A stretch of 64,000 bases of DNA from Desulfofundulus kuznetsovii DSM 6115 (GTDB lineage: Bacteria > Bacillota > Desulfotomaculia > Desulfotomaculales > Desulfovirgulaceae): contig NC_015573.1 in the NCBI RefSeq assembly GCF_000214705.1, positions 3,169,001 through 3,233,000 of the forward strand, given 5' to 3'. Shown one piece after another: positions 1 through 64,000 of the stretch (position 1 is its first letter; each line of letters begins with the position of its first letter). The translations under genes and the position numbers were made by a program. A model generated the notes under the pieces. It saw only the letters and a program-made list of their open reading frames with translations. It searched no databases and had not been told where the DNA came from.

Positions 1-1190
1 CTGCGGCCCCTGGTGAAACCCCCGTACAGAGCTTTGTCAAGGATGCCGCTGGCTCCCAGCACGTCCCGGTGAATCCCGGTAAACCCGCAGGTAGCATTGC
101 CGCACCGGTATACGCGCCCGGTCTGTCTGGTGTACTCCCCGCATACCGGACAGGTGCCGGAGGTGCCACGCTCATCCACCGGAATCAGCTCTATGCCGTG
201 ACGCTTGAGCTTGTATGCCAGCAAATCGCGCAACTTGCCTAAAGCCCACTGGCCCATGCGCTGGTTGTGTTTTCTGCCGCAGTCCCTTTCGCGCACTCCT
301 TCCGGGTTGCCGATGTAAACCGTTTTAACGCTCCTTCCCAGGCACCAGCGGACGGCGTTGGCGGATATGGCGTGCAGGGTATGTTCTATCCGCCGCTCGA
401 TCCAGTTGAGGAACCGGTACTTTTTAGCCAGGAGTTTCCTGCGCTTCCTGGAACCTTCCTTTGTTTTGGAGATGGCCCGTTGCAACTGCCGCAACACCTT
501 GTTTCTCAAGCGGTTGAGCGACCGGAGCAGCCTGCCGCTGATCACTAAAGCATCATTGCCGTCGGTGATGGTCAGGGCATGCACTTCGCCCGGGTCGATG
601 GCCGCACAAACGTCGCCCTGAACTTTCAACAGGGCCGGTTTCTCCACCGTTACGTGCAGCCAGTACTGGTTCCGGTGCCAGACCAGTTGCGCCTGCAGGA
701 TTGCGGCGTTGGTAAGCCTTTTCGGGAGCTTTACCATCAGCGGTTCTCTGCCCCAACCGTTGGAAAGTTTCAATATACGCCCTTTATGGGTAATGGCGGC
801 TTTTTTCCAGGTAACGGTGAAAAACCTTTTCCGGCGGTAAGGGTACTTCCATTCAGTGTAACCCTGCAGGTGCAATTCCCTGGTGCGCTCGCAGCACTCG
901 AAGTAGGTTTCCACCACGGCCTGCACCGATTGGGAGTGGAGGCCGTATTTGCCTTTGAGCAGCGCTTTAATTGCACCTTCGCTCAGCCAGTAACCATACC
1001 TGCCGTATATGGTGCGGTGGATGTTGCAGGCGGCGTTCCAGACTCTGGCCGCTTCCATTTGCAGGTTGCGGGCTAAAAGAGTTTGCTCCGGGTTAAGGTG
1101 CAGGGGAAACTTTTCCACCAGGATGTCTGCGGCTTGCTCCAGGGAATGAGCTTTCGGTTCCTTGACCGCATTGTTTTTGCACCGGCTCAC
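1..1190 (-). CDS. tnpB: IS200/IS605-type TnpB RNA-guided nuclease, partial
   Basis: An open frame of 396 codons runs from a GTG at 1190 to the window edge without a stop. The GTG follows a GGAGG about 9 bases upstream. The protein has the TnpB layout: an N-terminal helical region, a RuvC Asp in AIDPGEVHALTITDG, a Glu in the short motif IGNPEGV, a zinc ribbon (CPVCG then CGNATC), and a final RuvC Asp in HRDVLGASGI. All catalytic residues expected of the family are present, so the nuclease looks active. TnpB enzymes use a guide RNA made from the right end of the element, which lies outside this window. The partner TnpA just upstream is damaged. The 3' end of the gene is not visible. Confidence 0.85.
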   Translation of the reverse strand, partial: MSRCKNNAVKEPKAHSLEQAADILVEKFPLHLNPEQTLLARNLQMEAARVWNAACNIHRTIYGRYGYWLSEGAIKALLKGKYGLHSQSVQAVVETYFECCERTRELHLQGYTEWKYPYRRKRFFTVTWKKAAITHKGRILKLSNGWGREPLMVKLPKRLTNAAILQAQLVWHRNQYWLHVTVEKPALLKVQGDVCAAIDPGEVHALTITDGNDALVISGRLLRSLNRLRNKVLRQLQRAISKTKEGSRKRRKLLAKKYRFLNWIERRIEHTLHAISANAVRWCLGRSVKTVYIGNPEGVRERDCGRKHNQRMGQWALGKLRDLLAYKLKRHGIELIPVDERGTSGTCPVCGEYTRQTGRVYRCGNATCGFTGIHRDVLGASGILDKALYGGFTRGR

Positions 1191-1504
1191 CCGGTTTCAC
1201 CTCCTTCCGGAATGTTTTTTGAGCTTCGATGTATTTGCGGATAGTTTTGCGAATAGTTTCGGCGCTTACATTACCGGCCGTACTAATGTAGTAGCCTCTA
1301 CTCCACATGCCGCTGCCCCAGAAGTATTTTTTCCTAAGGCCTTTCCATCTGGATGAGTGTGTATCCGTAAGTGTTGCAGATTTCTTGGATTATCAGTTTT
1401 ACGGTGTCTTCCACCCTGCCGGTAATTACCTTATGCCAGTATTTTGGGCAAAACACGATATGGTAATTGATGTTATAGACGCAGTGGTTCGTTTTTCCAT
1501 TCAT
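1093..1504 (-). pseudogene. tnpA: IS200-type TnpA transposase, internally deleted
   Basis: Reading leftward from an ATG at 1504, the first 56 codons match the start of IS200/IS605 TnpA (NHCVYNINYHIVFCPKYWHK, then VITGRVEDTVKLIIQEICNT) and end at a stop near 1334. The C-terminal part (LRKKYFWGSGMWSRGYYIS, then GNVSAETIRK) continues in another frame from about 1330. The middle of the protein, which carries the His-hydrophobic-His nickase motif in intact members, is missing, so this copy cannot be catalytic. The short motif TIRK also occurs twice in tandem near the end. The C-terminal frame runs on about 100 bases into tnpB, whereas intact pairs usually overlap little. This is a decayed element whose tnpB remains open. 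Confidence 0.8.
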
Positions 1505-1546
1505 AGCATGATTATAGCACCAGAACAGGTGTTTGTGAATACATTT

Positions 1547-1595
1547 GTCGCCCTAACGGGCGACGCCCCGCTCGATCCACGGAACAAGCCCGTGG
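1547..1595. repeat. Probable IS200/IS605 left-end hairpins
   Basis: Two small hairpins lie just upstream of tnpA: a 7-bp stem with arms GTCGCCC and GGGCGAC, and a 6-bp stem with arms CCACGG and CCGTGG. IS200/IS605 ends carry subterminal hairpins recognised by TnpA. The position fits the left end of the element, but the exact cleavage site cannot be placed. Confidence 0.45.
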
Positions 1596-1662
1596 GTTTT
1601 CAGGGGCGGATTCCTATAAAACTATGAAGGCGGGTTTGTCCGCCCACCGGAAAACCAGTAGC

Positions 1663-2082
1663 TTAACGGCCCCTACTTTTCCGGGGTAACCAGTGGATCG
1701 GAACCAGATCTCCGACCTTCTCAAACTCAGGATCACCGGTTACCACGGTTCCCCGGACGTGGCGTGCCAGAGCCAGGGCAAAACAATCTCCGAATGAAAT
1801 GGCACGTTCGGCTTTAATGTCCGCCGCGCCAAGGGCGAATTCCCTGTCAACTCCGGTTATCTCAATGGGAAGTGCGTTCATTATCGAGAGGAACAGGTAT
1901 TTTTTCTCCTTGCCGGCTTTCCGCTGGATTATGCAGGCCACTTCACCATAATTGATCACCGACATGAACAGGGCAGCCTTCCCGACCGCCGCTTCCACCA
2001 GCAGTTTTTCCACGTCGTCAGCCCCGGCTTCATTCTGGAAGTACGCCAGTATCGCGTAGCTGTCCAGTACGTAATTCTTCAC
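1663..2082 (-). CDS. PIN-domain ribonuclease toxin (VapC type)
   Basis: A PIN-domain protein of about 139 residues. The N-terminal Asp is in VLDSYAIL, a Glu in NYGEVACI, and later acidic residues in SFGDCFALALA and VVTGDPEFE, matching the metal-binding cluster of VapC RNases. The GTG at 2082 is preferred over the ATG at 2118 because GAAGAGG lies just upstream at normal spacing and the PIN fold then begins within a few residues. It overlaps the end of the upstream AbrB-type gene by about 50 bases, as in toxin-antitoxin operons. Expected action is cleavage of a specific RNA, held in check by the upstream partner. The RNA target cannot be deduced. Confidence 0.85.
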   Translation of the reverse strand: MKNYVLDSYAILAYFQNEAGADDVEKLLVEAAVGKAALFMSVINYGEVACIIQRKAGKEKKYLFLSIMNALPIEITGVDREFALGAADIKAERAISFGDCFALALARHVRGTVVTGDPEFEKVGDLVPIHWLPRKSRGR

Positions 2083-2308
2083 GAGCGACCTCTTCCTTTC
2101 GGGCTTCCAGTAATTCATCCACCAGGGGATATTCTTTAAAAATACCCTTGAATGATTTGATTGGGTCTTCGGGTAACGGCACGATGGTTAGACCGCTTTC
2201 GCTTTCTGTAAAAAGTACCTTTCCCCCGGGACGGATTCCGTACCGTTCGCGAAGCTCCCTGGGTATAACCACCCAACCTTTCGAGGATATAGTGGCGATA
2301 TAAGACAT
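2030..2308 (-). CDS. AbrB/SpoVT-type antitoxin
   Basis: A 92-residue protein whose first 50 residues form a swapped-hairpin AbrB DNA-binding domain (ISSKGWVVIPRELRERYGIR, then PGGKVLF). The C-terminal tail, rich in Glu and Arg, would bind the PIN toxin encoded directly downstream with overlapping codons. Such antitoxins bind their own promoter, which here would lie at about 2309-2345, an AT-rich stretch. The pair is a VapBC-like module next to the IS200/IS605 remnant. Confidence 0.85.
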   Translation of the reverse strand: MSYIATISSKGWVVIPRELRERYGIRPGGKVLFTESESGLTIVPLPEDPIKSFKGIFKEYPLVDELLEARKEEVAREELRTGQLRDTGVLPE

Positions 2309-2379
2309 ATAAAATCCTCCATGCGTAATACTATTCTAAAATAAGTATAACTTAACCAGACAACCTGGTCAAGAAGCGC

Positions 2380-2441
2380 ACCCGGCCAGCCGGGCTGCTT
2401 CTTTAAGCCCGGCGGAAGCGCTGAGGCACTTGTGAGAATGG
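2380..2441 (+). pseudogene. 3'-end remnant of an FtsX/MacB-type permease gene
   Basis: This 62-base stretch nearly duplicates the last codons of the permease gene that ends at 16753. It encodes PASRAASLSPAEALRHL followed by a stop, as there. The upstream part of the gene is absent. Its last 22 bases (2420-2441) recur exactly at 6455-6476, where the rest of the permease terminator follows. This suggests that everything between the two was inserted into a former permease 3' end. Confidence 0.7.
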
Positions 2442-2587
2442 AAAAAAATTTATCTATGGCTCATGAATTTTACGAGGCGTGCGCGGTGGCCAAAAATCAT
2501 CAAACAAAAAACAATCACCAAAGGGGAAATACAATGGCTGGTAATCCATTTGGTCCCCGGGTTATAATACCTTTGGGGGTGTGCAAA

Positions 2588-2878
2588 ATGAAGCAAGTGA
2601 CCGTGAGCGTCAATATACCGGAAGAAGTGATCCATCTGTTGGGTCTGAAGGAAAAAGAGCTGGAAAGGGAATTAAAGATAAGGTTCGCTGTGACCCTCTA
2701 CAGTGAGGGCCGGGTAAGTCTCGGCAAGGCAGTAGAAATATCGGGACTGCCTTACGCAGAATTCATGGAACTGCTTGCCGACTACGGCCTGGGGATCGAT
2801 TACGGCCTGGAGGACCTCCAGGAAGACCTGCAGGCCATCAAGGAGCTGGATGCCCTTGGAGAAGATCGTAGTAAGTGA
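2588..2878 (+). CDS. UPF0175-family antitoxin
   Basis: A 96-residue protein. It opens with a short strand region (QVTVSVNIPEEVIHLLGL) and has a helical centre (YSEGRVSLGKAVEISGLPYA) typical of UPF0175. The ATG at 2588 is chosen because GGGGGTG lies just upstream and because the frame upstream of it does not look like coding sequence. It overlaps the downstream DUF3368 PIN gene by 29 bases. UPF0175 with DUF3368 is a recurrent toxin-antitoxin arrangement, so this is taken as the antitoxin. Function is inferred from family and context. Confidence 0.75.
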   Translation: MKQVTVSVNIPEEVIHLLGLKEKELERELKIRFAVTLYSEGRVSLGKAVEISGLPYAEFMELLADYGLGIDYGLEDLQEDLQAIKELDALGEDRSK

Positions 2879-3341
2879 TACGTCGCCGCTCATCGGGCTG
2901 GCACACCTGGGACTGCTGACAATACCAAAAATGCTCTGGGGGAAGCTATACATCCCCAATGCAGTTTTTGCAGAAGTTCTCAGGAAATCACCCGGGCGTG
3001 AAGAAGTCCAGAGGGCCGTCAGTGACGGCTGGATAATTGTGAAGAAAGTCAACGATATGGCCACTGTCAAAATCCTAAACGAAGTATTCGGCCCGGGCGA
3101 ATCCGAATGTTTCGTCCTGGTCAGAGAACTTAAAGCTCACCTTTTGGTAATGGACGAAAAGCGGGGAAGGAAAGCGGCAAAGCGATTCGGCTTCCGCTTA
3201 ACGGGTACTGTAGGAATACTTACAACAGCGGTAGAGAAAGGCCTGCTGCAGGCTGAAGACATGCCCGCACTGCTTAAAAAACTTAAAGACTGCGGTTTCA
3301 GGTTATCCAACGACCTGGTGCGGCAGTTCGCGGGAAGTTGA
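2850..3341 (+). CDS. DUF3368 PIN-like toxin
   Basis: A 163-residue protein starting at the ATG at 2850, with AGGAG about 5 bases upstream inside the antitoxin gene. The N-terminal VVSDTSPLIGLAHLG is the hallmark of DUF3368 PIN proteins. Further acidic positions are in GPGESECFVL and LLVMDEKRGR, and the C-terminal LTGTVGIL helix matches the family. It is expected to be an RNase paired with the preceding UPF0175 protein. The pair lies within the segment bounded by the permease-end repeats, so it may have arrived as cargo. Confidence 0.8.
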   Translation: MPLEKIVVSDTSPLIGLAHLGLLTIPKMLWGKLYIPNAVFAEVLRKSPGREEVQRAVSDGWIIVKKVNDMATVKILNEVFGPGESECFVLVRELKAHLLVMDEKRGRKAAKRFGFRLTGTVGILTTAVEKGLLQAEDMPALLKKLKDCGFRLSNDLVRQFAGS

Positions 3342-3674
3342 AAGTCTTGCTTGGAAGCAAGGCTTTTATTTTTCCTAAAAGGGGTGACTCCACTTCATTG
3401 TCTAAAATCCTGGGAGTGTAAATAATTTTGTGTAAATGGAAATTCCTCCGAAAAACTGGTTACCCTATAGATGGCTCTTACTCGCCAGGAGGATAGGGCA
3501 ATGCTGGAGAGCAACCCGAGCGCCTGGCTGGGTTCTGCCGGGGATAGAGGGTAACTTTCATCTGGACTTTGACAGCGATCCCTGAAACCCTTGTCATTAC
3601 TCGACTTTTCGCGTGGCACAATTTAAGGGGTCCAGGAATTGGAAGTAACCTCATTCCTACAGCCTCAAGGCTTT

Positions 3675-4173
3675 CTAAATTTTAGGTGTCAAAGTCAAGT
3701 CTAACGGTCTTGACTGCCACTCAGAAATCATGGGCAGAATTTTGTCGGTTATCTTGCTGACCATAGTTGGCGAAACATCGATCCCGTAAATGTCCCGCAT
3801 GTGTTCTTCGATATCACGAGTGGACATACCTTTCGCGTACATGGCAATAATCTGTTCCTCCAGTTGGTTGGAGGTTGTCTCGTATTTCCTAACAATCCTG
3901 GGTTCAAATTCACCGTTACGGTCTCTAGGAACAGAGATTTCGGTTTCGCCAAACCTGGTCTTGATGGTTTTCTTACTGTAGCCGTTTCGGCTGTTGCCTG
4001 TATTATTTCCTTCTGGGCTGTGTTTCTTGTATCCAAGGTGCTCTTCCATCTCAGCCTCAAGAATCTGCTGTATGGTGTCCTTGAATAAATTCTTGAGCAA
4101 CTCATGAACATCATCGACAGTTCGGCAGCCCTTCGCCAGTTCCCTAATGGTTTTGTCCTTCAATCGAAGTTTG
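3675..4173 (-). pseudogene. IS256-type (Mutator) transposase, 5' split off and C-terminus lost
   Basis: The frame encodes an N-terminal IS256 transposase segment (LKNLFKDTIQQILEAEMEEH, then NSRNGYSKKTIKT and DIEEHMRDIYGIDVSPTMVS), then stops after EWQSRPLD plus a short unrelated tail. Full-length members are about 400 residues, so the later catalytic part is missing. The first codons are found 1.9 kb away: an ATG at 6086 with AAAGGAGATG upstream encodes MQDLNSSLKL, which rejoins RLKDKTIREL at the near edge of the inserted IS1634-type element. The gene was therefore broken at about codon 10 and later or separately truncated. Confidence 0.8.
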
Positions 4174-4174
4174 A

Positions 4175-6056
4175 AACTTTCAAATTAAAACCTCCCGGAA
4201 ATCAAGGGCTCCGGGGCAATAATTAAAGACGTACCACTACATTTTCCTTCATTTTACAATAATGAGGGTGTGTGGTAATCATCGGAAGTCCGAGCACTTT
4301 GTTTGCAAGTGCCGTTACCGTCGTTTTTGATTTCAGCTACCTTTAGGGGTGGCCGGATTCCCAGTGCTCTGAATGCTTCATATGCGTTGCCCACCAGTTC
4401 CGTGCGGCATAGGTACTTGTCTTCCCCAATACTGAGTTCCACTGCTTTTAACTGTTGCAGGTCCCTGAGCAGGTAAACGTACTCCAGTTCAACTTCTTTT
4501 TCTGCCAGTTTTCTCTGTAAGGCCGATTCCAGGACCAGGGCCAGGAAACAGACCATGATGTGTCCCCGGACACGGCTGTCTTTCCAGTGGTAGACCGGGC
4601 GCAGGTCCAGACTGGATTTCATTTCCCGGAAGGCCCGCTCTACACGCCAGAGGTCTTTATAGGCCAGGGCCACTTCTTCGGTACTGAGTTGAGAGTTGGT
4701 ACGCAGGACGTACTTGCCATCATACCGGGCTTCTTCTCTCAGGGCTTCCTGATCTATACCCACCACGGCGTCTTTGTTAAGCAATAGATACCGGCGGTAA
4801 CCACGGTTGCCCACCAGCGATTTGATTCCGCCGTTTTTAAGCTGTTCTTCCAGCTTCCGGCACATTTCCTCCCGGGCCTTTTTGTCGTGTTCGGCCTGGA
4901 CGGGATTATGGCAAACGATGTACCGGTCAGCATCGTACCAGACTTCTTTTACTTTCAGGTTTCCTTTGACGGTCCGGTACCTGCCGCCTGTTTTGAGTAC
5001 TTCGCCGACGTCTTTGACTTTACGCATGCGCATACCCACAATATATTCGATGTGATTTTTGTCCAAATGTTCCAGAATATCCTGGCTGACCATGCCCCGG
5101 TCGCCTACAAAGACGACCCGGGTCAGTTGAAACCGTTCGCGGACGTCGGCAATGATTTGACTGAATGTGTTGACATCAGCTGTATTGCCGGGAAAAACCT
5201 CATGGGCTATAGGTATGCCGGCACGGGTCATTACCACGCCGACCATTACCTGGATTCTGTCCGGTCGATGATCTTTGGAGTGGCCGTAACGACCCAATTC
5301 CTCTGGCCCTCTGCCTTCAAAGTATGTGGATGTGGTGTCCCAGAAAATCATGTCCACTTCCAGGTCGAACAGGTTTCTGGTGCTGTCAAAAAGGTCCAGT
5401 TCTATCCTCTCTTTATATTCGGCCAGAAAATCAAGGGCACGGTAAAGATGGTGCAGTTCCAGCTGGTCAAAGGACGGCCGGTAAACTTCTTTGAGCCATT
5501 CATTAACGCCCCGTTTGGAAAGCGGGTCGCTGATCCGGTTCAGCACCATGGCGTAGACGGCCTCAGCCAGTTGGCTGCAGGTGTATGCCTGGGAGAAATG
5601 GCGTTTCAGGATAAAGTCCAGGCCAAGTTGTTCCCACAGATGCCGGAAAATTAAATCCAACCCCCATTCCTTGGCACTGTGAACCATCAGTTTATCAGCT
5701 TCGGCCTGTATCCATTTCGTTTTTGAGAATTTAGCCAGGCTGGCAATGAGCCGGTCAAGGCTGCCTTTCTGAAGTTCGTCGATGCGGCCCAGGTTGGCCA
5801 CCACTTTCTGGCGCACTTTGCCGTGCTCCCTGACGGCTTCGACTATCTGGACATAAGTTCTTTTTGAGCCGTCCTTGTTGGTGAAAGTTTTTGTTCTGGC
5901 ATACATGGCATAGATATTATACCATGTTAAGGCAGGTTAGAAAAACTAAATATTTACAGACGTGGCACTACACTTTCGCAATTTTTAAGTATTCCGCTAA
6001 CTAAGACCCTTGATTTTACTGGGTTTCCAGCTTCGTTGGAAATGTATGGGGCGCTA
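4175..6056 (-). mobile_element. IS1634-type insertion sequence
   Basis: The boundaries are deduced from the split IS256 gene, whose coding sequence resumes on both sides. Both edges carry the near-palindrome AAGTTTNAAACTT, differing only in the central base, which could reflect a target duplication. Imperfect inverted sequences containing AAATCAAGGG lie near both ends. Two direct copies of a TGTAGTG-type motif followed by CACGTCT or TACGTCT flank the gene at about 5960 and 4235. Exact termini are uncertain by a few bases. Confidence 0.6.
4254..5906 (-). CDS. IS1634-family (IS4-type) DDE transposase
   Basis: A 550-residue protein of full family length. The DDE-type catalytic sites are visible: Asp in DMIFWDTTSTYFEG, Asp in VVFVGDRGMVSQDIL, and Glu in DLWRVERAFREMKSSL. 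This is followed by the HWKDSRVRGHIMVCFLALVL segment typical of the YREK-containing IS4 group. It is preceded by a plausible promoter and starts at an ATG at 5906. The frame is intact, so the element may still move. It is inserted in the leader of the IS256-type transposase gene and read in the same direction. Confidence 0.9.
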   Translation of the reverse strand: MYARTKTFTNKDGSKRTYVQIVEAVREHGKVRQKVVANLGRIDELQKGSLDRLIASLAKFSKTKWIQAEADKLMVHSAKEWGLDLIFRHLWEQLGLDFILKRHFSQAYTCSQLAEAVYAMVLNRISDPLSKRGVNEWLKEVYRPSFDQLELHHLYRALDFLAEYKERIELDLFDSTRNLFDLEVDMIFWDTTSTYFEGRGPEELGRYGHSKDHRPDRIQVMVGVVMTRAGIPIAHEVFPGNTADVNTFSQIIADVRERFQLTRVVFVGDRGMVSQDILEHLDKNHIEYIVGMRMRKVKDVGEVLKTGGRYRTVKGNLKVKEVWYDADRYIVCHNPVQAEHDKKAREEMCRKLEEQLKNGGIKSLVGNRGYRRYLLLNKDAVVGIDQEALREEARYDGKYVLRTNSQLSTEEVALAYKDLWRVERAFREMKSSLDLRPVYHWKDSRVRGHIMVCFLALVLESALQRKLAEKEVELEYVYLLRDLQQLKAVELSIGEDKYLCRTELVGNAYEAFRALGIRPPLKVAEIKNDGNGTCKQSARTSDDYHTPSLL

Positions 6057-6192
6057 AAGTTTCAAACTTGAGTTCAAGTCTTGCATAAATGGTCATCTCC
6101 TTTTGCGTTAAGTTTAACCATTTACACAAAACTTTTTACGTTCTCAATCCTGGTTCCATTATAATTTCAAAGCCTCCCGATGTATCCGGACA

Positions 6193-6423
6193 TCATACAC
6201 TATGACGCATCTCCCAGGGAATATATTCGTCTTCTTTCCCCTGGAGGCGTGCCTGCCGGGCTTCATTAATTTGCCTATTTACTTCATCATCGTTTCTTAT
6301 TTCCTCCATGGCGTCCAATTCCTCCTTCAGGGCCAGGAGCTCCAACAAGGAAATTGCCGTTTTCAGGCTTTCCACAGAAAGCTTTTGCAGAATACCGGTT
6401 GCTTTCTCCAAATTGTTTTCCAT
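6193..6423 (-). CDS. Small acidic helical protein, antitoxin-like
   Basis: The ATG at 6423 is preceded by GAGGTG at good spacing, giving a 76-residue protein. It is predicted to be helical, with a Leu-rich segment (SLKTAISLLELLALKEELDA) and a charged C-terminal tail (EIRNDDEVNRQINEARQARL) ending EYIPWEMRHSV. This resembles antitoxins that pair with RelE- or PIN-like toxins, but no toxin follows: the next downstream sequence is the IS256-type left end. It may be an orphan antitoxin whose partner was removed by the insertions. I do not recognise a specific family. Confidence 0.5.
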   Translation of the reverse strand: MENNLEKATGILQKLSVESLKTAISLLELLALKEELDAMEEIRNDDEVNRQINEARQARLQGKEDEYIPWEMRHSV

Positions 6424-6454
6424 TTGAATCACCTCAAAACCATTATATCATAAA

Positions 6455-6568
6455 GCTGAGGCACTTGTGAGAATGGTAAAAGGAGGTGCGGAAAGATTGC
6501 ACCTCCTGCGTTTTTCTAAAACCCGGCCTGACCTGTTTCTTCCTTTCCGGCCGGTATTGGCACATAAG
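6455..6568 (+). repeat. Dispersed repeat: permease 3' tail plus terminator, copy A
   Basis: About 114 bases closely matching 16738-16849. It begins with the last codons of the permease (GCTGAGGCACTT), continues through a hairpin terminator, and includes a shared CGGCCTGACCTGTTTCTTCC segment ending CACATAAG. Its first 22 bases equal 2420-2441. A weaker relative of the terminator lies at 24195-24227. It marks the right edge of the segment carrying the toxin-antitoxin and IS genes. Confidence 0.75.
6481..6516 (+). terminator. Rho-independent terminator
   Basis: Perfect 9-bp stem AGGAGGTGC/GCACCTCCT with a 9-base loop, followed by GCG and TTTTT. By comparison with the copy at 16761 it originally ended a permease transcript. 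Here no complete plus-strand gene precedes it. Confidence 0.8.
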
Positions 6569-6588
6569 CGGATAATATTCAACTTTCG

Positions 6589-6870
6589 TCACACTTTGAT
6601 TATTATTTGCGAGTTAAAGTAAGGCATGCTTGATTCCCCCAGGTGCCGGAATTCCCGTAATTCCAAGGCGAGGCGACACTTCCTGGACCAGGGCGTAGAC
6701 CGTGCGGATGGCCGCCTCCATGACCTCCCAATGGCGGCAAAGATGGCCCCGGCTCCCGTGGACAGGCCCGGGGGCTGGGCGAATTCCTCACCGGGCAGTT
6801 GATCAAAACGGATGCCGGCCTGGCGGATCATCCGGGCCAGTTCCCGGGTGGTCAAAATATAATGCCCGTC
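6589..6870 (-). pseudogene. [FeFe]-hydrogenase catalytic subunit fragment
   Basis: Starting right after the response regulator stop, the frame encodes YILTTRELARMIRQAGIRF, then LPGEEFAQ and STGAGAIFAAIG. This matches the region of [FeFe]-hydrogenase large subunits between the second and third cluster-binding motifs. After AAIG the frame shifts and continues as MEAAIRTVYALVQE, which also fits the family. The preceding iron-sulfur domains, the catalytic cysteines and the C-terminus are absent. It is therefore a short remnant with a frameshift, probably left by a deletion. Confidence 0.65.
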
Positions 6871-6873
6871 CTT

Positions 6874-7557
6874 TTAGTCAGGCTTAAAAAGATAACCGAC
6901 ACCCCGCATGGTCTTAATTAACCTGGGTTTATCCGGCCGGTCCTCCAGTTTGGCCCTCAGCCTGCTGATGTATATATCCACTGTTTTGAGCTCTCCCAAA
7001 TAATTATCACCCCATACATGGTTTAAAAGCTCTTCCCTGCTGATTATCCGGTTGGGGTTCCGGGCCAAAAAAAGCAGCAAGTCGTATTCCCTGGGCGTCA
7101 GCGCAACAGGTGCCCCCTTCCTGTAAACTTGCCTGGTCGAGGGGATGATTTTTAAATCACTGTAAGAAACAGGTATATCCCCGGGAGTATGCGAAAGGCG
7201 GCGAAATACCGCCTTTACCCTGGCCGCCAGTTCCAGTGAATCAAAGGGCTTAACAATATAATCATCGGCACCCAGCTCCAGCCCCTTCACCTTATTTATG
7301 CCCTCGTCGCAGGCGGTAAGCATGATAATACCTACGCCGGGGTGGTTATTCCTGATTTTGTGACATACCTCGTAACCGTCCATGCCCGGAAGCTTTACAT
7401 CCAAAAGCATGAGGTGAGGATGTATGCCTGGCACCAGCTCCAGTGCTTCTTCCCCGCTGGCAGCTTCATAAACGGTGAAACCGTTTTGCTCCAGAACAAA
7501 ACGAACATATTTTCTTGTACCTTCCTCATCCTCTACAATAAGGATTCTTTTATCCAT
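6874..7557 (-). CDS. OmpR/PhoB-family response regulator
   Basis: A 227-residue two-domain regulator. The receiver domain (1-120) has the acidic pair in IVEDEEGTRK, the phospho-accepting Asp in LMLLDVKLPGMDG, a Thr in IIMLTACDEG and a Lys in YIVKPFDSLELAARV. The C-terminal winged-helix domain (about 130-225) carries LTPREYDLLLFLARNPNRII and VDIYISRLRAKLE with RGVGYLF. No histidine kinase gene is adjacent. A hydrogenase remnant occupies the downstream position where a kinase would often lie, so it is an orphan here. Its targets cannot be deduced. The divergent 7771 gene shares its upstream region. Confidence 0.9.
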   Translation of the reverse strand: MDKRILIVEDEEGTRKYVRFVLEQNGFTVYEAASGEEALELVPGIHPHLMLLDVKLPGMDGYEVCHKIRNNHPGVGIIMLTACDEGINKVKGLELGADDYIVKPFDSLELAARVKAVFRRLSHTPGDIPVSYSDLKIIPSTRQVYRKGAPVALTPREYDLLLFLARNPNRIISREELLNHVWGDNYLGELKTVDIYISRLRAKLEDRPDKPRLIKTMRGVGYLFKPD

Positions 7558-7770
7558 AGATTATTCCATAACCTCCATTTACTGTTTGATAGCATTATTT
7601 CGACATAATGTAGATAATTCCTTTTTCAAAACTATGTTAACGTTTTCTTAACCAAATTGTTACCGATTTGAAACGACAATAGGAGGAAAATTTTTTATAA
7701 TTTAGGGCAAATCCAGACAATGGGATGAAAGGGGTGAAGACTGAACGATTAGTCTGAGGCAGGCCGGATA

Positions 7771-8340
7771 ATGGTCAGGGGGGAGAAGGCTTTGGAAGAA
7801 GTACTTAATGTGGGAGCTAAAGACTTAGAAAGTAACGCATTGGAAAAAGATAACAGGGAGCTGGAAGCTTTCAGCAAGGGAGCTTTGTTAAAATCGCTTG
7901 CTACTATGAATCTGGCTTACGTAGCTCCCTACCTGTCCCTGGCGCGGGTGGCGGGTAAAGAAGCAGGCGCGGGGGCAGTGGTGACCATTCGGGTTCGGGA
8001 TGTAAATATTCTGGCCACAGGTAGTTACACGGTTGTCCGCATGTGCACTTTAACGGATATAGATGCTTCCAGCTCCAAAAAGAGCATCGAAAATGTGTTG
8101 TACACTTTCCGGAACCTCTCCAGCCAGGTTTTTGAGCCCTTTGTCTACATAGGGAGAACAGGTGACGGTCAGGAGGTGTTTGCTTACTCGAACGACAACG
8201 AGTTTTTGGTGGCGAGGATGGGCGGCGACGACGAGACCGTGCTGCAGGAAGTGAAGAAAATGGCCACTGAGAAGGAAATGCGTTCGCTGGCCAGGTTTGT
8301 GGATTTAATAGAGCAGGAGATAAAGGCGGCTGCCATTTAA
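7771..8340 (+). CDS. Hypothetical protein preceding the peptide cluster
   Basis: A 189-residue soluble protein that I do not recognise. It has no signal peptide or membrane segment. The central part alternates strands and helices (VTIRVRDVNILATGSYTVVR, then VFEPFVYIGRTGDGQEVFAY), and the C-terminal 35 residues are a charged helix. The ATG at 7771 has a weak ribosome site. A TTG at 7792 preceded by GGGGGGAG is an alternative start. It lies 180 bases upstream of the small peptide gene, in the same direction, and might belong to the same functional unit, but that is only positional. Confidence 0.6.
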   Translation: MVRGEKALEEVLNVGAKDLESNALEKDNRELEAFSKGALLKSLATMNLAYVAPYLSLARVAGKEAGAGAVVTIRVRDVNILATGSYTVVRMCTLTDIDASSSKKSIENVLYTFRNLSSQVFEPFVYIGRTGDGQEVFAYSNDNEFLVARMGGDDETVLQEVKKMATEKEMRSLARFVDLIEQEIKAAAI

Positions 8341-8370
8341 TAAAGAGTGGCAGCGGAGGTAAACGAGAGT

Positions 8371-8487
8371 AAGGTGGTCTCCACCCCGGTCAACCCACCC
8401 TTAAACGGTTCGACAAGGGGAAAACCCACCCTACCCTCGGCGATTATTATACACCAGGGGAGAGTGATTTTCAATGGAGACCACCTT
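8371..8487 (+). promoter_or_regulatory. Long-range inverted repeat in the peptide leader
   Basis: AAGGTGGTCTCCA at 8371-8383 is exactly complementary to TGGAGACCACCTT at 8475-8487, so an RNA could form a 13-bp stem closing a 91-base loop just ahead of the peptide gene at 8522. The left arm also contains a local hairpin, GGTGG-TCT-CCACC, so two structures compete. This suggests a leader that controls expression. No known riboswitch or T-box signature was recognised. Confidence 0.5.
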
Positions 8488-8521
8488 CTTCTAAATTCAA
8501 AAAGGAAGGAGGTGGGTACCG

Positions 8522-8743
8522 GTGAGGGAATTCGAACTCGACCGCCCGGTCGATGCTGTTGCGGTGATGGCTGGTAATTCGTCGAACACTGGAGCAAGGC
8601 CGATGGCAATCTATGCACCACTGGTTGTTAACGTGGTTGCCGTGTATGAGTACCTTGCTCTTGGCTATGGCGCTGTTGCTGCTGTTGCTGCTGCAGTATG
8701 GAATGGAGTTTCGCTTTGGACTGCAAAATATATTTATAGTTAG
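8522..8743 (+). CDS. Candidate RiPP precursor peptide, Cys-free and Ala/Val/Tyr-rich
   Basis: A 73-residue peptide starting at GTG 8522, with a strong GGAGGTG site 8-9 bases upstream. The N-terminal half (MREFELDRPVDAVAVMAG, then NSSNTGARP) looks like a charged and polar leader. The rest is hydrophobic and rich in Ala, Val and Tyr (VVNVVAVYEYLALGYG, then AVAAVAAAVWNGVSLW and TAKYIYS). There is no Cys, which argues against lanthionine or sactipeptide chemistry. A hairpin follows the gene, then a membrane protein, a radical SAM enzyme and an ABC exporter, as expected for a modified and exported peptide. It could instead be a small membrane protein. Known families were not recognised with certainty. 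Confidence 0.6.
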   Translation: MREFELDRPVDAVAVMAGNSSNTGARPMAIYAPLVVNVVAVYEYLALGYGAVAAVAAAVWNGVSLWTAKYIYS

Positions 8744-8780
8744 TCTGAATAGAACGTATTTACCTATAATTGTGTTTATG

Positions 8781-8812
8781 AGGAGTTGGGAGTGAAACCA
8801 CTTCCAACTCCT
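8781..8812 (+). terminator. Intercistronic hairpin after the peptide gene
   Basis: AGGAGTTGG and AGTG pair with CACT and CCAACTCCT, with one internal mismatch and an AAAC loop, giving about 14 bp. Only a weak U-rich tail (ATATTTTATCT) follows. It may act as a partial terminator or RNA stabiliser, giving much more peptide than downstream enzyme, as is common in bacteriocin operons. Confidence 0.6.
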
Positions 8813-8849
8813 AGACATATTTTATCTCTACTTGGGAGAGGTGACGTAT

Positions 8850-9386
8850 TTGGTCAATATTAAATGGTTTACTCCAGCTCCGCGTGACATTTTGATAAGA
8901 ATTTCTACATATATTGTTGGGCCTGTTATCGTACTGATACCAACCTTTATAGCTGGAGCGAATAATGGAGATTGGGTTTCCACCATGGCGGGTGTTGGTG
9001 GTGTATTATTGGCTATTTATGTTATCGCTTACTTGTTTTCTTCGGTTAGTGCTTACGGTATTGATGCCGATCAGTTAATTATTAGAAAGCCAGTTGGTGC
9101 AATTTCCATCCCTTACAGCCAGATTATCTCTATCAAATCAATAGAGAAGTTGAATGCAGGATTTAAAGTCTTTGCCAACGCGGGACTATTTGGATATTTT
9201 GGGTTGTTTTTCAGTGAGGATGATAATAAAACGGTTGGAGTATACGCTACCCGTTTAAAACAGTTGGTGCGTATTCAAATCGCCAATAGCAAGACATACT
9301 ACCTTTCCCCTGCTGAGCCGGAGAAGTTTGTCGAAGCGGTGAAGCAGCATTTAAACCAGAATCATCAAGGGGGAGAAAAATCATGA
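8850..9386 (+). CDS. Membrane protein with bacterial PH-like domain
   Basis: About 178 residues from a TTG at 8850, with GAGAGGTGA upstream. A GTG at 8841 is possible. Two membrane segments (about 15-40 and 50-75) precede a cytoplasmic or surface PH-like domain (SAYGIDADQLIIRKPVGA, then YSQIISIKSIE), which includes FGYFGLF and ends with LSPAEPEKFVEAVKQHL, as in the bPH_5-type families. It overlaps the radical SAM gene by 4 bases, so the two are translationally coupled. A second protein of the same kind follows that enzyme. The role is not known; immunity or a scaffold for peptide modification at the membrane are possibilities. Confidence 0.7.
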   Translation: MVNIKWFTPAPRDILIRISTYIVGPVIVLIPTFIAGANNGDWVSTMAGVGGVLLAIYVIAYLFSSVSAYGIDADQLIIRKPVGAISIPYSQIISIKSIEKLNAGFKVFANAGLFGYFGLFFSEDDNKTVGVYATRLKQLVRIQIANSKTYYLSPAEPEKFVEAVKQHLNQNHQGGEKS

Positions 9387-10369
9387 TTCCGCAGGTTTTG
9401 GCTTTTATTACCACGTACAGGTGCAACTTTTCCTGTGATCATTGCTCCGTCGCTGCCGGACCGGAGCGCCGGGAAGTGCTGGCGGCAGGTGTTATGCAGC
9501 GGGTCATAGAACAGGCTTATGCCCTGCCGTCCATCCGGGTGATCGTTTTTACCGGTGGCGAACCTACACTTTACCCGGAACTCATACAAGAAGGGATTAA
9601 GCTGGCGCATGAAAAAGGTTTCGTTACCCGGTTGGTGACCAACGCCTGGTGGGCCCAAACGGCGGAGAAAGCATATCGTTTTCTGCAGGATTATCGAGCA
9701 GCGGGTCTTGACGAACTCAATATCAGTTACGACGACTTTCATGCAAAGTATCTTGAGTCGTTCGGCGGTGAGCGGAATCTGCTCAACGCCATAAGGGCGG
9801 CAACTGAACTGGGCATGACCACGCTGGTGGGCTCGGTACTGTACCATGGGGCCAGGATAAGATCCGGTTACTTACGCAGGATCTTCAAAGATGCCGGCAT
9901 CCAGCAAGAAATCAAGTTCCTGGAGGATTTCGTGTTTCCTTTAGGCCGCGCCCGGCGGAAACTGCCTTTACACTTTTTCCCTTCCGACATGGAAAAAAGA
10001 GAGCAAGGGGCCTGCCAGGAGGCCGGGCATACTTTAACAATTTTGCCGGATGGAAAAATATTGTTTTGTTGCGGGCACATCATAAACAGTAAGGCGCAGG
10101 CCATTCTGACGGTAGATAGTATGGCTTCCGGGGTTTCCCTGCCCGAAATTGTCGGGCGGATGCAGCGTAACGTATTTTACTGGTGGCTGCACCTCGAAGG
10201 ACCGGAAGCGGTACTGGCCGAACTGGGGGTGGAAAAAAAATTTTACCGGAGGTGTGAAGCCTGCTTTTACCTGGGTACGGCCTGCCGGGAAAAGTTGCTC
10301 ACTCTGGCGGCGAGGAAAGAGGAAATTTTCGCGCGGTGGGAGGCGAGAAAAATTGGCCTACCAGCTTAG
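9383..10369 (+). CDS. Radical SAM enzyme with C-terminal auxiliary-cluster cysteines
   Basis: A 328-residue protein. The radical SAM motif C14-x3-C18-x2-C21 (TTYRCNFSCDHCSV) binds the [4Fe-4S] cluster that cleaves S-adenosylmethionine. GGEP at 58-61 is the SAM-binding motif. Further cysteines at 211, 229-230, 291, 294 and 301 (the last three as CEACFYLGTAC) resemble a SPASM or twitch domain that holds an extra cluster in peptide-modifying enzymes. It lies in one coupled operon with two PH-like membrane proteins, downstream of a small Cys-free peptide gene and upstream of an ABC exporter. Likely role: modification of that peptide, for example epimerisation or a carbon-carbon crosslink. The exact chemistry cannot be read from sequence. 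Confidence 0.85.
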   Translation: MIPQVLAFITTYRCNFSCDHCSVAAGPERREVLAAGVMQRVIEQAYALPSIRVIVFTGGEPTLYPELIQEGIKLAHEKGFVTRLVTNAWWAQTAEKAYRFLQDYRAAGLDELNISYDDFHAKYLESFGGERNLLNAIRAATELGMTTLVGSVLYHGARIRSGYLRRIFKDAGIQQEIKFLEDFVFPLGRARRKLPLHFFPSDMEKREQGACQEAGHTLTILPDGKILFCCGHIINSKAQAILTVDSMASGVSLPEIVGRMQRNVFYWWLHLEGPEAVLAELGVEKKFYRRCEACFYLGTACREKLLTLAARKEEIFARWEARKIGLPA

Positions 10370-10925
10370 CTTTTGGGAAGTACTTAAGGCCTTTTTCGTC
10401 CCCGTGGACCCTCTTTTCTATATTTTATATCTTGCGGTTTTCGGCTTTCCTTTGCTTTTTATGCTGTGGCGGGTGTGGAAATTACGAAAAAAAGGGATCT
10501 CACCCAACCTCCGTCCTGTACTGATGGTAGAAGTGTTTATTGTAACCTCAGGGCTGGCGGTATTCCTGATCATGGCCCTGCTTTACACCGGTTCGGGCTG
10601 GCGACTGGAAGACGGAAAGTTGCAGATTAAAGGTAATCCTGGATCTCCGGAGATCGTAGAGCTGGACAAAACCCGCATTGCCCTGGTAGAAAGCACAGGA
10701 TCGTGGCAGGCGACTCTGCGCACGGGAGGGATTGGCCTTCCAGGTTTTTCTGCCGGCCGTTTCAGATTTGAAAATGGCAAAAAAGCGCTGTATTTCCGGC
10801 ATCTCGGATCGTCCCATGAGGTAGTGCTGGAGTTCGACGGTCGCTACTATGTGCTTTTGTATCCTGGTGTAGAAGATCTCTACCGGGAACTTATAGCCAG
10901 GGGCGCACAACCAGCAAAACTGTGA
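10353..10925 (+). CDS. Second membrane protein with PH-like domain
   Basis: About 190 residues from a TTG at 10353, with GGAGG 9 bases upstream; it overlaps the radical SAM gene by 17 bases. Two hydrophobic segments (YILYLAVFGFPLLFML and EVFIVTSGLAVFLIMALLY) lead into a domain (LEDGKLQIKG, FSAGRFRFENGKKALYF, VVLEFDGRYYVLLYPGVEDL) that parallels the end of the protein at 8850-9386. Both look like distant bPH_5-type paralogues placed on either side of the modifying enzyme. Their duplication suggests a structural or immunity role at the membrane. Function is not established. Confidence 0.7.
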   Translation: MAYQLSFWEVLKAFFVPVDPLFYILYLAVFGFPLLFMLWRVWKLRKKGISPNLRPVLMVEVFIVTSGLAVFLIMALLYTGSGWRLEDGKLQIKGNPGSPEIVELDKTRIALVESTGSWQATLRTGGIGLPGFSAGRFRFENGKKALYFRHLGSSHEVVLEFDGRYYVLLYPGVEDLYRELIARGAQPAKL

Positions 10926-10964
10926 CTTATTGTTCACTATTTATATGGTGAGGTTTTAAAACTT

Positions 10965-12791
10965 ATGTGGAAGGATCTAGTAGCTTTGTGGAATCTGGCG
11001 AAAATCTACCTGAAGGGCAAGACGGGCGCAATTCTTCTCGGTCTTTTTACCAGTATCATCTTTTCCCTTACCGGCCTTGCCACCCCTTACTTAACCAGGT
11101 TTCTGATCGATGTTGTTTTTCATGCCAGCCGCGGGGATTTGCTCTTGCCGCTTTTGATCATCTGCGGGGTTATACTCATCATTCTGTTCTTCACAGGGAT
11201 TATTTCGGACTACGTTCTGGTCAGGACTTTTGAGCGAGTTAAGTTGTTAATGCGGCACGACCTTTTCAGGCGATTGCTAAAAGCGCCTGTGGATTTCCTG
11301 CTGATGCAGCGCAGCGGGGAGCTGAATTATCGTATCTTCGGGGATACGGAGACCATTCAAAGTTTCTTTAACCGGTTACTCATTGGACTACCTATTGATT
11401 TGCTCTTTATCGTTATCATTTCCTCTATAATGGTCGGCTGGAATTTGCGGATGGCGCTTTTCGTGTTCGCCGTGTTATGTTTGCAGGTACTGGTGATTAT
11501 TGGGTTTCAGAAACCATTGTTAAAATACGCCCTTCTTCAGAAAGGCAAAGCACAATTTTTATCCGGTTTCGTGGTCGAGAGGTTTAGAAATATTCAGCTC
11601 ACCAGGACGTTAAATGCCGGGGCGATGGAGACAGATAGCTTTAAGTCCGGTCTGGAAGAACTGATGGGTATAAACGTGAAAGCTTATATGCTTGGCAAGT
11701 TTTCTGAGTTATCCGTGGTGCTGGTTAACAACATCTGGTCCTTCGGCATTTTATGGTACGGGGGGCGGTTGGTATTAGCAGGGCAAATCACTCTGGGGAC
11801 GCTTATGGCATTTTTGCTCACCGCAGGGATGCTATATCCCCGTATTGCCTCTGTTGTTGGTAGCGTCCTTTCTTTCCAGGATGTGCGTGCCAGTCTATAC
11901 CGGTTTCTGGAGTACCATCGAGTAATGCCGGCGGTACACGAGCCTCCGGAAGCGGTCGAACTACTCTTGGAGGAAGGCAAGGTAATTTTCGAGAACGTCT
12001 GGTTCGGGTATAAGCCGGAAGAGCCGGTTTTAAAGGGATTAAGTGCTACCTTTGAGCCGCGAAAAATCACCGCGGTGGTCGGGAGAAGTGGAGTCGGTAA
12101 GAGTACGCTGGCGCGATTGCTGGTAAGGCTTTACGATCCCTGGGAAGGAAGAATTCTAATTGATAATGTCGATATCAGACAGGTCACAATAGAATCCTTG
12201 CGGAACAATATCAGGTACGTTATCCAGGGAGAGTTCCTTTTTAGCGGTAGTATCTGGGATAACATCTGCTATGGGGTGGGTTCCTGTAGTGAGGAGCAGG
12301 TTTTCGCCGCCGCCGGGAAGGCCGGAGCTGATGAGTTCATTATGCAGCTGCCCGAAGGATTCCACACCCGGATCGGGGAAGGAGGGTTCCAACTATCCAG
12401 CGGCGAGGCCCAGCGGATTGCTCTCGCCCGGTTATTTTTGGCCAATCCCAGAATAGTTGTTCTGGATGAGCCCACCTCCTTCCTGGACCCGGAAACGGAG
12501 AGCGCCATACATCAGGCGATCATGGATCTTAAGGAAACCGCCACCGTTATTGTGATTGCACACCGGCCGTCCACCGTCAAGATAGCCGATCACATAATCG
12601 TGTTGGATAACGGCGTGGTTGCCGAACAAGGAACGCATGCCGAATTACTTGGTAAAAAAGGGTTATATGCGGCCATTTACACTGAACTGTGCCGGCGGGA
12701 ACCCGGTTTGCCGGTAAAGAAAGAAGTATGCACTCCGGCACCGGCTGGAGTGTCCTCAAATGTGATTTCGCACGGGGAGGGTGTATCTTGA
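10965..12791 (+). CDS. ABC exporter, fused membrane and ATPase domains
   Basis: A 608-residue half-transporter of the ABCB/MsbA type. Six membrane segments span about 1-310, followed by the ATPase domain. That domain has Walker A (VVGRSGVGKSTLARLL, about 370-385), a signature LSSGEAQRIALARL in which Ser-Gly-Glu replaces the usual SGGQ, Walker B (IVVLDEPTSFLD), and a His in VIVIAHRPSTV. There is no N-terminal C39 peptidase, so if it exports the upstream peptide the leader must be removed by another enzyme or retained. It follows the second PH-like gene by 39 bases and is likely in the same transcript. It would work as a homodimer. Confidence 0.85.
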   Translation: MWKDLVALWNLAKIYLKGKTGAILLGLFTSIIFSLTGLATPYLTRFLIDVVFHASRGDLLLPLLIICGVILIILFFTGIISDYVLVRTFERVKLLMRHDLFRRLLKAPVDFLLMQRSGELNYRIFGDTETIQSFFNRLLIGLPIDLLFIVIISSIMVGWNLRMALFVFAVLCLQVLVIIGFQKPLLKYALLQKGKAQFLSGFVVERFRNIQLTRTLNAGAMETDSFKSGLEELMGINVKAYMLGKFSELSVVLVNNIWSFGILWYGGRLVLAGQITLGTLMAFLLTAGMLYPRIASVVGSVLSFQDVRASLYRFLEYHRVMPAVHEPPEAVELLLEEGKVIFENVWFGYKPEEPVLKGLSATFEPRKITAVVGRSGVGKSTLARLLVRLYDPWEGRILIDNVDIRQVTIESLRNNIRYVIQGEFLFSGSIWDNICYGVGSCSEEQVFAAAGKAGADEFIMQLPEGFHTRIGEGGFQLSSGEAQRIALARLFLANPRIVVLDEPTSFLDPETESAIHQAIMDLKETATVIVIAHRPSTVKIADHIIVLDNGVVAEQGTHAELLGKKGLYAAIYTELCRREPGLPVKKEVCTPAPAGVSSNVISHGEGVS

Positions 12792-12916
12792 ACAGCGAGA
12801 TAGGGTATATTCCCTGGTTTCACGAAGGTCTTTTACAATAAGAAAATTTTGGAGGAATGTAAAAAAGTCTGGCGAATGTACTAACCGAGTAAATTTTTAC
12901 CGGGAGGTTTACATGA

Positions 12917-13615
12917 ATGAGTGAAAATGGTCAAATACACTACGGGAGGCTTAAAGTGTTGACAAGTCCCGGGAAAGCTTTTGAAGCAATTGTTGAGCAA
13001 CCAGCCTTTCTCAAATCATCCCTGCTTATCAGCGGAGTAAATTTTCTTCTGGCACTGGTTCTGGTACCCAAAATTCAGGCTAATGTTTTGTGGATGATCG
13101 AACAGGGGACAATCCCCATACCACCCGATCAAGTAGAGATGATGCGAGCGGTGGTGCCGAAAGTAACCGCTGCAGGAAGTCTGATCTCTGCCCTGGTGAT
13201 TCCCTGGGGCGTCTGGCTGGTGGTCGCCGCTTTGCTGAAACTGTTCTCTGCGTTTAGTGCTAAAAGTACCCCCTTCAGAGTTCTTTTTGCCGTAGCCGTT
13301 TACGGCTACATCCCTATACTGATCGGTACAATAACAGCAACTCTCATTGCCCTTGTCGTACCGGCGGAAAACCTGCAGCAGGTAAGCCTCAGCCTGGCCT
13401 CCTTCTTGCCCCATCAAAAAAGCTTTATTTACTCTTTCCTCACCCAGTGCAGCCCCTTTACCTGGTGGAGCCTGATCCTCTGGGGAACAGGCGGTGCGGC
13501 AGCGATGCAGATCCGGCCGGGTGGCACGGTCGCCTACCTCTTCGGGTGCTGGCTGTTGTTTGCCCTGCTCTCATCTGCCCTGGCTTTCTGGAAAGCCCCG
13601 ACCGGCATCGGCTAG
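12917..13615 (+). CDS. Yip1-family membrane protein
   Basis: A 232-residue protein with about five membrane segments and the Yip1-type start (LKVLTSPGKAFEAIVEQPAF) in which a short amphipathic region leads into the first helix. The ATG at 12917 follows GGGAGG. It sits 126 bases after the exporter and 15 bases before the MacA-like gene, so it probably belongs to the efflux set. In Gram-positive bacteria such Yip1-like proteins are often found next to bacteriocin or efflux ABC systems. A role in self-protection is plausible but unproven. Confidence 0.75.
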   Translation: MSENGQIHYGRLKVLTSPGKAFEAIVEQPAFLKSSLLISGVNFLLALVLVPKIQANVLWMIEQGTIPIPPDQVEMMRAVVPKVTAAGSLISALVIPWGVWLVVAALLKLFSAFSAKSTPFRVLFAVAVYGYIPILIGTITATLIALVVPAENLQQVSLSLASFLPHQKSFIYSFLTQCSPFTWWSLILWGTGGAAAMQIRPGGTVAYLFGCWLLFALLSSALAFWKAPTGIG

Positions 13616-13630
13616 AGGAAGGAGAGAAGG

Positions 13631-14878
13631 TTGTTGCGCAGTATTAAACTCTCGCTGGCCATAGCCGGTGCCATTTTGTTGATTGCTGTGGTGGTGGCCA
13701 GTATTATTCGGGGTTCCAGCACTGCCGCGGTAGAGGTTAAAACCGCCCAGGCCGAAGAGAGGATATTTGAGGATAAGGTCCTGACCACAGGCAGGATTGA
13801 AGCCTTCCGCCGGGCGGAGGTGGTGGCTCCTTTTCCTGCCAGGCTTTTAAGCTTAAAGGTAAAAGATGGCGACTATGTTGCTGCCGGCCAGTTGCTGGGC
13901 GTGCTGGATACAGATGAGATGGAGAAACGGCTCGGGGAAACCCGGGCGGCCCTCGCCGTTGCCGAAGCAGAACTGGCCCAGGCACAAACCCCGGCTGCGC
14001 TTGAAGTGACCCAGGCTGAGGCTGCTCTCAAAGAAGCTGAAGCCCAGTTTCAGGACGCACGCCGGAAATTGGAACGCTATCGCTCCCTGTTCGAGCAGGG
14101 CGCCGTTCCAGAAGCCGATTTGGAGGCAGCCGAAACAGAATACGTCAAAGCCGAAGCAAACCGGCAATCAGCCGAGGCGCGTCTAACAGCGCTGCAAAAA
14201 AGCCATGACGAAAAGATTAGAGTGCTTCAGGCCCGGGTAGAACAGGCCCGGGTGGCTGTGGACAATGCCCGGCAGGAAGCGGCCAAAGGACGGCTTACCG
14301 CTCCCATAGGCGGGGTGGTTCTCACGACGGCCCGGGAAGGAACCTTCCTGCAACCCGGCACCATAATCTTAACCATCAGCGACAGGAATTCCCTTCAGGT
14401 GGTAGCCGAAGTAAGCGAGCAGGATGTCCGCGGCATAGCAGCCGGGCAGGAAGCGGAGATCCACTGGGCCGGGAGTCCGGGTAAAACCCTGCCGGCAAAA
14501 GTTTCCCGGGTTTCTCCTGCCGTAACCAGAAGTAACATTCATGAAACGGAAAACGTGGTGCGAGTATACCTGGATATGGAGCGAAACGACATTCTGCCCG
14601 GAGCTACGGTTGACGTGGTCATCCACCGCGTAAAGCCAAGAAAATCCCTCCTGATACCTAACGAAGCGCTGCTTGACGAAGGTAAGACAAAAACCGTTTT
14701 CGTAGTGGAAGGCAACCTCGCCCGTAAACGCACGGTGACGGTGGGCCGCTCCAACGAACTATACACCGAAATTCTGGACGGGCTAAAACCGGGGGCTGCG
14801 GTAGTTATTAACCCCAAAAACATTAAAGACGGCCAGCCGGTTCGTAAAATTCAGGCGGGGGCGAAGGCTAGTGATTAA
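13631..14878 (+). CDS. MacA/HlyD-type periplasmic adaptor-like efflux protein
   Basis: A 415-residue membrane-anchored protein from a TTG at 13631 preceded by GGAGAGAAGG. An N-terminal membrane segment (LSLAIAGAILLIAVVVASII) is followed by a biotinyl-lipoyl-like half (VVAPFPARLLSLKVKDGDYV), a long coiled coil (about 95-200, Ala/Glu-rich), the second lipoyl half (GRLTAPIGGVVLTTAREGTF) and a beta-barrel region. It overlaps the next gene by 8 bases. With the two following genes it forms a MacAB-type export or antimicrobial-resistance complex. In Gram-positive cells such sets often remove peptides from the membrane. Confidence 0.88.
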   Translation: MLRSIKLSLAIAGAILLIAVVVASIIRGSSTAAVEVKTAQAEERIFEDKVLTTGRIEAFRRAEVVAPFPARLLSLKVKDGDYVAAGQLLGVLDTDEMEKRLGETRAALAVAEAELAQAQTPAALEVTQAEAALKEAEAQFQDARRKLERYRSLFEQGAVPEADLEAAETEYVKAEANRQSAEARLTALQKSHDEKIRVLQARVEQARVAVDNARQEAAKGRLTAPIGGVVLTTAREGTFLQPGTIILTISDRNSLQVVAEVSEQDVRGIAAGQEAEIHWAGSPGKTLPAKVSRVSPAVTRSNIHETENVVRVYLDMERNDILPGATVDVVIHRVKPRKSLLIPNEALLDEGKTKTVFVVEGNLARKRTVTVGRSNELYTEILDGLKPGAAVVINPKNIKDGQPVRKIQAGAKASD

Positions 14879-15551
14879 GCTCACGGGAGTAAGCAAGGTA
14901 TACGGTAGAGGCCAGGCGGCGGTCCAGGCGTTAAAAGATGTAACTTTGGAAATCAAACGGAATGAATTCGTAGCAGTGATGGGCCCGTCGGGCTCAGGCA
15001 AGTCCACTTTTTTAAGTATACTGGGTTGCCTGGAACGACCCAATGGAGGCGAGTACTGCTTTGACGGACGGCAGGTAAGCTCCATGAGCGAAGACGAGCT
15101 GGCAGTTTTGCGCAACAGGCGGATCGGCTTTATCTTTCAGACCTTTAATCTACTCCCCCGCTTTAACATCCTGCGCAATGTGGAGCTGCCGCTGGCCTAC
15201 ACCGACGTGCCGCGCAAAGAACGGCGGGAGCGGGCGGCAGCACTGCTCACCAGGGTGGGACTCGCTCACCGCCTGCAACATAAGCCCCCGGAGCTTTCCG
15301 GCGGCGAGCAGCAGCGGGTGGCTATTGCCCGGGCACTGGTTACCAATCCCCCCCTCATTCTTGCCGACGAACCCACAGGCAATCTGGACAGCCGGACCAG
15401 CCACGAAATCATGGCCATCTTCCGGGAACTGCACAAGGAAGGCCGCACCATTATTATCGTCACTCACGAACCGGATATCGCCCGTTACGCCGGCCGCATC
15501 CTGCACTTCCTGGACGGAACGGTGGTCAGGGAGGAGGTAACGGTGCAATGA
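14871..15551 (+). CDS. MacB/LolD-type ABC ATPase
   Basis: A 226-residue ATPase starting with GTG inside the end of the previous gene. Walker A is [14 protein letters not shown], the Q-loop is in [11 protein letters not shown], the signature is [15 protein letters not shown], and Walker B is [12 protein letters not shown]. All are intact and typical of MacB, LolD and FtsE relatives. Its gene overlaps the permease gene by 4 bases. It powers the FtsX-like permease and adaptor on either side. Confidence 0.92.
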
Positions 15552-16753
15552 GGCTTGACGACCTCGTCCATTTTGCAGCCGGAAATCTCGCCGCTTACCG
15601 GCTGCGGGCGGCATTGACCATTTCCGGTATTGCCATTGGCATTGCTGCGGTTATTGCTGTGGTGGCCATCGGCCAGGGCGGCCGGGCGGTGCTGATCGCA
15701 GAGATGGAAAAACTGGGAAGCACCCGTGCTTTTGAAATAACAGTGGATCATATGCGGGGGGAAATGGCCACGGCTGGTACTTTCCGGCTGCAGGATGCTG
15801 TTCTGATTAAAGAAGTTTCCCCCTATGTGGAAAAGATGGCTCCCCTCACTTTCAGCCAGATGATCGACGTGCGGCGGCCGTACAGCGGGACAAAGCCCGT
15901 TTTATCACAGCTCATCGGAACCACCGCCGACTTTACCGCCGTCAGAAATATGCCCCTGCAAAAAGGACGCTTTATCTCCCCGGCGGATGTAACAGGGCGC
16001 CAGGGGGTGGTGGTGCTGGACGCAGCGCTGGCGGAAGATCTCTTTCCGGACACGGATCCCCTTGGGAAACAGGTGTTTATCAAGAACATTCCGGCCACAG
16101 TGGTAGGCATCCTTGAAAGAGAATCCTCGTTGCTTATGGGAATGATGAACATAAGGAACGCTTACGTTCCCATTACGTTTGCCCAGGAAATCTTAAACTC
16201 ACAGGTCATCCACCAGTTAGCCGGGGTGGCGGTATCCAGAGAAGCTGTTCCACAGGCTATAGAGGATAGCCTGAAAGTTCTCAAAGCCAGACACCCCGGC
16301 TCAGGTGTGCATTACACCGGTTTGTCAGTGGAGGAACAACTGGCTGCGGCAGGCAAGGTCACCTCGGTCATGACCCTGATCATAGGGGCGGTAGCCGGCA
16401 TAGCCCTGCTTGTCGGAGGTATTGGAGTGATGAACATTATGCTGGTGGCGGTGACCGAACGTACCCGGGAAATAGGGCTTTTGATGGCCCTGGGCGCCCG
16501 CCGGCGGGACATTTTGCAGCTTTTTTTGACTGAAGCCGTAACCCTGTGCCTGGTAGGCGGTATCTTCGGCGTGCTGCTGGGCGCCGGCGGAGCTCTGGCT
16601 ATTGCCCGTTTTGCCCACTGGCCGCCGCTCATCTCTTTATGGACAGTGCTCCTGGCTTTTAGCTTTGCCGCTGCAGTAGGCCTGTTTTTCGGGCTGTACC
16701 CGGCCAGCCGGGCTGCTTCATTAAGCCCGGCGGAAGCGCTGAGGCACTTATAA
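15548..16753 (+). CDS. MacB/FtsX-type ABC permease
   Basis: A 401-residue permease. One N-terminal membrane segment (ALTISGIAIGIAAVIAVVAI) is followed by a large extracytoplasmic MacB-PCD-like domain (about 45-270) and three C-terminal membrane segments, including GGIGVMNIMLVAVTERTREIGLLMALGARR. The end, GLYPASRAASLSPAEALRHL, is the family signature. The last codons and the terminator that follow are duplicated elsewhere in the window (2380-2441 and 6455-6568), so another copy of this gene once existed. It completes the efflux set begun at 13631. Confidence 0.92.
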   Translation: MRLDDLVHFAAGNLAAYRLRAALTISGIAIGIAAVIAVVAIGQGGRAVLIAEMEKLGSTRAFEITVDHMRGEMATAGTFRLQDAVLIKEVSPYVEKMAPLTFSQMIDVRRPYSGTKPVLSQLIGTTADFTAVRNMPLQKGRFISPADVTGRQGVVVLDAALAEDLFPDTDPLGKQVFIKNIPATVVGILERESSLLMGMMNIRNAYVPITFAQEILNSQVIHQLAGVAVSREAVPQAIEDSLKVLKARHPGSGVHYTGLSVEEQLAAAGKVTSVMTLIIGAVAGIALLVGGIGVMNIMLVAVTERTREIGLLMALGARRRDILQLFLTEAVTLCLVGGIFGVLLGAGGALAIARFAHWPPLISLWTVLLAFSFAAAVGLFFGLYPASRAASLSPAEALRHL

Positions 16754-16849
16754 TAGAAAAAGGAGGTACTGAAAAACCCGCACCTCCTGCGTTTTTCTAA
16801 AACCCGGCCTGACCTGTTTCTTCCTTTCCGGCCGGTATTGGCACATAAG
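16738..16849 (+). repeat. Dispersed repeat: permease 3' tail plus terminator, copy B
   Basis: This is the intact context of the repeat: the true end of a permease gene, a hairpin, then the same downstream segment seen at 6518-6568. Copy A differs by small changes and by a better-paired stem. The right edge (ending CACATAAG) joins directly to a truncated IDI-2 gene here, but to unrelated DNA in copy A, so the repeat edge is also a recombination edge. Confidence 0.75.
16761..16796 (+). terminator. Rho-independent terminator of the efflux operon
   Basis: AGGAGGT pairs with ACCTCCT across a 14-base loop, followed by GCG and a run of T. It lies 8 bases after the permease stop and should end the transcript from the efflux genes. 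Confidence 0.75.
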
Positions 16850-17560
16850 AGCACAGAAGTCAACCGCACGTTGGCGCGCTTTGCCTACAAGTACGGCCTG
16901 ACCATGGCGGTAGGCTCGCTAAGCGCTTTTTTTCATGACCCCGGCTGCCGTGAGTCCTTTTATGTGGCCAGGGAGGAAAATCCTAATGGTATCATTCTTG
17001 CAACCGTCAGTTGCGGGACCCCGGTCGGTTTGGTCCGGGAAGGCGTTAGCATACTGGAGGCCAGTGCCGTTCAGGTTCACCTCAATACTGCCCAGGAACT
17101 GATCATGCCCGAGGGTAGGCGCCGGTTCTTCGGCATCGTGGAATACATCAGCATGTTACAGGAAGCAATTTCCGTACCTGTAATCGCAAAGGAAGTAGGG
17201 TTCGGTATTCCGCGCGAGGCATGTCTGCGGCTGCTGGAGGCCGAAGTCTCGGTGATCGATGTCGGGGGCCGCGGTGGGACCAATTTTGCCTTGATCGAGC
17301 ACCTACGCCGCCGGGATGACTTCGCCGCCTGTTTCGCCTCCTGGGGGATCCCCACGGCGGTATCCTTGCTGGAATGCCTGGATGTGGCCCGACAGTCTGG
17401 TCGGCCGGTGGACGTTATAGCTAGCGGCGGAGTGGCTTCTGGGTTGGATTGCCTTAAACTGTTGAGCCTGGGTGCCCACGCTGTCGGGGTGGCTGGCCAC
17501 TTCCTGTTACCCCAAAAAGCCGGGTTTATGAGCCCCAACGGGGTAAGGGAAGTGTGTCAA
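16850..17560 (+). pseudogene. Type 2 isopentenyl-diphosphate isomerase, both ends missing
   Basis: The frame reads ARFAYKYGLTMAVGSLSAFF, then IPREACLRLLEAEVSVIDVGG, RGGTNFALIEHLRRRDDF and VDVIASGGVASGLDCLKLL. This follows the FMN-dependent IDI-2 (Fni) family, which interconverts IPP and DMAPP. The N-terminal part with the substrate-binding start is absent: the frame opens directly at the edge of the dispersed repeat. After about 17545 the sequence no longer matches and runs into group II intron DNA on the other strand. The gene is a both-ends-truncated remnant. Confidence 0.75.
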
Positions 17561-17609
17561 CAGGTTCCGGGGGGAATTTTCTGGAAAGCGGCTTCGTTCC
17601 TGAATCTAC

Positions 17610-18309
17610 CACTCACCAGGCTGCTCTCTTCCCGCACCATCAGCCCCTGCCAAAGATCTCCAGAAACCGTCCGTCACCACACCGGCTGCAGCCGCTGCAG
17701 TTCCCGGACGAGAGCTCTGAAAAACACCGAGAATAACCCCTTGCCGTGCCTTGGTGTCGGCTTCCGTCCTTGCTCCCTTGTCCGGTGTGGTTCCTTGGGG
17801 CATGGGCTCCATGATGCTTCCCGCCCTCCACCGCCCCGTTCTTCCTCCCTCCTCCCGCATCACCCTGTGGCCGCAGCCGGCCTTGCGGCCAGGAGCCGGG
17901 CCATGAGCTCTAGGTTCAGCACGAGAAACGTCAGCAAGACCTGGATGCGCACCCGTCCGGCGCCGCGGTAACGCGCCCGCGCCAGGGCCATGCCAGGTGC
18001 GAGTTTGCAGCCTACCTTCGACACGGGTTACCAGCCTTGCCTGGCTTATCCGGCAGGCCTCTCTTCACCCCGCGCCCGCCCCATCTACTCTACCGTCCCT
18101 TGGCAGCCTGGGATTTCGCTGTGTTTCGCCAGCTCATCCGAACGGTCTAGCCTCTTATGGGGTTCTTGTTCATCGGGCCGTGGTTTTGCCGCCGGCGCAC
18201 CGATCCGATTCCACCTCGCGATGGACACCCTTGCCTTTGGCTAGCAGACTCGTGCTGCCTCGCCTGCAGTGGACTTCCACCACCAAGTTAACGCCCATGC
18301 CGGGCGCAC
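17610..18309 (-). mobile_element. 5' part of a group II intron, truncated
   Basis: On the minus strand an intron-like 5' boundary GTGCGCCCGGCATGGGCG begins at 18309. It is followed by the AACTTGGTGGTGGAAGTCCA and AAGGGTGTCCATCGCGAGGT segments, and later GGTAACCCGTGTCGAAG, which I recognise from bacterial group II intron domain I. An ORF start at about 17812 (MEPMPQGTTPDKGARTEAD) resembles the N-terminus of intron-encoded reverse transcriptases but soon loses its frame. The remaining reverse transcriptase, domains V and VI, and the 3' exon are missing. The upstream exon side is 18310 and higher. It is a dead fragment. Confidence 0.55.
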
Positions 18310-18478
18310 AAACAACAGGGTCGAACAGCCCCTGTTTTTCCTTGTTCTTCCGGCAGGATTTTCCGGGCTTACGTTGAATTGGTTCAGAAAACCGGAATCT
18401 ATGTTTCCTGGTCAGGTGATTTTGTTGGCCGATAAGGTTAAGGTCTACAACCAGAGGAGTAGATATTATCACACTGCA

Positions 18479-18528
18479 TTGGTATCAGGCCTGTATTCTC
18501 AGATATAATGTAAGTCAAGGAATACAGG
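18479..18528 (+). promoter_or_regulatory. Promoter with flanking operator for the ATPase/protease pair
   Basis: A TATAAT at 18504-18509 lies between the two arms of a perfect 9-bp inverted repeat, CCTGTATTC at 18490-18498 and GAATACAGG at 18520-18528. A weak TTGGTA lies upstream. Binding of a dimer to the arms would block the promoter. It is the only promoter-like site ahead of the gene at 18538. Confidence 0.55.
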
Positions 18529-18537
18529 TAGAGAAGG

Positions 18538-19590
18538 GTGAGAAGGGTGGCACGTTCCGACTTGCTGCTCAGTTTAGTGCGGGCAGGAGCTATGGGAGAT
18601 CAAATACTATTTCGAAAGACCGTAGAGGCCATGGCCGCCGAAGAGCGGGCAAAACAGCATCATGTTTTGGCCGACCGGTTACTTGAAAATGTACGTTCCC
18701 TTCCTAATAACACCCAGGCTCTTCATCCAGTTGTTGGTGAGCAGCTACAGGGCCTGTTCTACGAGATTGTCCCCCGTCGATCCTTGCAGGATTTGATTCT
18801 ACCTGAGGCCGTGTTGACTGCCTGCCAGGAGTTGTTGGAAGAGCAACTCCGGATGGATCTGCTTCGCTCCTACAACCTGGAGCCCCGGCACCGGGTGCTC
18901 CTGGTAGGCCCACCAGGCAACGGCAAAACCGCCCTTGCGGAAGCCCTGGCCGAAGGCCTGACAATTCCCCTTATTCAAGTTCGCTACGAAGGAATTATCG
19001 GAAGCTACCTGGGAGAAACGTCCCAGCGGTTAAAACGTTTGTTTGATTATGTCAGAACCCGGCGCTGTCTACTGTTTTTCGATGAGTTCGATGCTTTAGG
19101 CAAGGAGCGGGGCGACATCCATGAAACGGGGGAGATTAAACGGGTTGTCAGTTCCCTTCTGATGCAGATTGATGATTTACCGAGCCACGTTGTGGTGGTC
19201 ACGGCGACCAACCATCCGGAACTTCTGGACCGGGCTGTCTGGAGGAGGTTTCAAATTCGCCTGACTCTGCCGGCACCCAGTCCAAAAGCCCTGGAAGAGT
19301 GGTTTCGCCGGTTTGAAGCACGTATAGGCAAACCCCTGGGGTTTGCTCCGCGCATCCTGGCTGAAAAGTTGAAAGGGTTGAGTTTTGCAGAAGTTGAAGA
19401 ATTTTGCATGGATGTACAGCGCCGTTATGTTTTATCATTGCCCCAAGAAGACCTAAAACCCATTGTAGCCGAGCGATTAAAACAATGGAAGTTACGTTAT
19501 AACCCGCCTGCCGCTGAACAGGGAGCGAAAAAAGATGGAAAAAAGAAGACATCTGCCGGCACAGAAGTGAACAAATACTTCGCCAAGTGA
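18538..19590 (+). CDS. ietA: AAA+ ATPase of an IetAS-type defence pair
   Basis: A 350-residue protein. The AAA core has Walker A (LVGPPGNGKTALAEAL, about 122-137), Walker B (CLLFFDEFDALGKERG), and a sensor/arginine-finger region (VVVTATNHPELLDRAVWRRF). The N-terminal 110 residues are helical. The start may be GTG 18538 or GTG 18547, both after GAGAAGG-type sites. It overlaps the next gene, an S8 protease, by 4 bases. AAA ATPase plus S8 protease pairs protect against phages (IetAS). Here the ATPase is probably a sensor or regulator that controls the protease. Assignment rests on domain pairing and order. Confidence 0.8.
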   Translation: MRRVARSDLLLSLVRAGAMGDQILFRKTVEAMAAEERAKQHHVLADRLLENVRSLPNNTQALHPVVGEQLQGLFYEIVPRRSLQDLILPEAVLTACQELLEEQLRMDLLRSYNLEPRHRVLLVGPPGNGKTALAEALAEGLTIPLIQVRYEGIIGSYLGETSQRLKRLFDYVRTRRCLLFFDEFDALGKERGDIHETGEIKRVVSSLLMQIDDLPSHVVVVTATNHPELLDRAVWRRFQIRLTLPAPSPKALEEWFRRFEARIGKPLGFAPRILAEKLKGLSFAEVEEFCMDVQRRYVLSLPQEDLKPIVAERLKQWKLRYNPPAAEQGAKKDGKKKTSAGTEVNKYFAK

Positions 19591-21512
19591 TTGCGGAACT
19601 GGAAGGGCAGGTAATTTCCAGTGCAGTCATACCAGAAATCCACTATCACGGGGTACTGGCGGAGTTGCCCATTGGGAAGATTCAGAATATTTTAGAACGC
19701 GTTGATTTGCGTCTCTTGCAGTGCGAGCAGGTCATGTTTTTCCAGCCAATGGGCCAGGCTGAAATCCTTGTTTCTGGGGTTGAACCGTTGCTGGAAGAGG
19801 CCGTTCCCAGTCAGGAGGCATCTTTTTTACAAGGTGAAACACCCGTGGTAGCCCTTCTGGATGGATTACCGTTAGAAAATCATCCTTGCCTGGCCGGGCG
19901 CCTGATCGTTGATGATCCTGACGGATGGTCTCGTGAGTATCAGGCCCGTGAACGCAAACATGGCACAGCAATGGCTTCCCTGATTATTCATGGTGATTTA
20001 GAAAACAGAGAACCGCCCTTAACGCGACCCATTTATGTCCGGCCTGTTATGAAGCCGAACCCCCTTGACTTTAATGATCCACGTGCAGAAGAAATGCCTT
20101 GGGATTGCCTGCCTGTTGACCTTCTACACAGGGCGGTTAAAAGGATCTTTGAAGGAGAAGGCGGGGAGAAACCACAAGCTGGAAACATCAAGATAATCAA
20201 TTTTTCCATTGGTGACAAAAACAGGCCATTCGACCGGGTTATGAGCCCCTTAGCCCGGTTAATTGATTGGTTGGCCTGGCATTACAATGTTCTGGTGCTG
20301 GTGAGCGGTGGAAACCAACGGGACGATCTGGTACTGGATGCATCCCGTGAGCAAGTGGTCAGTATGGCTCCCGAGGTTTTGGAAGAAAAGGTCCTGCAAG
20401 CTGTGGTCAAATATGCAAGACAACGGCGCCTGTTGTCACCCGCCGAGGCTATAAATGCCTTGACCGTTGGGGCTACCCACGAAGACACATGTAACAATTT
20501 CTATACAGGCTACAGCCTTAACCCTTGCGTTACCAAGGGCATGCCCAGCCCTCTTAACCCTGTCGGATTAGGGTACCGGAGGACTATTAAACCTGAGATA
20601 TTAATGCCGGGCGGAAAACAACTCTATCAGGAGCGGTATACAGGTAGTGGAACGGAAACCAAGATGGGCATAGTCGTGTCCCCTGGAAGACCGCCCGGCC
20701 AAAAAGTGGCTTGGCCTGGACCCAATCGGGGAATTTCGCAAAGCGTGGCTTTTACATGCGGGACCAGCAACGCAACGGCATTGGCCACCCGAACGGCAGC
20801 CCAGCTTTATGAATATATAGTCCGGGAATTAAGAAGCGAGCCGGGCGGGGAACAATTGAAGGATCAGCATATCGGGGTGTTGCTCAAGGCTTTGCTGGTT
20901 CACGGAGCCGAGTGGGGGGAAGCGTACAGAAGATTTGAACATTTGTTTCGGACCCCTCGAAACGCACAAACCTTCAAGGAGTTCGCGGCTCGCTTCTTTG
21001 GTTATGGCCGGGTAAACACGGAAAGGCTGTTTGGCTGTACGGAGCAGCGGGCCACTTTGATCGGATGTGGGCAATTAGGGGATGGGCAGGCTCATATTTA
21101 CAGAGTACCATTGCCCCCATCTTTGAGCGGACGGCGCGATAATCGCCGATTAATCATCACGCTGGCCTGGTTTACTCCCATTAACATAGGACATCAAGCC
21201 TATCGGCGGGCAGCCCTCTGGTTTGAGCCGCCCCTGGGGCCATTGGGTGTCCAAAGACAGGACGCTCACTGGCAAGCGGTGCGGCGGGGAACTGTACAGC
21301 ATGAGGTTCTTGAAGGGGAAAAAGCTGTTGCTTATACCGACGGCAGTTTTATGGAAATAAAAGTTAACTGCCGGGCTGATGCCGGTCAGTTATCAAATCA
21401 AGTTCCTTATGGGCTTGCAGTTACGCTGGCGGTGAAGGAAGGGGTAAATCTCCCCATTTACCAGGAAGTACGTGAACGGATCGCGTTACTGGTTCCTGTT
21501 TTACCCACATGA
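19587..21512 (+). CDS. ietS: Subtilisin-like (S8) protease of an IetAS-type defence pair
   Basis: A 641-residue serine protease. The catalytic Asp is in VVALLDGLPLENHPCL (about residue 88), the His in RKHGTAMASLI (about 130), an oxyanion-hole Asn in VLVSGGNQRDD, and the Ser in CGTSNATALATRTAAQ (about 392). A 170-residue C-terminal domain of unknown role follows. There is no signal peptide, so it acts in the cytoplasm, consistent with a defence effector. A GTG at 19587 gives a 4-base overlap; coding-like sequence continues a little upstream, so the true start may be earlier. An IS21 element begins 9 bases after the stop and has left the gene whole. Confidence 0.8.
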   Translation: MIAELEGQVISSAVIPEIHYHGVLAELPIGKIQNILERVDLRLLQCEQVMFFQPMGQAEILVSGVEPLLEEAVPSQEASFLQGETPVVALLDGLPLENHPCLAGRLIVDDPDGWSREYQARERKHGTAMASLIIHGDLENREPPLTRPIYVRPVMKPNPLDFNDPRAEEMPWDCLPVDLLHRAVKRIFEGEGGEKPQAGNIKIINFSIGDKNRPFDRVMSPLARLIDWLAWHYNVLVLVSGGNQRDDLVLDASREQVVSMAPEVLEEKVLQAVVKYARQRRLLSPAEAINALTVGATHEDTCNNFYTGYSLNPCVTKGMPSPLNPVGLGYRRTIKPEILMPGGKQLYQERYTGSGTETKMGIVVSPGRPPGQKVAWPGPNRGISQSVAFTCGTSNATALATRTAAQLYEYIVRELRSEPGGEQLKDQHIGVLLKALLVHGAEWGEAYRRFEHLFRTPRNAQTFKEFAARFFGYGRVNTERLFGCTEQRATLIGCGQLGDGQAHIYRVPLPPSLSGRRDNRRLIITLAWFTPINIGHQAYRRAALWFEPPLGPLGVQRQDAHWQAVRRGTVQHEVLEGEKAVAYTDGSFMEIKVNCRADAGQLSNQVPYGLAVTLAVKEGVNLPIYQEVRERIALLVPVLPT

Positions 21513-21643
21513 AACGGAACTGTTGGTAGTGGTAATCTAAAAGTAGACCACTGCGGCAAACAAAAAGGTGCCCACCCCGACCAAAAATCCTGTACGCTAT
21601 AGTTAGCAAAACTCTCTATGGCGTACGGGAGGTTGAAAGGAGA

Positions 21644-23143
21644 ATGATCAGGGTGGACACCAAAGATCGCATCAGGGAGCTGTACTTTAAAGAAGGCCAA
21701 TCCATCCGGGCCATCAGCAGGACGTTGAAGGTGGCCCGCAAAACCGTAAAGCGGGCACTGGCCGATGCCGAACCGCCCAGATACCACTTGACCAAAGAAA
21801 AGCCCAAGCCGGTTATAGGTCCTTTCCTCCCCATCATACACCAGTGGCTGGAGGAAGATCAACAGCGCCCACTCAAACAGCGCCATACAACCAAACGTAT
21901 TTTTGAACGGCTAAAAGACGAGCACAACTACCAGGGCAGTGAGGAAACCGTGCGTCGCTACGTGCGCCTCTGGCGGCAAAACCAGCCCAAAGAAATGTTT
22001 TTGCCCATGGACTTCGGCCTCAGCGGTTGGGCGCAGGCAGACTGGTTCGAGGCTTTTGTTGAACTGCAGAACACACTTATTAAAGTACGTGTTTTTGTTA
22101 TGCGCTTATGCGGCTCCAGGGCCGTTTTTGCCCGGGCGTATTTAAGGGAAAATGCCGAGGCCACTTTAGACGCTCACGTACACGCTTTCCGGTTCTTTGG
22201 GGGCGTTCCGACCCATATAACTTACGACAACCCCAAAACCCTGGCAGCCCAAATATTTGCCGGTCGCCGCCGCAAGGAAAGCCAGTACCTGCACAACTTA
22301 CGCCGCCATTATCTCTTTAAACCGGAGTTCTGCCTTCCCTATGAAGCGCACGAAAAAGGACTGGCGGAAAACACGGTTCGCCTGATACGGCGCAACTGCC
22401 TGGTGCCCCTACCCAAAGTACAGAGCATAGAGGAACTTAACGAGCAATTGGAACAGTGGTGCTTGAAATATCTCCAGGAGTACTTACCCGACAAAGAGGC
22501 AACCGTAGGTGAACTGTTTAGCCGGGAAAAGCTATCGCTCCTGGCACTGCCGGAGGCGCCCTTTGAACCGGCCATCTTCCGGCCCGTGCGGGCTACCCGT
22601 CAGGCTCTGGTTCACTTTGACAGCAACCGGTATTCGGTTCCGGTCAATGTAGCCCACTTACCGCTAACCTTAAGGGCTTACGTAGACCGGATAGAAATAT
22701 ACCATGAAGGCGAGCGGGTAGCTGTACATAAGCGCTGCTATGAGCGAAAGAGGACCGTCACCTGCTATACCCACTACCTGCCACTGCTCAAGCAAAAACC
22801 CAACTATGTGCTGCATACTCTGCCTTTCCGGCAGCTTAAGCTACCGGCTCCTCTGGAACAATTCATCAATCAACTGGCAGCCAGGTCTTCCCGGCCGCCT
22901 CAAGACATAGTGGCTCTATTGGAACTAATGGACCAGCAGGGAGTAGAAGCGGTGGCAGCAGCTGCCGGGCAGGCACTGCTGATGGATACGGTAAGTGTAC
23001 CCGCCCTGCGGGCTCTCCTGCCTCCGCCTGCCGAAGCGAAGGTGCAAATACCAGCCTACCTGGCTGACTGCAAGGTTCATATGCCCGCTCCCGCTGTATA
23101 CGACCGTCTTCTGGTAGCTTACGGGGGAGGTGCTGCGTCATGA
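21644..23143 (+). CDS. istA: IS21 transposase IstA
   Basis: A 499-residue transposase. An N-terminal helix-turn-helix (IRELYFKEGQSIRAISRTLK) is followed by a DDE core: Asp in GWAQADWFEAFVEL, Asp in PTHITYDNPKTL, and Glu in HEKGLAENTVRLIRRNC. A C-terminal segment typical of IstA (FDSNRYSVPVNVAHLPLTLR) completes it. It starts at an ATG after GGAGAATG and is coupled to istB. IstA cuts and joins the ends with help from the ATPase IstB. Confidence 0.92.
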   Translation: MIRVDTKDRIRELYFKEGQSIRAISRTLKVARKTVKRALADAEPPRYHLTKEKPKPVIGPFLPIIHQWLEEDQQRPLKQRHTTKRIFERLKDEHNYQGSEETVRRYVRLWRQNQPKEMFLPMDFGLSGWAQADWFEAFVELQNTLIKVRVFVMRLCGSRAVFARAYLRENAEATLDAHVHAFRFFGGVPTHITYDNPKTLAAQIFAGRRRKESQYLHNLRRHYLFKPEFCLPYEAHEKGLAENTVRLIRRNCLVPLPKVQSIEELNEQLEQWCLKYLQEYLPDKEATVGELFSREKLSLLALPEAPFEPAIFRPVRATRQALVHFDSNRYSVPVNVAHLPLTLRAYVDRIEIYHEGERVAVHKRCYERKRTVTCYTHYLPLLKQKPNYVLHTLPFRQLKLPAPLEQFINQLAARSSRPPQDIVALLELMDQQGVEAVAAAAGQALLMDTVSVPALRALLPPPAEAKVQIPAYLADCKVHMPAPAVYDRLLVAYGGGAAS

Positions 23144-23925
23144 TTAATGAACAGAGCGAACTGGCAGTGGTGGAAAACCTGGCGAAGACACTTAAACTGC
23201 CCACTGTGGCCGCCCAGGCCGGCCCGCTGTCCCGCGAGGCCCAGGCGCAAGGCACCTCCTACCTGCGCTACCTGGCTGCGGTGCTGGAACAAGAGCTTCT
23301 CCACCGGGAAGAAGCATCCCTTAAACGACGGCTTAAAGCGGCCTGCTTCCCGGTAACCAAAACGCTGGACAGCTTTGACTTTAGCGCCGTGCCCAGCTTA
23401 TCCAAAACTCAGGTGCTGGGCCTGGCCCGCGGAGAGTTTATCCGCCGGAAAGAAAACATAATTCTCATGGGCAACACGGGCATAGGTAAAACCCACCTGG
23501 CCATTGGCCTTGCCACGGCAGCCTGCCGGCAGGGCTACCGGGTGCGTTTCTTCGCCGTGCCTGAACTGGTTAACGAACTGAGAGCCGCTTACCAGGAAAA
23601 TCGCTTGAACCGCTTTATACGTCAATGGCTGAAATACGACCTTGTAGTTCAGGATGAATTAGGTTACGTTCCTTTTGACCAGTTAAGCGCCCAGCTTTTA
23701 TTCCAGGTGCATGCCGCCCGGTACGAACGGGGCAGTATAATCATTACTACAAACCTGGAATTCGGCCAGTGGGTGGAGCTTTTTGGCGATGAGCGGCTAA
23801 CAGCTGCGTTGATCGACCGGCTGACCCACCGGGCACACATCCTGGTACTTAACGGGGAAAGCTACCGGTTCCGGGAAAGTCTCAGGCGGCAGGGCGCAAA
23901 GGATGCTTCTTCCGTTACCGGGTAA
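23140..23925 (+). CDS. istB: IS21 helper ATPase IstB
   Basis: A 261-residue DnaC-like ATPase: Walker A is LMGNTGIGKTHLAIGLA, Walker B is LVVQDELGYVPFD, and sensor 1 is SIIITTNLEFGQW. The arginine-rich segment ALIDRLTHRAHIL follows. Length and layout are full for the family. It assembles on target DNA and activates IstA. Confidence 0.92.
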   Translation: MINEQSELAVVENLAKTLKLPTVAAQAGPLSREAQAQGTSYLRYLAAVLEQELLHREEASLKRRLKAACFPVTKTLDSFDFSAVPSLSKTQVLGLARGEFIRRKENIILMGNTGIGKTHLAIGLATAACRQGYRVRFFAVPELVNELRAAYQENRLNRFIRQWLKYDLVVQDELGYVPFDQLSAQLLFQVHAARYERGSIIITTNLEFGQWVELFGDERLTAALIDRLTHRAHILVLNGESYRFRESLRRQGAKDASSVTG

Positions 23926-24194
23926 TGAGCTGACTTTCGCGTGGATTCCCGGGCGAGAACTGGAATAAATCCGGTTCCTGGCCGGCGATTTAACGAACAT
24001 AATCACGATAGGAGGTGAATTCGCTCCTTAAAAAATTACTATATTTAGCAGAAGACAGTGTTAGTTCAAGAGGATTTTTATGCCCAGGGGTGGTTCCCTT
24101 TTTGATTACCGTAGTGGGTAACTTTTTGATTGACACTACCAACTGTCTCACTTTACCATGTTTTCTTTGGTAAAGACATGACATTTGCAAAGGA

Positions 24195-24227
24195 GGTGCG
24201 GGAAATCCCGCACCCCTGCGTTTTTTT
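24195..24227 (+). terminator. Rho-independent terminator between IS21 and clpC
   Basis: GGTGCGGG pairs exactly with CCCGCACC around an AAAT loop, then CCTGCG and seven T on the plus strand. It faces transcripts from the IS21 side and is related in sequence to the terminators at 6481 and 16761. The strongly paired stem may also slow clpC transcripts arriving from the other side. Confidence 0.7.
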
Positions 24228-24281
24228 AAGATCCATCCCTACCGCTCCGCCTTTTCAGCGGGTACGGCATACAGGCGGGTA

Positions 24282-26768
24282 CTATTCACTTTGAGCATTT
24301 GCCGGTGCCTCACCCGCCGCCTGGTTGTCGCCGGCTCTGCGCACCACGATCCGGCCGTCTTCGCCGTCCACCACCACCCGGTCACCCCTTTGGAAGGTGC
24401 CCTTCAGGAGTTCCTCGGAGAGACGGTCTTCCACCAGGCGCTGGATGGCCCGGCGCAAGGGCCTGGCACCGTAGGTTTCGTCGAAACCTTCCCTGGCCAG
24501 GATTTCTCTGGCCGCTTCGGTAAACTCCACTTCCACATCGTGTTCCTTCATCCGCCCGGCCACTTCCTTGAGCATCAGGCCCACAATTTTCTTAATGTGC
24601 TCGGCGGTCAGGGAGTGGAACACGATGATTTCGTCGATACGGTTTAAGAATTCCGGCCGGAAGGTGCGTTTTAACTCTTCCGTCACCCGCTCCTTCATGC
24701 GCTCGTAACTGGCTTCCCTTTCCTGTTCGGTACGGAAGCCCAGGGTTCCTTCCTTGCGCAGGGTATGCACCCCTACGTTGGAGGTCATGATGATCACCGT
24801 ATTGCGGAAGTCCACCGTCCGGCCCTTGGCATCGGTCAAACGGCCGTCTTCCAGGACCTGCAGCAAAATGTTGAACACGTCCGGGTGGGCCTTTTCAATC
24901 TCGTCCAGCAGTACCACGGTGTAGGGCTTGCGCCGCACCGCCTCGGTCAGCTGGCCCCCCTCTTCGTAACCCACGTAGCCCGGGGGCGCGCCCACCAAAC
25001 GGGAGACGGCAAACCGCTCCATGTATTCGCTCATGTCCAGGCGCACCAGGGCATCCTCGTCGCCAAAGAGGGCTTCCGCCAGCGCCCGGGCCAGCTCGGT
25101 TTTGCCCACGCCGGTGGGGCCGAGGAAGATGAAGGAGCCGATGGGCCGCTTGGGATCCTTAAGCCCGGCCCGCGCCCGGCGCACCGAGCGGGCTACGGCC
25201 CGCACCGCCTCGTCCTGGCCCACCACCCGCTGGTGCAGGATTTCCTCCAGGCGCAGCAGGCGCTCGGTTTCCTCTTCGGCCAGCTTTTTCACGGGAATGC
25301 CGGTCCAGCTGCTGACAATCTGGGCGATGTCTTCCTCCGTAACAACCAGTTCTTCCTTGCCCCTGGCCGCCTGCCAGTCCTGCCGCCTGGCTTCCAGCTC
25401 TTTTTTGAGCTGCTGCTCCTGATCCCGCAGCTGGGCGGCTTTTTCAAACTCCTGGTTGTTGACGGCAGCTTCCTTTTCCTTTTGGATTTCCTCAATCCGT
25501 TTCTCCAGGTCCTTGAGGTTGGGCGGGGCGGTAAAAGCCCGCAGGCGTACGCGGGAACTGGCCTCATCCACCAGGTCGATGGCCTTGTCCGGCAGGAACC
25601 GGTCGGTGATGTAGCGGTCCGACAGCCTGGCCGCCGCTTCCAGGGCTTCATCGGTTATGCGCACCCGGTGATGAGCTTCATATTTATCCCGCAGCCCCTT
25701 TAAGATGGCTATGGTTTCTTCCACCGTCGGTTCTTCTACCATGATGGGCTGGAAACGCCGCTCCAGGGCGGGGTCCCGCTCAATGTGCTTGCGGTACTCG
25801 TCCAGGGTGGTGGCCCCGATGCACTGGAGCTCGCCCCGGGCCAGGGCCGGTTTCAGGATGTTCGCCGCATCAATGGCCCCTTCCGCCGCCCCGGCGCCAA
25901 TCAACGTGTGCAGCTCATCGATGAAAACGATGATATTGCCGGCCTTGATAATTTCGTCAATGACCTTCTTAATGCGTTCCTCAAACTCGCCCCGGTACTT
26001 GGTACCGGCCACCATGGAGGCCAGGTCCAGGGTAACCACCCGCTTGTTGAGCAGCACCTCCGGTACGTTCCCCTGCACAATCCTTTGAGCCAGTCCTTCG
26101 GCGATGGCGGTTTTTCCCACCCCCGGCTCACCGATGAGCACCGGGTTGTTCTTGGTGCGCCGGCTCAAGATCTGGATGACCCGCTCAATCTCCTTCTCCC
26201 GGCCCACCACGGGATCCAGCTTGTCATCCCGGGCCAGGGCCGTGAGATCCCGGCCGAACTGGTCCAGGGTGGGGGTGCTGGAGGCCTGGGGTCTGGCCGT
26301 ACCCGGCTGTCCCGGAACGGGCCCCCCTGCCGCGCCGCCGAGCATCTGCATAATCACACTGCGCACCTTGTTAAGATCCGCCCCCAGGGAAGCCAGGGCC
26401 CGGGCAGCCACACCCTCACCTTCCCGGATCAACCCCAGGAGAAGGTGCTCCGTCCCCACATAGTTGTGGCCCATGCGCCGGGCCTCATCCACAGCCAGTT
26501 CCAGCACCCGCTTGGCCCGCGGGGTTAAAGGAATCTCCTGCGGCATGGGGCCGGATACTTTTTCCACCATCTGCTCCACCGTAGCCCGCACCTTATCGGC
26601 GTCAATGCCCAGGCTGGCCAGGGTTTTGGCGGCCACGCCCTCCCCTTCCCGGATCAGCCCGAGCAGCAGGTGTTCCGTCCCTACATAGGGGTAATTAAGC
26701 CTTCTAGCTTCTTCTTGAGCAAGAAACAGCACTTTTTGTGCCCTTTGCGTAAAACGACCGAATAACAT
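24282..26768 (-). CDS. clpC: ClpC AAA+ unfoldase
   Basis: An 828-residue ClpC. Two Clp-N repeats (about 1-145, each with [20 protein letters not shown]) recognise substrates. The first AAA domain has Walker A in [16 protein letters not shown], followed by the coiled middle domain with a UVR-like motif ([19 protein letters not shown]). The second AAA domain has Walker A in [18 protein letters not shown]. ClpC unfolds proteins for the ClpP protease, with McsB-marked arginines as signals. The ATG at 26768 is chosen because GGAGGTG lies upstream. It is the last gene of the ctsR operon. An IS21/defence block, rather than the often-seen radA, lies beyond its 3' end. Confidence 0.95.
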
Positions 26769-26796
26769 CGTAACACACACCTCCTGTTTTATTTTT

Positions 26797-27870
26797 TTAA
26801 GATTGTTGAGCTGCCGATAGCTTTTTGCGAATTAACTGGGCGCGGTAGATATCCCGCTCCACCGGGCTTAAATCCTTACCGGTGACTTTCACCAGGAAGG
26901 CCGGCCTGGTAAGCACCATCAATTCGATGATCAGTGGCGCCGGAATGTTTTTGATAATACCCATATCGATGCCCAGGCGCAGGTCGGAAAACAGGCTCAT
27001 GGCTTCGTCCGAGGTCATCACCCGGGCGTGCTTCAACAGGCCGTAAGCCCGCCCTACCCGGTCCTCCAGCTGCTCCCGGCGCTCCCGGTAGAGGGCCTCC
27101 CGGGCCGCCCTTTCCTGCCCCAGAAGCTGGCGGGTCACCGAAATGAGGTTGGCAATAATATCCTCCTCCGCCTGTCCCAGGGTAACCTGGTTGGACACCT
27201 GGAACAGGTTGCCCTTGGCCTCGGTGCCCTCACCGTAAAGGCCGCGCACGGTCAGCCCCAGTTTGGTAATGGTACCCAGTACCCCCTTGATCTGATTGAC
27301 CATCACCAGGCCGGGCAGGTGCAGCATCACCGAGGCGCGCAGGCCCGTGCCCACGTTGGTGGGACAGGCTGTCAGGTAGCCCAGCTTCTCGTCAAAGGCA
27401 TAATCCAGAGTAGCTTCCAGACCGTCGTCAAGGCGGCTGACCAGTTCCCAGGCCCTGTTCAGCTGCAAACCGGGTAAAAGGCACTGGAGACGCAGGTGGT
27501 CCTCTTCATTGACCATCACGCTGAGCACCTCGTCGTCCCGCAGCACCACCGCCTTGCGCTCAAAATCTTCCAGCAAATCGGGGCTGATCAGGTGTTTTTC
27601 TACTAGTATCTGCCTTTCTACAGGGGTCAATTCGTTCATGCGTGTTAATTCCATTTTCCCCATTTTTTCCCGGAAGACCCTGTTTTCTATTGCCGTCTGC
27701 ACAGCATGGATTACATCTTCGGCCTTTTCCCGGGACAAAAGATGGGGGAAGGGCAAATGGGCCAGGTTCCGGGCCACCCGCACCCGGCTGCTGATCACGA
27801 TATCCGACTCGGGACCCGTTCCATCCATCCAGTGACTGTGGGGATTGTTTACGGTTTCTCTGATGGACAT
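26797..27870 (-). CDS. mcsB: McsB protein-arginine kinase
   Basis: A 357-residue kinase of the ATP:guanido phosphotransferase fold. The N-terminal [12 protein letters not shown] binds nucleotide phosphates, and the catalytic Cys is in [22 protein letters not shown]. The C-terminal third is helical. It phosphorylates arginines on misfolded proteins and on CtsR, sending them to ClpCP. The ATG at 27870, two bases after the mcsA stop and preceded by AGGAGGGATAAG, is the start. It lies between mcsA and clpC in one operon. Confidence 0.95.
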
Positions 27871-27874
27871 CACC

Positions 27875-28396
27875 TTATCCCTCCTGCAGCTCCTTTTCCA
27901 GTTCCCGGATGGCATCCCGCAATTCGGCCGCCCGCTCGAACTCTTCCCGGCTGATGGCCTCCCGCAATTGGGCCTTCAACCGCTCAAGGCGGTTAATAAC
28001 CCGTACTTTGCCGCCGGTACGCTCAGGCACCTTGCCCGTATGGCAGGTATTGCCGTGAATCCGCCGGAACACGGGCTCGAGCCGGGGACCAAAATAGCGG
28101 TAGCACTCCCCGCATCCCAGCAATCCCTGGCGGGCAAACTGGGCCTCCGTCAGCCCGCAGGCCTCACAGCGGGCCCCCGCCGGGGCTACCGTGGGGCCGG
28201 TGGTGGGGAAGCCAAACTCGTTGTGCAACAGCCCGGCCAGGAAATTATGCAGGTTTATCTGAGGGAAAAAGCCCATGGCCTGGGCCTGCAACTCCCGGGC
28301 ACACTGCTCGCACAGGCGCATGGTCCGCTTTTCATTGTTGATGATTTCCGTCAGGTGGACCGTAGCCGGTCTCTGGTGGCAACGTTCGCATTCCAT
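27875..28396 (-). CDS. mcsA: McsA zinc-binding activator of McsB
   Basis: A 173-residue protein with CxxC motifs at MECERCHQ, LCEQCARE, RCEACGL and LGCGECY, expected to bind zinc. A C-terminal UVR motif (LKAQLREAISREEFERAAEL) matches that of McsA. It activates the McsB kinase and contributes to ClpC and heavy-metal stress responses. Its stop is adjacent to the mcsB start. Confidence 0.93.
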   Translation of the reverse strand: MECERCHQRPATVHLTEIINNEKRTMRLCEQCARELQAQAMGFFPQINLHNFLAGLLHNEFGFPTTGPTVAPAGARCEACGLTEAQFARQGLLGCGECYRYFGPRLEPVFRRIHGNTCHTGKVPERTGGKVRVINRLERLKAQLREAISREEFERAAELRDAIRELEKELQEG

Positions 28397-28452
28397 TTTC
28401 TTTATCCCTCCTGTTGGCTGGCATCGGCAGAAGTATTCCCCGAATGCCTGTT

Positions 28453-28923
28453 TTATTCACCCTTTTTGCTCAACAAACTCAGGATCATGGCGCGTAAGAT
28501 CAAGGCCCGCAATTGATCCCGGGCCGGTAAACCCACGCGCAGCACTTCCCGGTCAACGGCCGCCCGCATCATCCGGTACTCGCGGTCGGTGATCAGTTTT
28601 TCCTCCCAAAGCCGCTCGATGATGCCCTGGGCGCGCCGCTGGGATATCTCCTTGCCTACAAGGCTTAACAGCTCGCTGATAGATTCCAGCTTTTCATCCC
28701 GGGGCAACCGGACAATGCGCACGTATCCCCCGCCTCCCCGCCGGCTTTCCACCAGAAAACCGTGTTCAATGGTAAAACGGGTGGCCAGGACATAATTAAT
28801 CTGGGAGGGGACACAATTAAACTGTTCGGCCAGTTCATTGCGCCGGATCTCGATCATCCCGCGGGCGCTGGCGGCCAGCAGTTCCTTTAAATAGCGTTCA
28901 ATAAGGTCTGAGATGTTCGACAA
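28453..28923 (-). CDS. ctsR: CtsR repressor of class III heat-shock genes
   Basis: A 156-residue repressor starting at a TTG at 28923 (MSNISDLIERYLKELL), with AGGGAGGG just upstream. The helix-turn-helix (RNELAEQFNCVPSQINYVLA) is followed by a wing with RRGGGGYVRI, whose Arg and Gly residues contact the operator and are the target of McsB. The C-terminal half forms the dimer. An operator-like site lies in front of this gene, so the operon autoregulates. Confidence 0.93.
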   Translation of the reverse strand: MSNISDLIERYLKELLAASARGMIEIRRNELAEQFNCVPSQINYVLATRFTIEHGFLVESRRGGGGYVRIVRLPRDEKLESISELLSLVGKEISQRRAQGIIERLWEEKLITDREYRMMRAAVDREVLRVGLPARDQLRALILRAMILSLLSKKGE

Positions 28924-28940
28924 CAACCACCACCCTCCCT

Positions 28941-29000
28941 GACCTTGACCTTGACTGACTTTCATCTTTATTATAGACACAATCGCATAAAAAAATACAA
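28941..29000 (-). promoter_or_regulatory. ctsR promoter with CtsR-type operator
   Basis: On the minus strand a TATAAT (28970-28975) is followed 5-10 bases later by AGTCAGTCAAGGTCAAGG (about 28944-28965). That is close to the CtsR consensus of two RGTCAAA heptads spaced by three bases. Extra GGTCA steps follow. The site covers the transcription start, so CtsR binding would block it until stress. Confidence 0.6.
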
Positions 29001-29130
29001 GCGCCGGAAGAACCATTTTTTGCAAGTTATTGTCATTCATGACCAGCCAGCATTATACAGGTTCCCCGGGCGCTTTATTTTTCGTTTTTTTATGCTTTTT
29101 TGGGTTTTATGGAATAAAACGATACGAAAA

Positions 29131-29165
29131 TAAAAATGACATACCCGCGATAAACCGGGTATGTC
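29131..29165 (-). terminator. Rho-independent terminator after tRNA-Asn
   Basis: A perfect 10-bp stem, GACATACCCG/CGGGTATGTC with an 8-base loop. On the minus strand it is followed by ATTTTTATTTT. It lies 11 bases after the tRNA 3' end. Confidence 0.85.
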
Positions 29166-29176
29166 TTCCTTTCAAC

Positions 29177-29251
29177 TGGCTCCCCGAGTAGGATTCGAAC
29201 CTACAACCCTCCGGTTAACAGCCGGATGCTCTACCGTTGAGCTATCGGGGA
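29177..29251 (-). tRNA. tRNA-Asn (GTT)
   Basis: On the minus strand a 75-base gene begins TCCCCGA and ends TCGGGGA-G-CCA, giving a 7-bp acceptor stem with encoded CCA. The D arm contains GCTCAACGGTAGAGC. The anticodon loop CTGTTAA reads Asn. The T arm contains GGTTCGAATCC. All arms pair well. Confidence 0.97.
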
Positions 29252-29412
29252 ATAACCTCAACGCCAAGGATTATTATACTATAACCCCTTTGACCCGTCA
29301 AGCCCTTTTTCGCCGCCGTCGCCGCCGGGTTCCCGCCGGGATGCGATATTGCTACCAGCCGGGTAATTTATGTCAAGTTAAGCACCTGGCGGGTCTGGCC
29401 CGGGCGGCAGGC

Positions 29413-29712
29413 CTATCCTCCTGCCACCACCGGGAAGATGGTAACAGTGTCGTCCTGATGCAACCGGTCCAGCATCCTGGCTTTCTGGCCGTTTATTAAA
29501 ACCAGGCCGGCGTAATTTTCCGATAAATGGACTTTTTCCAGCACATTCTTTACGGTAGAGCCAGGCGGAACCTCCAGACTAAACCGCCCGTTTACGGCGG
29601 CCGTAGGGGCATAGCGGGAAAGGTAGCCCTTCAGTTCAACCTTTACCTCGATGGCCCAGACACCTCCCGCGGTATAAACAATTTCAGAAAGCCGCAGCCG
29701 GTTCGTGCTCAC
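29413..29712 (-). CDS. MoaD/ThiS-type sulfur-carrier-like protein
   Basis: A ubiquitin-fold protein. After VKVELKGYLSRYAP, the second half (SLEVPPGSTVKNVLEKVHL, then LVLINGQKARMLDRLHQDD) and the C-terminal VTIFPVVAGG match MoaD and ThiS-like carriers. The terminal Gly-Gly is the site of thiocarboxylation by an adenylyltransferase. The start is unclear: coding sequence continues upstream of the usual beginning (MAIEV-type), and a GTG at 29712 or a TTG at 29733 is possible. No moa, moe or thi gene is adjacent, so the recipient pathway (molybdopterin, tungsten or thiamin) is not shown. Confidence 0.75.
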   Translation of the reverse strand: MSTNRLRLSEIVYTAGGVWAIEVKVELKGYLSRYAPTAAVNGRFSLEVPPGSTVKNVLEKVHLSENYAGLVLINGQKARMLDRLHQDDTVTIFPVVAGG

Positions 29713-29947
29713 TCCAGCACACCGCCCTGGCAACGTGTTTCATGCCCACCCCAATTCCTGCAACTGTTGAGCACAGGGCCGGCTGTTCCGGTCCCAACCA
29801 CGCAAGGCATAGTATTCCTGCAACATACTGTGAGATTAACCTTCAGGTATTATTTTATCAGAAGTGGAAGCCGAAGTCATGGGTTCCCGGAAAATTCGCA
29901 ACGGCAGGGTAAAAATTTGATGGCTTCGTGGCCCTGCAGGTCTTTTG

Positions 29948-31243
29948 TCAGGCCAGCGCAGCCTCCACCCGCGGTGCGGTCATGCGGGCCGCCCTGCCCA
30001 GCCAACCGCGCACTTCCATAGCCTCGGCCACCCTCTTGACCGCCACCATGTAGGCAGCCAGGCGCATATCCACACCCCTGCCCAGCTTGCGCATGGACAC
30101 CACTTCATGAAAACCGCGCACCATAATTTCCTCAAGACGGCGGTTTACCTCTTCCTCAGTCCAGTAATATCCCATGTTGTTTTGCACCCATTCAAAGTAG
30201 GAGACCGTAACCCCTCCCGCACTGGCCAGGATATCAGGTATGACAAAAATTCCCTTTTGATTCAATATCCGGTCGCCTTCCGGTGTGGTGGGGCCGTTGG
30301 CCGCCTCGGCCACAATCTTTGCCCTGACCTGCCCGGCCACACTGGCGGTAATCTGGTTTTCCAGCGCCGCCGGCACCAGAATATCGCAGTCCAGGGTGAG
30401 CAGTTCGGTGGAGGAAATGGGTTTGCTGCCGGGGAAACCCTTTACAGAACCGGTTTTTGTCTTATGCTCACGCAGTTTTACCGGGTCCATGCCGGCGGTA
30501 TTACAGGCCCCGCCGGTGGAATCCACAACGGCGACAATGCGGCAGCCCATTTCGTGCAGCAGCCGGGCCACAATGCTGCCGGCGTTTCCGAAACCCTGTA
30601 CGGCCACCGTAGCCCCGGCCAGGGGTATCCCCAGCATCTTGGCCGCCTCCCGCACTACAATGGCACACCCCCGGGCGGTGGCTTCATTGCGGCCCGCCGA
30701 TCCGCCCACGATCAGCGGTTTGCCGGTAATAACACCAAACTCGTTGTACCCTTTATAGCGGCTGAATTCATCCATCATCCAGGCCATGATCCGGGGATTG
30801 GTATACACATCCGGCGCCGGGATATCTTTTTCGGGACCTAAAATCTCTGCAACAGCCCGCACGTAGCCCCGGCTCAACCTCTCCAGTTCGCCGGGCGAAA
30901 GTTCTTTGGGATTGCATACCACCCCGCCTTTACCCCCTCCGTAAGGCAGGCCCACCACCGCACATTTGAAGGTCATCCACATGGCCAGCGCTTTCACTTC
31001 TTCCAGGGTAACGTCAGGATGAAAACGTATGCCGCCCTTTGCCGGTCCCAAAGCGCTGTTATGCTGAACCCGGTAACCGGTAAAAACGCGAACGGTCCCG
31101 TCGTCCATTTCCACCGGAATGACCACGGTGAGCTCCCTTAAAGGCTGCTTTAAAACTTCATACACTGCCGGGTGCAGGCCCAAACGGCTCACCGCCCGCT
31201 TGATCTCCTGCTGCGCGCTGGCAAAGGGATTTACCCCGGTCAT
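29948..31243 (-). CDS. gdhA: Glutamate dehydrogenase
   Basis: A 431-residue hexameric-type dehydrogenase. The catalytic region has GGKGGV with its Lys, after LPYGGGKGGVVCNP; a substrate Lys sits in PAKGGIRF; the catalytic Asp sits in DIPAPDVYT. The nucleotide-binding fold has VAVQGFGNAGSIVARLLHEMG. It converts glutamate and water to 2-oxoglutarate and ammonium with NAD(P). It is a monocistronic gene on the minus strand. Upstream (31270-31310) is AT-rich with GTATACAGTATAC, a possible control site. The start is an ATG after GGGGGTG. Confidence 0.95.
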   Translation of the reverse strand: MTGVNPFASAQQEIKRAVSRLGLHPAVYEVLKQPLRELTVVIPVEMDDGTVRVFTGYRVQHNSALGPAKGGIRFHPDVTLEEVKALAMWMTFKCAVVGLPYGGGKGGVVCNPKELSPGELERLSRGYVRAVAEILGPEKDIPAPDVYTNPRIMAWMMDEFSRYKGYNEFGVITGKPLIVGGSAGRNEATARGCAIVVREAAKMLGIPLAGATVAVQGFGNAGSIVARLLHEMGCRIVAVVDSTGGACNTAGMDPVKLREHKTKTGSVKGFPGSKPISSTELLTLDCDILVPAALENQITASVAGQVRAKIVAEAANGPTTPEGDRILNQKGIFVIPDILASAGGVTVSYFEWVQNNMGYYWTEEEVNRRLEEIMVRGFHEVVSMRKLGRGVDMRLAAYMVAVKRVAEAMEVRGWLGRAARMTAPRVEAALA

Positions 31244-31277
31244 TTTTCTACACCCCCATTTTTGCTACATGAATGCT

Positions 31278-31290
31278 AAGTATACTGTAT
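31278..31290. promoter_or_regulatory. GTATACTGTATAC near-palindrome upstream of gdhA
   Basis: A 13-base palindrome in the AT-rich leader between gdhA and the unrelated remnant at 31422. It may be an operator or part of a -10 region, since TATACT also fits. A TTGTCA lies about 20 bases farther upstream on the minus strand, so the promoter spacing is not ideal. Confidence 0.3.
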
Positions 31291-31421
31291 ACATTTATAA
31301 TTTGTGACAAGCAACAACTGTGCCTATACCAATTTGTTTTCACTATAACGCATCTGGAATTCAGCCGAGTAAGAGAATTAGAGCCGGCGACAATTTGCGG
31401 TCATCTGTAACAAAATGAGAT

Positions 31422-31634
31422 CTCAATCTTGGATTTAGATATAGGGGGGTGATGGGTATGCTTTCACCGCTGCGGGAGCGCCGGGAAGACATTGAAATAC
31501 TCATGGAGCATTTTTTAGCCAAATACTGCACTTTACTGGATAAAATTTTATTCTTGTCGGCTTTTACGTGGTTGACTTCCAAAAAAATTTTTACATTGCG
31601 GGAACCTTTTTTCATTGTTTACCGTCATAATTAA
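31422..31634 (+). pseudogene. Sigma-54 activator (NtrC-type) fragment
   Basis: The frame reads LNLGFRYRGVMGMLSPLRER, then REDIEILMEHFLAKY, and continues without known features to a stop at 31634. It matches the end of the AAA domain of sigma-54-dependent regulators (FRxDLYYRL, then PPLRERREDI). No Walker motifs and no C-terminal helix-turn-helix are present. It is a short leftover between gdhA and a secreted-protein gene. Confidence 0.6.
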
Positions 31635-31693
31635 TAAGTCAAGCGTTGAAATATTAAAAACATTAAATAGTTTAAATGAAAGAGGGAAGACGG

Positions 31694-32758
31694 ATGATGT
31701 TGTCTAGATCTAAGCCCAAGTTTAAGTTATTTATCTTCTTACTGCTGGCGATAACCGCAATAATTTTCCTGGTTGCAGGAACGGCCTTTGCCGAAAAGGT
31801 CGTCAGGCTCGTGGTAGACGGTAAGGAAATCAGCCCGGACGTCCCGCCCCAGCTAATTGACGGGCGTGCCGTGGCGCCGGTCAAGGAGGTTGCCGAAGCC
31901 CTGGGGGCGAAGGTAGCCTGGGATGCCGGAAGCCGGACCGTAAAAGTGGTTGCCGGCGATTGGCTTGGGCAGTTAGCCGGGTCCCTTGCCCGGGCCGGAG
32001 ACGAGTTCAAGCCCGCGCCGGACGTGAAAGGAGAAGTGAAAAAGCTCTGGCGGGTGGGCGAGCACCGTTTTTTACTGGAGCACGTCTGGAATATGGATTA
32101 CAGTTACTTCCTTTGCGACGCAGAGACGGGCGAAAAAGATTTGATCGTCGATTTTATGGAAAACGCGCGATTCAAAGAAGCCCGGAATAACGAACTTGTC
32201 TTTGTCGCCAAAGGAGGCGGTGATTGCGGCGATTACAGCTTCCCCTACCTTTTGCGCTACGATGTGGAAAACAAAAAATTGTCCCGGGAAGAGTTATACC
32301 TTACGCGCTCCGTCGCTTTCGGGGCGAGCGGAGCCTGGGAGCACGTTTTTAAAGGCGTAAGCTTAAAAGACGGAGCGGTGGCCCTGGAGCTGGCCGTTGC
32401 CCCGGAGCAGGTGCTGGCCGGAGGGCATAAAAGGCCTTTTACTGTCGTTGACCGCCGGCACGACGGTTTAACCGTCCGCATCTACGGCGTGCGTTGTCCA
32501 AAAAGCAGCGAGGGCGAGCTCAAACCTGATCACCCGCTAATTGAAAGGATTTCCTGGCGGGCGCTGCCGGCTCAAGAACCGGTCGCAAATGAGGACCTTT
32601 TGAAGGAAGATTTTCCTTACGGGGCCGCCCTGAAAAGCGCTGCCATCCAGGGACCCTCCCTATTGGTTGGGATAGACACAAGAGGTGAGCCGGCCTACAA
32701 CATTGATACCAGCAGCACCCGGGACCTCAAGCTGATCTATACCGTGAAATTTAAATAG
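31694..32758 (+). CDS. Secreted stalk-domain (copper amine oxidase N-like) protein
   Basis: The ATG at 31694 is chosen because GAGGGAAG lies upstream. A signal peptide follows (FKLFIFLLLAITAIIFLVAG, cut near TAFAEK). Residues about 30-90 are a copper-amine-oxidase N-terminal-like domain (VVRLVVDGKEISPDVPPQLI, then GRAVAPVKEVAEALGAKVAW), a cell-wall or surface module in Firmicutes. The remaining 250 residues are not recognised and contain a central, beta-rich region. It probably acts outside the membrane. No function is evident. Confidence 0.75.
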   Translation: MMLSRSKPKFKLFIFLLLAITAIIFLVAGTAFAEKVVRLVVDGKEISPDVPPQLIDGRAVAPVKEVAEALGAKVAWDAGSRTVKVVAGDWLGQLAGSLARAGDEFKPAPDVKGEVKKLWRVGEHRFLLEHVWNMDYSYFLCDAETGEKDLIVDFMENARFKEARNNELVFVAKGGGDCGDYSFPYLLRYDVENKKLSREELYLTRSVAFGASGAWEHVFKGVSLKDGAVALELAVAPEQVLAGGHKRPFTVVDRRHDGLTVRIYGVRCPKSSEGELKPDHPLIERISWRALPAQEPVANEDLLKEDFPYGAALKSAAIQGPSLLVGIDTRGEPAYNIDTSSTRDLKLIYTVKFK

Positions 32759-32919
32759 CAGTCCGGTGACGGGAGCGTTCTTAAGCCATCTGTGCCCGAG
32801 CTTAGCCCTGGCTATTGACATAGAAGGTCTTTCGGGATGAAAACCAAAACAGTTCGTTTAAAAAGGGACCGGTGACCGCAGGAGGTAGAAAACAGCTTCT
32901 TTCCTTGTAACAATTATCT

Positions 32920-33290
32920 CAAATAGGTATTGCCAACCAATATTGTATGATATAAACTAATATCAGGTGATGTTCACCTTTCATTCTCCCGGGATGTTCC
33001 CGGGAAAGGGCAGGGGCTGGCCCAGCGGGAGAAAGCTCCGATGGAACGTGCGCTGGCTGGCAGTGGCGCACGCGAAGCGGGCTTTAACGATGAGGTTTCC
33101 TTTGGGAACTGAGCACTGCCGGGTAGCCTGCACTGGGGTGTACGGGAAACGGCATTCCGGTCGGCCAAACCGTTCCTGTCCTTCAGGTGGGAGCCTTTGG
33201 GCGATAAGACCACCCCGCCGTTTGGAAGCCGTCAGTCTGGATAAAGACGGTGGGCCTTTCGGGTCTGCCGGATGACGTACCGGTTTGGCG
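32920..33290 (+). other. Promoter-like region followed by a GC-rich, gene-free stretch
   Basis: A TTGCCA at 32931 and an AT-rich -10-like TATAAA about 17 bases later precede a perfect palindrome, AGGTGA-TGT-TCACCT (32965-32979). Next comes a hairpin, TCCCGGGATGTTCCCGGGA, and about 280 bases of GC-rich DNA with no convincing frame on either strand. The stretch ends where the DUF202 gene ends on the minus strand. It could be a structured RNA, a transposon remnant or an old gene end. Nothing decides between these. Confidence 0.35.
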
Positions 33291-33291
33291 G

Positions 33292-33837
33292 TCACTGTTT
33301 CGGGCGGGACTCCAGAAGCCCGCGGTCCGCCTGCCCCGTCAGCCGGGCAGGTGGGGATGCCCGGCCTCTCGGAGAGCGTGAACTGCTTTTGCTGTCGCTT
33401 TTATCGCTACTTGATAGAAGTTGATAGCAAAAATGAAACAGGAAAATGATTACCAGTATCGTAACTAGAAGTAGCATGGCAGCCAGCAACATGTCGGCAG
33501 TAAGCGAGTGCCGGTACGTACCCTGGTTAATCTGGTAGCGCGTCTGCCGGTAACGGACGGCAGCCAAGATGACCACCAGCCCGGCCATGATACTAGAACC
33601 TATCCCCAGGTAGGCAGCCGATCCCTTCGACGGCGCAGATACCATGCCCGCCTGCCATTCAAGCACTCGTAAATAGAACGAAAATTTTTCAACGACAAAA
33701 CCAAAAGCCAGAATGGCCACGGCTGTACGGATCCAGGACAGGAAGGTGCGCTCGTTGGCTAGGTGTTCCTGGATGTGTTGCCGGTCGCCGATACGGTCGC
33801 TTTCTTGCTCTTCTTTTTCCCTGCCTTTTCCGTTCAA
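33292..33837 (-). CDS. DUF202 (YidH-type) membrane protein
   Basis: A TTG at 33837 preceded by GGGGAGCTGGAG gives about 181 residues. HLANERTFLSWIRTAVAILA is the DUF202 signature, with three membrane segments (about 52-75, 85-110 and 130-155). The tail is basic and Ser-rich. Some DUF202 proteins are linked to stress or ion transport, but function is unknown. It is monocistronic. Confidence 0.8.
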   Translation of the reverse strand: MNGKGREKEEQESDRIGDRQHIQEHLANERTFLSWIRTAVAILAFGFVVEKFSFYLRVLEWQAGMVSAPSKGSAAYLGIGSSIMAGLVVILAAVRYRQTRYQINQGTYRHSLTADMLLAAMLLLVTILVIIFLFHFCYQLLSSSDKSDSKSSSRSPRGRASPPARLTGQADRGLLESRPKQ

Positions 33838-34048
33838 CTCCAGCTCCCCTTTGTAACCATTCCCTGGTATATTTGCCGGCACAACGAATGCAGGCAAATT
33901 TTCTATCCCGCACACTGGCCCGAGTCTTTAACAAAAAAACCAATATTCCCCCAGGTGCATTATCTTCCACTGAAAAAAGTGCTCCAGGGAATTAAATCCC
34001 TTCACCTGTATTAAACTCCCCTGCGAATTAGCCCATACCCCCGGTTTT

Positions 34049-34810
34049 CTAAATCCCAAACACTTCTTCAGCATTGTACCTTGCAATCCGCGCAATGATT
34101 TCCGGAGAAGCCCCGTTCAGCTCCAGGTACCGCACGGCCTTTGGAACGCTCAGGGGATCGTTGGGCTTGAGGTTACTGTAATCGCTGTTCAGCACTCCCC
34201 GCTGGAAACGTTCCAGGTGGTTCAGCAATAGATGGGGAGTAAGCCCTTCTTGGCGAATAGTGAGCCCGGGAATGGCCCCAAAGTCCTCGATTAAGTCAAT
34301 AATGTCCAAATTAGCGTGGTCGATGATCACTTTTCCGGGTTCCATCCCGACAGCGGCGGCAATTTCAATCGTCTTATTGGTTATTTCCACCCTATCCTGT
34401 GGCGGGGTATGAATGATTACCGGTACCCTGTATTCCTTGGCTACCTTCAATTGCTCCCTGAGGACGTCCTGCTCCCGCTGACCCCCCTCATGCAGGCCGA
34501 TTTCTCCTAAACCAACAACATCACTCATCTTCAGGTAATCTGGAAGGGCGTCGATCACCCTGGGCCAATCTTCCGGGGTTCCCATAGGGTGAATGCCGAC
34601 AGCAACGAAAAGCCTGATGCCATTTTGGGCAGCATTCTTCATCGAAAGGGTTAACATTTGGTGGAAATGATCAAAGAGTGTTTCCGCATGTTTGGCCCCG
34701 AAAAATATAGAACAGCCGATAATCTTCTTCACCCCGGCCAGGGCCATGTTTTCCAGCCCTTCGTACGGAAGCAACGAAACATGTGTATGAGAATCTACAA
34801 TTCCTTCCAT
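34049..34810 (-). CDS. TatD-like metal-dependent hydrolase
   Basis: A 253-residue TIM-barrel protein from the ATG at 34810 (GGGGGTG upstream). Metal ligands of the family can be seen: VDSHTHVSL at the start, a Glu in VGLGEIGLHEG, a His in VIIHTPPQ, and a His in IIDHANLD. The last Asp is in LNSDYSNLKP. It resembles the uncharacterised TatD-related branch more than DNA-repair TatD itself. A DsrE-like gene lies immediately upstream. Confidence 0.75.
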   Translation of the reverse strand: MEGIVDSHTHVSLLPYEGLENMALAGVKKIIGCSIFFGAKHAETLFDHFHQMLTLSMKNAAQNGIRLFVAVGIHPMGTPEDWPRVIDALPDYLKMSDVVGLGEIGLHEGGQREQDVLREQLKVAKEYRVPVIIHTPPQDRVEITNKTIEIAAAVGMEPGKVIIDHANLDIIDLIEDFGAIPGLTIRQEGLTPHLLLNHLERFQRGVLNSDYSNLKPNDPLSVPKAVRYLELNGASPEIIARIARYNAEEVFGI

Positions 34811-34870
34811 AACGATTTCACCCCCTATTGTGCTGGACCGGGTCCCTTCTTTTTGTTGCCGTGTATTGAA

Positions 34871-34891
34871 GGGGAAGTTACTCACTTCCCC
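34871..34891 (-). other. Hairpin between the DsrE-like and TatD-like genes
   Basis: GGGGAAGT pairs with ACTTCCCC around a 5-base loop. It lies just after the DsrE-like stop and before the TatD-like start. No U-run follows, so it is more likely an RNA stabiliser or processing site than a terminator. Confidence 0.45.
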
Positions 34892-34908
34892 TTCACGCAG
34901 ACACATGG

Positions 34909-35295
34909 TCATGGCTTGATGTAAGCATACCCTTCAGTTTGCTTTCTGGCAATTTCTGTTATGCCAGCTGACACAACTGTCACAAAGTTAGGGAGGTTCC
35001 CTTCGTCGATAGACTGAGCTTTGAGGGCGTTTCGACACGCTACAAAGCTTACTCCTATCTCCGACAAGTTCTTCATCTGGTCAACCAGCGATCCGCTAGC
35101 TGTTCCGCAGCACTCACCGCCAACCCCGGTCAGCAGGCACCTGGTCCTGAAAACAGAAACCGCCTCACCGTTGACCACTACTTCGATGTCAGCACCTCCT
35201 TGCCCAACATCATTCAAAAAGTTGGTGATGTTGACGAGTGCTCTTTGCCATTTATCAGATTCATTAACATGGAAAAGGACTTTAATCTTTTTCAC
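34909..35295 (-). CDS. DsrE/DsrF-family sulfur-relay-like protein
   Basis: About 128 residues from a GTG at 35295 with GGGGTG upstream. An ATG at 35310 is also in frame. The fold starts with IKVLFHVNESDKWQRALVNI and has VVVNGEAV, GVSFVACRNAL and VTVVSAGITEIARKQTEGYA, all typical of the DsrE-like domain. The Cys in ACRNAL may hold sulfur. In this lineage many such genes lie near sulfur or redox genes, but no partner other than the TatD-like hydrolase is present. Confidence 0.75.
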   Translation of the reverse strand: MKKIKVLFHVNESDKWQRALVNITNFLNDVGQGGADIEVVVNGEAVSVFRTRCLLTGVGGECCGTASGSLVDQMKNLSEIGVSFVACRNALKAQSIDEGNLPNFVTVVSAGITEIARKQTEGYAYIKP

Positions 35296-35339
35296 CTCAA
35301 CACCCCCCATCTTTCTGCTGAACTCAAAGCAGGTACTTT

Positions 35340-35610
35340 ACCTCATGGTTGTTGTACCCTGCTATCATCTTTTAGTCGTTTTAGTAAGTTGCTTTTTTAA
35401 CGCTACAATTCGTGCCGCTGGTTTAAGCGCTCAGCCACACCTACCGTACTAATCCATGACTGTAATGTAACATAGAAAAGGTAGCTTGTCCAATCATTTT
35501 ATCTTATGTGTTATATATATGATGACCGATAAAAGGCTCTGGAGGAAGCGGAAAAGGCGGCGCCGGCGGGCCGGGCCATTCTCCACCTGTGGTATAAGCT
35601 CTCAAGAAGC
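35340..35610. other. Intergenic region between the DsrE-like gene and lysS
   Basis: About 270 bases with no gene I can support. It should hold the promoter of the minus-strand DsrE-like gene. A purine-rich stretch near 35540-35600 appears as a weak reading frame but has no family features. Confidence 0.5.
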
Positions 35611-35641
35611 AAAAGAAAAGAGCGCTGGTGAAGAGCGCTCT
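35611..35641 (-). terminator. Rho-independent terminator after lysS
   Basis: AGAGCGCT/AGCGCTCT, 8 bp with a 7-base loop. On the minus strand it is followed by TTTTCTTTT. It begins about 10 bases after the lysS stop. Confidence 0.85.
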
Positions 35642-35650
35642 CCCGTCCAC

Positions 35651-37641
<1,991 letters not shown>

Positions 37642-37702
37642 GTTCCATCGTCTCCTTTGCATTTCTCTGCCCAGCAGAACCTACTCCCCCAACGACACTG
37701 AA

Positions 37703-37734
37703 AGCACTGCAATGACAAAAACCATTGCAGTGCT
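37703..37734 (-). terminator. Hairpin between greA and the acyl-ACP-reductase-like gene
   Basis: A perfect 12-bp stem, AGCACTGCAATG/CATTGCAGTGCT with an 8-base loop. On the minus strand it ends with CTTTCAG, only a short T-run. It may be a terminator for the upstream gene or a protective stem. Confidence 0.5.
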
Positions 37735-37784
37735 CGCGGTACCATTAACCTTTCAACCCATTATAAGGAGGGTTTTTTCCTTTG

Positions 37785-38894
37785 TCAAGGGGCTACCCCC
37801 ACCAGCTGCTGCTCCCCCAGCGCGTTAAGGCGGCTCTCGGCCCGGGCACGGATGCGCTCGATTTCCCGGGGATCAATGGCCCGCTCAAAGCTGCGCAAAC
37901 CGGCCAGCTTGAAGCCATGTTTCCTGGCCAGGGCACTGATTTCCTCCACCTGTTCAATGGTTATGTCGCGCCCCAGGGAAAAATTCTCATACCTTTTTTC
38001 CAGGGCTAAAATCATGGTTTCGGACATGCAGGCGTAGGCCGTGCCGGGCGGAAAACCAAAGTTGAAGTTAAAATTAACTTCTCCGGGCACCTCCACCACG
38101 CCGCCTTCGATCACCAGCACGTCATCCCTCTGTTCGGCCACCTGGCGGCTCACATTGCGGGGACGGGAAACGTCACACACCACGGCCCCCGGCAAAAGGT
38201 CTTCGGGCCCGATCAGGGTGTCCACCGCGCTGGTGACGGCAATTACCACCTGGGCCGTCCGCAGGGCCTTCTTCACGTCAGAGGTGATGGTCACTGCCAG
38301 ACCCGTTTCGTAAAGTATTTTCGCCGCCACCTGCTCCAGCCTGGATTTATCCCGGGCCACCAGGGTCATTCTGGTAGCCTCCCGGGCCAGCATGAGGGCA
38401 CAAACCCTGCCGATGGAACCGGTGGCTCCCAGCACCACAATATGTGCCCGGCGCAAATCGTGCCCCATCAGGCGGGCCGCTTCCTTTGTCCCCTCAATGG
38501 CCGTGGCCACAGTATAGCTATTACCCGTGGTCACAGCTATATTCAGGTTTTTGGCCACGGTAATCCCCGCATCCCCCACCACGGAGGTAAAGGCTCCCAG
38601 GCCGACAATGCCGGCTCCCAGTTTCTCGGCCACCCGGCCTGCCTGGATAATCCGTTCCAGAACAAATTCCTCCGGCAATTCAAGCATCTGCCGGGCAGTG
38701 AGGGGGCAGGCCACAAACCAGCCTTCCGCTTCCCCGTAAGGGGTTTTCACACCGGTAATATGGGACACCCTCATGGGAGGCACCAGCCGGAAGGCGCTTT
38801 CCACCCAGCGCTCGGGAAGGTAGCGGGTGAAGGGAAACTTCCTGGCCACATCCCGGACATCAAGGGGGTGGATGATAAAAGCAAATTTTTCCAC
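37785..38894 (-). CDS. Acyl-ACP-reductase-like (AAR-type) dehydrogenase
   Basis: About 369 residues from a GTG at 38894 preceded by AGAGGTG. The middle has GLGAFTSVVGDAGI and TTGNSYTVATAIEGTKEAA, followed by a Rossmann motif (VVLGATGSIGRVCALMLARE). This order closely resembles cyanobacterial acyl-ACP reductases, which turn fatty acyl-ACP into fatty aldehyde. A further segment, NFNFNFGFPPGTAYACMSETM, holds a Cys near the position conserved in that family. An older label for this fold is shikimate dehydrogenase-like. The neighbouring regulator gene is upstream in the same direction. Substrate is inferred from similarity of motifs only. Confidence 0.65.
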   Translation of the reverse strand: MEKFAFIIHPLDVRDVARKFPFTRYLPERWVESAFRLVPPMRVSHITGVKTPYGEAEGWFVACPLTARQMLELPEEFVLERIIQAGRVAEKLGAGIVGLGAFTSVVGDAGITVAKNLNIAVTTGNSYTVATAIEGTKEAARLMGHDLRRAHIVVLGATGSIGRVCALMLAREATRMTLVARDKSRLEQVAAKILYETGLAVTITSDVKKALRTAQVVIAVTSAVDTLIGPEDLLPGAVVCDVSRPRNVSRQVAEQRDDVLVIEGGVVEVPGEVNFNFNFGFPPGTAYACMSETMILALEKRYENFSLGRDITIEQVEEISALARKHGFKLAGLRSFERAIDPREIERIRARAESRLNALGEQQLVGVAP

Positions 38895-38925
38895 AGGACT
38901 CACCTCTAACCGTTTTACGGCAGAC

Positions 38926-39450
38926 TCAAAGCTTAACTGCCCGGATTAGTTCCACAATTTCGTCGGGGTTGACATATTTGTCTTCCTGTATGGGCGATTC
39001 ACCAATTTCGTACCCCAGAACGGGCTTATCCAGCACCGCTTCAATAATTTTAATTCTTTTGCTGGACCCTATGACCACTACCTGGTCATAGGCGTGGGCC
39101 CCGGCTATTAATTCCATCAGGGTATTAACCAGCTCAAGACCGCTTTTGCTCCGCACAAAATCCCACCGTTCGGCTTCGGTCATGAGGAGTACGAAATCCA
39201 CCCCTTCTTTTACCAGGGCGGACTGGAGCTCTTCTTTGTTCTGGATGGGAAAACCAACCACGGCAATCCGCTTGCCCTTGCGGACCTCGCCCAGGCTCTC
39301 CAGGCGGCTCACCAGCGTCCGGTCCACGCCCAGGCGGCCGGCCACTTCCGCCTGGGATAAGCCTTTAGCCCGCAGTTCAAGCATCCTGGAAACGTACTGG
39401 TCGATGCGGCGCCGGCTGATGATCTTTTCGCCAATACGGATGAGATCCAC
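38926..39450 (-). CDS. HTH-type regulator linked to the AAR-like gene
   Basis: A 174-residue protein. The N-terminal helix-turn-helix (LELRAKGLSQAEVAGRLGVD, then RTLVSRLESLGEV) is joined to a domain that reads IAVVGFPIQNKEELQSALVK and ends GESPIQEDKYVNPDEIVELI. That C-terminal part is not one I recognise as an effector domain. It is encoded 32 bases upstream of the AAR-like gene, with its own promoter containing two palindromes. Autoregulation and control of that dehydrogenase are likely. Confidence 0.75.
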   Translation of the reverse strand: MDLIRIGEKIISRRRIDQYVSRMLELRAKGLSQAEVAGRLGVDRTLVSRLESLGEVRKGKRIAVVGFPIQNKEELQSALVKEGVDFVLLMTEAERWDFVRSKSGLELVNTLMELIAGAHAYDQVVVIGSSKRIKIIEAVLDKPVLGYEIGESPIQEDKYVNPDEIVELIRAVKL

Positions 39451-39493
39451 GGAAAATCACACCATCCATTATATCCCGGAAGGGGATAAAAAA

Positions 39494-39544
39494 TGTGCAC
39501 ACTTTTGTGTACACTATTGTAGCAGGGCTTACCAGAAAAGGCAA
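39494..39544 (-). promoter_or_regulatory. Promoter with paired palindromes upstream of the HTH regulator
   Basis: On the minus strand a -35 TTGCCT (39539-39544), a 17-base spacer and a -10 TACAAT (39516-39521) form a good sigma-A promoter. Directly downstream, GTGTACAC (39507-39514) and TGTGCACA (39494-39501) are 8-bp palindromes at 13-base spacing, well placed to be the regulator's operator. Confidence 0.65.
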
Positions 39545-39589
39545 GGCATAAAACATTTATACACAAAAAACGGCCGGTGTGAGCGGGGA

Positions 39590-39684
39590 CCCAGCACTCA
39601 CTGGGATACTAGCTCTTCCCAAAACCTGATGTGTCAATTAAACCTGAAACACCGGAAGCAGAGTCATATTTTGGTGAGTGCTGG
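39590..39684. repeat. 12-bp inverted repeat between dusB and the HTH regulator
   Basis: CCCAGCACTCAC at 39590-39601 is exactly complementary to GTGAGTGCTGGG at 39673-39684, with about 70 bases between. The intervening DNA carries no gene. It might be the two ends of a small mobile element or an RNA stem near the dusB 3' end. Confidence 0.4.
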
Positions 39685-39712
39685 GCCGCATCCAACCGGG
39701 TTCACTGAATAT

Positions 39713-40693
39713 TTACAAGTATCCTCCATCAAGGATTCCCGTTAAAATATCCCTCATCTCCTGTACCGAACCGGCCCTGTTTATTTTCTCCCTAAGGCGT
39801 GCGGCGCCCCGCAGGCCCTTCAGGTACCAGGCCGCGTGCTTGCGCATTTCCAGCACCCCGATGTGCTCCCCCTTTAGCGCTACCAGGAGATCGAGGTGCC
39901 GCAGGGCGGTGCGGATTTTTTCTTCCCAGGTGGGTTCGGGCAGGAGCTCACCGGTGGCCAGGTAATGAATTGTCCGGGAAAAAATCCAGGGGTTGCCCAT
40001 GGAGGCCCGCCCGATCATCACGCCGTCACAGCCCGTCTCCTCCAGCATCCGCCTGGCATCCAGGGGCGTGCGCACATCCCCGTTGCCAATCACCGGGATG
40101 CCCACCGCCTCCTTTACCCGGCGGATGATGTCCCAGTCGGCCTGCCCGCTGTAGAACTGTACCCGGGTACGCCCGTGAACGGTCACCGCCGCAGCCCCGG
40201 CCGCTTCCACCAGGCGGGCCAGCTCAACGGCGTTAACGTGATCATCATCCCAACCCTTGCGCATTTTAACCGTGACCGGCACATTCACCCGGGCCGCCAC
40301 CCGGGACACAATCTCGGCGGCCAGTTCCGGATTCTTCATCAGGGCCGCCCCTTCGCCGTTTTTAACGATTTTCGGCGTGGGGCAGCCCATGTTGATGTCT
40401 ATGATATCGGCGCCCTCGCCGGCCACAATTTCCGCCGCCCGGGCCATGTAGTCGGGGTTGGAACCGAAGATCTGCACAGCCAGGGGGCCTTTCTCGCCCC
40501 CGTGCTCGAGAATGACCCGGGTGCGGGGATTGCCGTAGATTAAAGCCTGGTCGCTGATCATCTCCGTGAAGACCAGGCCGCAGCCGGCCTCCCGGGCCAG
40601 GATGCGGTAGGCCCGGTCGGTGACCCCGGCCATGGGGGCGGCAGCTACCGGATTAGCCAGTTCAACGTCACCGATTAATAACTTCACCGTCAT
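39713..40693 (-). CDS. dusB: tRNA-dihydrouridine synthase DusB
   Basis: A 326-residue FMN enzyme. [20 protein letters not shown] opens the TIM barrel. The catalytic Cys lies in [20 protein letters not shown], and the phosphate-binding end contains [15 protein letters not shown] and [12 protein letters not shown]. It reduces uridines in tRNA. The ATG overlaps coaX by 4 bases, so the two are co-transcribed. Confidence 0.94.
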
Positions 40694-41466
40694 CTCACCG
40701 CCGGCAAATTGCGTTCGTAAATCAGGCGCAGGCCCTTCAGGGTCAACAGGGGATCCACCCGGTCGATGGTACGGGACTCCCGGGCAATGAGCTCGGCCAG
40801 GCCGCCGGTGGCCAGCACGGTGGGGTTTCCTCCCAGCTCGGCCTTCATCCGGCGCACAATTTCATCCACCTGGCCCACAAAGCCAAAGATGATCCCCGCC
40901 TGCATGCTGCTGACGGTGTTTTTACCAATCACCGTAGCCGGTCTAACCAGCTCCACCCGGGGCAGCTTGGCGGCCCGGGCGAAGAGGGCCTCGGTGGAAA
41001 TGCCGATGCCCGGGGCGATGGCACCGCCCAGGTATTCTCCCCTGGCCGATATGGCATCAAAGGTGGTGGCCGTACCAAAATCTACAATGATCAACGGGCC
41101 GCCGTAAAGCTCGTACCCCGCCACCGCATTGACAATGCGGTCGGCACCCACCTCCCGGGGGTTGTCATATTTAATAGCCAGGCCCGTCTTGATCCCGGGC
41201 CCCACCACCAGGGGTTTGACGCCAAAATATTTCTCGCTCATCTGTTCCAGGGCCAGCATTAAGGGCGGTACCACTGAAGAGATCACCAGGGCCTTGATGT
41301 CCCGGCGGGAAATTCCCGCATAATCGAAGAGATCCCGGAGTAACATACCGTATTCATCGGCGGTACGGTGGGGGTTGGTGGACAGCCGCCAGTGCTCCAG
41401 CAATTCCTGGCCTTTATATACCCCCAGAACAATATTTGTATTCCCCACGTCAAATACCAGGATCAT
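40690..41466 (-). CDS. coaX: Type III pantothenate kinase
   Basis: A 258-residue ASKHA-fold kinase from the ATG at 41466 (GGAG upstream). The phosphate-binding Asp is in [15 protein letters not shown] second acidic site is in [14 protein letters not shown], and [13 protein letters not shown] follows. It makes 4'-phosphopantothenate in coenzyme A synthesis and is not feedback-inhibited. It overlaps dusB. Confidence 0.95.
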
Positions 41467-41622
41467 CGTATCCACTCCTTTTCAGAGTAATTCTATCAAA
41501 GGGGTACAGGCGGTGCAACAAAATGTACATTGTATAAGAGGTCCTGGAACCGATCCGGCCTTCACTGGCACTGGAGCAAAAATTATGATATTATCAGATC
41601 AAGATTTCCGGAGGTAGAGGCA

Positions 41623-41961
41623 ATGAATGAACGCATTCCCCGCATGAAGGCGGATATATTAAAAGCCCTGGCCCACCCCACCCGGGTGAGCATTCTGGAA
41701 TGCCTGCGGCAGGGGGAACGGTGCGTTTGTGAAATCATCGAAGAGCTGGATATGGAGCAGTCCAACGTATCCCAGCACCTGGCGGTTTTGAAAAAGCTGG
41801 ACATTGTCGACTCCCGCAAAGAAGGGCTGCGGGTGAATTACCGGGTAAAATACCCCGAAGTATTTCAAATTCTTGACCTCCTGGACGGCGTGCTGGTGTC
41901 ACAGGTGGAGGATACCATGTCGACGCTGAAGAGCCTGCGCAAAAAAGAGCTGAAGAAATAG
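41623..41961 (+). CDS. ArsR-family winged-helix regulator
   Basis: A 112-residue repressor from the ATG at 41623 (GGAGG upstream). It has LKALAHPTRVSILECLRQGE, CVCEIIEELDMEQSNVSQHL and VDSRKEGLRVNYRV. The CVC triplet at the start of the recognition region is where ArsR members bind metal or arsenite. No arsenic or metal transporter is adjacent, and the promoter region shared with coaX gives no clear operator. The ligand is unknown. Confidence 0.88.
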   Translation: MNERIPRMKADILKALAHPTRVSILECLRQGERCVCEIIEELDMEQSNVSQHLAVLKKLDIVDSRKEGLRVNYRVKYPEVFQILDLLDGVLVSQVEDTMSTLKSLRKKELKK

Positions 41962-41986
41962 CCGTCAACCAGTGTTGTTGACAAAG

Positions 41987-42015
41987 TTGACAAAAGTCGT
42001 TAATAGCCTTAAAAT
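41987..42015 (+). promoter_or_regulatory. birA promoter
   Basis: TTGACA, 17 bases, TAAAAT. It lies 36 bases upstream of the birA TTG start and downstream of the ArsR-type gene stop, so birA has its own promoter. Confidence 0.75.
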
Positions 42016-42051
42016 TTAAGGAAAACAACGGTTTTTGTCCCGAGGTGTCTT

Positions 42052-43029
42052 TTGTTGAAGGAACAGGTCCTGGAAATGCTGGTAAAAGGATACCCTGATT
42101 TTGTCTCCGGGGAGGCTATCTGCCAGAACCTGGGGGTTTCCCGCACGGCGGTATGGAAGCACATCCAGGCTTTGCGGGGGGCGGGTTATGACATTGAGGC
42201 CGTGCCCCACGCCGGCTACCGCCTGGTAAACATTCCGGACCGCCTTTATCCCGCGGAAATCACCCGGGGGTTGCAAACTGCCTTTCTGGGACGCAACGTT
42301 TATCATTACGACCAGGTGGAGTCCACCAACCGCACGGCCCGGGAACTGGCCGCCCGCGGGGTCCCCGACGGCACCCTGGTGGTGGCCGAGGAACAAACCG
42401 GAGGCCGGGGACGTATGGGCCGGGGATGGTTCTCCCCCCACGGCCGGGGAATCTGGTGTTCCGTGATTTTGCACCCCGCGGTAAACCCCATGGACGCCCC
42501 TCCCCTGACCATGCTGGCGGCCGTGGCCGTAGCCCGGGCACTGCGCCGGGCCGCGGGAGTTGAGGCGGGAATCAAGTGGCCCAACGACCTGCTGGTGGGG
42601 GAGAAAAAAATATGCGGCATTTTAACCGAACTCTCCGCCGAAATGGAGCGGATCAATTATTTAATCATCGGCATGGGCATCAACGTCAATATTGACCGCC
42701 ATGAGTTCCCCCCGGAGCTGCGGGAAATCGCCACCTCGGTGCAGATCGAAAGGGGGCGGCGGGTTTCCCGGGTGCATCTGCTGCAAAACCTGCTGGCCGA
42801 GCTGGAATACTGGTACAGGATCTGGGAAAAAGAGGGGTTTGCCCCGGTGCTGGCCTGCTGGAAGGAGCTAAACGTTACCCTGCACCGGCCGGTCAGGGTG
42901 TTCACCCAGAGGGAAACCTGGGAAGGGTGGGCCGAGGATGTGGATGCCGACGGCTCGCTGGTACTGCGCCTGCCCGGCGGCGAATACAAAAGGGTGGTCA
43001 GCGGGGAGGTGAGCCTGCGGGCCAGGTAG
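42052..43029 (+). CDS. birA: Bifunctional biotin ligase/repressor BirA
   Basis: A 325-residue BirA from a TTG at 42052. The N-terminal helix-turn-helix (VSGEAICQNLGVSRTAVWKH, about residues 18-37) makes it a repressor. The catalytic core has EEQTGGRGRMGRGWFSPHGR (the biotinyl-AMP loop) and GIKWPNDLLVGEKKICGIL. A C-terminal SH3-like domain ends it. It attaches biotin to carboxylases and can switch off biotin genes. The bioY gene follows, with a likely BirA operator in between. Confidence 0.94.
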   Translation: MLKEQVLEMLVKGYPDFVSGEAICQNLGVSRTAVWKHIQALRGAGYDIEAVPHAGYRLVNIPDRLYPAEITRGLQTAFLGRNVYHYDQVESTNRTARELAARGVPDGTLVVAEEQTGGRGRMGRGWFSPHGRGIWCSVILHPAVNPMDAPPLTMLAAVAVARALRRAAGVEAGIKWPNDLLVGEKKICGILTELSAEMERINYLIIGMGINVNIDRHEFPPELREIATSVQIERGRRVSRVHLLQNLLAELEYWYRIWEKEGFAPVLACWKELNVTLHRPVRVFTQRETWEGWAEDVDADGSLVLRLPGGEYKRVVSGEVSLRAR

Positions 43030-43093
43030 AACAAATGAGGCTGTTACCGTCGTCATGAAAGACGCTCCATTTGATGCTCCTTCAGGGGAAGTA

Positions 43094-43135
43094 TTGTGAC
43101 TTTTTGGTTAACCAGTAAATATCCTGAAGTTAACT
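43094..43135 (+). promoter_or_regulatory. Candidate BirA operator over a bioY promoter
   Basis: TTGTGA, 16 bases, TAAATA forms a possible promoter. GGTTAACC (43106-43113) and AGTTAACT (43128-43135) are two GTTAAC boxes 22 bases apart, similar to the two-armed BirA sites of Firmicutes. The left box overlaps the spacer. A second promoter-like TATAAT lies at 43216, near the bioY ribosome site. Confidence 0.5.
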
Positions 43136-43239
43136 ATTTCGCTCCGGATATCCTTGCCCCCGGTCTCGCTAAGTTTGCCCGGCACTCAACAGTTTTGTAA
43201 GTGATTGTACAAAATTATAATGTAAGGAGGCATCATTCC

Positions 43240-43824
43240 ATGAAACTATCACCCCGGGATATGGCTCTGGCCGCCCTCTTTGCCGCCCTGGCGGCCGTGG
43301 CGGCCATGTTGTCCCGCTTCTTCATCACACCCTATGTACCCTTTAGCCTGGTGCCCTTTGTGGTTATGCTGGCCGGCGGGCTTCTGGGTGCCCGGGTGGG
43401 GGCTTTGAGCATGCTGATCTACGTGCTGCTGGGCCTTGTCGGCCTGCCGGTCTTCGAGACGGCTCCCTTTGGCGGCCCGGCCTATGTGCTGAAGCCCACC
43501 TTCGGCTTCCTGCTGGGCTTTATCGGCGGCGCCTGGGTTACGGGAGCCCTGGCCCCCAAACAAAAGGACCCGGGCGTGGTACCCCTGTTTTTCGCCATGG
43601 TCGCCGGCCTGGCGGTAATCTACGTCATCGGACTGCCTTACCTCTACGTAATACTCAATTTTTACATGGGCAAAACCTTCTCCGCCCTGCAGGTAATTAA
43701 GATAGGATTTCTGCCCTTCATCGGCTTCGACCTGCTCAAGGCCGCACTGGCCGCCGTGCTGGCCCGGCTGGTTTACCGGCGGCTGCACGGCCTGGGCGGT
43801 GGAAGCACCGGCCGCGTGAGGTAA
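43240..43824 (+). CDS. bioY: Biotin transporter BioY
   Basis: A 194-residue membrane protein from the ATG at 43240 (AAGGAGG upstream). It has about six membrane segments and the family segments FVVMLAGGLLGARVGALSML, GLVGLPVFETAPFGGPAYVL and KPTFGFLLGFIGGAWVTG. It is the substrate-binding component of an energy-coupling (ECF) biotin transporter. The ATPase and EcfT parts are encoded elsewhere. Its placement after birA, with an apparent BirA operator, fits biotin-responsive control. Confidence 0.94.
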   Translation: MKLSPRDMALAALFAALAAVAAMLSRFFITPYVPFSLVPFVVMLAGGLLGARVGALSMLIYVLLGLVGLPVFETAPFGGPAYVLKPTFGFLLGFIGGAWVTGALAPKQKDPGVVPLFFAMVAGLAVIYVIGLPYLYVILNFYMGKTFSALQVIKIGFLPFIGFDLLKAALAAVLARLVYRRLHGLGGGSTGRVR

Positions 43825-43905
43825 AACGTCCCGCCGGGCCTCACAGCTTTCAGGCAAAAGCAGCAAAACAAGAAAAACAGAAGTTATGGCCGGCCCCTGG
43901 GATGG

Positions 43906-46900
43906 CTACTTGAGCTGCAGGTCTTTCGCGACCCCGGCAAGCAGCCGGTTGACTGTTTGGACGACTTCATCAGGCAGCGTCCCAGCGCCGCCTAATTCGA
44001 CCCGCAGCCTGAAGACAAGCTCGTAGCCGGCAGCGGCGTTAACCAGCTCGCCGATGATCTCCGCTAAATCCTGGATCTGATGGGGACGCAACTCTGCCTG
44101 GGCCACTTTGAAACCCGGCTGCGGCGGCAGTGGCGGCGGAGGTGTGGGCGGCGGCACCACCTCCCCGGCCGGCACCCGGAGCTTGACCTGCCGCGCGCCG
44201 CTGAAATCACAGGGCCAGGGACCTGAATCTATGGTTTTTTCAAGCAGCCGGGCTTTGATTGCCCCGTCTATGGCCTCCCGCACTGTCACCCACGGAAGAC
44301 TCCTGCCGGCCTTTTGTGAAAGAGCCGCCGCGATACCCAGCGCGGTTGTCTCCGGACCCGGCCAGGCCGCCGGGAGGTTATCCGGGAGCACTGCGGTCAC
44401 CGGAACCGGGGGCGGTGGGGGCTGAAGCCTGGCGTCTCCGGTCAGGATGCCGGCCGGTATCTCTTCGGCGAAGACGCTGGCTGTATTCGTGGTCAGCCAT
44501 AGCTTCCCTGCCTCAACCGCCTCCGCTATCGCTGCGTAAACAACTTCCGGTTCAGCCTTAGGAATGACTACCGGTTCAGTGTATCCTTCTCTGGGCACCT
44601 GGACGACATTTCCGCCGCGGAAATAGGCTACCACGTCCCGAACGGCGATCTCGGGCGGGGTAGGCCACAGCCCCGGCAACACCCCGGGAACCAAAAGATC
44701 AGGAGAAAGCCCGGACAGTATAGCCGCCTCGGGCAGCACAAGTTCCAGGCCGGGATCCTTCAGATCCGCCTCCAGCGGCTCTTCACGCCAGATGGTACGC
44801 ACCGACCGGTCCGGACGCACCGAACGCAGGACAAAGAGCCCTTCTTTGACCCCGAGGATCAATGTTTCCAGGATTTCCTTCCGGCGCAACATCTTCGGCA
44901 GGTGGGGGAACTGGGCAAAAGCACCGACCAAATCTTTTACCCGGCGCGCCGTTTCTCCCTCGCGCCAGAGGTTATAGGGGCCTTCGGGTAAGAGCGCCTC
45001 AGCGCTTATTGCTGTCTCCTGGATGCGGACGCGGGGATCGGCCTTGATAATGTTAAAAAGGGGCTCTGTTCCCACGGTAAGCTTATAAGCCAGGATTTCA
45101 TTCTTCTCCGAAACCGTCACCGCAAGGCAGTAAGCCTGCCGGACCGCCTCGGCGATTTTTTTCTTCGCGCCCTCCGTCTTGGCGTTGAGCAGCGCGGCCC
45201 GCACCGGGTCAATTTCCTGCCCTTTTAGCATATTGCGCACTTCTTCCCAGCCGAGATATTCCCGGATCCGGTCGCGGGCGATCTCCAGCCCCTCCCGCGA
45301 CGGCACCGCCAGCACGACGGCGTTGCGGTAAACCCGCGGCCTGTCGGGACCGGTCGTTTCTTCGATGAAGCGCCTGGCCTCCACGCTCGGATTACCCGCC
45401 GTGGAGGCCGCCTTCGGCCCCAAAACGGCGTAATGGAACTCGCCGTCGTCCTCGATATCCTTCGGCCGTTCCGGAAGGTTGTGCACCCTGGCGCCGGCCG
45501 CCGAGGCACCGGCGGTCAGGCTTTTCAGGCCGCTGATGGCGTCAATGAGCCTGGCCTCAATCAGTTCGGCCGGTACCCGCCGGCACGCCTCGCTGTGCAT
45601 CTGCCGCAGGTTGGGCTTCGAACCCAACCGCCAGGTTTTGGGCAGCGCTTGGCGACCATCGCCGCGTGTTTCGGCGTCACTGAGCGCCGCCTCATCGAGG
45701 AACCAGGAAACCTCGGCCCAGCGCCCGAGCGCCTTTTCCAAATCGATCCTGTCCGGGCGCGTATGGCCGAGCAGGATAAAAAGTTCGCGGGTCAGTGCTT
45801 TCTGGCCGATGGGCTGCGAGTGGATAAAAGTAGCCATCACGGCCTGTTCGACCTCCCGGAATTTAAGCCCCGGGGTTTCGGCCTGAATCGCCCGTGCCTT
45901 GGCTAACTCTCCTTCCAGGATACCCGCCCACTCCTGCCGCTTTCCTTCATACTCCTCGCTGGCGGCAACCGTGGTCAACTCCCTGGCGGCAGCCGAGATC
46001 TCCCCGCTGCCCGGAGCGCTCAGGAACACATTCGCAGCGATGAGCGGGCAATGATCCCATTTCTCGGCCTCCCGCAGGGCCAGCGAAAAGGTCCGCAACA
46101 CGCCGCGCGCCCGCTGAAAGCCTTCAAGCTGGGTCCATTTCACGTAGAAAATCTCCGTCAGGTCCGGGTGGAAAGGAAAACTGCGCAGAAAGCGCTCCTC
46201 GGCCGCCTTGCCGTCTTTTTTCGTCTGGTCATCCAGTTCCGTAATGCCCTTGAGCGCGGCCATCACGTGTGGACGAAAAGCCTCCCGGTCGCGGATGGAT
46301 TCCGCCGTAAACAAACGGCGCCGCAGCACCTCCGCCACATCTTCCTTCACTACGGGCTGAACGCCCTCTTCCTGCTCGCGCCGGAAGATATCGTACATCT
46401 CCTTGGCGATTTCCTTGCCGAGGGCATCACTCTTCTTAGGATCACTCGCTAAAAGGGAAACGACCACCGCGCACCGCTCTACTTTCGTAGCCGCCTGGGT
46501 TAAATACTGGAAGAAATTCTGCAGCCGGCCGCGCCACACCGGGTCAAGCCCGATCTTCTCGCGGGCGTACACGAGCACCTCGTCCATGAGGATGAGGGTG
46601 CTCAGCCCCTCCCGGCCCGGGAGGGCAAACAGGCCCGTCAGGAGGTTCTCCGCCGGGGCACTCTCCCGTTCGGCATCCTCGCCGTCAGGGTGCAGGAGGC
46701 GTAGACCCTCGGCCCCGGCGATCTGCCAGGCCAGCACGCTCCAGGGGTGTTTGAGCCACCGGACCTGTCCATCCGGCGCCTTGATTTCCATCCCCTTTTC
46801 AACGTCAAGCTTATCGAAGGGCAGGCAGGCCACCCGTGCCCTGGGCGGAGTGATTCCCGCGTGTTCGATAAACTCTCTCACGGCGGGCAGGTCCGGCAGT

Positions 46901-47220
46901 CCTGCCGGGTCGGCAACCAGGTGGTAGAGGGTGATCAGGGTGTGCGTCTTGCCGCCGCCGTAGGTGAGCTCCAGCTGCCGCACGGCCTTTTCGCTTTTGC
47001 CAGCCAGACGGTTCAGCACGTCCCTGGCCAGCTCGCGCAGGTTGAAGGTCGGGTAGGTCAGCGCAAAAAACTCGGCCGGGTCCTGGTAGACCGGCTTGGC
47101 CCGGCCCATAACCACGTCATAGAGGTCGGCCGCAAAAACGGCCAGCGACAGCTCTCCCGACCTGATATCGTCCCGGAGCCGGACGACCTGGTGCCACGGT
47201 GTCCAGGGAAGTTTATTCAT
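43906..47220 (-). CDS. DUF499 AAA-type ATPase of a predicted defence operon
   Basis: A 1104-residue protein. Walker A-like ELTYGGGKTHTLITLYHLVA and Walker B-like LSTLILMDEVLVYAREK mark an ATPase in the first third. The middle contains long helices, and the last part has a Pro-rich linker (VVPPPTPPPPLPPQP) followed by a compact C-terminal domain. It matches the DUF499 (COG1483) family, often found beside DUF1156 methyltransferases and SNF2 helicases in archaea and thermophilic bacteria. It is the last gene of the leftward operon, 127 bases after the methyltransferase. Likely role: nucleotide-driven step in recognising or processing foreign DNA. Confidence 0.8.
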   Translation of the reverse strand: MNKLPWTPWHQVVRLRDDIRSGELSLAVFAADLYDVVMGRAKPVYQDPAEFFALTYPTFNLRELARDVLNRLAGKSEKAVRQLELTYGGGKTHTLITLYHLVADPAGLPDLPAVREFIEHAGITPPRARVACLPFDKLDVEKGMEIKAPDGQVRWLKHPWSVLAWQIAGAEGLRLLHPDGEDAERESAPAENLLTGLFALPGREGLSTLILMDEVLVYAREKIGLDPVWRGRLQNFFQYLTQAATKVERCAVVVSLLASDPKKSDALGKEIAKEMYDIFRREQEEGVQPVVKEDVAEVLRRRLFTAESIRDREAFRPHVMAALKGITELDDQTKKDGKAAEERFLRSFPFHPDLTEIFYVKWTQLEGFQRARGVLRTFSLALREAEKWDHCPLIAANVFLSAPGSGEISAAARELTTVAASEEYEGKRQEWAGILEGELAKARAIQAETPGLKFREVEQAVMATFIHSQPIGQKALTRELFILLGHTRPDRIDLEKALGRWAEVSWFLDEAALSDAETRGDGRQALPKTWRLGSKPNLRQMHSEACRRVPAELIEARLIDAISGLKSLTAGASAAGARVHNLPERPKDIEDDGEFHYAVLGPKAASTAGNPSVEARRFIEETTGPDRPRVYRNAVVLAVPSREGLEIARDRIREYLGWEEVRNMLKGQEIDPVRAALLNAKTEGAKKKIAEAVRQAYCLAVTVSEKNEILAYKLTVGTEPLFNIIKADPRVRIQETAISAEALLPEGPYNLWREGETARRVKDLVGAFAQFPHLPKMLRRKEILETLILGVKEGLFVLRSVRPDRSVRTIWREEPLEADLKDPGLELVLPEAAILSGLSPDLLVPGVLPGLWPTPPEIAVRDVVAYFRGGNVVQVPREGYTEPVVIPKAEPEVVYAAIAEAVEAGKLWLTTNTASVFAEEIPAGILTGDARLQPPPPPVPVTAVLPDNLPAAWPGPETTALGIAAALSQKAGRSLPWVTVREAIDGAIKARLLEKTIDSGPWPCDFSGARQVKLRVPAGEVVPPPTPPPPLPPQPGFKVAQAELRPHQIQDLAEIIGELVNAAAGYELVFRLRVELGGAGTLPDEVVQTVNRLLAGVAKDLQLK

Positions 47221-47347
47221 AATTATCCATCTCCTAAATCATGTTGCTCGCCGAAGCTTCTTTTCTCGAGACAGTTCTGTTCAAAATCTTTTTATCGGCC
47301 TAAAAATCTCCAAAAGTAACAACCACACCTGGTCCACCTTCCTTGCC

Positions 47348-50300
47348 CTATTCACTTTCGAAAAAAATGAGTTCCAGTTGTTTCGGCGGAGCTACCCCGC
47401 GGGCAGCGACGTGGTTGCTGATGCTCTCCAGGAGGGAGCGTTCGTCGCTGCCGGGTGGGGCGAGCTCGATTAAGGCCTGGAGGAGCTGGTGGAAGAGGCG
47501 GTGGCGGCGCAAGCCCCGGGCGTCGAGGTACTCGTCCACCTTCACCACGTCGCCGGTCTTCCAGAGGTGCATCAACCGGTGCACCTGGTCGATGAGGGGC
47601 GCAGGGCGGCCCCCGGCTTCCAGGCCCAGCGTCTTGCGAAGGCGCCTTTGCCAGGGTTTGAGCCGGACCTTGCTGCCGGTGCCTTCCTTGATCTCGTCCC
47701 CCTCTTCTTCCCCGGCTTCTTCATCCTCTTCATCCTGCTCCTGACCGCCGGTGCGGACCAGAAGGTCGTACTGGTCAACGAGTTCGCGGTCCGAGAGGCC
47801 GCATGAGACAGCATAGAGGATGCAGGCCCCGGCCGGAACGTCCTCAAAACCGAAGTCGTGGCGGTGTAAAAGGTAGTAAGTAGTTACGTCATCTAAACCG
47901 CTCGCGCCTTCCGCGCCGCCGTTATGGGAGAGCACCCGGCCGACAACGAAGTCCACCACCAGCCGGCGGACGGCCCGCAGGAACTCGGAAACAGTCATGA
48001 CCTGCCCGGGATCGTTCGCCTTCTTGACGACCGGATGTTTGCTGTAAGCCTCCAGCGCCGGGCCGGTGGCCGCCCAGACAAAGTCGGGCCCCCGGATGCC
48101 CGCGTCCCAGAACTCCCGCAGCCGGGTGTGGATCTTCTCCCGCATCTCCTCCAGGACGCGGTTGTCCCAGCCGGGCCGCGCGTTTTCCGGGCGCTTCTTG
48201 CAGACCAGCCAGACAGAGGAGGCAAGCGCCGCCGAGGAGAGGGCACGGGTGCGGTTGCCCATCTCCGTCTGGATGGGCCAGCTCGCGACCACCACAAACC
48301 CGGCCCGGATGATGGCCGAAACCATGGTCTCCCAGGCGTCCGGGTGCTTGTGGGCAAAGACTACGACCAGCCGCCCTTCGGGCTTCAGCGCCCGGTAGCA
48401 GGCCTGGAAGGCACGGAACATCCCCTCTTCGTACGCGGCCTTCGATTTCTGCCTGTCGCCGCCGAACCGGCTGGCGTCGTCGATCAGTTCCCCGTCGTTC
48501 TTTTCATGGTCCCACTTCGGAGATAGCGGTTCCCGAAAGGCCGCGTCTATTTCGGGCGACAGCCCGTACAGCGTCCGCCGCAGCCAGACGTAGAAGAAGT
48601 CCATCAGGTCGGAGTACGGGATGGCGTCGTAGTAGGGGGGGTCGGTGATAATAACGTCTAAGAAACTACCCAATTCTTCTGTAGCTGTCTTCTGGAAGAC
48701 CCTCGTAAATTGACTTTCCTGTCCAAAAACCAATACATGGTCTATGTAGCGACATACCCACTCAATCGCCCCTGGATAACCTCCGGAAGCTTCTTCAGAC
48801 GGGTTTGCTTCAGCAAAATCCCACACAATTGGTAGGGCAAATCTCGCAAAGGTGCCGCGGGTTGTTTCTCTCGTAAGTGTCCATGAACACACCGCACTAT
48901 TACGGTTCGCCACAAAATCTAACGCCTGCGCCAAATACGCCCCCACCGCTTCCACCCACTCCGGCGGGTAAGCCGCCTCCCGCATGGCGTCGCGGGCGGC
49001 GCGGGTGTATCTAACGAAGGTGCCCAGGGCCAGGAGCTGGCGGGAGGTGAAGAGGTTATACCACCGGGTAAGGCCATAAGAGAATACTGTAAAAGGAGAG
49101 CCACCGCCTGCACGGCTTGCTCCTTGTGGAACGGGCTCCTCCGGCAGCCCGAACGGAATCTCCGCAAAAACCCTGTCCAGTTCCTTCTCCGCTTCCTGCG
49201 CCAGGCGGACCTCCTCCGCCGCCGGCAGGCGGTACTCCTTGCCGTTCGGCCCGTCCACCACGACGGCGGTCATCACCGCCCCTAACCGGCCCGCCTGTCC
49301 TTCGAGGCGTATATCCTCCATCGTCATAATCGTCCCGCAGCAGGGGCAGGTCGCCCCGGAGCGGGACATGGTCCCGGCGCCGGTTTTCCGGTCGTGCTCG
49401 CGCCTTTGCGCCGCGTTGCCGCCGGCCACGGGCACATCATTCTGGACGCCGAAGATCACGCCGGTTTTATCCGGGTTTGGTTCCATCGTCAGCACCACGC
49501 GCTTCCTGTCCTTCTTGCAGAGCCAGCGGGTTTTCAAAAGCGGCACCGTCGCCCGGCAGTTCTTGCACTGCACCGTCCGCGCCCAAAGGTAGGCCACCGT
49601 CGGTTTGGGCACCCACCGGGGGTTGCGCGGGTCCCGGAGGTATTCCTCCGTAAATTCGGCGTTCAAGGCTTCAAGGTCGGGCGAACCGTCCTCTTTAAGC
49701 GGCACCAGCCTGGGTTCGCGCAGCTCAAACGGACGCCCGTCCGGTTTTAGCGGCTCAAAGTCGGCATAGGTCGGGTAGAAGCGCGCCAGTTCCCGGCGAG
49801 CATGCTTAAGCACCCATCTTCCCCAGGCGCGCACGTGCCAGGAGAGATCCGCCTCCGGCACCGGAAGCTCTCCGGTTTCTTGCTGGCTGAATAAACTTTC
49901 CAAATCAAGTTGCCTCTTCTGCAGCCGCCCCCGGCCAACAATTCCCGGATGGACCTTGTAAAAGGCTTCCATAAAATCCTGGTCGGCTAAAATAAACTCC
50001 GGCAGCGGCCTTTTCTGCCCGGCCAGCTTCTGCGGGTATTCCAGGGTGCACTTGAGGATGAACCAGGCCACCGGGTTGATGTCGATGGCGGTCACTTCGC
50101 AGCCGAGCCGCATCGCCTCAAGGGGGATGGACCCGCCACCGGCGAAGGGGTCCAGCACCTTCGGCGCCCGGCCGCCGTAAGCCTTTTTGATCTCGGCGCG
50201 GAACCAGTCCAGCGCCGGGCCATTCTCCCGCCCCCAGTGCAGGATGCCGCCCTCGGTTTCTTCCCTGATGCGCTCGATGACGTGGGCGCCGGGCAGCTTC

Positions 50301-50548
50301 TTTTTCTCCACCTTCTGCACCACCCGGCCCGCCAGCTTCTCAAGAATACGCCGGCGCTCCTCCGGCGTGCCGGGATCGGGCAGCAGCGTGGCGATCAGCG
50401 CCGCCCGGCAGGCCGCCAGCGGCCGCCGCGCCGGCCAGATATGCAGCGTGGAGATGTGCCCGTGCCGCACGTTTTTCTCGTGCACCGCATCCAGCGACGC
50501 CTGCTTCAGCGGGAAGGCCCGCTCGATGAGGCGAGGATAATCGGTCAT
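47348..50548 (-). CDS. DUF1156 DNA adenine methyltransferase
   Basis: A 1066-residue protein. The N-terminal DUF1156 motif has RLIERAFPLKQ, then EKNVRHGHISTLHIWPARRP. SAM binding is VLDPFAGGGSIPLEAMRLGC. Two zinc ribbons follow (CKNCRATVPLL and CPCCGTIMT). The catalytic DPPY is in VIITDPPYYDAIPYSDLMDF. It looks like DrmMI of class 1 DISARM or the COG1743 methylases and would mark host DNA. It starts two bases after the DUF3800 gene and is followed by the DUF499 gene. GC is high, as in the helicase but not in the intervening gene. Confidence 0.85.
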   Translation of the reverse strand: MTDYPRLIERAFPLKQASLDAVHEKNVRHGHISTLHIWPARRPLAACRAALIATLLPDPGTPEERRRILEKLAGRVVQKVEKKKLPGAHVIERIREETEGGILHWGRENGPALDWFRAEIKKAYGGRAPKVLDPFAGGGSIPLEAMRLGCEVTAIDINPVAWFILKCTLEYPQKLAGQKRPLPEFILADQDFMEAFYKVHPGIVGRGRLQKRQLDLESLFSQQETGELPVPEADLSWHVRAWGRWVLKHARRELARFYPTYADFEPLKPDGRPFELREPRLVPLKEDGSPDLEALNAEFTEEYLRDPRNPRWVPKPTVAYLWARTVQCKNCRATVPLLKTRWLCKKDRKRVVLTMEPNPDKTGVIFGVQNDVPVAGGNAAQRREHDRKTGAGTMSRSGATCPCCGTIMTMEDIRLEGQAGRLGAVMTAVVVDGPNGKEYRLPAAEEVRLAQEAEKELDRVFAEIPFGLPEEPVPQGASRAGGGSPFTVFSYGLTRWYNLFTSRQLLALGTFVRYTRAARDAMREAAYPPEWVEAVGAYLAQALDFVANRNSAVCSWTLTRETTRGTFARFALPIVWDFAEANPSEEASGGYPGAIEWVCRYIDHVLVFGQESQFTRVFQKTATEELGSFLDVIITDPPYYDAIPYSDLMDFFYVWLRRTLYGLSPEIDAAFREPLSPKWDHEKNDGELIDDASRFGGDRQKSKAAYEEGMFRAFQACYRALKPEGRLVVVFAHKHPDAWETMVSAIIRAGFVVVASWPIQTEMGNRTRALSSAALASSVWLVCKKRPENARPGWDNRVLEEMREKIHTRLREFWDAGIRGPDFVWAATGPALEAYSKHPVVKKANDPGQVMTVSEFLRAVRRLVVDFVVGRVLSHNGGAEGASGLDDVTTYYLLHRHDFGFEDVPAGACILYAVSCGLSDRELVDQYDLLVRTGGQEQDEEDEEAGEEEGDEIKEGTGSKVRLKPWQRRLRKTLGLEAGGRPAPLIDQVHRLMHLWKTGDVVKVDEYLDARGLRRHRLFHQLLQALIELAPPGSDERSLLESISNHVAARGVAPPKQLELIFFESE

Positions 50549-50550
50549 AG

Positions 50551-51369
50551 CTACCTCCCCAATTTCACCAACGACTCTGGAGCCAATGAGTTAAACCATT
50601 TAGCACACTTGCTTTTTGTTCTTGATGGCCATCGTATCGAACGTGGGATCAATCTTGAACTTAAATCTTTGACACAATAATCTATGAACCGACTTTCACC
50701 ACTCCACTCCTCTTTACTTCCATATTCTGCAATTTCGGCATAACGACGAAAAATTAGCGCGTATAGGTCCGCAATTTGAACCAATCCTGCATGATGCGAT
50801 TTAACAGTGAAGGCGCTATCAATTAATTGATCAAAACGCTCTTGCCTTTCCTTTCTCTCGTAAAAATCATCCGTCCAAGCGGGAGGGTCCCAAAGCAACT
50901 CCGCAAGGCTATCTGCCTTTGCTTTGTTCTCGTCAAAGATAAGAATTGTGTGTCCTTTGTTTCTCTTTAGACCTTGGCTATACTTTTGAATCTGCAAAGC
51001 AATATGCAGGGAACAGGCCAACCATTCGTCTTTTACTCCTATTTGTCCATTGAAGTTGAACCACTTTTTTCTATCTATGGCAGCAAGGAGTAACCCATGT
51101 TTTCTTACGCTGACCCATTCACAAAGATAATTTGTGATTCTTTTACGAATTTCAGGATCAACTTTTCGCCATCGGTCCCGCCCAAAAATAATCTTCGCAC
51201 CTTTTAACTCTTTAAGGTTTTCTTCAAACAAGCCCTGTATCACATCAAAAAACTCGCCAAACTCTTCCCTCGTTCTATTGAGTCGGTACGAATCTGCAAG
51301 AATACCCACCATAACTAAACACGGATCCGAAGCCTGGTTACCGCTCTCGTCAACGTAGCATAGCTTCAT
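50551..51369 (-). CDS. DUF3800 protein in a defence operon
   Basis: A 272-residue protein. It opens with LCYVDESGNQASDP, and later has TILIFDENKAKADSLAEL and VKSHHAGLVQIADLYALIFR, matching DUF3800, predicted to have an RNase H-like fold with metal-binding acidic residues. It sits between the helicase (4-base overlap) and the methyltransferase (2-base gap), so it is co-translated with them. Its base composition is visibly AT-rich (about 37 percent GC in one sampled 60-base line) beside GC-rich neighbours, suggesting a recent acquisition. A nuclease effector is possible but not shown. Confidence 0.8.
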   Translation of the reverse strand: MKLCYVDESGNQASDPCLVMVGILADSYRLNRTREEFGEFFDVIQGLFEENLKELKGAKIIFGRDRWRKVDPEIRKRITNYLCEWVSVRKHGLLLAAIDRKKWFNFNGQIGVKDEWLACSLHIALQIQKYSQGLKRNKGHTILIFDENKAKADSLAELLWDPPAWTDDFYERKERQERFDQLIDSAFTVKSHHAGLVQIADLYALIFRRYAEIAEYGSKEEWSGESRFIDYCVKDLSSRLIPRSIRWPSRTKSKCAKWFNSLAPESLVKLGR

Positions 51370-54300
51370 AGAATTTCCTCCTCCGCCGCCTCAAAAATCT
51401 CCTGTTCCCCGATCACCACGCCGCCTTTGCGCCGGGCCAGCAGTTTCCCGAAGGGGTCCTGGATGCGCAAAAGGCGCGGGTGGGCGCTGGCGCAGTCGTA
51501 GACGACGTAGAGCCAGTAGCGGTCGCGCAGGTTGCAGGCCCTGGCCCATTCGTTCTCCGAAAGTTCTATGTCGCCGGTGCCGGCCCGGCCCTTGACCTCG
51601 ATGGCGCGCTCCTCGCCGCCTGGGTGGCGCGACAAAAGATCGAAACCGGGGTAGGCCTCCAGGCCGGCACGTATGGCAAGTTCCGGGGCGGAAACATCCC
51701 GGACGGCACAGCCGCGGCTTTCCTCGTAACCCCAGGCCACCCGGACGGCGATCTTTTCGATCTCCCGGTCGTAACGCGCCCTGTCTTCCGGATCAGAAGA
51801 GGGCACCACCAAAGCGTGCGCCAGAAACCGGACCTCGCCCGGAACGATCAGTTCCGGCTCCCGCCGCAGCACTGCCAGGGACCGCTCGATCCGGCCGGCG
51901 AGTTCCCGCTGCTGTTTCTTAACCTTTGCCAGTTCACCCCGGGCCGCCGCATCGCCCGCGTTGGTCCGTTCGGAAAGGCGGGTCCGTTTCAAGGCGAGTT
52001 CTGCTTCCCGGTAGGCGTAACCCCGGAGGATAAACTCCTCCCGCCCGGGCAAGGCAGCGAGCAGTGCCTGCCTGCGGGCATCGGCAAGTGGTCCGGCAAT
52101 CCGCTCCACAACGAAGTTCTTCACCTGCTCGCAGGCAGCGGCGATGGTGGAAACAAGCGGGATGGCCGCCGCGGGGATTGTTGTCCCGCCGCGCAATAAC
52201 ATGAGGTGCTCCACCGGGCACTCCTCGATCTTTCCGGTCTCATCCTGCCGCAGCGCCACCAAACGCGACTCCACCAGTTCTTCCCGGCCAAAAACCCCGG
52301 GCAGCGCCGGATCAGCCCGCCGCATAACCCTGACCAGTACCACATGGAAGAGGTAGGGACGCTCCGCATAAGGATCAACAAAAACGCCGCCCTTTCGCGC
52401 CAGAGCCGCGAACCGGCCGCGCACCAGAGAACAGTAACGGTCAAAGAGCAACTCGCCGGGGTGCAGGAAGATCGCCTGCTCGCCCTCTGGCGGCTTATAA
52501 ACGGTCAACCGCTCCCACCTGGCGGGGTCGTAGCTTTCCAGGACGGGCCATAAGGGGTCGAGCGCCCCCGGCTTAAGGGGCCTGAAGGAGAAATAGCCCT
52601 CCGGATCACCGTCAATGCCGATATCTAAAAGCGGTGCCGATTTCTCGATAAAGCGGCGGACATATCCCGGCAGCAGCCGCCGAAACGTTTCGCGCTCCAA
52701 TTTGGCCCGTTGTTCAGGTAACTGAAGGGCAATATCCCCGCCGGCACCGAGAAGCTTTTCCCGCTGCGCCAGCCGCGCTTTGACCTGCTCCGGCGTAAGG
52801 CGACCCTCAACCTGCCGGACGGCCTCATCGGTCTGCCCGTCCACCACCGCCTGCAGAATCAACTCTTTTAGCGAAACCCCTTCGAATTGCATTCCGATAA
52901 CGTCGAAAACCTTATCCGAGCCGAGTTCGCGGCGGATTTGCTCTAATTTCTCGAACAGCGTTTTAAGCACCCTGCCCTCCCGGGTTTTCCCCGCCACCAG
53001 GTTGAAGATCAGCACCGGGTCGTGCATCTGCTTGTAGCGGTGGACGCGCCCCATCCGCTGCTCAAGCCGCGCCGGGTTCCAGGGAATGTCGTAATTCACC
53101 ATCAGCCAGCAGAACTGGAGGTTGATCCCCTCCCCGGCAGCATCGGTGGCGACCATCAGGTTCGCGCCGCCTTCCCGGGCCGGCCGCTTGAAGAAGGCCA
53201 CCTGCGCCTCGCGTTCCTGGTAGTCCATGCCGCCATGGATAGAGGCAACCCTTCCCGTATAGCCCAGGCCTTCCAGGCGCCGGATCAGGAAATCGAGGGT
53301 ATCCCGGTGCTCGGTGAAAATCAGGATCTTTTCTTCCTTGAAACGCTCGTCCTGCACCACCTCGCGCAGTTTTTCGAACTTCGCCTCCTCGCCGGACGCA
53401 AGCACCCGCCGCGCCAGGCCAAGCAGGTCCTCAACCTGCCTCCGTTCAGCTTGAAGCTCGGATAGGGAAGTGGCGACCACCCCTATTAAGGCCTGGTCCT
53501 CAACCACCTCGTTTTGCTCGCGGCCCTCCTGCGGCTCCTCTTCGTCGGCGGTCATCCGGTCAAAAATATCGGCCGTTCTGTCTGCTTTCCGCTGGTAGGC
53601 GGTAAGCTGTTCCTCCGTAAGCCGGCCGCTCCTAATATCCTCGATCAGCCCGTCCAATTTTTCCAGCCGCCGCTCGAGAGACCGCAGCAGAGCGTAGGTG
53701 GAACTCGCCAGCCGGCGCTGGAAGATGCTCATGGCCAGGCGGGCAGCCGAACGGTTGAGAATCCGGGCGCGATTATAATAGGTCCGGATGTAACTGGTAG
53801 TCTCGTCATAGAGCTGCTGCTCGGCAGGTCCCAGGTCATAGCTCAACGTGCGGGATTCCCTTTTCGGATAAATCGGCGTGCCGTCAAACCGCACCATTTC
53901 TTCTTTGGTCCGCCGGAGGAAATGGCGCCGCCGCGCCTCCGCCGGATAGGCGTTGAAGGCGTCTATAGTGGAGAGTATCTCCGGTTCCAGCAGCCGCCAC
54001 AGGCAGAAGTAGGGGAAGTCTTTGCCCATATGGGGCGTGGCGGTGAGCAGGAGCAGGTGGTGGCACTGCCAGGGTAGCATCCAGTCGGGGTCGTCCGACG
54101 CCCCCGCGATCGCTTCGGCCAGGCGGTAGCGGTCGGTCTTCCGGACGGTGAAGTCGGGATTGCGGTCGGCCGCCAGCTTATGTGCCTCATCGAAAACAAC
54201 CAGATCGTAGGGCTCCACGCCGGACTCGCGGAGACGGGCAAAGGCTTGCGCGCCACAGAGCGTGTCCACGCTGACGATAACCAGGTCGCTTTCCGGCCCG

Positions 54301-54998
54301 GTGAAGGGGTTGCCGGCGCGCGCATCCGCACCGGTCACTATTTTAAACGGGAGGCTGAAGAGTGTTCGCAGTTCCCTTTGCCAGTTCCCGACCAGGCCTG
54401 CGGGCGGCACGATCAGGACGCGCCGGATCAGCCGCCGGGTGAGCATCTCGCGGATATAGAGACCGGTCATAATAGTCTTTCCGGCACCGGCATCATCGGC
54501 CAGCAAAAACCGCAGCCTGGGCTGGGGAAGCATATGGTCATACACGGCGATGCGCTGGTGCGGTAACGGGTCAATCAGTGAGGTTTCGGTGGCAAAGGCC
54601 GGGCTGAAAAGGTGGCCGTAAGTCAGGCGCTCGGCTTCGACGGCCAGGCGGACGATCTCCGGCGGGGCGGTGAAATCGACCTTGCCCGGCTCGTGCGGCT
54701 CCGGCGGCTCGCCGGACAGCCGGTAGGCCGCTTTGTCTTCAGCCGCAGATAGCGCGCCGGCTACCTGACTGCTGCTGCCGCCGGTGAGCGGTGGTTTACG
54801 TAACCCCCCGGAACCATCTATTTCAAGGCGCAGGATCTGGCCCCACGCCAGGCGGTTGGGGCGTGTCTGCCCGTTCTCCCACCGGTTGACGGACGCAAAG
54901 GAGACGCCCAGAAGTTCCGCGAGGCGCTTCTGGCTCAAGCCCAATTTGGCCCGCAGCCGCCTGATCCGGTCCGGATAATCAAAAGGGATATACTCCAC
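51366..54998 (-). CDS. HTH-SNF2 helicase-DUF3883 fusion, DISARM DrmD-like
   Basis: A 1210-residue protein with three parts. Residues about 8-50 are an Xre helix-turn-helix (LSQKRLAELLGVSFASVNRW). About 110-700 is an SNF2/HepA helicase: Walker A DDAGAGKTIMTGLYI, DEAH in LVVFDEAHKLAAD, TAT in LLLLTATPHMGKD, and motifs V and VI in VATDAAGEGINLQF and RMGRVHRYKQ. The end (from about 1090) is DUF3883 with GFDLLSRHPGGEERAIEVKG, a PD-(D/E)XK-like domain. It is first in the operon, preceded by a strong promoter with a palindrome. The built-in Xre domain suggests self-regulation or DNA targeting. The usual DISARM partners DrmA, DrmB and DrmC are absent here. Confidence 0.85.
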   Translation of the reverse strand: MEYIPFDYPDRIRRLRAKLGLSQKRLAELLGVSFASVNRWENGQTRPNRLAWGQILRLEIDGSGGLRKPPLTGGSSSQVAGALSAAEDKAAYRLSGEPPEPHEPGKVDFTAPPEIVRLAVEAERLTYGHLFSPAFATETSLIDPLPHQRIAVYDHMLPQPRLRFLLADDAGAGKTIMTGLYIREMLTRRLIRRVLIVPPAGLVGNWQRELRTLFSLPFKIVTGADARAGNPFTGPESDLVIVSVDTLCGAQAFARLRESGVEPYDLVVFDEAHKLAADRNPDFTVRKTDRYRLAEAIAGASDDPDWMLPWQCHHLLLLTATPHMGKDFPYFCLWRLLEPEILSTIDAFNAYPAEARRRHFLRRTKEEMVRFDGTPIYPKRESRTLSYDLGPAEQQLYDETTSYIRTYYNRARILNRSAARLAMSIFQRRLASSTYALLRSLERRLEKLDGLIEDIRSGRLTEEQLTAYQRKADRTADIFDRMTADEEEPQEGREQNEVVEDQALIGVVATSLSELQAERRQVEDLLGLARRVLASGEEAKFEKLREVVQDERFKEEKILIFTEHRDTLDFLIRRLEGLGYTGRVASIHGGMDYQEREAQVAFFKRPAREGGANLMVATDAAGEGINLQFCWLMVNYDIPWNPARLEQRMGRVHRYKQMHDPVLIFNLVAGKTREGRVLKTLFEKLEQIRRELGSDKVFDVIGMQFEGVSLKELILQAVVDGQTDEAVRQVEGRLTPEQVKARLAQREKLLGAGGDIALQLPEQRAKLERETFRRLLPGYVRRFIEKSAPLLDIGIDGDPEGYFSFRPLKPGALDPLWPVLESYDPARWERLTVYKPPEGEQAIFLHPGELLFDRYCSLVRGRFAALARKGGVFVDPYAERPYLFHVVLVRVMRRADPALPGVFGREELVESRLVALRQDETGKIEECPVEHLMLLRGGTTIPAAAIPLVSTIAAACEQVKNFVVERIAGPLADARRQALLAALPGREEFILRGYAYREAELALKRTRLSERTNAGDAAARGELAKVKKQQRELAGRIERSLAVLRREPELIVPGEVRFLAHALVVPSSDPEDRARYDREIEKIAVRVAWGYEESRGCAVRDVSAPELAIRAGLEAYPGFDLLSRHPGGEERAIEVKGRAGTGDIELSENEWARACNLRDRYWLYVVYDCASAHPRLLRIQDPFGKLLARRKGGVVIGEQEIFEAAEEEIL

Positions 54999-55030
54999 TC
55001 TCGTCCCCCATTTTCATCCAGCAAAGGATT

Positions 55031-55070
55031 CTCTTGCTAAGAGCATAAAGGATCGCGTGGCTTATGTCAA
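55031..55070 (-). promoter_or_regulatory. Promoter and operator-like palindrome of the helicase operon
   Basis: On the minus strand, TTGACA (55065-55070), 17 bases, TATGCT (55042-55047) is a strong sigma-A promoter. The palindrome CTCTTAGCAAGAG (55031-55043) overlaps the end of the -10 and the start site. It is well placed to bind a dimeric Xre protein such as the helicase N-terminus. Confidence 0.65.
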
Positions 55071-55072
55071 GG

Positions 55073-57862
55073 CTATATCAAGTGCGATAGGGAAACAAAG
55101 ACATCAACTAAGTGCGGGTCGAAATGGCTTCCCGCGCACCTTTTAAGCTCTGCTATCGCCTCTTCTTTGCTTCTGGGCTTTATGTACGGCCGCCCGCCGG
55201 TCATGGCGTCAAAGGCATCGGCAATGGACAGGATGCGGCATTCTACCGGTATCTCTTCTCCTCTCAGCCCCAGGGGGTATCCCTTCCCGTCCCACCTTTC
55301 GTGGTGCTTGAGAATCAAGTCCGCCACCCCGGCGAGATCGGGGGAGGACAGGGCGATGCGGTAGCCCTTTTCGGGGTGCTGGCGCATGACCTCCCATTCT
55401 TCTTCTGTAAGCGGGGCTTTCTTGAATAAGATGCTATCCGGCACGGCAACCTTGCCCAGGTCATGGACCTGGGCCAAAAGGGCCAGGTCTGCCATCTGCC
55501 GGGGAGAAAGCCCCAGTTTCTCGCCCATTTTAAGGCACATTTCTTTCAGCCTTTCGGCGTGCCCCGCGGCGAGGTAATCCTTTTCTTTGAGGGCCGCCAG
55601 CAGGGCGCCCACGATCTGGTTTCGCGCGCCGGCCCTGCGTACAAGCTTATGGCGGTACATGAGGTCGTCGGCCTTCTTGAAGGTGTCTTCGAGGGATTCG
55701 TCCCCGCTCCGGCACGTGGCAGAGCCTGTAGATACGTGCAGGGGCAGCTCGGGGTGTTCTTTGTTGTAGTCATCGATCCGGGAGCGTATCCGGTACACAA
55801 TATCTTCCCCGATTTTTTCATCTGTTCCTGGCAAAAGGGCGGCGAACTCATCGCCACCTATGCGGGCCAGGATATCGGAACGGCGCAGGGAATTTCTCAA
55901 AACATCTGCGCAGGCCCTCAACATTTCATCGCCCCTGGCGTGACCCAGGGTATCGTTGACCAGTTTCAGGCCGTCCAGATCGGCCACCAGGACGGTTATT
56001 GGGTATTCCCGGCTGGCAGATAAGCGCCTGAGCTCTTCCTGGAAAAAGGCCCGGTTGTAAAGGCCTGTCAATGGGTCGTGCAGGCTCAGGTATTTCAACT
56101 GTTCTTCGTAGCGCCTGCGCTCGGTGATATCCAGGGCTGCTTCCACGGCCCCTATCACGTTTCCCTTTTCGTCCTTAACGGGGGACGCAGTAATACTCCA
56201 CAGGCGGCCGTCCGGCGAAGCCACCTCCCCCGCGCATACCCGGCCGGTCTCCATAGCCTGCACCACCGGGCAGCCCTGACAGGGATCGCTCCTGCCGTGC
56301 CATATTTCGTGGCATTTCGCTCCAAACAGGTCTCCGGAGCTCCTGCCGACGGATTGGCCGGCCGCGCGGTTGGCCCAGATGATCTGCATGTCCCGGTCTA
56401 TAAATATAACCAGCTCCGTAAGGCTGTCGAGAATCAGGGATTTTTCTGCCATCAACCGCTGCAGCTCTTCTTCCAGAATCCTGCGCGGGGTGATGTCGGT
56501 CAAAAAATGCAGGGTGGCGGGCTGCCCCTCCCACTCGACCACCACGGAGTTTGTCTCCGCCCACTTGATACTCCCGTCCCTGGCTATTACCCTGAACGGA
56601 AATGCGTATAAGATGGCTTTATTCTCCAGCAATTCCCTGTAATGTTCCCATACTGCCTCCCTGTCTTCCGGGTGGATGAAATCAAGGAAATGCCTGGAGA
56701 CAATCTCTTCCGCTGTGTAGCCTGTATGGACCGCAGCCGCCCGGTTGGCAAATTTGACCACACCCTCCTGGACTACCACGACGGCTTCGGCGGCGTTTTC
56801 CACCACCGCCCTGTATTTCTTTTCCTTGTCGCTTATCTCCCGCCGGTACTCCTCCAGCCTGTCCAGCATTTTGCCGATTTCAGCGGAAAGAAGGGCAAGC
56901 TCATCCCTTCCCCCCAGAACCGGGAACCCGGAGGAAAGGGGAAACTGGTAGCCCGTGCTGGTTACGGCAGCGGTAAGCTTTGCCAGCCGGGATACGACAG
57001 CACGGTTCAGCCAGAACAGGGCCAGGCCGCAGCACATGATCGCCGCCAGCGCCAGGTAGAGGCTGAAGGCCTTTTCGGCGGACTGGAACACCCTGGCAGC
57101 GCGCCTGTCCGAGTTAACCTGGAGGATTAAAGCGGTTTTCCCCTGCAGGTCTTTAACTACGGTAAAGCCGGCGCTTTCCCCAGGGGAAATTATCCTGGCG
57201 TAGCAGGCCTCCCCGTTCTCTAAAGAGCCCGCCGGCTGCAGGTCGCGGAAGTCCACGGCCCCCGGCGGGTGAAGGGTGAGAGGCAGGCGGGTAATCTTCG
57301 AGAGCTCTTTTAAATGCTTATCATTTAAGATACGGCCGAAAATCAGGGTTCCCCGGGCAGGCCCGGTGTCATCGCTTTTTAAAACGGGCCTGGCGGCCAC
57401 CAGCACCGGCCCTTCCGGCGTCACCACCAGCCCTTTAAGACCGCCTGCTTCCTGGCGGGCCGGAAGAACAATCTCCCGGGGTACGGGGATATCTTTCCCC
57501 TCTTCCGGATCGTATCCCCTGGCGTATACCGTCTCTCCTCCGGTGTTTATAATCACTGCGTAGTTGATCTTAAGAACCTCAAAGGTGCTGTCGACCAGGT
57601 TCTTTTTTATATATTCCTTGTTTCTTTCTTTCACAAATATATACGTATCATCCCATGCAGCCCAATCTTCGGTATATTTATCCAACTCCGCCATTTCCCT
57701 TTCCAGGGCCTGCAGGGCCCGCTCAATATTCTGCTTAAGATCATCTCTTTCCAGCTCAGCTACAATATTATTTGCGATCACATGAGAAACCGCGAAAAAA
57801 ACAAGGGCAAGAATGGCGAAGGCGGCGCAGAGAGTGAGAACTATCCTGGTTTTTAAAGACAT
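55073..57862 (-). CDS. CHASE4-PAS-PAS-GGDEF-HD-GYP cyclic-di-GMP protein
   Basis: A 929-residue membrane sensor. A membrane helix (7-30), a CHASE4-like sensor (about 40-240: TEDWAAWDDTYIFV), a second helix (about 260-280), a linker, two PAS domains (about 345-590), GGDEF (ARIGGDEFAALLPG, about 590-745) and HD-GYP (HDLGKVAVPDSIL, then HHERWDGKGYPLGLRGEEIP, about 760-925). GGDEF enzymes make cyclic-di-GMP, HD-GYP enzymes break it. Both motifs look intact, so the two activities may be switched by the sensors. A CPVVQ-type Cys cluster (GRSDPCQGCPVVQ) lies in the second PAS, perhaps a redox or metal site. It is monocistronic. Confidence 0.9.
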   Translation of the reverse strand: MSLKTRIVLTLCAAFAILALVFFAVSHVIANNIVAELERDDLKQNIERALQALEREMAELDKYTEDWAAWDDTYIFVKERNKEYIKKNLVDSTFEVLKINYAVIINTGGETVYARGYDPEEGKDIPVPREIVLPARQEAGGLKGLVVTPEGPVLVAARPVLKSDDTGPARGTLIFGRILNDKHLKELSKITRLPLTLHPPGAVDFRDLQPAGSLENGEACYARIISPGESAGFTVVKDLQGKTALILQVNSDRRAARVFQSAEKAFSLYLALAAIMCCGLALFWLNRAVVSRLAKLTAAVTSTGYQFPLSSGFPVLGGRDELALLSAEIGKMLDRLEEYRREISDKEKKYRAVVENAAEAVVVVQEGVVKFANRAAAVHTGYTAEEIVSRHFLDFIHPEDREAVWEHYRELLENKAILYAFPFRVIARDGSIKWAETNSVVVEWEGQPATLHFLTDITPRRILEEELQRLMAEKSLILDSLTELVIFIDRDMQIIWANRAAGQSVGRSSGDLFGAKCHEIWHGRSDPCQGCPVVQAMETGRVCAGEVASPDGRLWSITASPVKDEKGNVIGAVEAALDITERRRYEEQLKYLSLHDPLTGLYNRAFFQEELRRLSASREYPITVLVADLDGLKLVNDTLGHARGDEMLRACADVLRNSLRRSDILARIGGDEFAALLPGTDEKIGEDIVYRIRSRIDDYNKEHPELPLHVSTGSATCRSGDESLEDTFKKADDLMYRHKLVRRAGARNQIVGALLAALKEKDYLAAGHAERLKEMCLKMGEKLGLSPRQMADLALLAQVHDLGKVAVPDSILFKKAPLTEEEWEVMRQHPEKGYRIALSSPDLAGVADLILKHHERWDGKGYPLGLRGEEIPVECRILSIADAFDAMTGGRPYIKPRSKEEAIAELKRCAGSHFDPHLVDVFVSLSHLI

Positions 57863-58360
57863 CCCGGTATCTCCCCCAAGTCCTGGCCGGCAGCCGGGTT
57901 CCCGTCACGCATAAGGGTAAAGCGGCGAGCTTTCAGTGCAGCGGGGGTTATATTCCCCGGCATGTTCGGTTTTATTACTTTACCAAATTAAATGCCGCTA
58001 CCAATAAAACTTCAATATCTGGGGAAATTCGACACCTCAGCTCAATAACCTACCGGCCGGGGAAATTTTTTGCCTCTTCGTCAGATCGCGTGGGTAAACA
58101 TCTGTTCGCAGTTTATTGTTGTAGCGGAAGGGCAAAAATGCTCAAATCTGGAGTAACAAAAAAGCCCCGGCAAAAATTCTTACCGGCGCTTCCGGTTCTC
58201 TGACCAGGATACAGCGGACTTTAAGCCTTTCACCAAACAACCTACTCATAGCACCAAATAACGGCCCGTTTTCTAATTTGGTGCCGGTGCAAAAAAGGTT
58301 TATAATCTGCCGCCTGATCAAGAAAATTATGCCGGACGACTTGATTTATCACGCAAATAG
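57863..58360. other. 500-base intergenic region between the c-di-GMP gene and a toxin-antitoxin pair
   Basis: No gene is supported. It holds a minus-strand terminator-like hairpin (58153-58186: a stem of 8 bp with one mismatch, then TTTTTT) and an inverted repeat GCACCAAAT/ATTTGGTGC (58251-58284) followed by an AT-rich stretch just ahead of the antitoxin gene. I looked for a cyclic-di-GMP riboswitch before the 57862 start and saw no clear match. Confidence 0.5.
58251..58284. promoter_or_regulatory. Inverted repeat upstream of the RHH/PIN toxin-antitoxin pair
   Basis: GCACCAAAT at 58251-58259 and ATTTGGTGC at 58276-58284 form a 9-bp stem with 16 bases between. It lies about 110 bases upstream of the antitoxin start, possibly too far for an operator unless the promoter is nearby. 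Confidence 0.35.
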
Positions 58361-58392
58361 GTGATACACTCAGTTACGTGGAGGTGGAGCAT

Positions 58393-58632
58393 GTGGAGTA
58401 CCAGAATGTTACCCTTTCGCTACCCAAGGAAGTGCTGCGCCGGGCGAAACATATCGCTATTGAGCGGGGGACCTCGCTCTCCGGTCTTCTCACCCACCTG
58501 CTCGAGGAACTCACGCGCAGGGAAGACGAGTACCGCAGGGCAAAGGAGTACCACCTGGCCATGCTGGACGAGCTTGACCTGGCGACGAAGGGAAACGCCA
58601 CGTGGAGCAGGGGCGATCTCCATGACCGGTAA
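58393..58632 (+). CDS. Ribbon-helix-helix antitoxin
   Basis: A 79-residue protein from a GTG at 58393 (GGAGGTGG upstream). YQNVTLSLPKEVLRRAKHIA is the ribbon-helix-helix core, and GTSLSGLLTHLLEELTRRED continues the second helix. The C-terminal half is charged. It overlaps the PIN toxin gene by 11 bases, so the two are coupled. It would bind both the toxin and its own promoter. Confidence 0.8.
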   Translation: MEYQNVTLSLPKEVLRRAKHIAIERGTSLSGLLTHLLEELTRREDEYRRAKEYHLAMLDELDLATKGNATWSRGDLHDR

Positions 58633-59056
58633 AAATGGCGACCGGCAGTTTGTGGATACCAACGTGCTGGTTTATGCCCACGATACCTCGGCCGGGGAAA
58701 AGCACGCCCGGGCTAAAGCTCTGGTCGCAGAACTCTGGCAATCGGGCAACGGCTGCCTCAGCGTGCAGGTGTTGCAGGAATTCTACGTGACGGTAACGCA
58801 AAAGGTCCGCAAGCCGCTTGCGCCGGAAACGGCATCACGGATCATTGAGTATCTGTCGAACTGGCGCGTGCATACGCCGGATGCCGGTGACGTGCTGGAG
58901 GCCATCAGGATTCAACAGAGGTACGCCATATCCTTTTGGGACGCGATGATTATTCGCAGCGCCCAGGCACTGGATTGCAGAGTGATCTGGTCCGAAGACC
59001 TGAACCCCGGGCAGTATTATGGCGAGGCGAAGGTCGTAAATCCTTTTTCACGGTAA
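58622..59056 (+). CDS. PIN-domain ribonuclease toxin
   Basis: A 144-residue PIN protein from an ATG at 58622. The first acidic site is in QFVDTNVLVYAHD, the second in VQVLQEFYVTVT, and the last in ISFWDAMIIRSAQALDCRVI and VIWSEDLNPG. All expected acidic positions are present. With the preceding antitoxin it forms a VapBC-like module. A helical extension is absent and the length is typical. Confidence 0.88.
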   Translation: MTGKNGDRQFVDTNVLVYAHDTSAGEKHARAKALVAELWQSGNGCLSVQVLQEFYVTVTQKVRKPLAPETASRIIEYLSNWRVHTPDAGDVLEAIRIQQRYAISFWDAMIIRSAQALDCRVIWSEDLNPGQYYGEAKVVNPFSR

Positions 59057-59289
59057 AAGCAATCCCTTACCCCCCTTCTTTGCTTACCTTTTGGTTTTCC
59101 TATTTTTCCAGGTACCTCAGTGTGGCTCGATAAGTTAATAAGTTAAGTGCCTGGCACCACTGCTAGACCCCTACAAAGTGTCCTCAACGGGCAGCCAGAC
59201 GCGGTAAAAAGTCACACCCCAGAGCATTTCCATTTCGAGGATGCGGCAGGGTTGGTTGTGGTTCTGGAGGTAGGCCCAGTCGCCTGATC
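59057..59289. other. Intergenic region with a possible helicase-like remnant
   Basis: On the minus strand, just after the dual-OB gene, a frame reads LRSGDWAYLQNHNQPCRILE, then MLWGVTFYRVWLPVED, before a stop near 59171. It looks like a coded protein segment, but I cannot name its family with confidence and it has no start of its own. It may be the beginning of a gene that was lost by deletion. The remainder of the region carries nothing I can identify. Confidence 0.3.
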
Positions 59290-60000
59290 TCAAAGCCGAT
59301 TCCTCCAGTGGCGGGGTAAAACGATCACGCCAGCAACGAGCTTGTAGCAACAATTGTCCCATTCAAACGGTTCACCCAGACTAATTGTAAATAAAATTTT
59401 GTCATCCTGCTTTAGTCCAGGGGCTTCGTAAAACGGGTAGCAACCAGGGGGCAAATTTCTAAGACGTTCATGGCAGTATGGATCGGTCACCACAAGGTTG
59501 TAGGGCTGCCCGCTTAAATGAAACACGGCCCGCACTTGGCGTCTGTTTCTAATATCCTTCGTTATGTACCAATAGGCATTTTCTGGTTCAATAAGAACTA
59601 AGGATGAGCTAGCAGGACTCCTGGCAAACATATCATAAGATATACGATCAGCACGGTTTCCCAGTAAGTCGGGACCTGAAGCAATATTGCTACGGAGAAT
59701 GCTGAGAATCTCCTCCTCTAAAATATGCTTTTCAAGTCGCAATGGTTTATTTCCGATTAACCAATTTTCCGGTTGATGGGGCTGGGGAAAAGGTCGAACC
59801 ACGTTAATTTGCACTACGTCTAGTGGCCGAACCTCGGTTCCTTCCGGGAGTGTATAATGGTGCGAGAAAAGCGCTCCCTTTGAGGACTCATCATCAGAAA
59901 CCGGACGTACCCAACCTCCACCGTCCATCCTCAAACCCGCCATGCATCTCCCGCGCCATTTTATGGAATTGGCTAAACAAATAATCTTAAATACAGCCAC
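59290..60000 (-). CDS. Dual-OB-domain (DuOB-like) protein
   Basis: A 236-residue protein. The N-terminal part (FKIICLANSIKWRGRCMAGL, then GGWVRPVSDD) and the rest (TEVRPLDVVQINVVRPFPQP, then PYNLVVTDPYCHERLRNLPP) match a family predicted to have two OB folds that bind nucleic acid or nucleotides and found in conflict systems. It lies 12 bases after the downstream end of the first DUF488 gene, in one leftward operon with two DUF488 proteins. Exact function is unknown. Confidence 0.65.
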   Translation of the reverse strand: MAVFKIICLANSIKWRGRCMAGLRMDGGGWVRPVSDDESSKGALFSHHYTLPEGTEVRPLDVVQINVVRPFPQPHQPENWLIGNKPLRLEKHILEEEILSILRSNIASGPDLLGNRADRISYDMFARSPASSSLVLIEPENAYWYITKDIRNRRQVRAVFHLSGQPYNLVVTDPYCHERLRNLPPGCYPFYEAPGLKQDDKILFTISLGEPFEWDNCCYKLVAGVIVLPRHWRNRL

Positions 60001-60012
60001 CTATACCTCCCC

Positions 60013-60450
60013 CTACAGGTGTACTATCTCTAACCCGCCCCATTTTTTTTGAAGGTACTCCAGCACCAGCCGCCGGTGGCAACGCTTCGCCGAATTCTCA
60101 CTGCATAAAAGAACGGTCGGAACATTAAAAAGGTCCTTGCTGATTTTCTCCTCGATCTTGCGATCGGCCATGAGCGCAAGAAACTTTCGTTCGTAATCCT
60201 GCCATGTATCCTGCTTTTTCCTGTAGGCATCAAGCATCTCCTGAGTAGGGGCCAGTAAAGGTTCGTGAATATACTCTGCACCACATAGCTGTTTAAGAAA
60301 AAAGGCAAGGTCATCACGTTTTGTAAATCCTGCCAATTGGGAAGTATTGTTAAGCCGTACATCTATAAGGTTCTTGATCCCAACGTCTTGAAGCTTCCCG
60401 AAAAATTCTTTCGCTGACTTTTGGGAAAAGCCTATTGTGTATACGCGCAA
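60013..60450 (-). CDS. DUF488 protein, first copy
   Basis: About 145 residues from a TTG at 60450 with GGAGG upstream. LRVYTIGFSQKSAKEFFGKL, then NLIDVRLNNTSQLAGFTKRD, and a C-terminal LCSENSAKRCHRRLVLEYL are the DUF488 pattern, in which a Cys-His-Arg site (KRCHRR) lies near the end. It is encoded between the DUF488 paralogue and the dual-OB gene. DUF488 proteins are linked to DNA repair or nucleic-acid conflict but not characterised. Confidence 0.8.
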   Translation of the reverse strand: MRVYTIGFSQKSAKEFFGKLQDVGIKNLIDVRLNNTSQLAGFTKRDDLAFFLKQLCGAEYIHEPLLAPTQEMLDAYRKKQDTWQDYERKFLALMADRKIEEKISKDLFNVPTVLLCSENSAKRCHRRLVLEYLQKKWGGLEIVHL

Positions 60451-60469
60451 ATTGGTTACCTCCAAAACC

Positions 60470-61021
60470 TTAAAATAGGGATAATTGCTGGAACTTACGA
60501 CCCTCGACCTTTTTCTCCGCTTTTAACTGAGCTTCCGTTTCTAACTGACCATCACCCCGGATGTGGTAGACGGTGATCCCCTGTCCAGCAAGGGCGCGCC
60601 CAACGAGCAGCCGCCGGTGGCACATTGTTGGATCCTCCTCACCGCACATTAAGGTCACCCGGTACTTCGATAATTCCTCAATCAAGCATGCCATCCCCCG
60701 TTGAAATGGTTCAGACTCCGCCATGCGGGAATAATTGACTATTCCGCCTTCATCATAAAACTCTGGTTCCTTTGGCCGGCCACCCAATTCTTTCCCCAGG
60801 TAGAGGTATTTTATTCCGCTTCGTGTTAACACCCGCTCTAACTTTTTTTGATTGAAGTGTGGCACATACCGTGAGTAAGGCTGCGAGCGAATATCGGCAA
60901 CAACCTCGATACCGTATTTCCAGAGCAAACCAAGAAAATGGCTTAAGGTGTGGTTGGAATGGCCGATAGTATAAACCACACGCTCTTTGGTTTGCTCGTT
61001 GGCGCGACAACTATTCATCAT
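60470..61021 (-). CDS. DUF488 protein, second copy
   Basis: About 183 residues from the ATG at 61021 (GGGGGAAG upstream). VVYTIGHSNHTLSHFLGLLW, VVADIRSQPYSRYVPHFNQK and LMCGEEDPTMCHRRLLVGRA match DUF488 more typically than the shorter paralogue. The MCHRR site is conserved. The two DUF488 proteins and the dual-OB protein are read in one direction with gaps under 25 bases, so they form an operon whose promoter lies upstream of 61021. Confidence 0.8.
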   Translation of the reverse strand: MMNSCRANEQTKERVVYTIGHSNHTLSHFLGLLWKYGIEVVADIRSQPYSRYVPHFNQKKLERVLTRSGIKYLYLGKELGGRPKEPEFYDEGGIVNYSRMAESEPFQRGMACLIEELSKYRVTLMCGEEDPTMCHRRLLVGRALAGQGITVYHIRGDGQLETEAQLKAEKKVEGRKFQQLSLF

Positions 61022-61400
61022 TCTTCCCCCACCCTCATTAAAGCTTGGTCGTACCACATGAGGAGATCAAAACCCCGAACGATTACAACCTGCTGGTTAT
61101 CTCAATGCAAAATGTTACCTGAACAAATTTGCCTGTATTTGTCAATTTGAGCACCTTTTTTCGCTGTCCAAGTCCACCGTTGTTGGATACTTTATTCGCC
61201 AAGAAATTTCCCGATCCTGTTCCAGCCAGACTTTAATAATTATGGGTACCCCTAAACCGCCGGTTGGAAACTGTTATACCAAAATTTCCAACAGCACCAG
61301 CGACAATTAACACCCGCACCCGTCTCACCATTTTCTCTTTCACCCTTCTCCCTCTTCTTCTCCCTCTCTTCTCTCTCCCTCCCTCCTATACTGCTTGTTT
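61022..61400. other. Intergenic region with a long pyrimidine tract
   Basis: No complete gene is supported. It holds the promoter region of the DUF488 operon and, at about 61325-61385, a stretch of almost only C and T on the plus strand (purines on the other). Such mirror-like tracts can form triplex structures. A weak frame on the plus strand encodes only a hydrophobic, low-complexity stretch and is not called. Confidence 0.45.
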
Positions 61401-61490
61401 TTGGATAAAGGGCTGGTTTACATGTTGGAGGATGGTAGCGGCGCACTTTCTTTAGAGGAAATGCTGAAAATTGCCGCGTCGGTTGACTAA
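61401..61490 (+). pseudogene. 3'-terminal remnant of an unknown gene
   Basis: A frame reads DKGLVYMLEDGSGALSLEEM, then LKIAASVD and a stop at 61488-61490. This is a natural-looking protein C-terminus, similar in style to lipoprotein or anti-sigma tails (SLEELLKIA-type). No coding continues upstream, where the pyrimidine-rich tract begins. It is a leftover end of a deleted gene. Confidence 0.4.
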
Positions 61491-61617
61491 CCGCCCGGCC
61501 CCCACAAGCACGCGCTTTAAACCGGGTAATTGCGGCCCCGGAAAAGGGGGATAAAGAGGAGGGGACTGGCCTGGGAGAAGCCGTGCTGAGGGAATAAAAC
61601 TTGAAGGAGGAATGGAG

Positions 61618-61799
61618 ATGCGTCTGAAAAAAGGCTGGTTGACCTTAGTAATAGCCTTCTGGCCGCCCTTCTGGTAGGTGCCGGTGTAACATGGGCAAAC
61701 AATACAACCCAGCGCCAGGGCGAGGGCTATAAGTTCTACATAAATAGTGTTTTTCCCCACCTCGAACCGCCAGGGTTGCCCCCTCGTTTAAATTGTTAA
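61618..61799 (+). pseudogene. Frameshifted short secreted-protein gene
   Basis: An ATG at 61618 follows GAAGGAGGAATGGAG and encodes MRLKKGWLTLVIA, then stops after a shift of frame. The next frame continues LLAALLVGAGVTWANNTTQR, then KFYINSVFPHLEPPG, and ends at 61799. Together they give a classic signal peptide and a short mature part. One small indel breaks it. It ends two bases from the minus-strand stop of the next gene. Confidence 0.5.
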
Positions 61800-61800
61800 T

Positions 61801-63900
61801 TTACCTTTCCGGATAAACGGCGTCGGCAGCCAGGGTGCCGGAGATGACCACCGCCTCGATGCCCGCCCCCGGAAAAACGCCGGCGCCGGCCAGGTAGAGC
61901 CGCTCCACGGGGCTTTTGGCCGGCGGCCGCCACTGACCGGCGGCGGGACCGTAGATGGCGCCGCCCGTCGTCCGGGCATAGCGGGCGAACGTGGCCGGGC
62001 TGGCCTCCTCCCGGAAGACGATGTGCTCCCGCAGGCCGGGCAGCACCAGTTCCGCCAGGGCGATCAGCGCGTCGCCGAACTCTCTTTTGCGCCGGGCATA
62101 GTCGGGCATCCGGCGGTCCCAGGTTGTTGCCTCCGCCCGGGGAACCAGGGTCAGCAGGGTGATGGCGGCATGTCCGGGCGGCGCCAGGCCGGGATCGACC
62201 CTGGAGGGGGTCATTATGCCAAGCCCCCGGCCGTCTTCGGTGTAAACCAGGGTGACCGGCTCAAGGTCCGGCACGAAGTCGACGCCCAGGAAGACCGCAA
62301 AAGCCGAAGTAGAAAATTCCAGGTCTTCAATGCGTCGCACAAAGTCGGGCAGTAGATGTTCCCGCCCCACCAGTTCCAGGAAGGTCTTGCGGACGTCGGC
62401 GCCTGCAATGACGGCCCCGGCACGGTGGACTTGTCCGCCGGCCAGGATTACACCCGCGGCCCGGCCTCCTTCGATGAGGATGCGCTCTACGGGTGCGCGG
62501 AGGAGTACCCGGCCGCCGTGCGCCTCGATCACGTCTGCCAGCACGTCGGCAAGGGCCTGGGAGCCGCCCACAGGGTAGTAGCCGCCGTCGAAGTAGTAGC
62601 CGAAAAGGGGGGCCATCTGGGCGGCGGTGAGCGCTTCCGGCCGGTCGCCCAGGTAGCCCGTCAGGAGGAGCAGGAACCGTTTCAGAGATGCATTCTGGAA
62701 AAACCGCTCCAGCATGACCGGGTAGGGAAGGTCCATCCAGCGGAAAGCATACGGGTGGGTGCGCGGGTAGGCCAGCATCTCCCCCGGCGTGCGCGGCGGG
62801 CACGGCACGCCGCCGGTGCGCTCCACGCCGGCGTAGAGGTCGCGGTACACGCCCTCCATCTCGGCGAAGAAGGCAGCTATAGCCTCCCGCTCCGCGGGAA
62901 AGCGCGCCTGCAGAACCCTGACCAGCTCCTCTGCCGTGCCGGGCACCTTGAGCCGGAAGCCGGGCAGCACGTATTCGTGGCCCACCCGCCGCCATTCCAG
63001 CCGGTCGCCGATTTCCAGCCGGCGCAAAAGATTGGTTACCGGGCCGCGCGGTCCCAGCCCGCTGACGTCGTGCACCCCCGCATCGAAAACGTAGCGCAGC
63101 CGCTCGCCGTCCCGCCGGACGTGCCGCTCCCACGAGGTGCAGAAGCCGCCCGGCCGGTGGTGCTGCTCCGCCACCAGCACTTTCAGGCCCCGCCGCGCCA
63201 GGAGGGCCGCCGTCGTAAGGCCGCCGATGCCGGCGCCTACGACGATGACGTCGTGTTCGGCTTCACCGGCCGGCCGTGTGGGGCCGAAGACCGGGTCCGA
63301 CCACCGGTACGGCTCGCGGGCAGCTATTTCCCGCGCCAGAATGTGCCTGGGATACCAGGTGGGGAAGAAAAGGGAAAAAGCGATGCCGGCCCCGATAGCG
63401 GCGTTGGGGACGACCACGGTGAGCCAGAGGCGGGCCTCCGGCCAGGCAAGCGCCAGCACACCCAGCGCGGCGTTGAAGGTAAAAATCGCGCCCCAGACTG
63501 CCGTAATCAGGGCGTTGGTGCGGTAAAAGAGGGGATGGCGCCAGTATTCGCGCGGCCAGTCCTCGCAGGCGTACTGGTAGGTGAAGGGCGAACCGGCAAG
63601 GAGCGTCCCCCAGGCCATCACCGCCAGGGCAGCGCCGGCCAGCACGGCACTGCAGGTCTTAAAAAGTGGGGAACCAAGGACGACGGTCACCGCAAAATGG
63701 GCAACAAAAAAAGCAAGCGTCACCAGCTCCATCGTCTTGACCTGCCGCTGCCGGAAGCGGTAGGCGTTTAAGACCAGCGCGGCGGTCAGGCCGGCCGTCA
63801 CCGCCTCCGTCCATAGGCCGGGACCCGAGAGCGCCCAGTACAGGATCCAGGGGATAAAGCCGATGAAAATCCAGACCGTGCCGGGTATTTTCTTACCCAT
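61801..63900 (-). CDS. Membrane-fused CrtI/CrtISO-like FAD oxidoreductase
   Basis: A 699-residue fusion. About 1-205 forms several membrane helices (WIFIGFIPWILYWALSGPGL, FFVAHFAVTVVLGSPLF and others). From about 216, DVIVVGAGIGGLTTAALLAR starts an FAD-binding amine-oxidase/phytoene-desaturase fold that includes RPGGFCTSWE, PVGGSQALADVLADVIEAHG and LYLAGAGVFPGAGIEAVVIS near the end. The layout resembles carotenoid desaturases or isomerases (CrtI, CrtISO), which work on lipids at membranes. A membrane anchor of this size at the N-terminus is unusual. The gene overlaps the upstream partial gene by 8 bases. The substrate is unknown. Confidence 0.8.
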   Translation of the reverse strand: MGKKIPGTVWIFIGFIPWILYWALSGPGLWTEAVTAGLTAALVLNAYRFRQRQVKTMELVTLAFFVAHFAVTVVLGSPLFKTCSAVLAGAALAVMAWGTLLAGSPFTYQYACEDWPREYWRHPLFYRTNALITAVWGAIFTFNAALGVLALAWPEARLWLTVVVPNAAIGAGIAFSLFFPTWYPRHILAREIAAREPYRWSDPVFGPTRPAGEAEHDVIVVGAGIGGLTTAALLARRGLKVLVAEQHHRPGGFCTSWERHVRRDGERLRYVFDAGVHDVSGLGPRGPVTNLLRRLEIGDRLEWRRVGHEYVLPGFRLKVPGTAEELVRVLQARFPAEREAIAAFFAEMEGVYRDLYAGVERTGGVPCPPRTPGEMLAYPRTHPYAFRWMDLPYPVMLERFFQNASLKRFLLLLTGYLGDRPEALTAAQMAPLFGYYFDGGYYPVGGSQALADVLADVIEAHGGRVLLRAPVERILIEGGRAAGVILAGGQVHRAGAVIAGADVRKTFLELVGREHLLPDFVRRIEDLEFSTSAFAVFLGVDFVPDLEPVTLVYTEDGRGLGIMTPSRVDPGLAPPGHAAITLLTLVPRAEATTWDRRMPDYARRKREFGDALIALAELVLPGLREHIVFREEASPATFARYARTTGGAIYGPAAGQWRPPAKSPVERLYLAGAGVFPGAGIEAVVISGTLAADAVYPER

Positions 63901-64000
63901 GGGCCTCGTCCTCCTGCATGACCGCGGCCAGGGCGGCGTCGCACCAATCGACGGCCATCCGGGCGAAGCGGCGGCCGAATTCCAGGGTAAGGGACCAGTA
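63893..64000 (-). CDS. C-terminal end of an unidentified protein, partial
   Basis: Only the last 35 codons are in the window, ending HG and a TAA that overlaps the start of the membrane-FAD gene by 8 bases. They read WSLTLEFGRRFARMAVDWCD, then AALAAVMQEDEAHG, a helix. It might be the end of a transcription regulator, but too little is visible to say. The overlap indicates that the two genes are co-transcribed. Confidence 0.6.
   Translation of the reverse strand, partial: YWSLTLEFGRRFARMAVDWCDAALAAVMQEDEAHG

Follow-up and report, generated by a model that had tools for sequence, protein, structure and literature searches.

A conserved radical SAM peptide cassette in Desulfofundulus kuznetsovii, probable source of an epimerised, membrane-active bacteriocin with PH-like immunity proteins

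The window, a 64,000-nucleotide stretch of the 3,601,386-bp single-contig genome of the thermophile Desulfofundulus kuznetsovii, carries on its + strand an operon that, by open reading frame (ORF) calling and family searches, runs from a gene referred to here as up through a leader RNA, a precursor gene, a hairpin, ph1, a radical SAM enzyme gene, ph2 and an ABC exporter gene to YknW/X/Y/Z-like genes:

7771..8340, + strand: Up protein, 189 aa, without a Pfam/NCBIfam match, conserved beside the precursor in bacteria
8365..8517, + strand: leader RNA of the precursor, ~152 nt, switch-like (12-copy alignment), without an Rfam match
8522..8743, + strand: RiPP precursor, 73 aa, Cys-free, with homologues adjoining the enzyme gene in 6 further bacterial genomes
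8781..8812, + strand: hairpin with a 14-bp stem between the precursor gene and ph1
8832..9386, + strand: Ph1, membrane-anchored bPH_5 protein, 184 aa (PF10882, E 2.6e-19)
9383..10369, + strand: radical SAM enzyme, 328 aa (radical SAM match, E 7e-19; best NCBIfam family TIGR04078)
10353..10925, + strand: Ph2, PH-like protein, 190 aa (weak bPH_5 match, E 0.006); its TTG start overlaps the enzyme gene
10965..12791, + strand: ABC exporter, fused TMD-NBD, 608 aa (PF00664, ABC_membrane; PF00005, ABC_tran), without a C39 peptidase domain
12917..13615, + strand: YknW-like Yip1 membrane protein (PF04893, E 2e-13; NF052650 YknW, E 1e-17, 64 bits, cutoff 110)
13631..14878, + strand: YknX-like adaptor, HlyD/RND_mfp (TIGR01730, 190 bits, above cutoff)
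14871..15551, + strand: YknY-like ABC ATPase (MacB ATPase region, E 3e-76)
15548..16753, + strand: YknZ-like MacB permease (MacB permease region, E 4e-65)

The unit reaches 5′ as far as the conserved gene at 7771-8340 and probably continues 3′ through the YknWXYZ-like pump to 16753. A first-pass annotation, made from the sequence, had recognised the peptide, the hairpin, both PH-like proteins, the radical SAM enzyme and an exporter lacking a C39 domain, all of which stand; it did not record the gene at the 5′ end, the RNA leader or the YknWXYZ-like module, and the start that it proposed, 8347, falls in an ORF unrelated to the system, inside the conserved leader RNA.

Translation of the precursor starts at a GTG codon, 7 nt 3′ of the Shine-Dalgarno (SD) sequence AAGGAGGTG, and ORF calling recovered the strong ribosome site, the absence of Cys and the A/V/Y-rich second half already described for this 73-residue peptide. 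Its leader (approximately residues 1-20, MREFELDRPVDAVAxxxxN) is conserved, and its V/A/Y-rich core is variable: relatives in 6 further bacterial genomes share the leader MREFELDRPVDAVA and differ in their V/A-rich cores, so that identity among the six closest precursors is 14-19 of 19 positions in the leader and drops to 39-61% over the whole precursor (88% for the pair G352-G281), with a dN/dS of 0.37 for the closest informative pair. The first-pass annotation had read the gene order as that of a modified, exported peptide and proposed conservation beside homologous radical SAM genes as the test; such precursors do adjoin an intact enzyme gene in four genomes (G003, G352, G059 and G038) and a damaged one in two (G281 and G272). 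The conserved N terminus of the precursor, which recurs in 7 bacterial genomes beside an intact or damaged copy of this enzyme gene, argues that the ORF is more than a chance occurrence. V/A-rich windows, defined as 35 aa with at least 50% A+V+I+L and GRAVY of at least 1.2, were present in 13/13 bacterial and archaeal precursor candidates and in 4 of 205 background ORFs of 60-160 aa from the 64-kb window. With a short precursor, a conserved leader, a variable core and an adjoining modifying enzyme, the general description of a RiPP applies, and there is good support for a conserved RiPP cassette, an assignment that is very likely correct. No Pfam/NCBIfam family, including NHLP- and Nif11-type leaders, matched the window precursor. 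Thioether chemistry of the sactipeptide or ranthipeptide kind is ruled out, as had been argued from the window peptide, since the cores of all 7 bacterial cassette precursors are free of Cys. Strong hairpins of differing sequence occupy the same place in 5 of 6 homologous loci, and the hairpin at 8781-8812 may act as an attenuator or mRNA stabiliser.

Upstream of the precursor, the leader RNA can adopt two competing states that share a 5′ strand, AAGGUGG(UC/CA): this strand (AAGGUGGUC) pairs either with the anti-SD strand (ON) or with the mid strand CCACC (OFF), in which case the anti-SD strand pairs with the SD. The ON helix has 98% of alignment cells paired and 2 covarying pairs across 12 aligned copies, a covariation score reached by 0/500 shuffles, and each copy has 7-11 of the 11 pairs of the anti-SD/SD helix. 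The RNA is 80% conserved in five cassettes, and covariation is not significant on these five copies alone. A covariance model run on 113 genomes of the order found 18 copies, located in 12 of these genomes, and the ~152-nt leader core also stands before further genes in G023, G025, G035, G043 and G082; most of these genes encode secreted products, one of them with an M23 peptidase domain. Some of these products resemble bacteriocins by eye; Pfam/NCBIfam assigned none of them to a bacteriocin family. A T-box or known riboswitch was rejected, as Rfam gave no match, and we describe the leader RNA as a candidate for an unnamed cis-regulatory class.

Relatives of the cassette also occur in archaea. 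A Thermoproteales contig (L021) carries up, a 96-aa V/A-rich peptide, an enzyme with 40% identity and a membrane protein, and similar arrangements occur in three genomes of the same phylum (G558, G695 and G770, the last with its enzyme cut by a contig end). Another archaeal genome, G594, has a version with an ABC exporter and a leader of NHLP-like type (sub-threshold match to TIGR04509, E 1e-4), and some archaeal precursors carry Cys. Bacterial Up is homologous to the product of the gene preceding the archaeal precursors (hhalign 95.9%, E 5e-9); homology between Ph2 and the product of the archaeal gene 3′ of the enzyme was not supported (hhalign 4.5%). Up has no family in Pfam/NCBIfam, and its AlphaFold2 (AF2) model (pLDDT 72) is predicted to be mostly β-sheet, with six strands followed by two C-terminal helices; this is no winged helix, and we rejected a RiPP recognition element (RRE) on that ground. 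Foldseek and VIA returned weak, unrelated matches only (best E 8e-3; PDB Z ≤6.3). Up may be a chaperone or carrier for a hydrophobic peptide.

Comparisons between related genomes revealed that the core and a ph1-type gene are exchanged together. Between the window and G003, nucleotide identity is 90-100% in both flanks but only 42-62% from approximately 8600 to 9260, a segment that takes in the core and the hairpin and extends over most of ph1. G059 and G038 are 86-89% identical in enzyme, exporter, ph2 and ph1, and the core is replaced, with an extra ph1-type gene behind the new core in G038. Thus, in two independent genome pairs, a core and a ph1-type gene were swapped inside an otherwise collinear operon, and both junctions lie near codon 20 of the precursor, at the boundary of leader and core. 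Both ph genes vary more among homologous loci than the enzyme and exporter, which are 69-100% identical (the same range holds for the exporter in five other loci). These natural swaps beside an unchanged enzyme and exporter are evidence for a tolerant enzyme and a specificity partner, and they make immunity and enzyme promiscuity directly testable.

The ph genes also outlast the rest of the cassette. G004, whose ph1 is 89% identical to that of the window, has lost its precursor along with most of the enzyme and exporter, but its ph1 and ph2 remain open. Copies of ph2 were found in 15 of 120 relatives, most of them without an intact enzyme, and all 17 copies lack an internal stop; an intact enzyme of the window clade was found in 4 of the 150 genomes searched. 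These retention counts carry modest weight, given the greater length of the enzyme gene compared with ph2 and the relatedness of the loci, and the few events do not firmly exclude a deletion model based on length alone. The AF2 model of Ph2 (pLDDT 78) has two transmembrane helices and a mainly β domain with a C-terminal helix; a fold search against the PDB gave no significant match, so its PH assignment rests on the sub-threshold Pfam hit and the predicted topology. Since ph2, often with ph1, stays intact in loci that have lost the enzyme or the precursor, or else occurs on its own, the two gene products are marked as immunity proteins: Ph1 is probably an immunity partner specific to the core and Ph2 probably an immunity/transport protein, and a toxin guarded by PH-type immunity appears likely from these sequence patterns.

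Pairs of PH-domain proteins are known from hydrophobic bacteriocin systems, where they act in resistance and in export (PMC8144471, PMC10311245, PMC8657885): the YdbST pair confers resistance to amylocyclicin (PMC8144471), and the PH proteins DdE/DdF of EntDD14 are required for export and do not serve immunity (PMC8657885). These precedents make a mixed immunity/export role likely, and Ph1 and Ph2 may also help export. An alternative interpretation, modelled on the need of EntDD14 export for DdE/DdF, is that both proteins serve export or processing of the peptide and confer no immunity. We consider this somewhat unlikely because ph2/ph1 pairs stand alone (L104, L105 and L107), orphan ph2 exists without a precursor or exporter, ph1 is inherited together with the core, and dN/dS of ph1 and ph2 is 0.22-0.27 in two genomes that have lost enzyme and exporter, G004 and G021.

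No known family had been recognised with confidence in the first-pass annotation, a statement that is incomplete, as the enzyme is a distant relative of YydG/EpeE. Among 51 NCBIfam families matching it, TIGR04078 (YydG epimerase) ranks first with 94.6 bits over residues 12-297, far below the equivalog cutoff of 300 bits, and we therefore rejected ordinary YydG membership. Its PDB matches are led by EpeE/YydG entries (8ai6/8ai1, E 2e-15). The CxxxCxxC motif comprises C14, C18 and C21, and these residues, the candidate auxiliary-cluster ligands C211, C229, C291 and C294, and the candidate H donor C230 are invariant in six aligned enzyme sequences. C229-C230 align with the CC of EpeE, the second Cys of which is Ala in PDB 8ai3; EpeE Cys223 has been proposed as the H donor (PMC8326336), and EpeE chain position 248 corresponds to Cys223 only if a 25-residue tag, deduced from the chain length, is present. 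One difference lies at EpeE chain position 235, which is Asp in 8ai1 and Ala in 8ai6 and is matched by Thr217 in the window enzyme. In the enzyme tree, the window enzyme falls in an 11-member clade with Thermoproteota (support 98/98), and EpeE lies outside this clade, separated by a very long branch that leaves room for a divergence in chemistry. EpeE-like genes further off (L023, L024, L026, L034 and L079) adjoin no V/A-rich precursor. The nearest characterised relative acts on a peptide, and placement in a family with a non-peptide substrate, which had been named as the finding that would count against the system, was not what we observed.

The EpeE-type match and the conserved set of cysteines make epimerisation, one of two chemistries suggested at first, the best-supported candidate; we do not claim family membership, and consider it probable that the enzyme epimerises the core. 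The other suggestion, Tyr/Trp crosslinking, is disfavoured, as no aromatic core position is conserved. More broadly, the enzyme might install another radical modification (Tyr/Trp C-C or C-O links, or a side-chain ring) and no D-residues, given that radical SAM RiPP enzymes are chemically diverse, that the cores contain several aromatic residues and that the similarity to EpeE is distant. We judge this unlikely because the match to EpeE spans the full length and extends to all five C-terminal Cys, the candidate H donor among them, and because the aligned homologous precursors contain no invariant aromatic core residue or fixed core motif, the GYG of the window core included.

Leaderless bacteriocin loci typically combine PH-domain proteins with an ABC system (PMC10311245, PMC8657885), and in G281 and G272 the precursor, ph1 and ph2 persist beside an enzyme gene that has largely been deleted; both observations would suit a hydrophobic bacteriocin of leaderless or circular type, exported by PH/ABC machinery, in which the role of the enzyme is secondary or lost. 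We consider this highly unlikely because the leader is conserved and the core variable, the enzyme where intact is under strong purifying selection (dN/dS 0.08-0.13), and enzyme and precursor are conserved together in archaea.

The downstream genes, in the order Yip1 protein, MFP, ATPase and MacB-type permease, match YknWXYZ, an efflux pump that protects against the SDP peptide toxin (PMC4887032), and YknWXYZ-like genes, complete or partly covered, lie next to the cassette or what is left of it in G003, G004, G021, G038, G281, G089 and G042. That the peptide is a signal or a spore or cell-surface factor instead of a toxin is highly unlikely: the toxin reading is drawn from sequence, and related leader RNAs also stand before genes for further secreted products, an M23 peptidase-domain protein among them, but the allele swaps of core and ph1, the orphan ph1/ph2 genes and the adjoining pump fit toxin-immunity evolution.

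With a conserved cassette, an enzyme related to EpeE and sharing its cysteines, co-swapping of core and ph1, and ph2/ph1 surviving without the enzyme, we favour, with somewhat more than even confidence, an epimerised, membrane-active bacteriocin with its own export and PH immunity, epipeptide-like in action and outside that family. Under this proposal, the leader RNA would set the rate of precursor translation, and the radical SAM enzyme would take the Cα hydrogen from chosen core residues, most likely Val, Ala or Ile, with Cys230 giving hydrogen back from the opposite side, so that D-residues arise in a very hydrophobic core of ~45-50 aa. Up may hold the core in soluble form, the ABC exporter and PH-like membrane proteins would release the peptide, and the leader would be taken off by a protease encoded outside the operon, in which Pfam/NCBIfam searches found no protease. 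The product would then disturb membranes of related cells, with core-specific immunity conferred by Ph1, a more general part by Ph2, and invading peptide removed by the adjacent pump.

A bolder reading, which we hold to be doubtful, is a cross-domain class of epimerised RiPPs in which an EpeE-related clade common to Desulfotomaculia and Thermoproteales acts on long V/A-rich cores to yield peptides with multiple D-residues, possibly D/L-alternating membrane channels. Such peptides would act in the manner of polytheonamide but be products of another type of enzyme; their core/PH-immunity cassettes would be exchangeable, and a leader RNA of a new class would gate precursor translation. If the favoured interpretation is true, epimerase RiPPs would widen from the 17-residue epipeptides of Bacillus to long hydrophobic peptides of thermophiles, and one cassette would join bacteria and hot-spring archaea. 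No earlier description of the cassette was found in the open-access papers searched, a limited test of novelty.

Several known systems share parts of the cassette. The SDP-toxin pump YknWXYZ has the same four-gene order as the genes adjoining the cassette; the window YknW-like protein, at 64 of 110 bits, is below the curated equivalog cutoff. Leaderless and circular bacteriocin loci with YdbST-like PH proteins (geobacillin 6, EntDD14, lacticin Q, amylocyclicin resistance) share a hydrophobic peptide, two PH-domain membrane proteins and an ABC transporter, but the window differs by its leader, its radical SAM enzyme and the bPH_5 type of its PH domain, and no DUF95/SpoIIM-type cyclisation gene was found among the operon proteins scanned with Pfam/NCBIfam. 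Proteusins of the PoyD/OspD type, such as polytheonamide, are alike in their long V/A-rich core (~48 aa) and presumed multiple epimerisation; the NHLP-like leader of archaeal G594 (TIGR04509, sub-threshold) has no counterpart in the window precursor, and the window enzyme is EpeE-type with auxiliary-cluster Cys, whereas PoyD-type enzymes are reported to have the radical SAM cluster only, plus an RRE (PMC8326336). Epipeptides (EpeXEPAB/YydFGHIJ of Bacillus subtilis) have a radical SAM enzyme that is homologous and shares all five C-terminal Cys, a small precursor, ABC genes in the operon, expected Val/Ile-type targets and a probably membrane-active product. The window locus, however, has no EpeX-like precursor or EpeP protease, carries an MsbA-like fused exporter in place of EpeAB, adds Up and two PH-like proteins, encodes an enzyme far below the TIGR04078 cutoff, and has a hydrophobic core of ~45-50 aa compared with 17 in epipeptides.

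A leader RNA of ~152 nt, switch-like in its architecture, lies 5' of the precursor gene and recurs across the order, where 18 copies were found in 12 of 113 genomes. The genes 3' of these copies are diverse and mostly encode secreted proteins, and Rfam has no match to the element.

Window 8365-8517: leader RNA with competing anti-SD pairings; also present in loci L124, L125, L126, L127, L129 and L130
L129 1719-1919 and 2216-2425: genes 3' of the leader RNA, judged by eye
L126 1729-2481, reverse strand: gene 3' of the leader RNA, judged by eye

To the eye, these L129 and L126 genes resemble peptides of the circular-bacteriocin type and a halocin-C8-like protein rich in Cys, a likeness that none of the family models confirms.

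In one genome, G021, a deletion makes the precursor leader (REFELDRPV) run straight into the central part of the enzyme gene (L030 630-806, reverse strand), beside an intact ph2 and a partial ph1. The genome containing the window has a second bPH_5 homolog outside the cassette (1681234-1681725, 64.8 bits), whose neighbours include neither precursor nor enzyme; a small membrane protein gene follows.

In Gemella cuniculi, broken EpeE-like fragments and ABC genes adjoin a gene whose protein is matched by nothing in Pfam or NCBIfam.

L025 7609-8340: this protein, 243 aa long, containing an internal hydrophobic stretch rich in V/A/Y

One archaeal genome (G594, L073) carries at least two enzyme copies, an ABC exporter, a conserved ~130-aa gene and several V/A-rich precursors with an NHLP-like leader.
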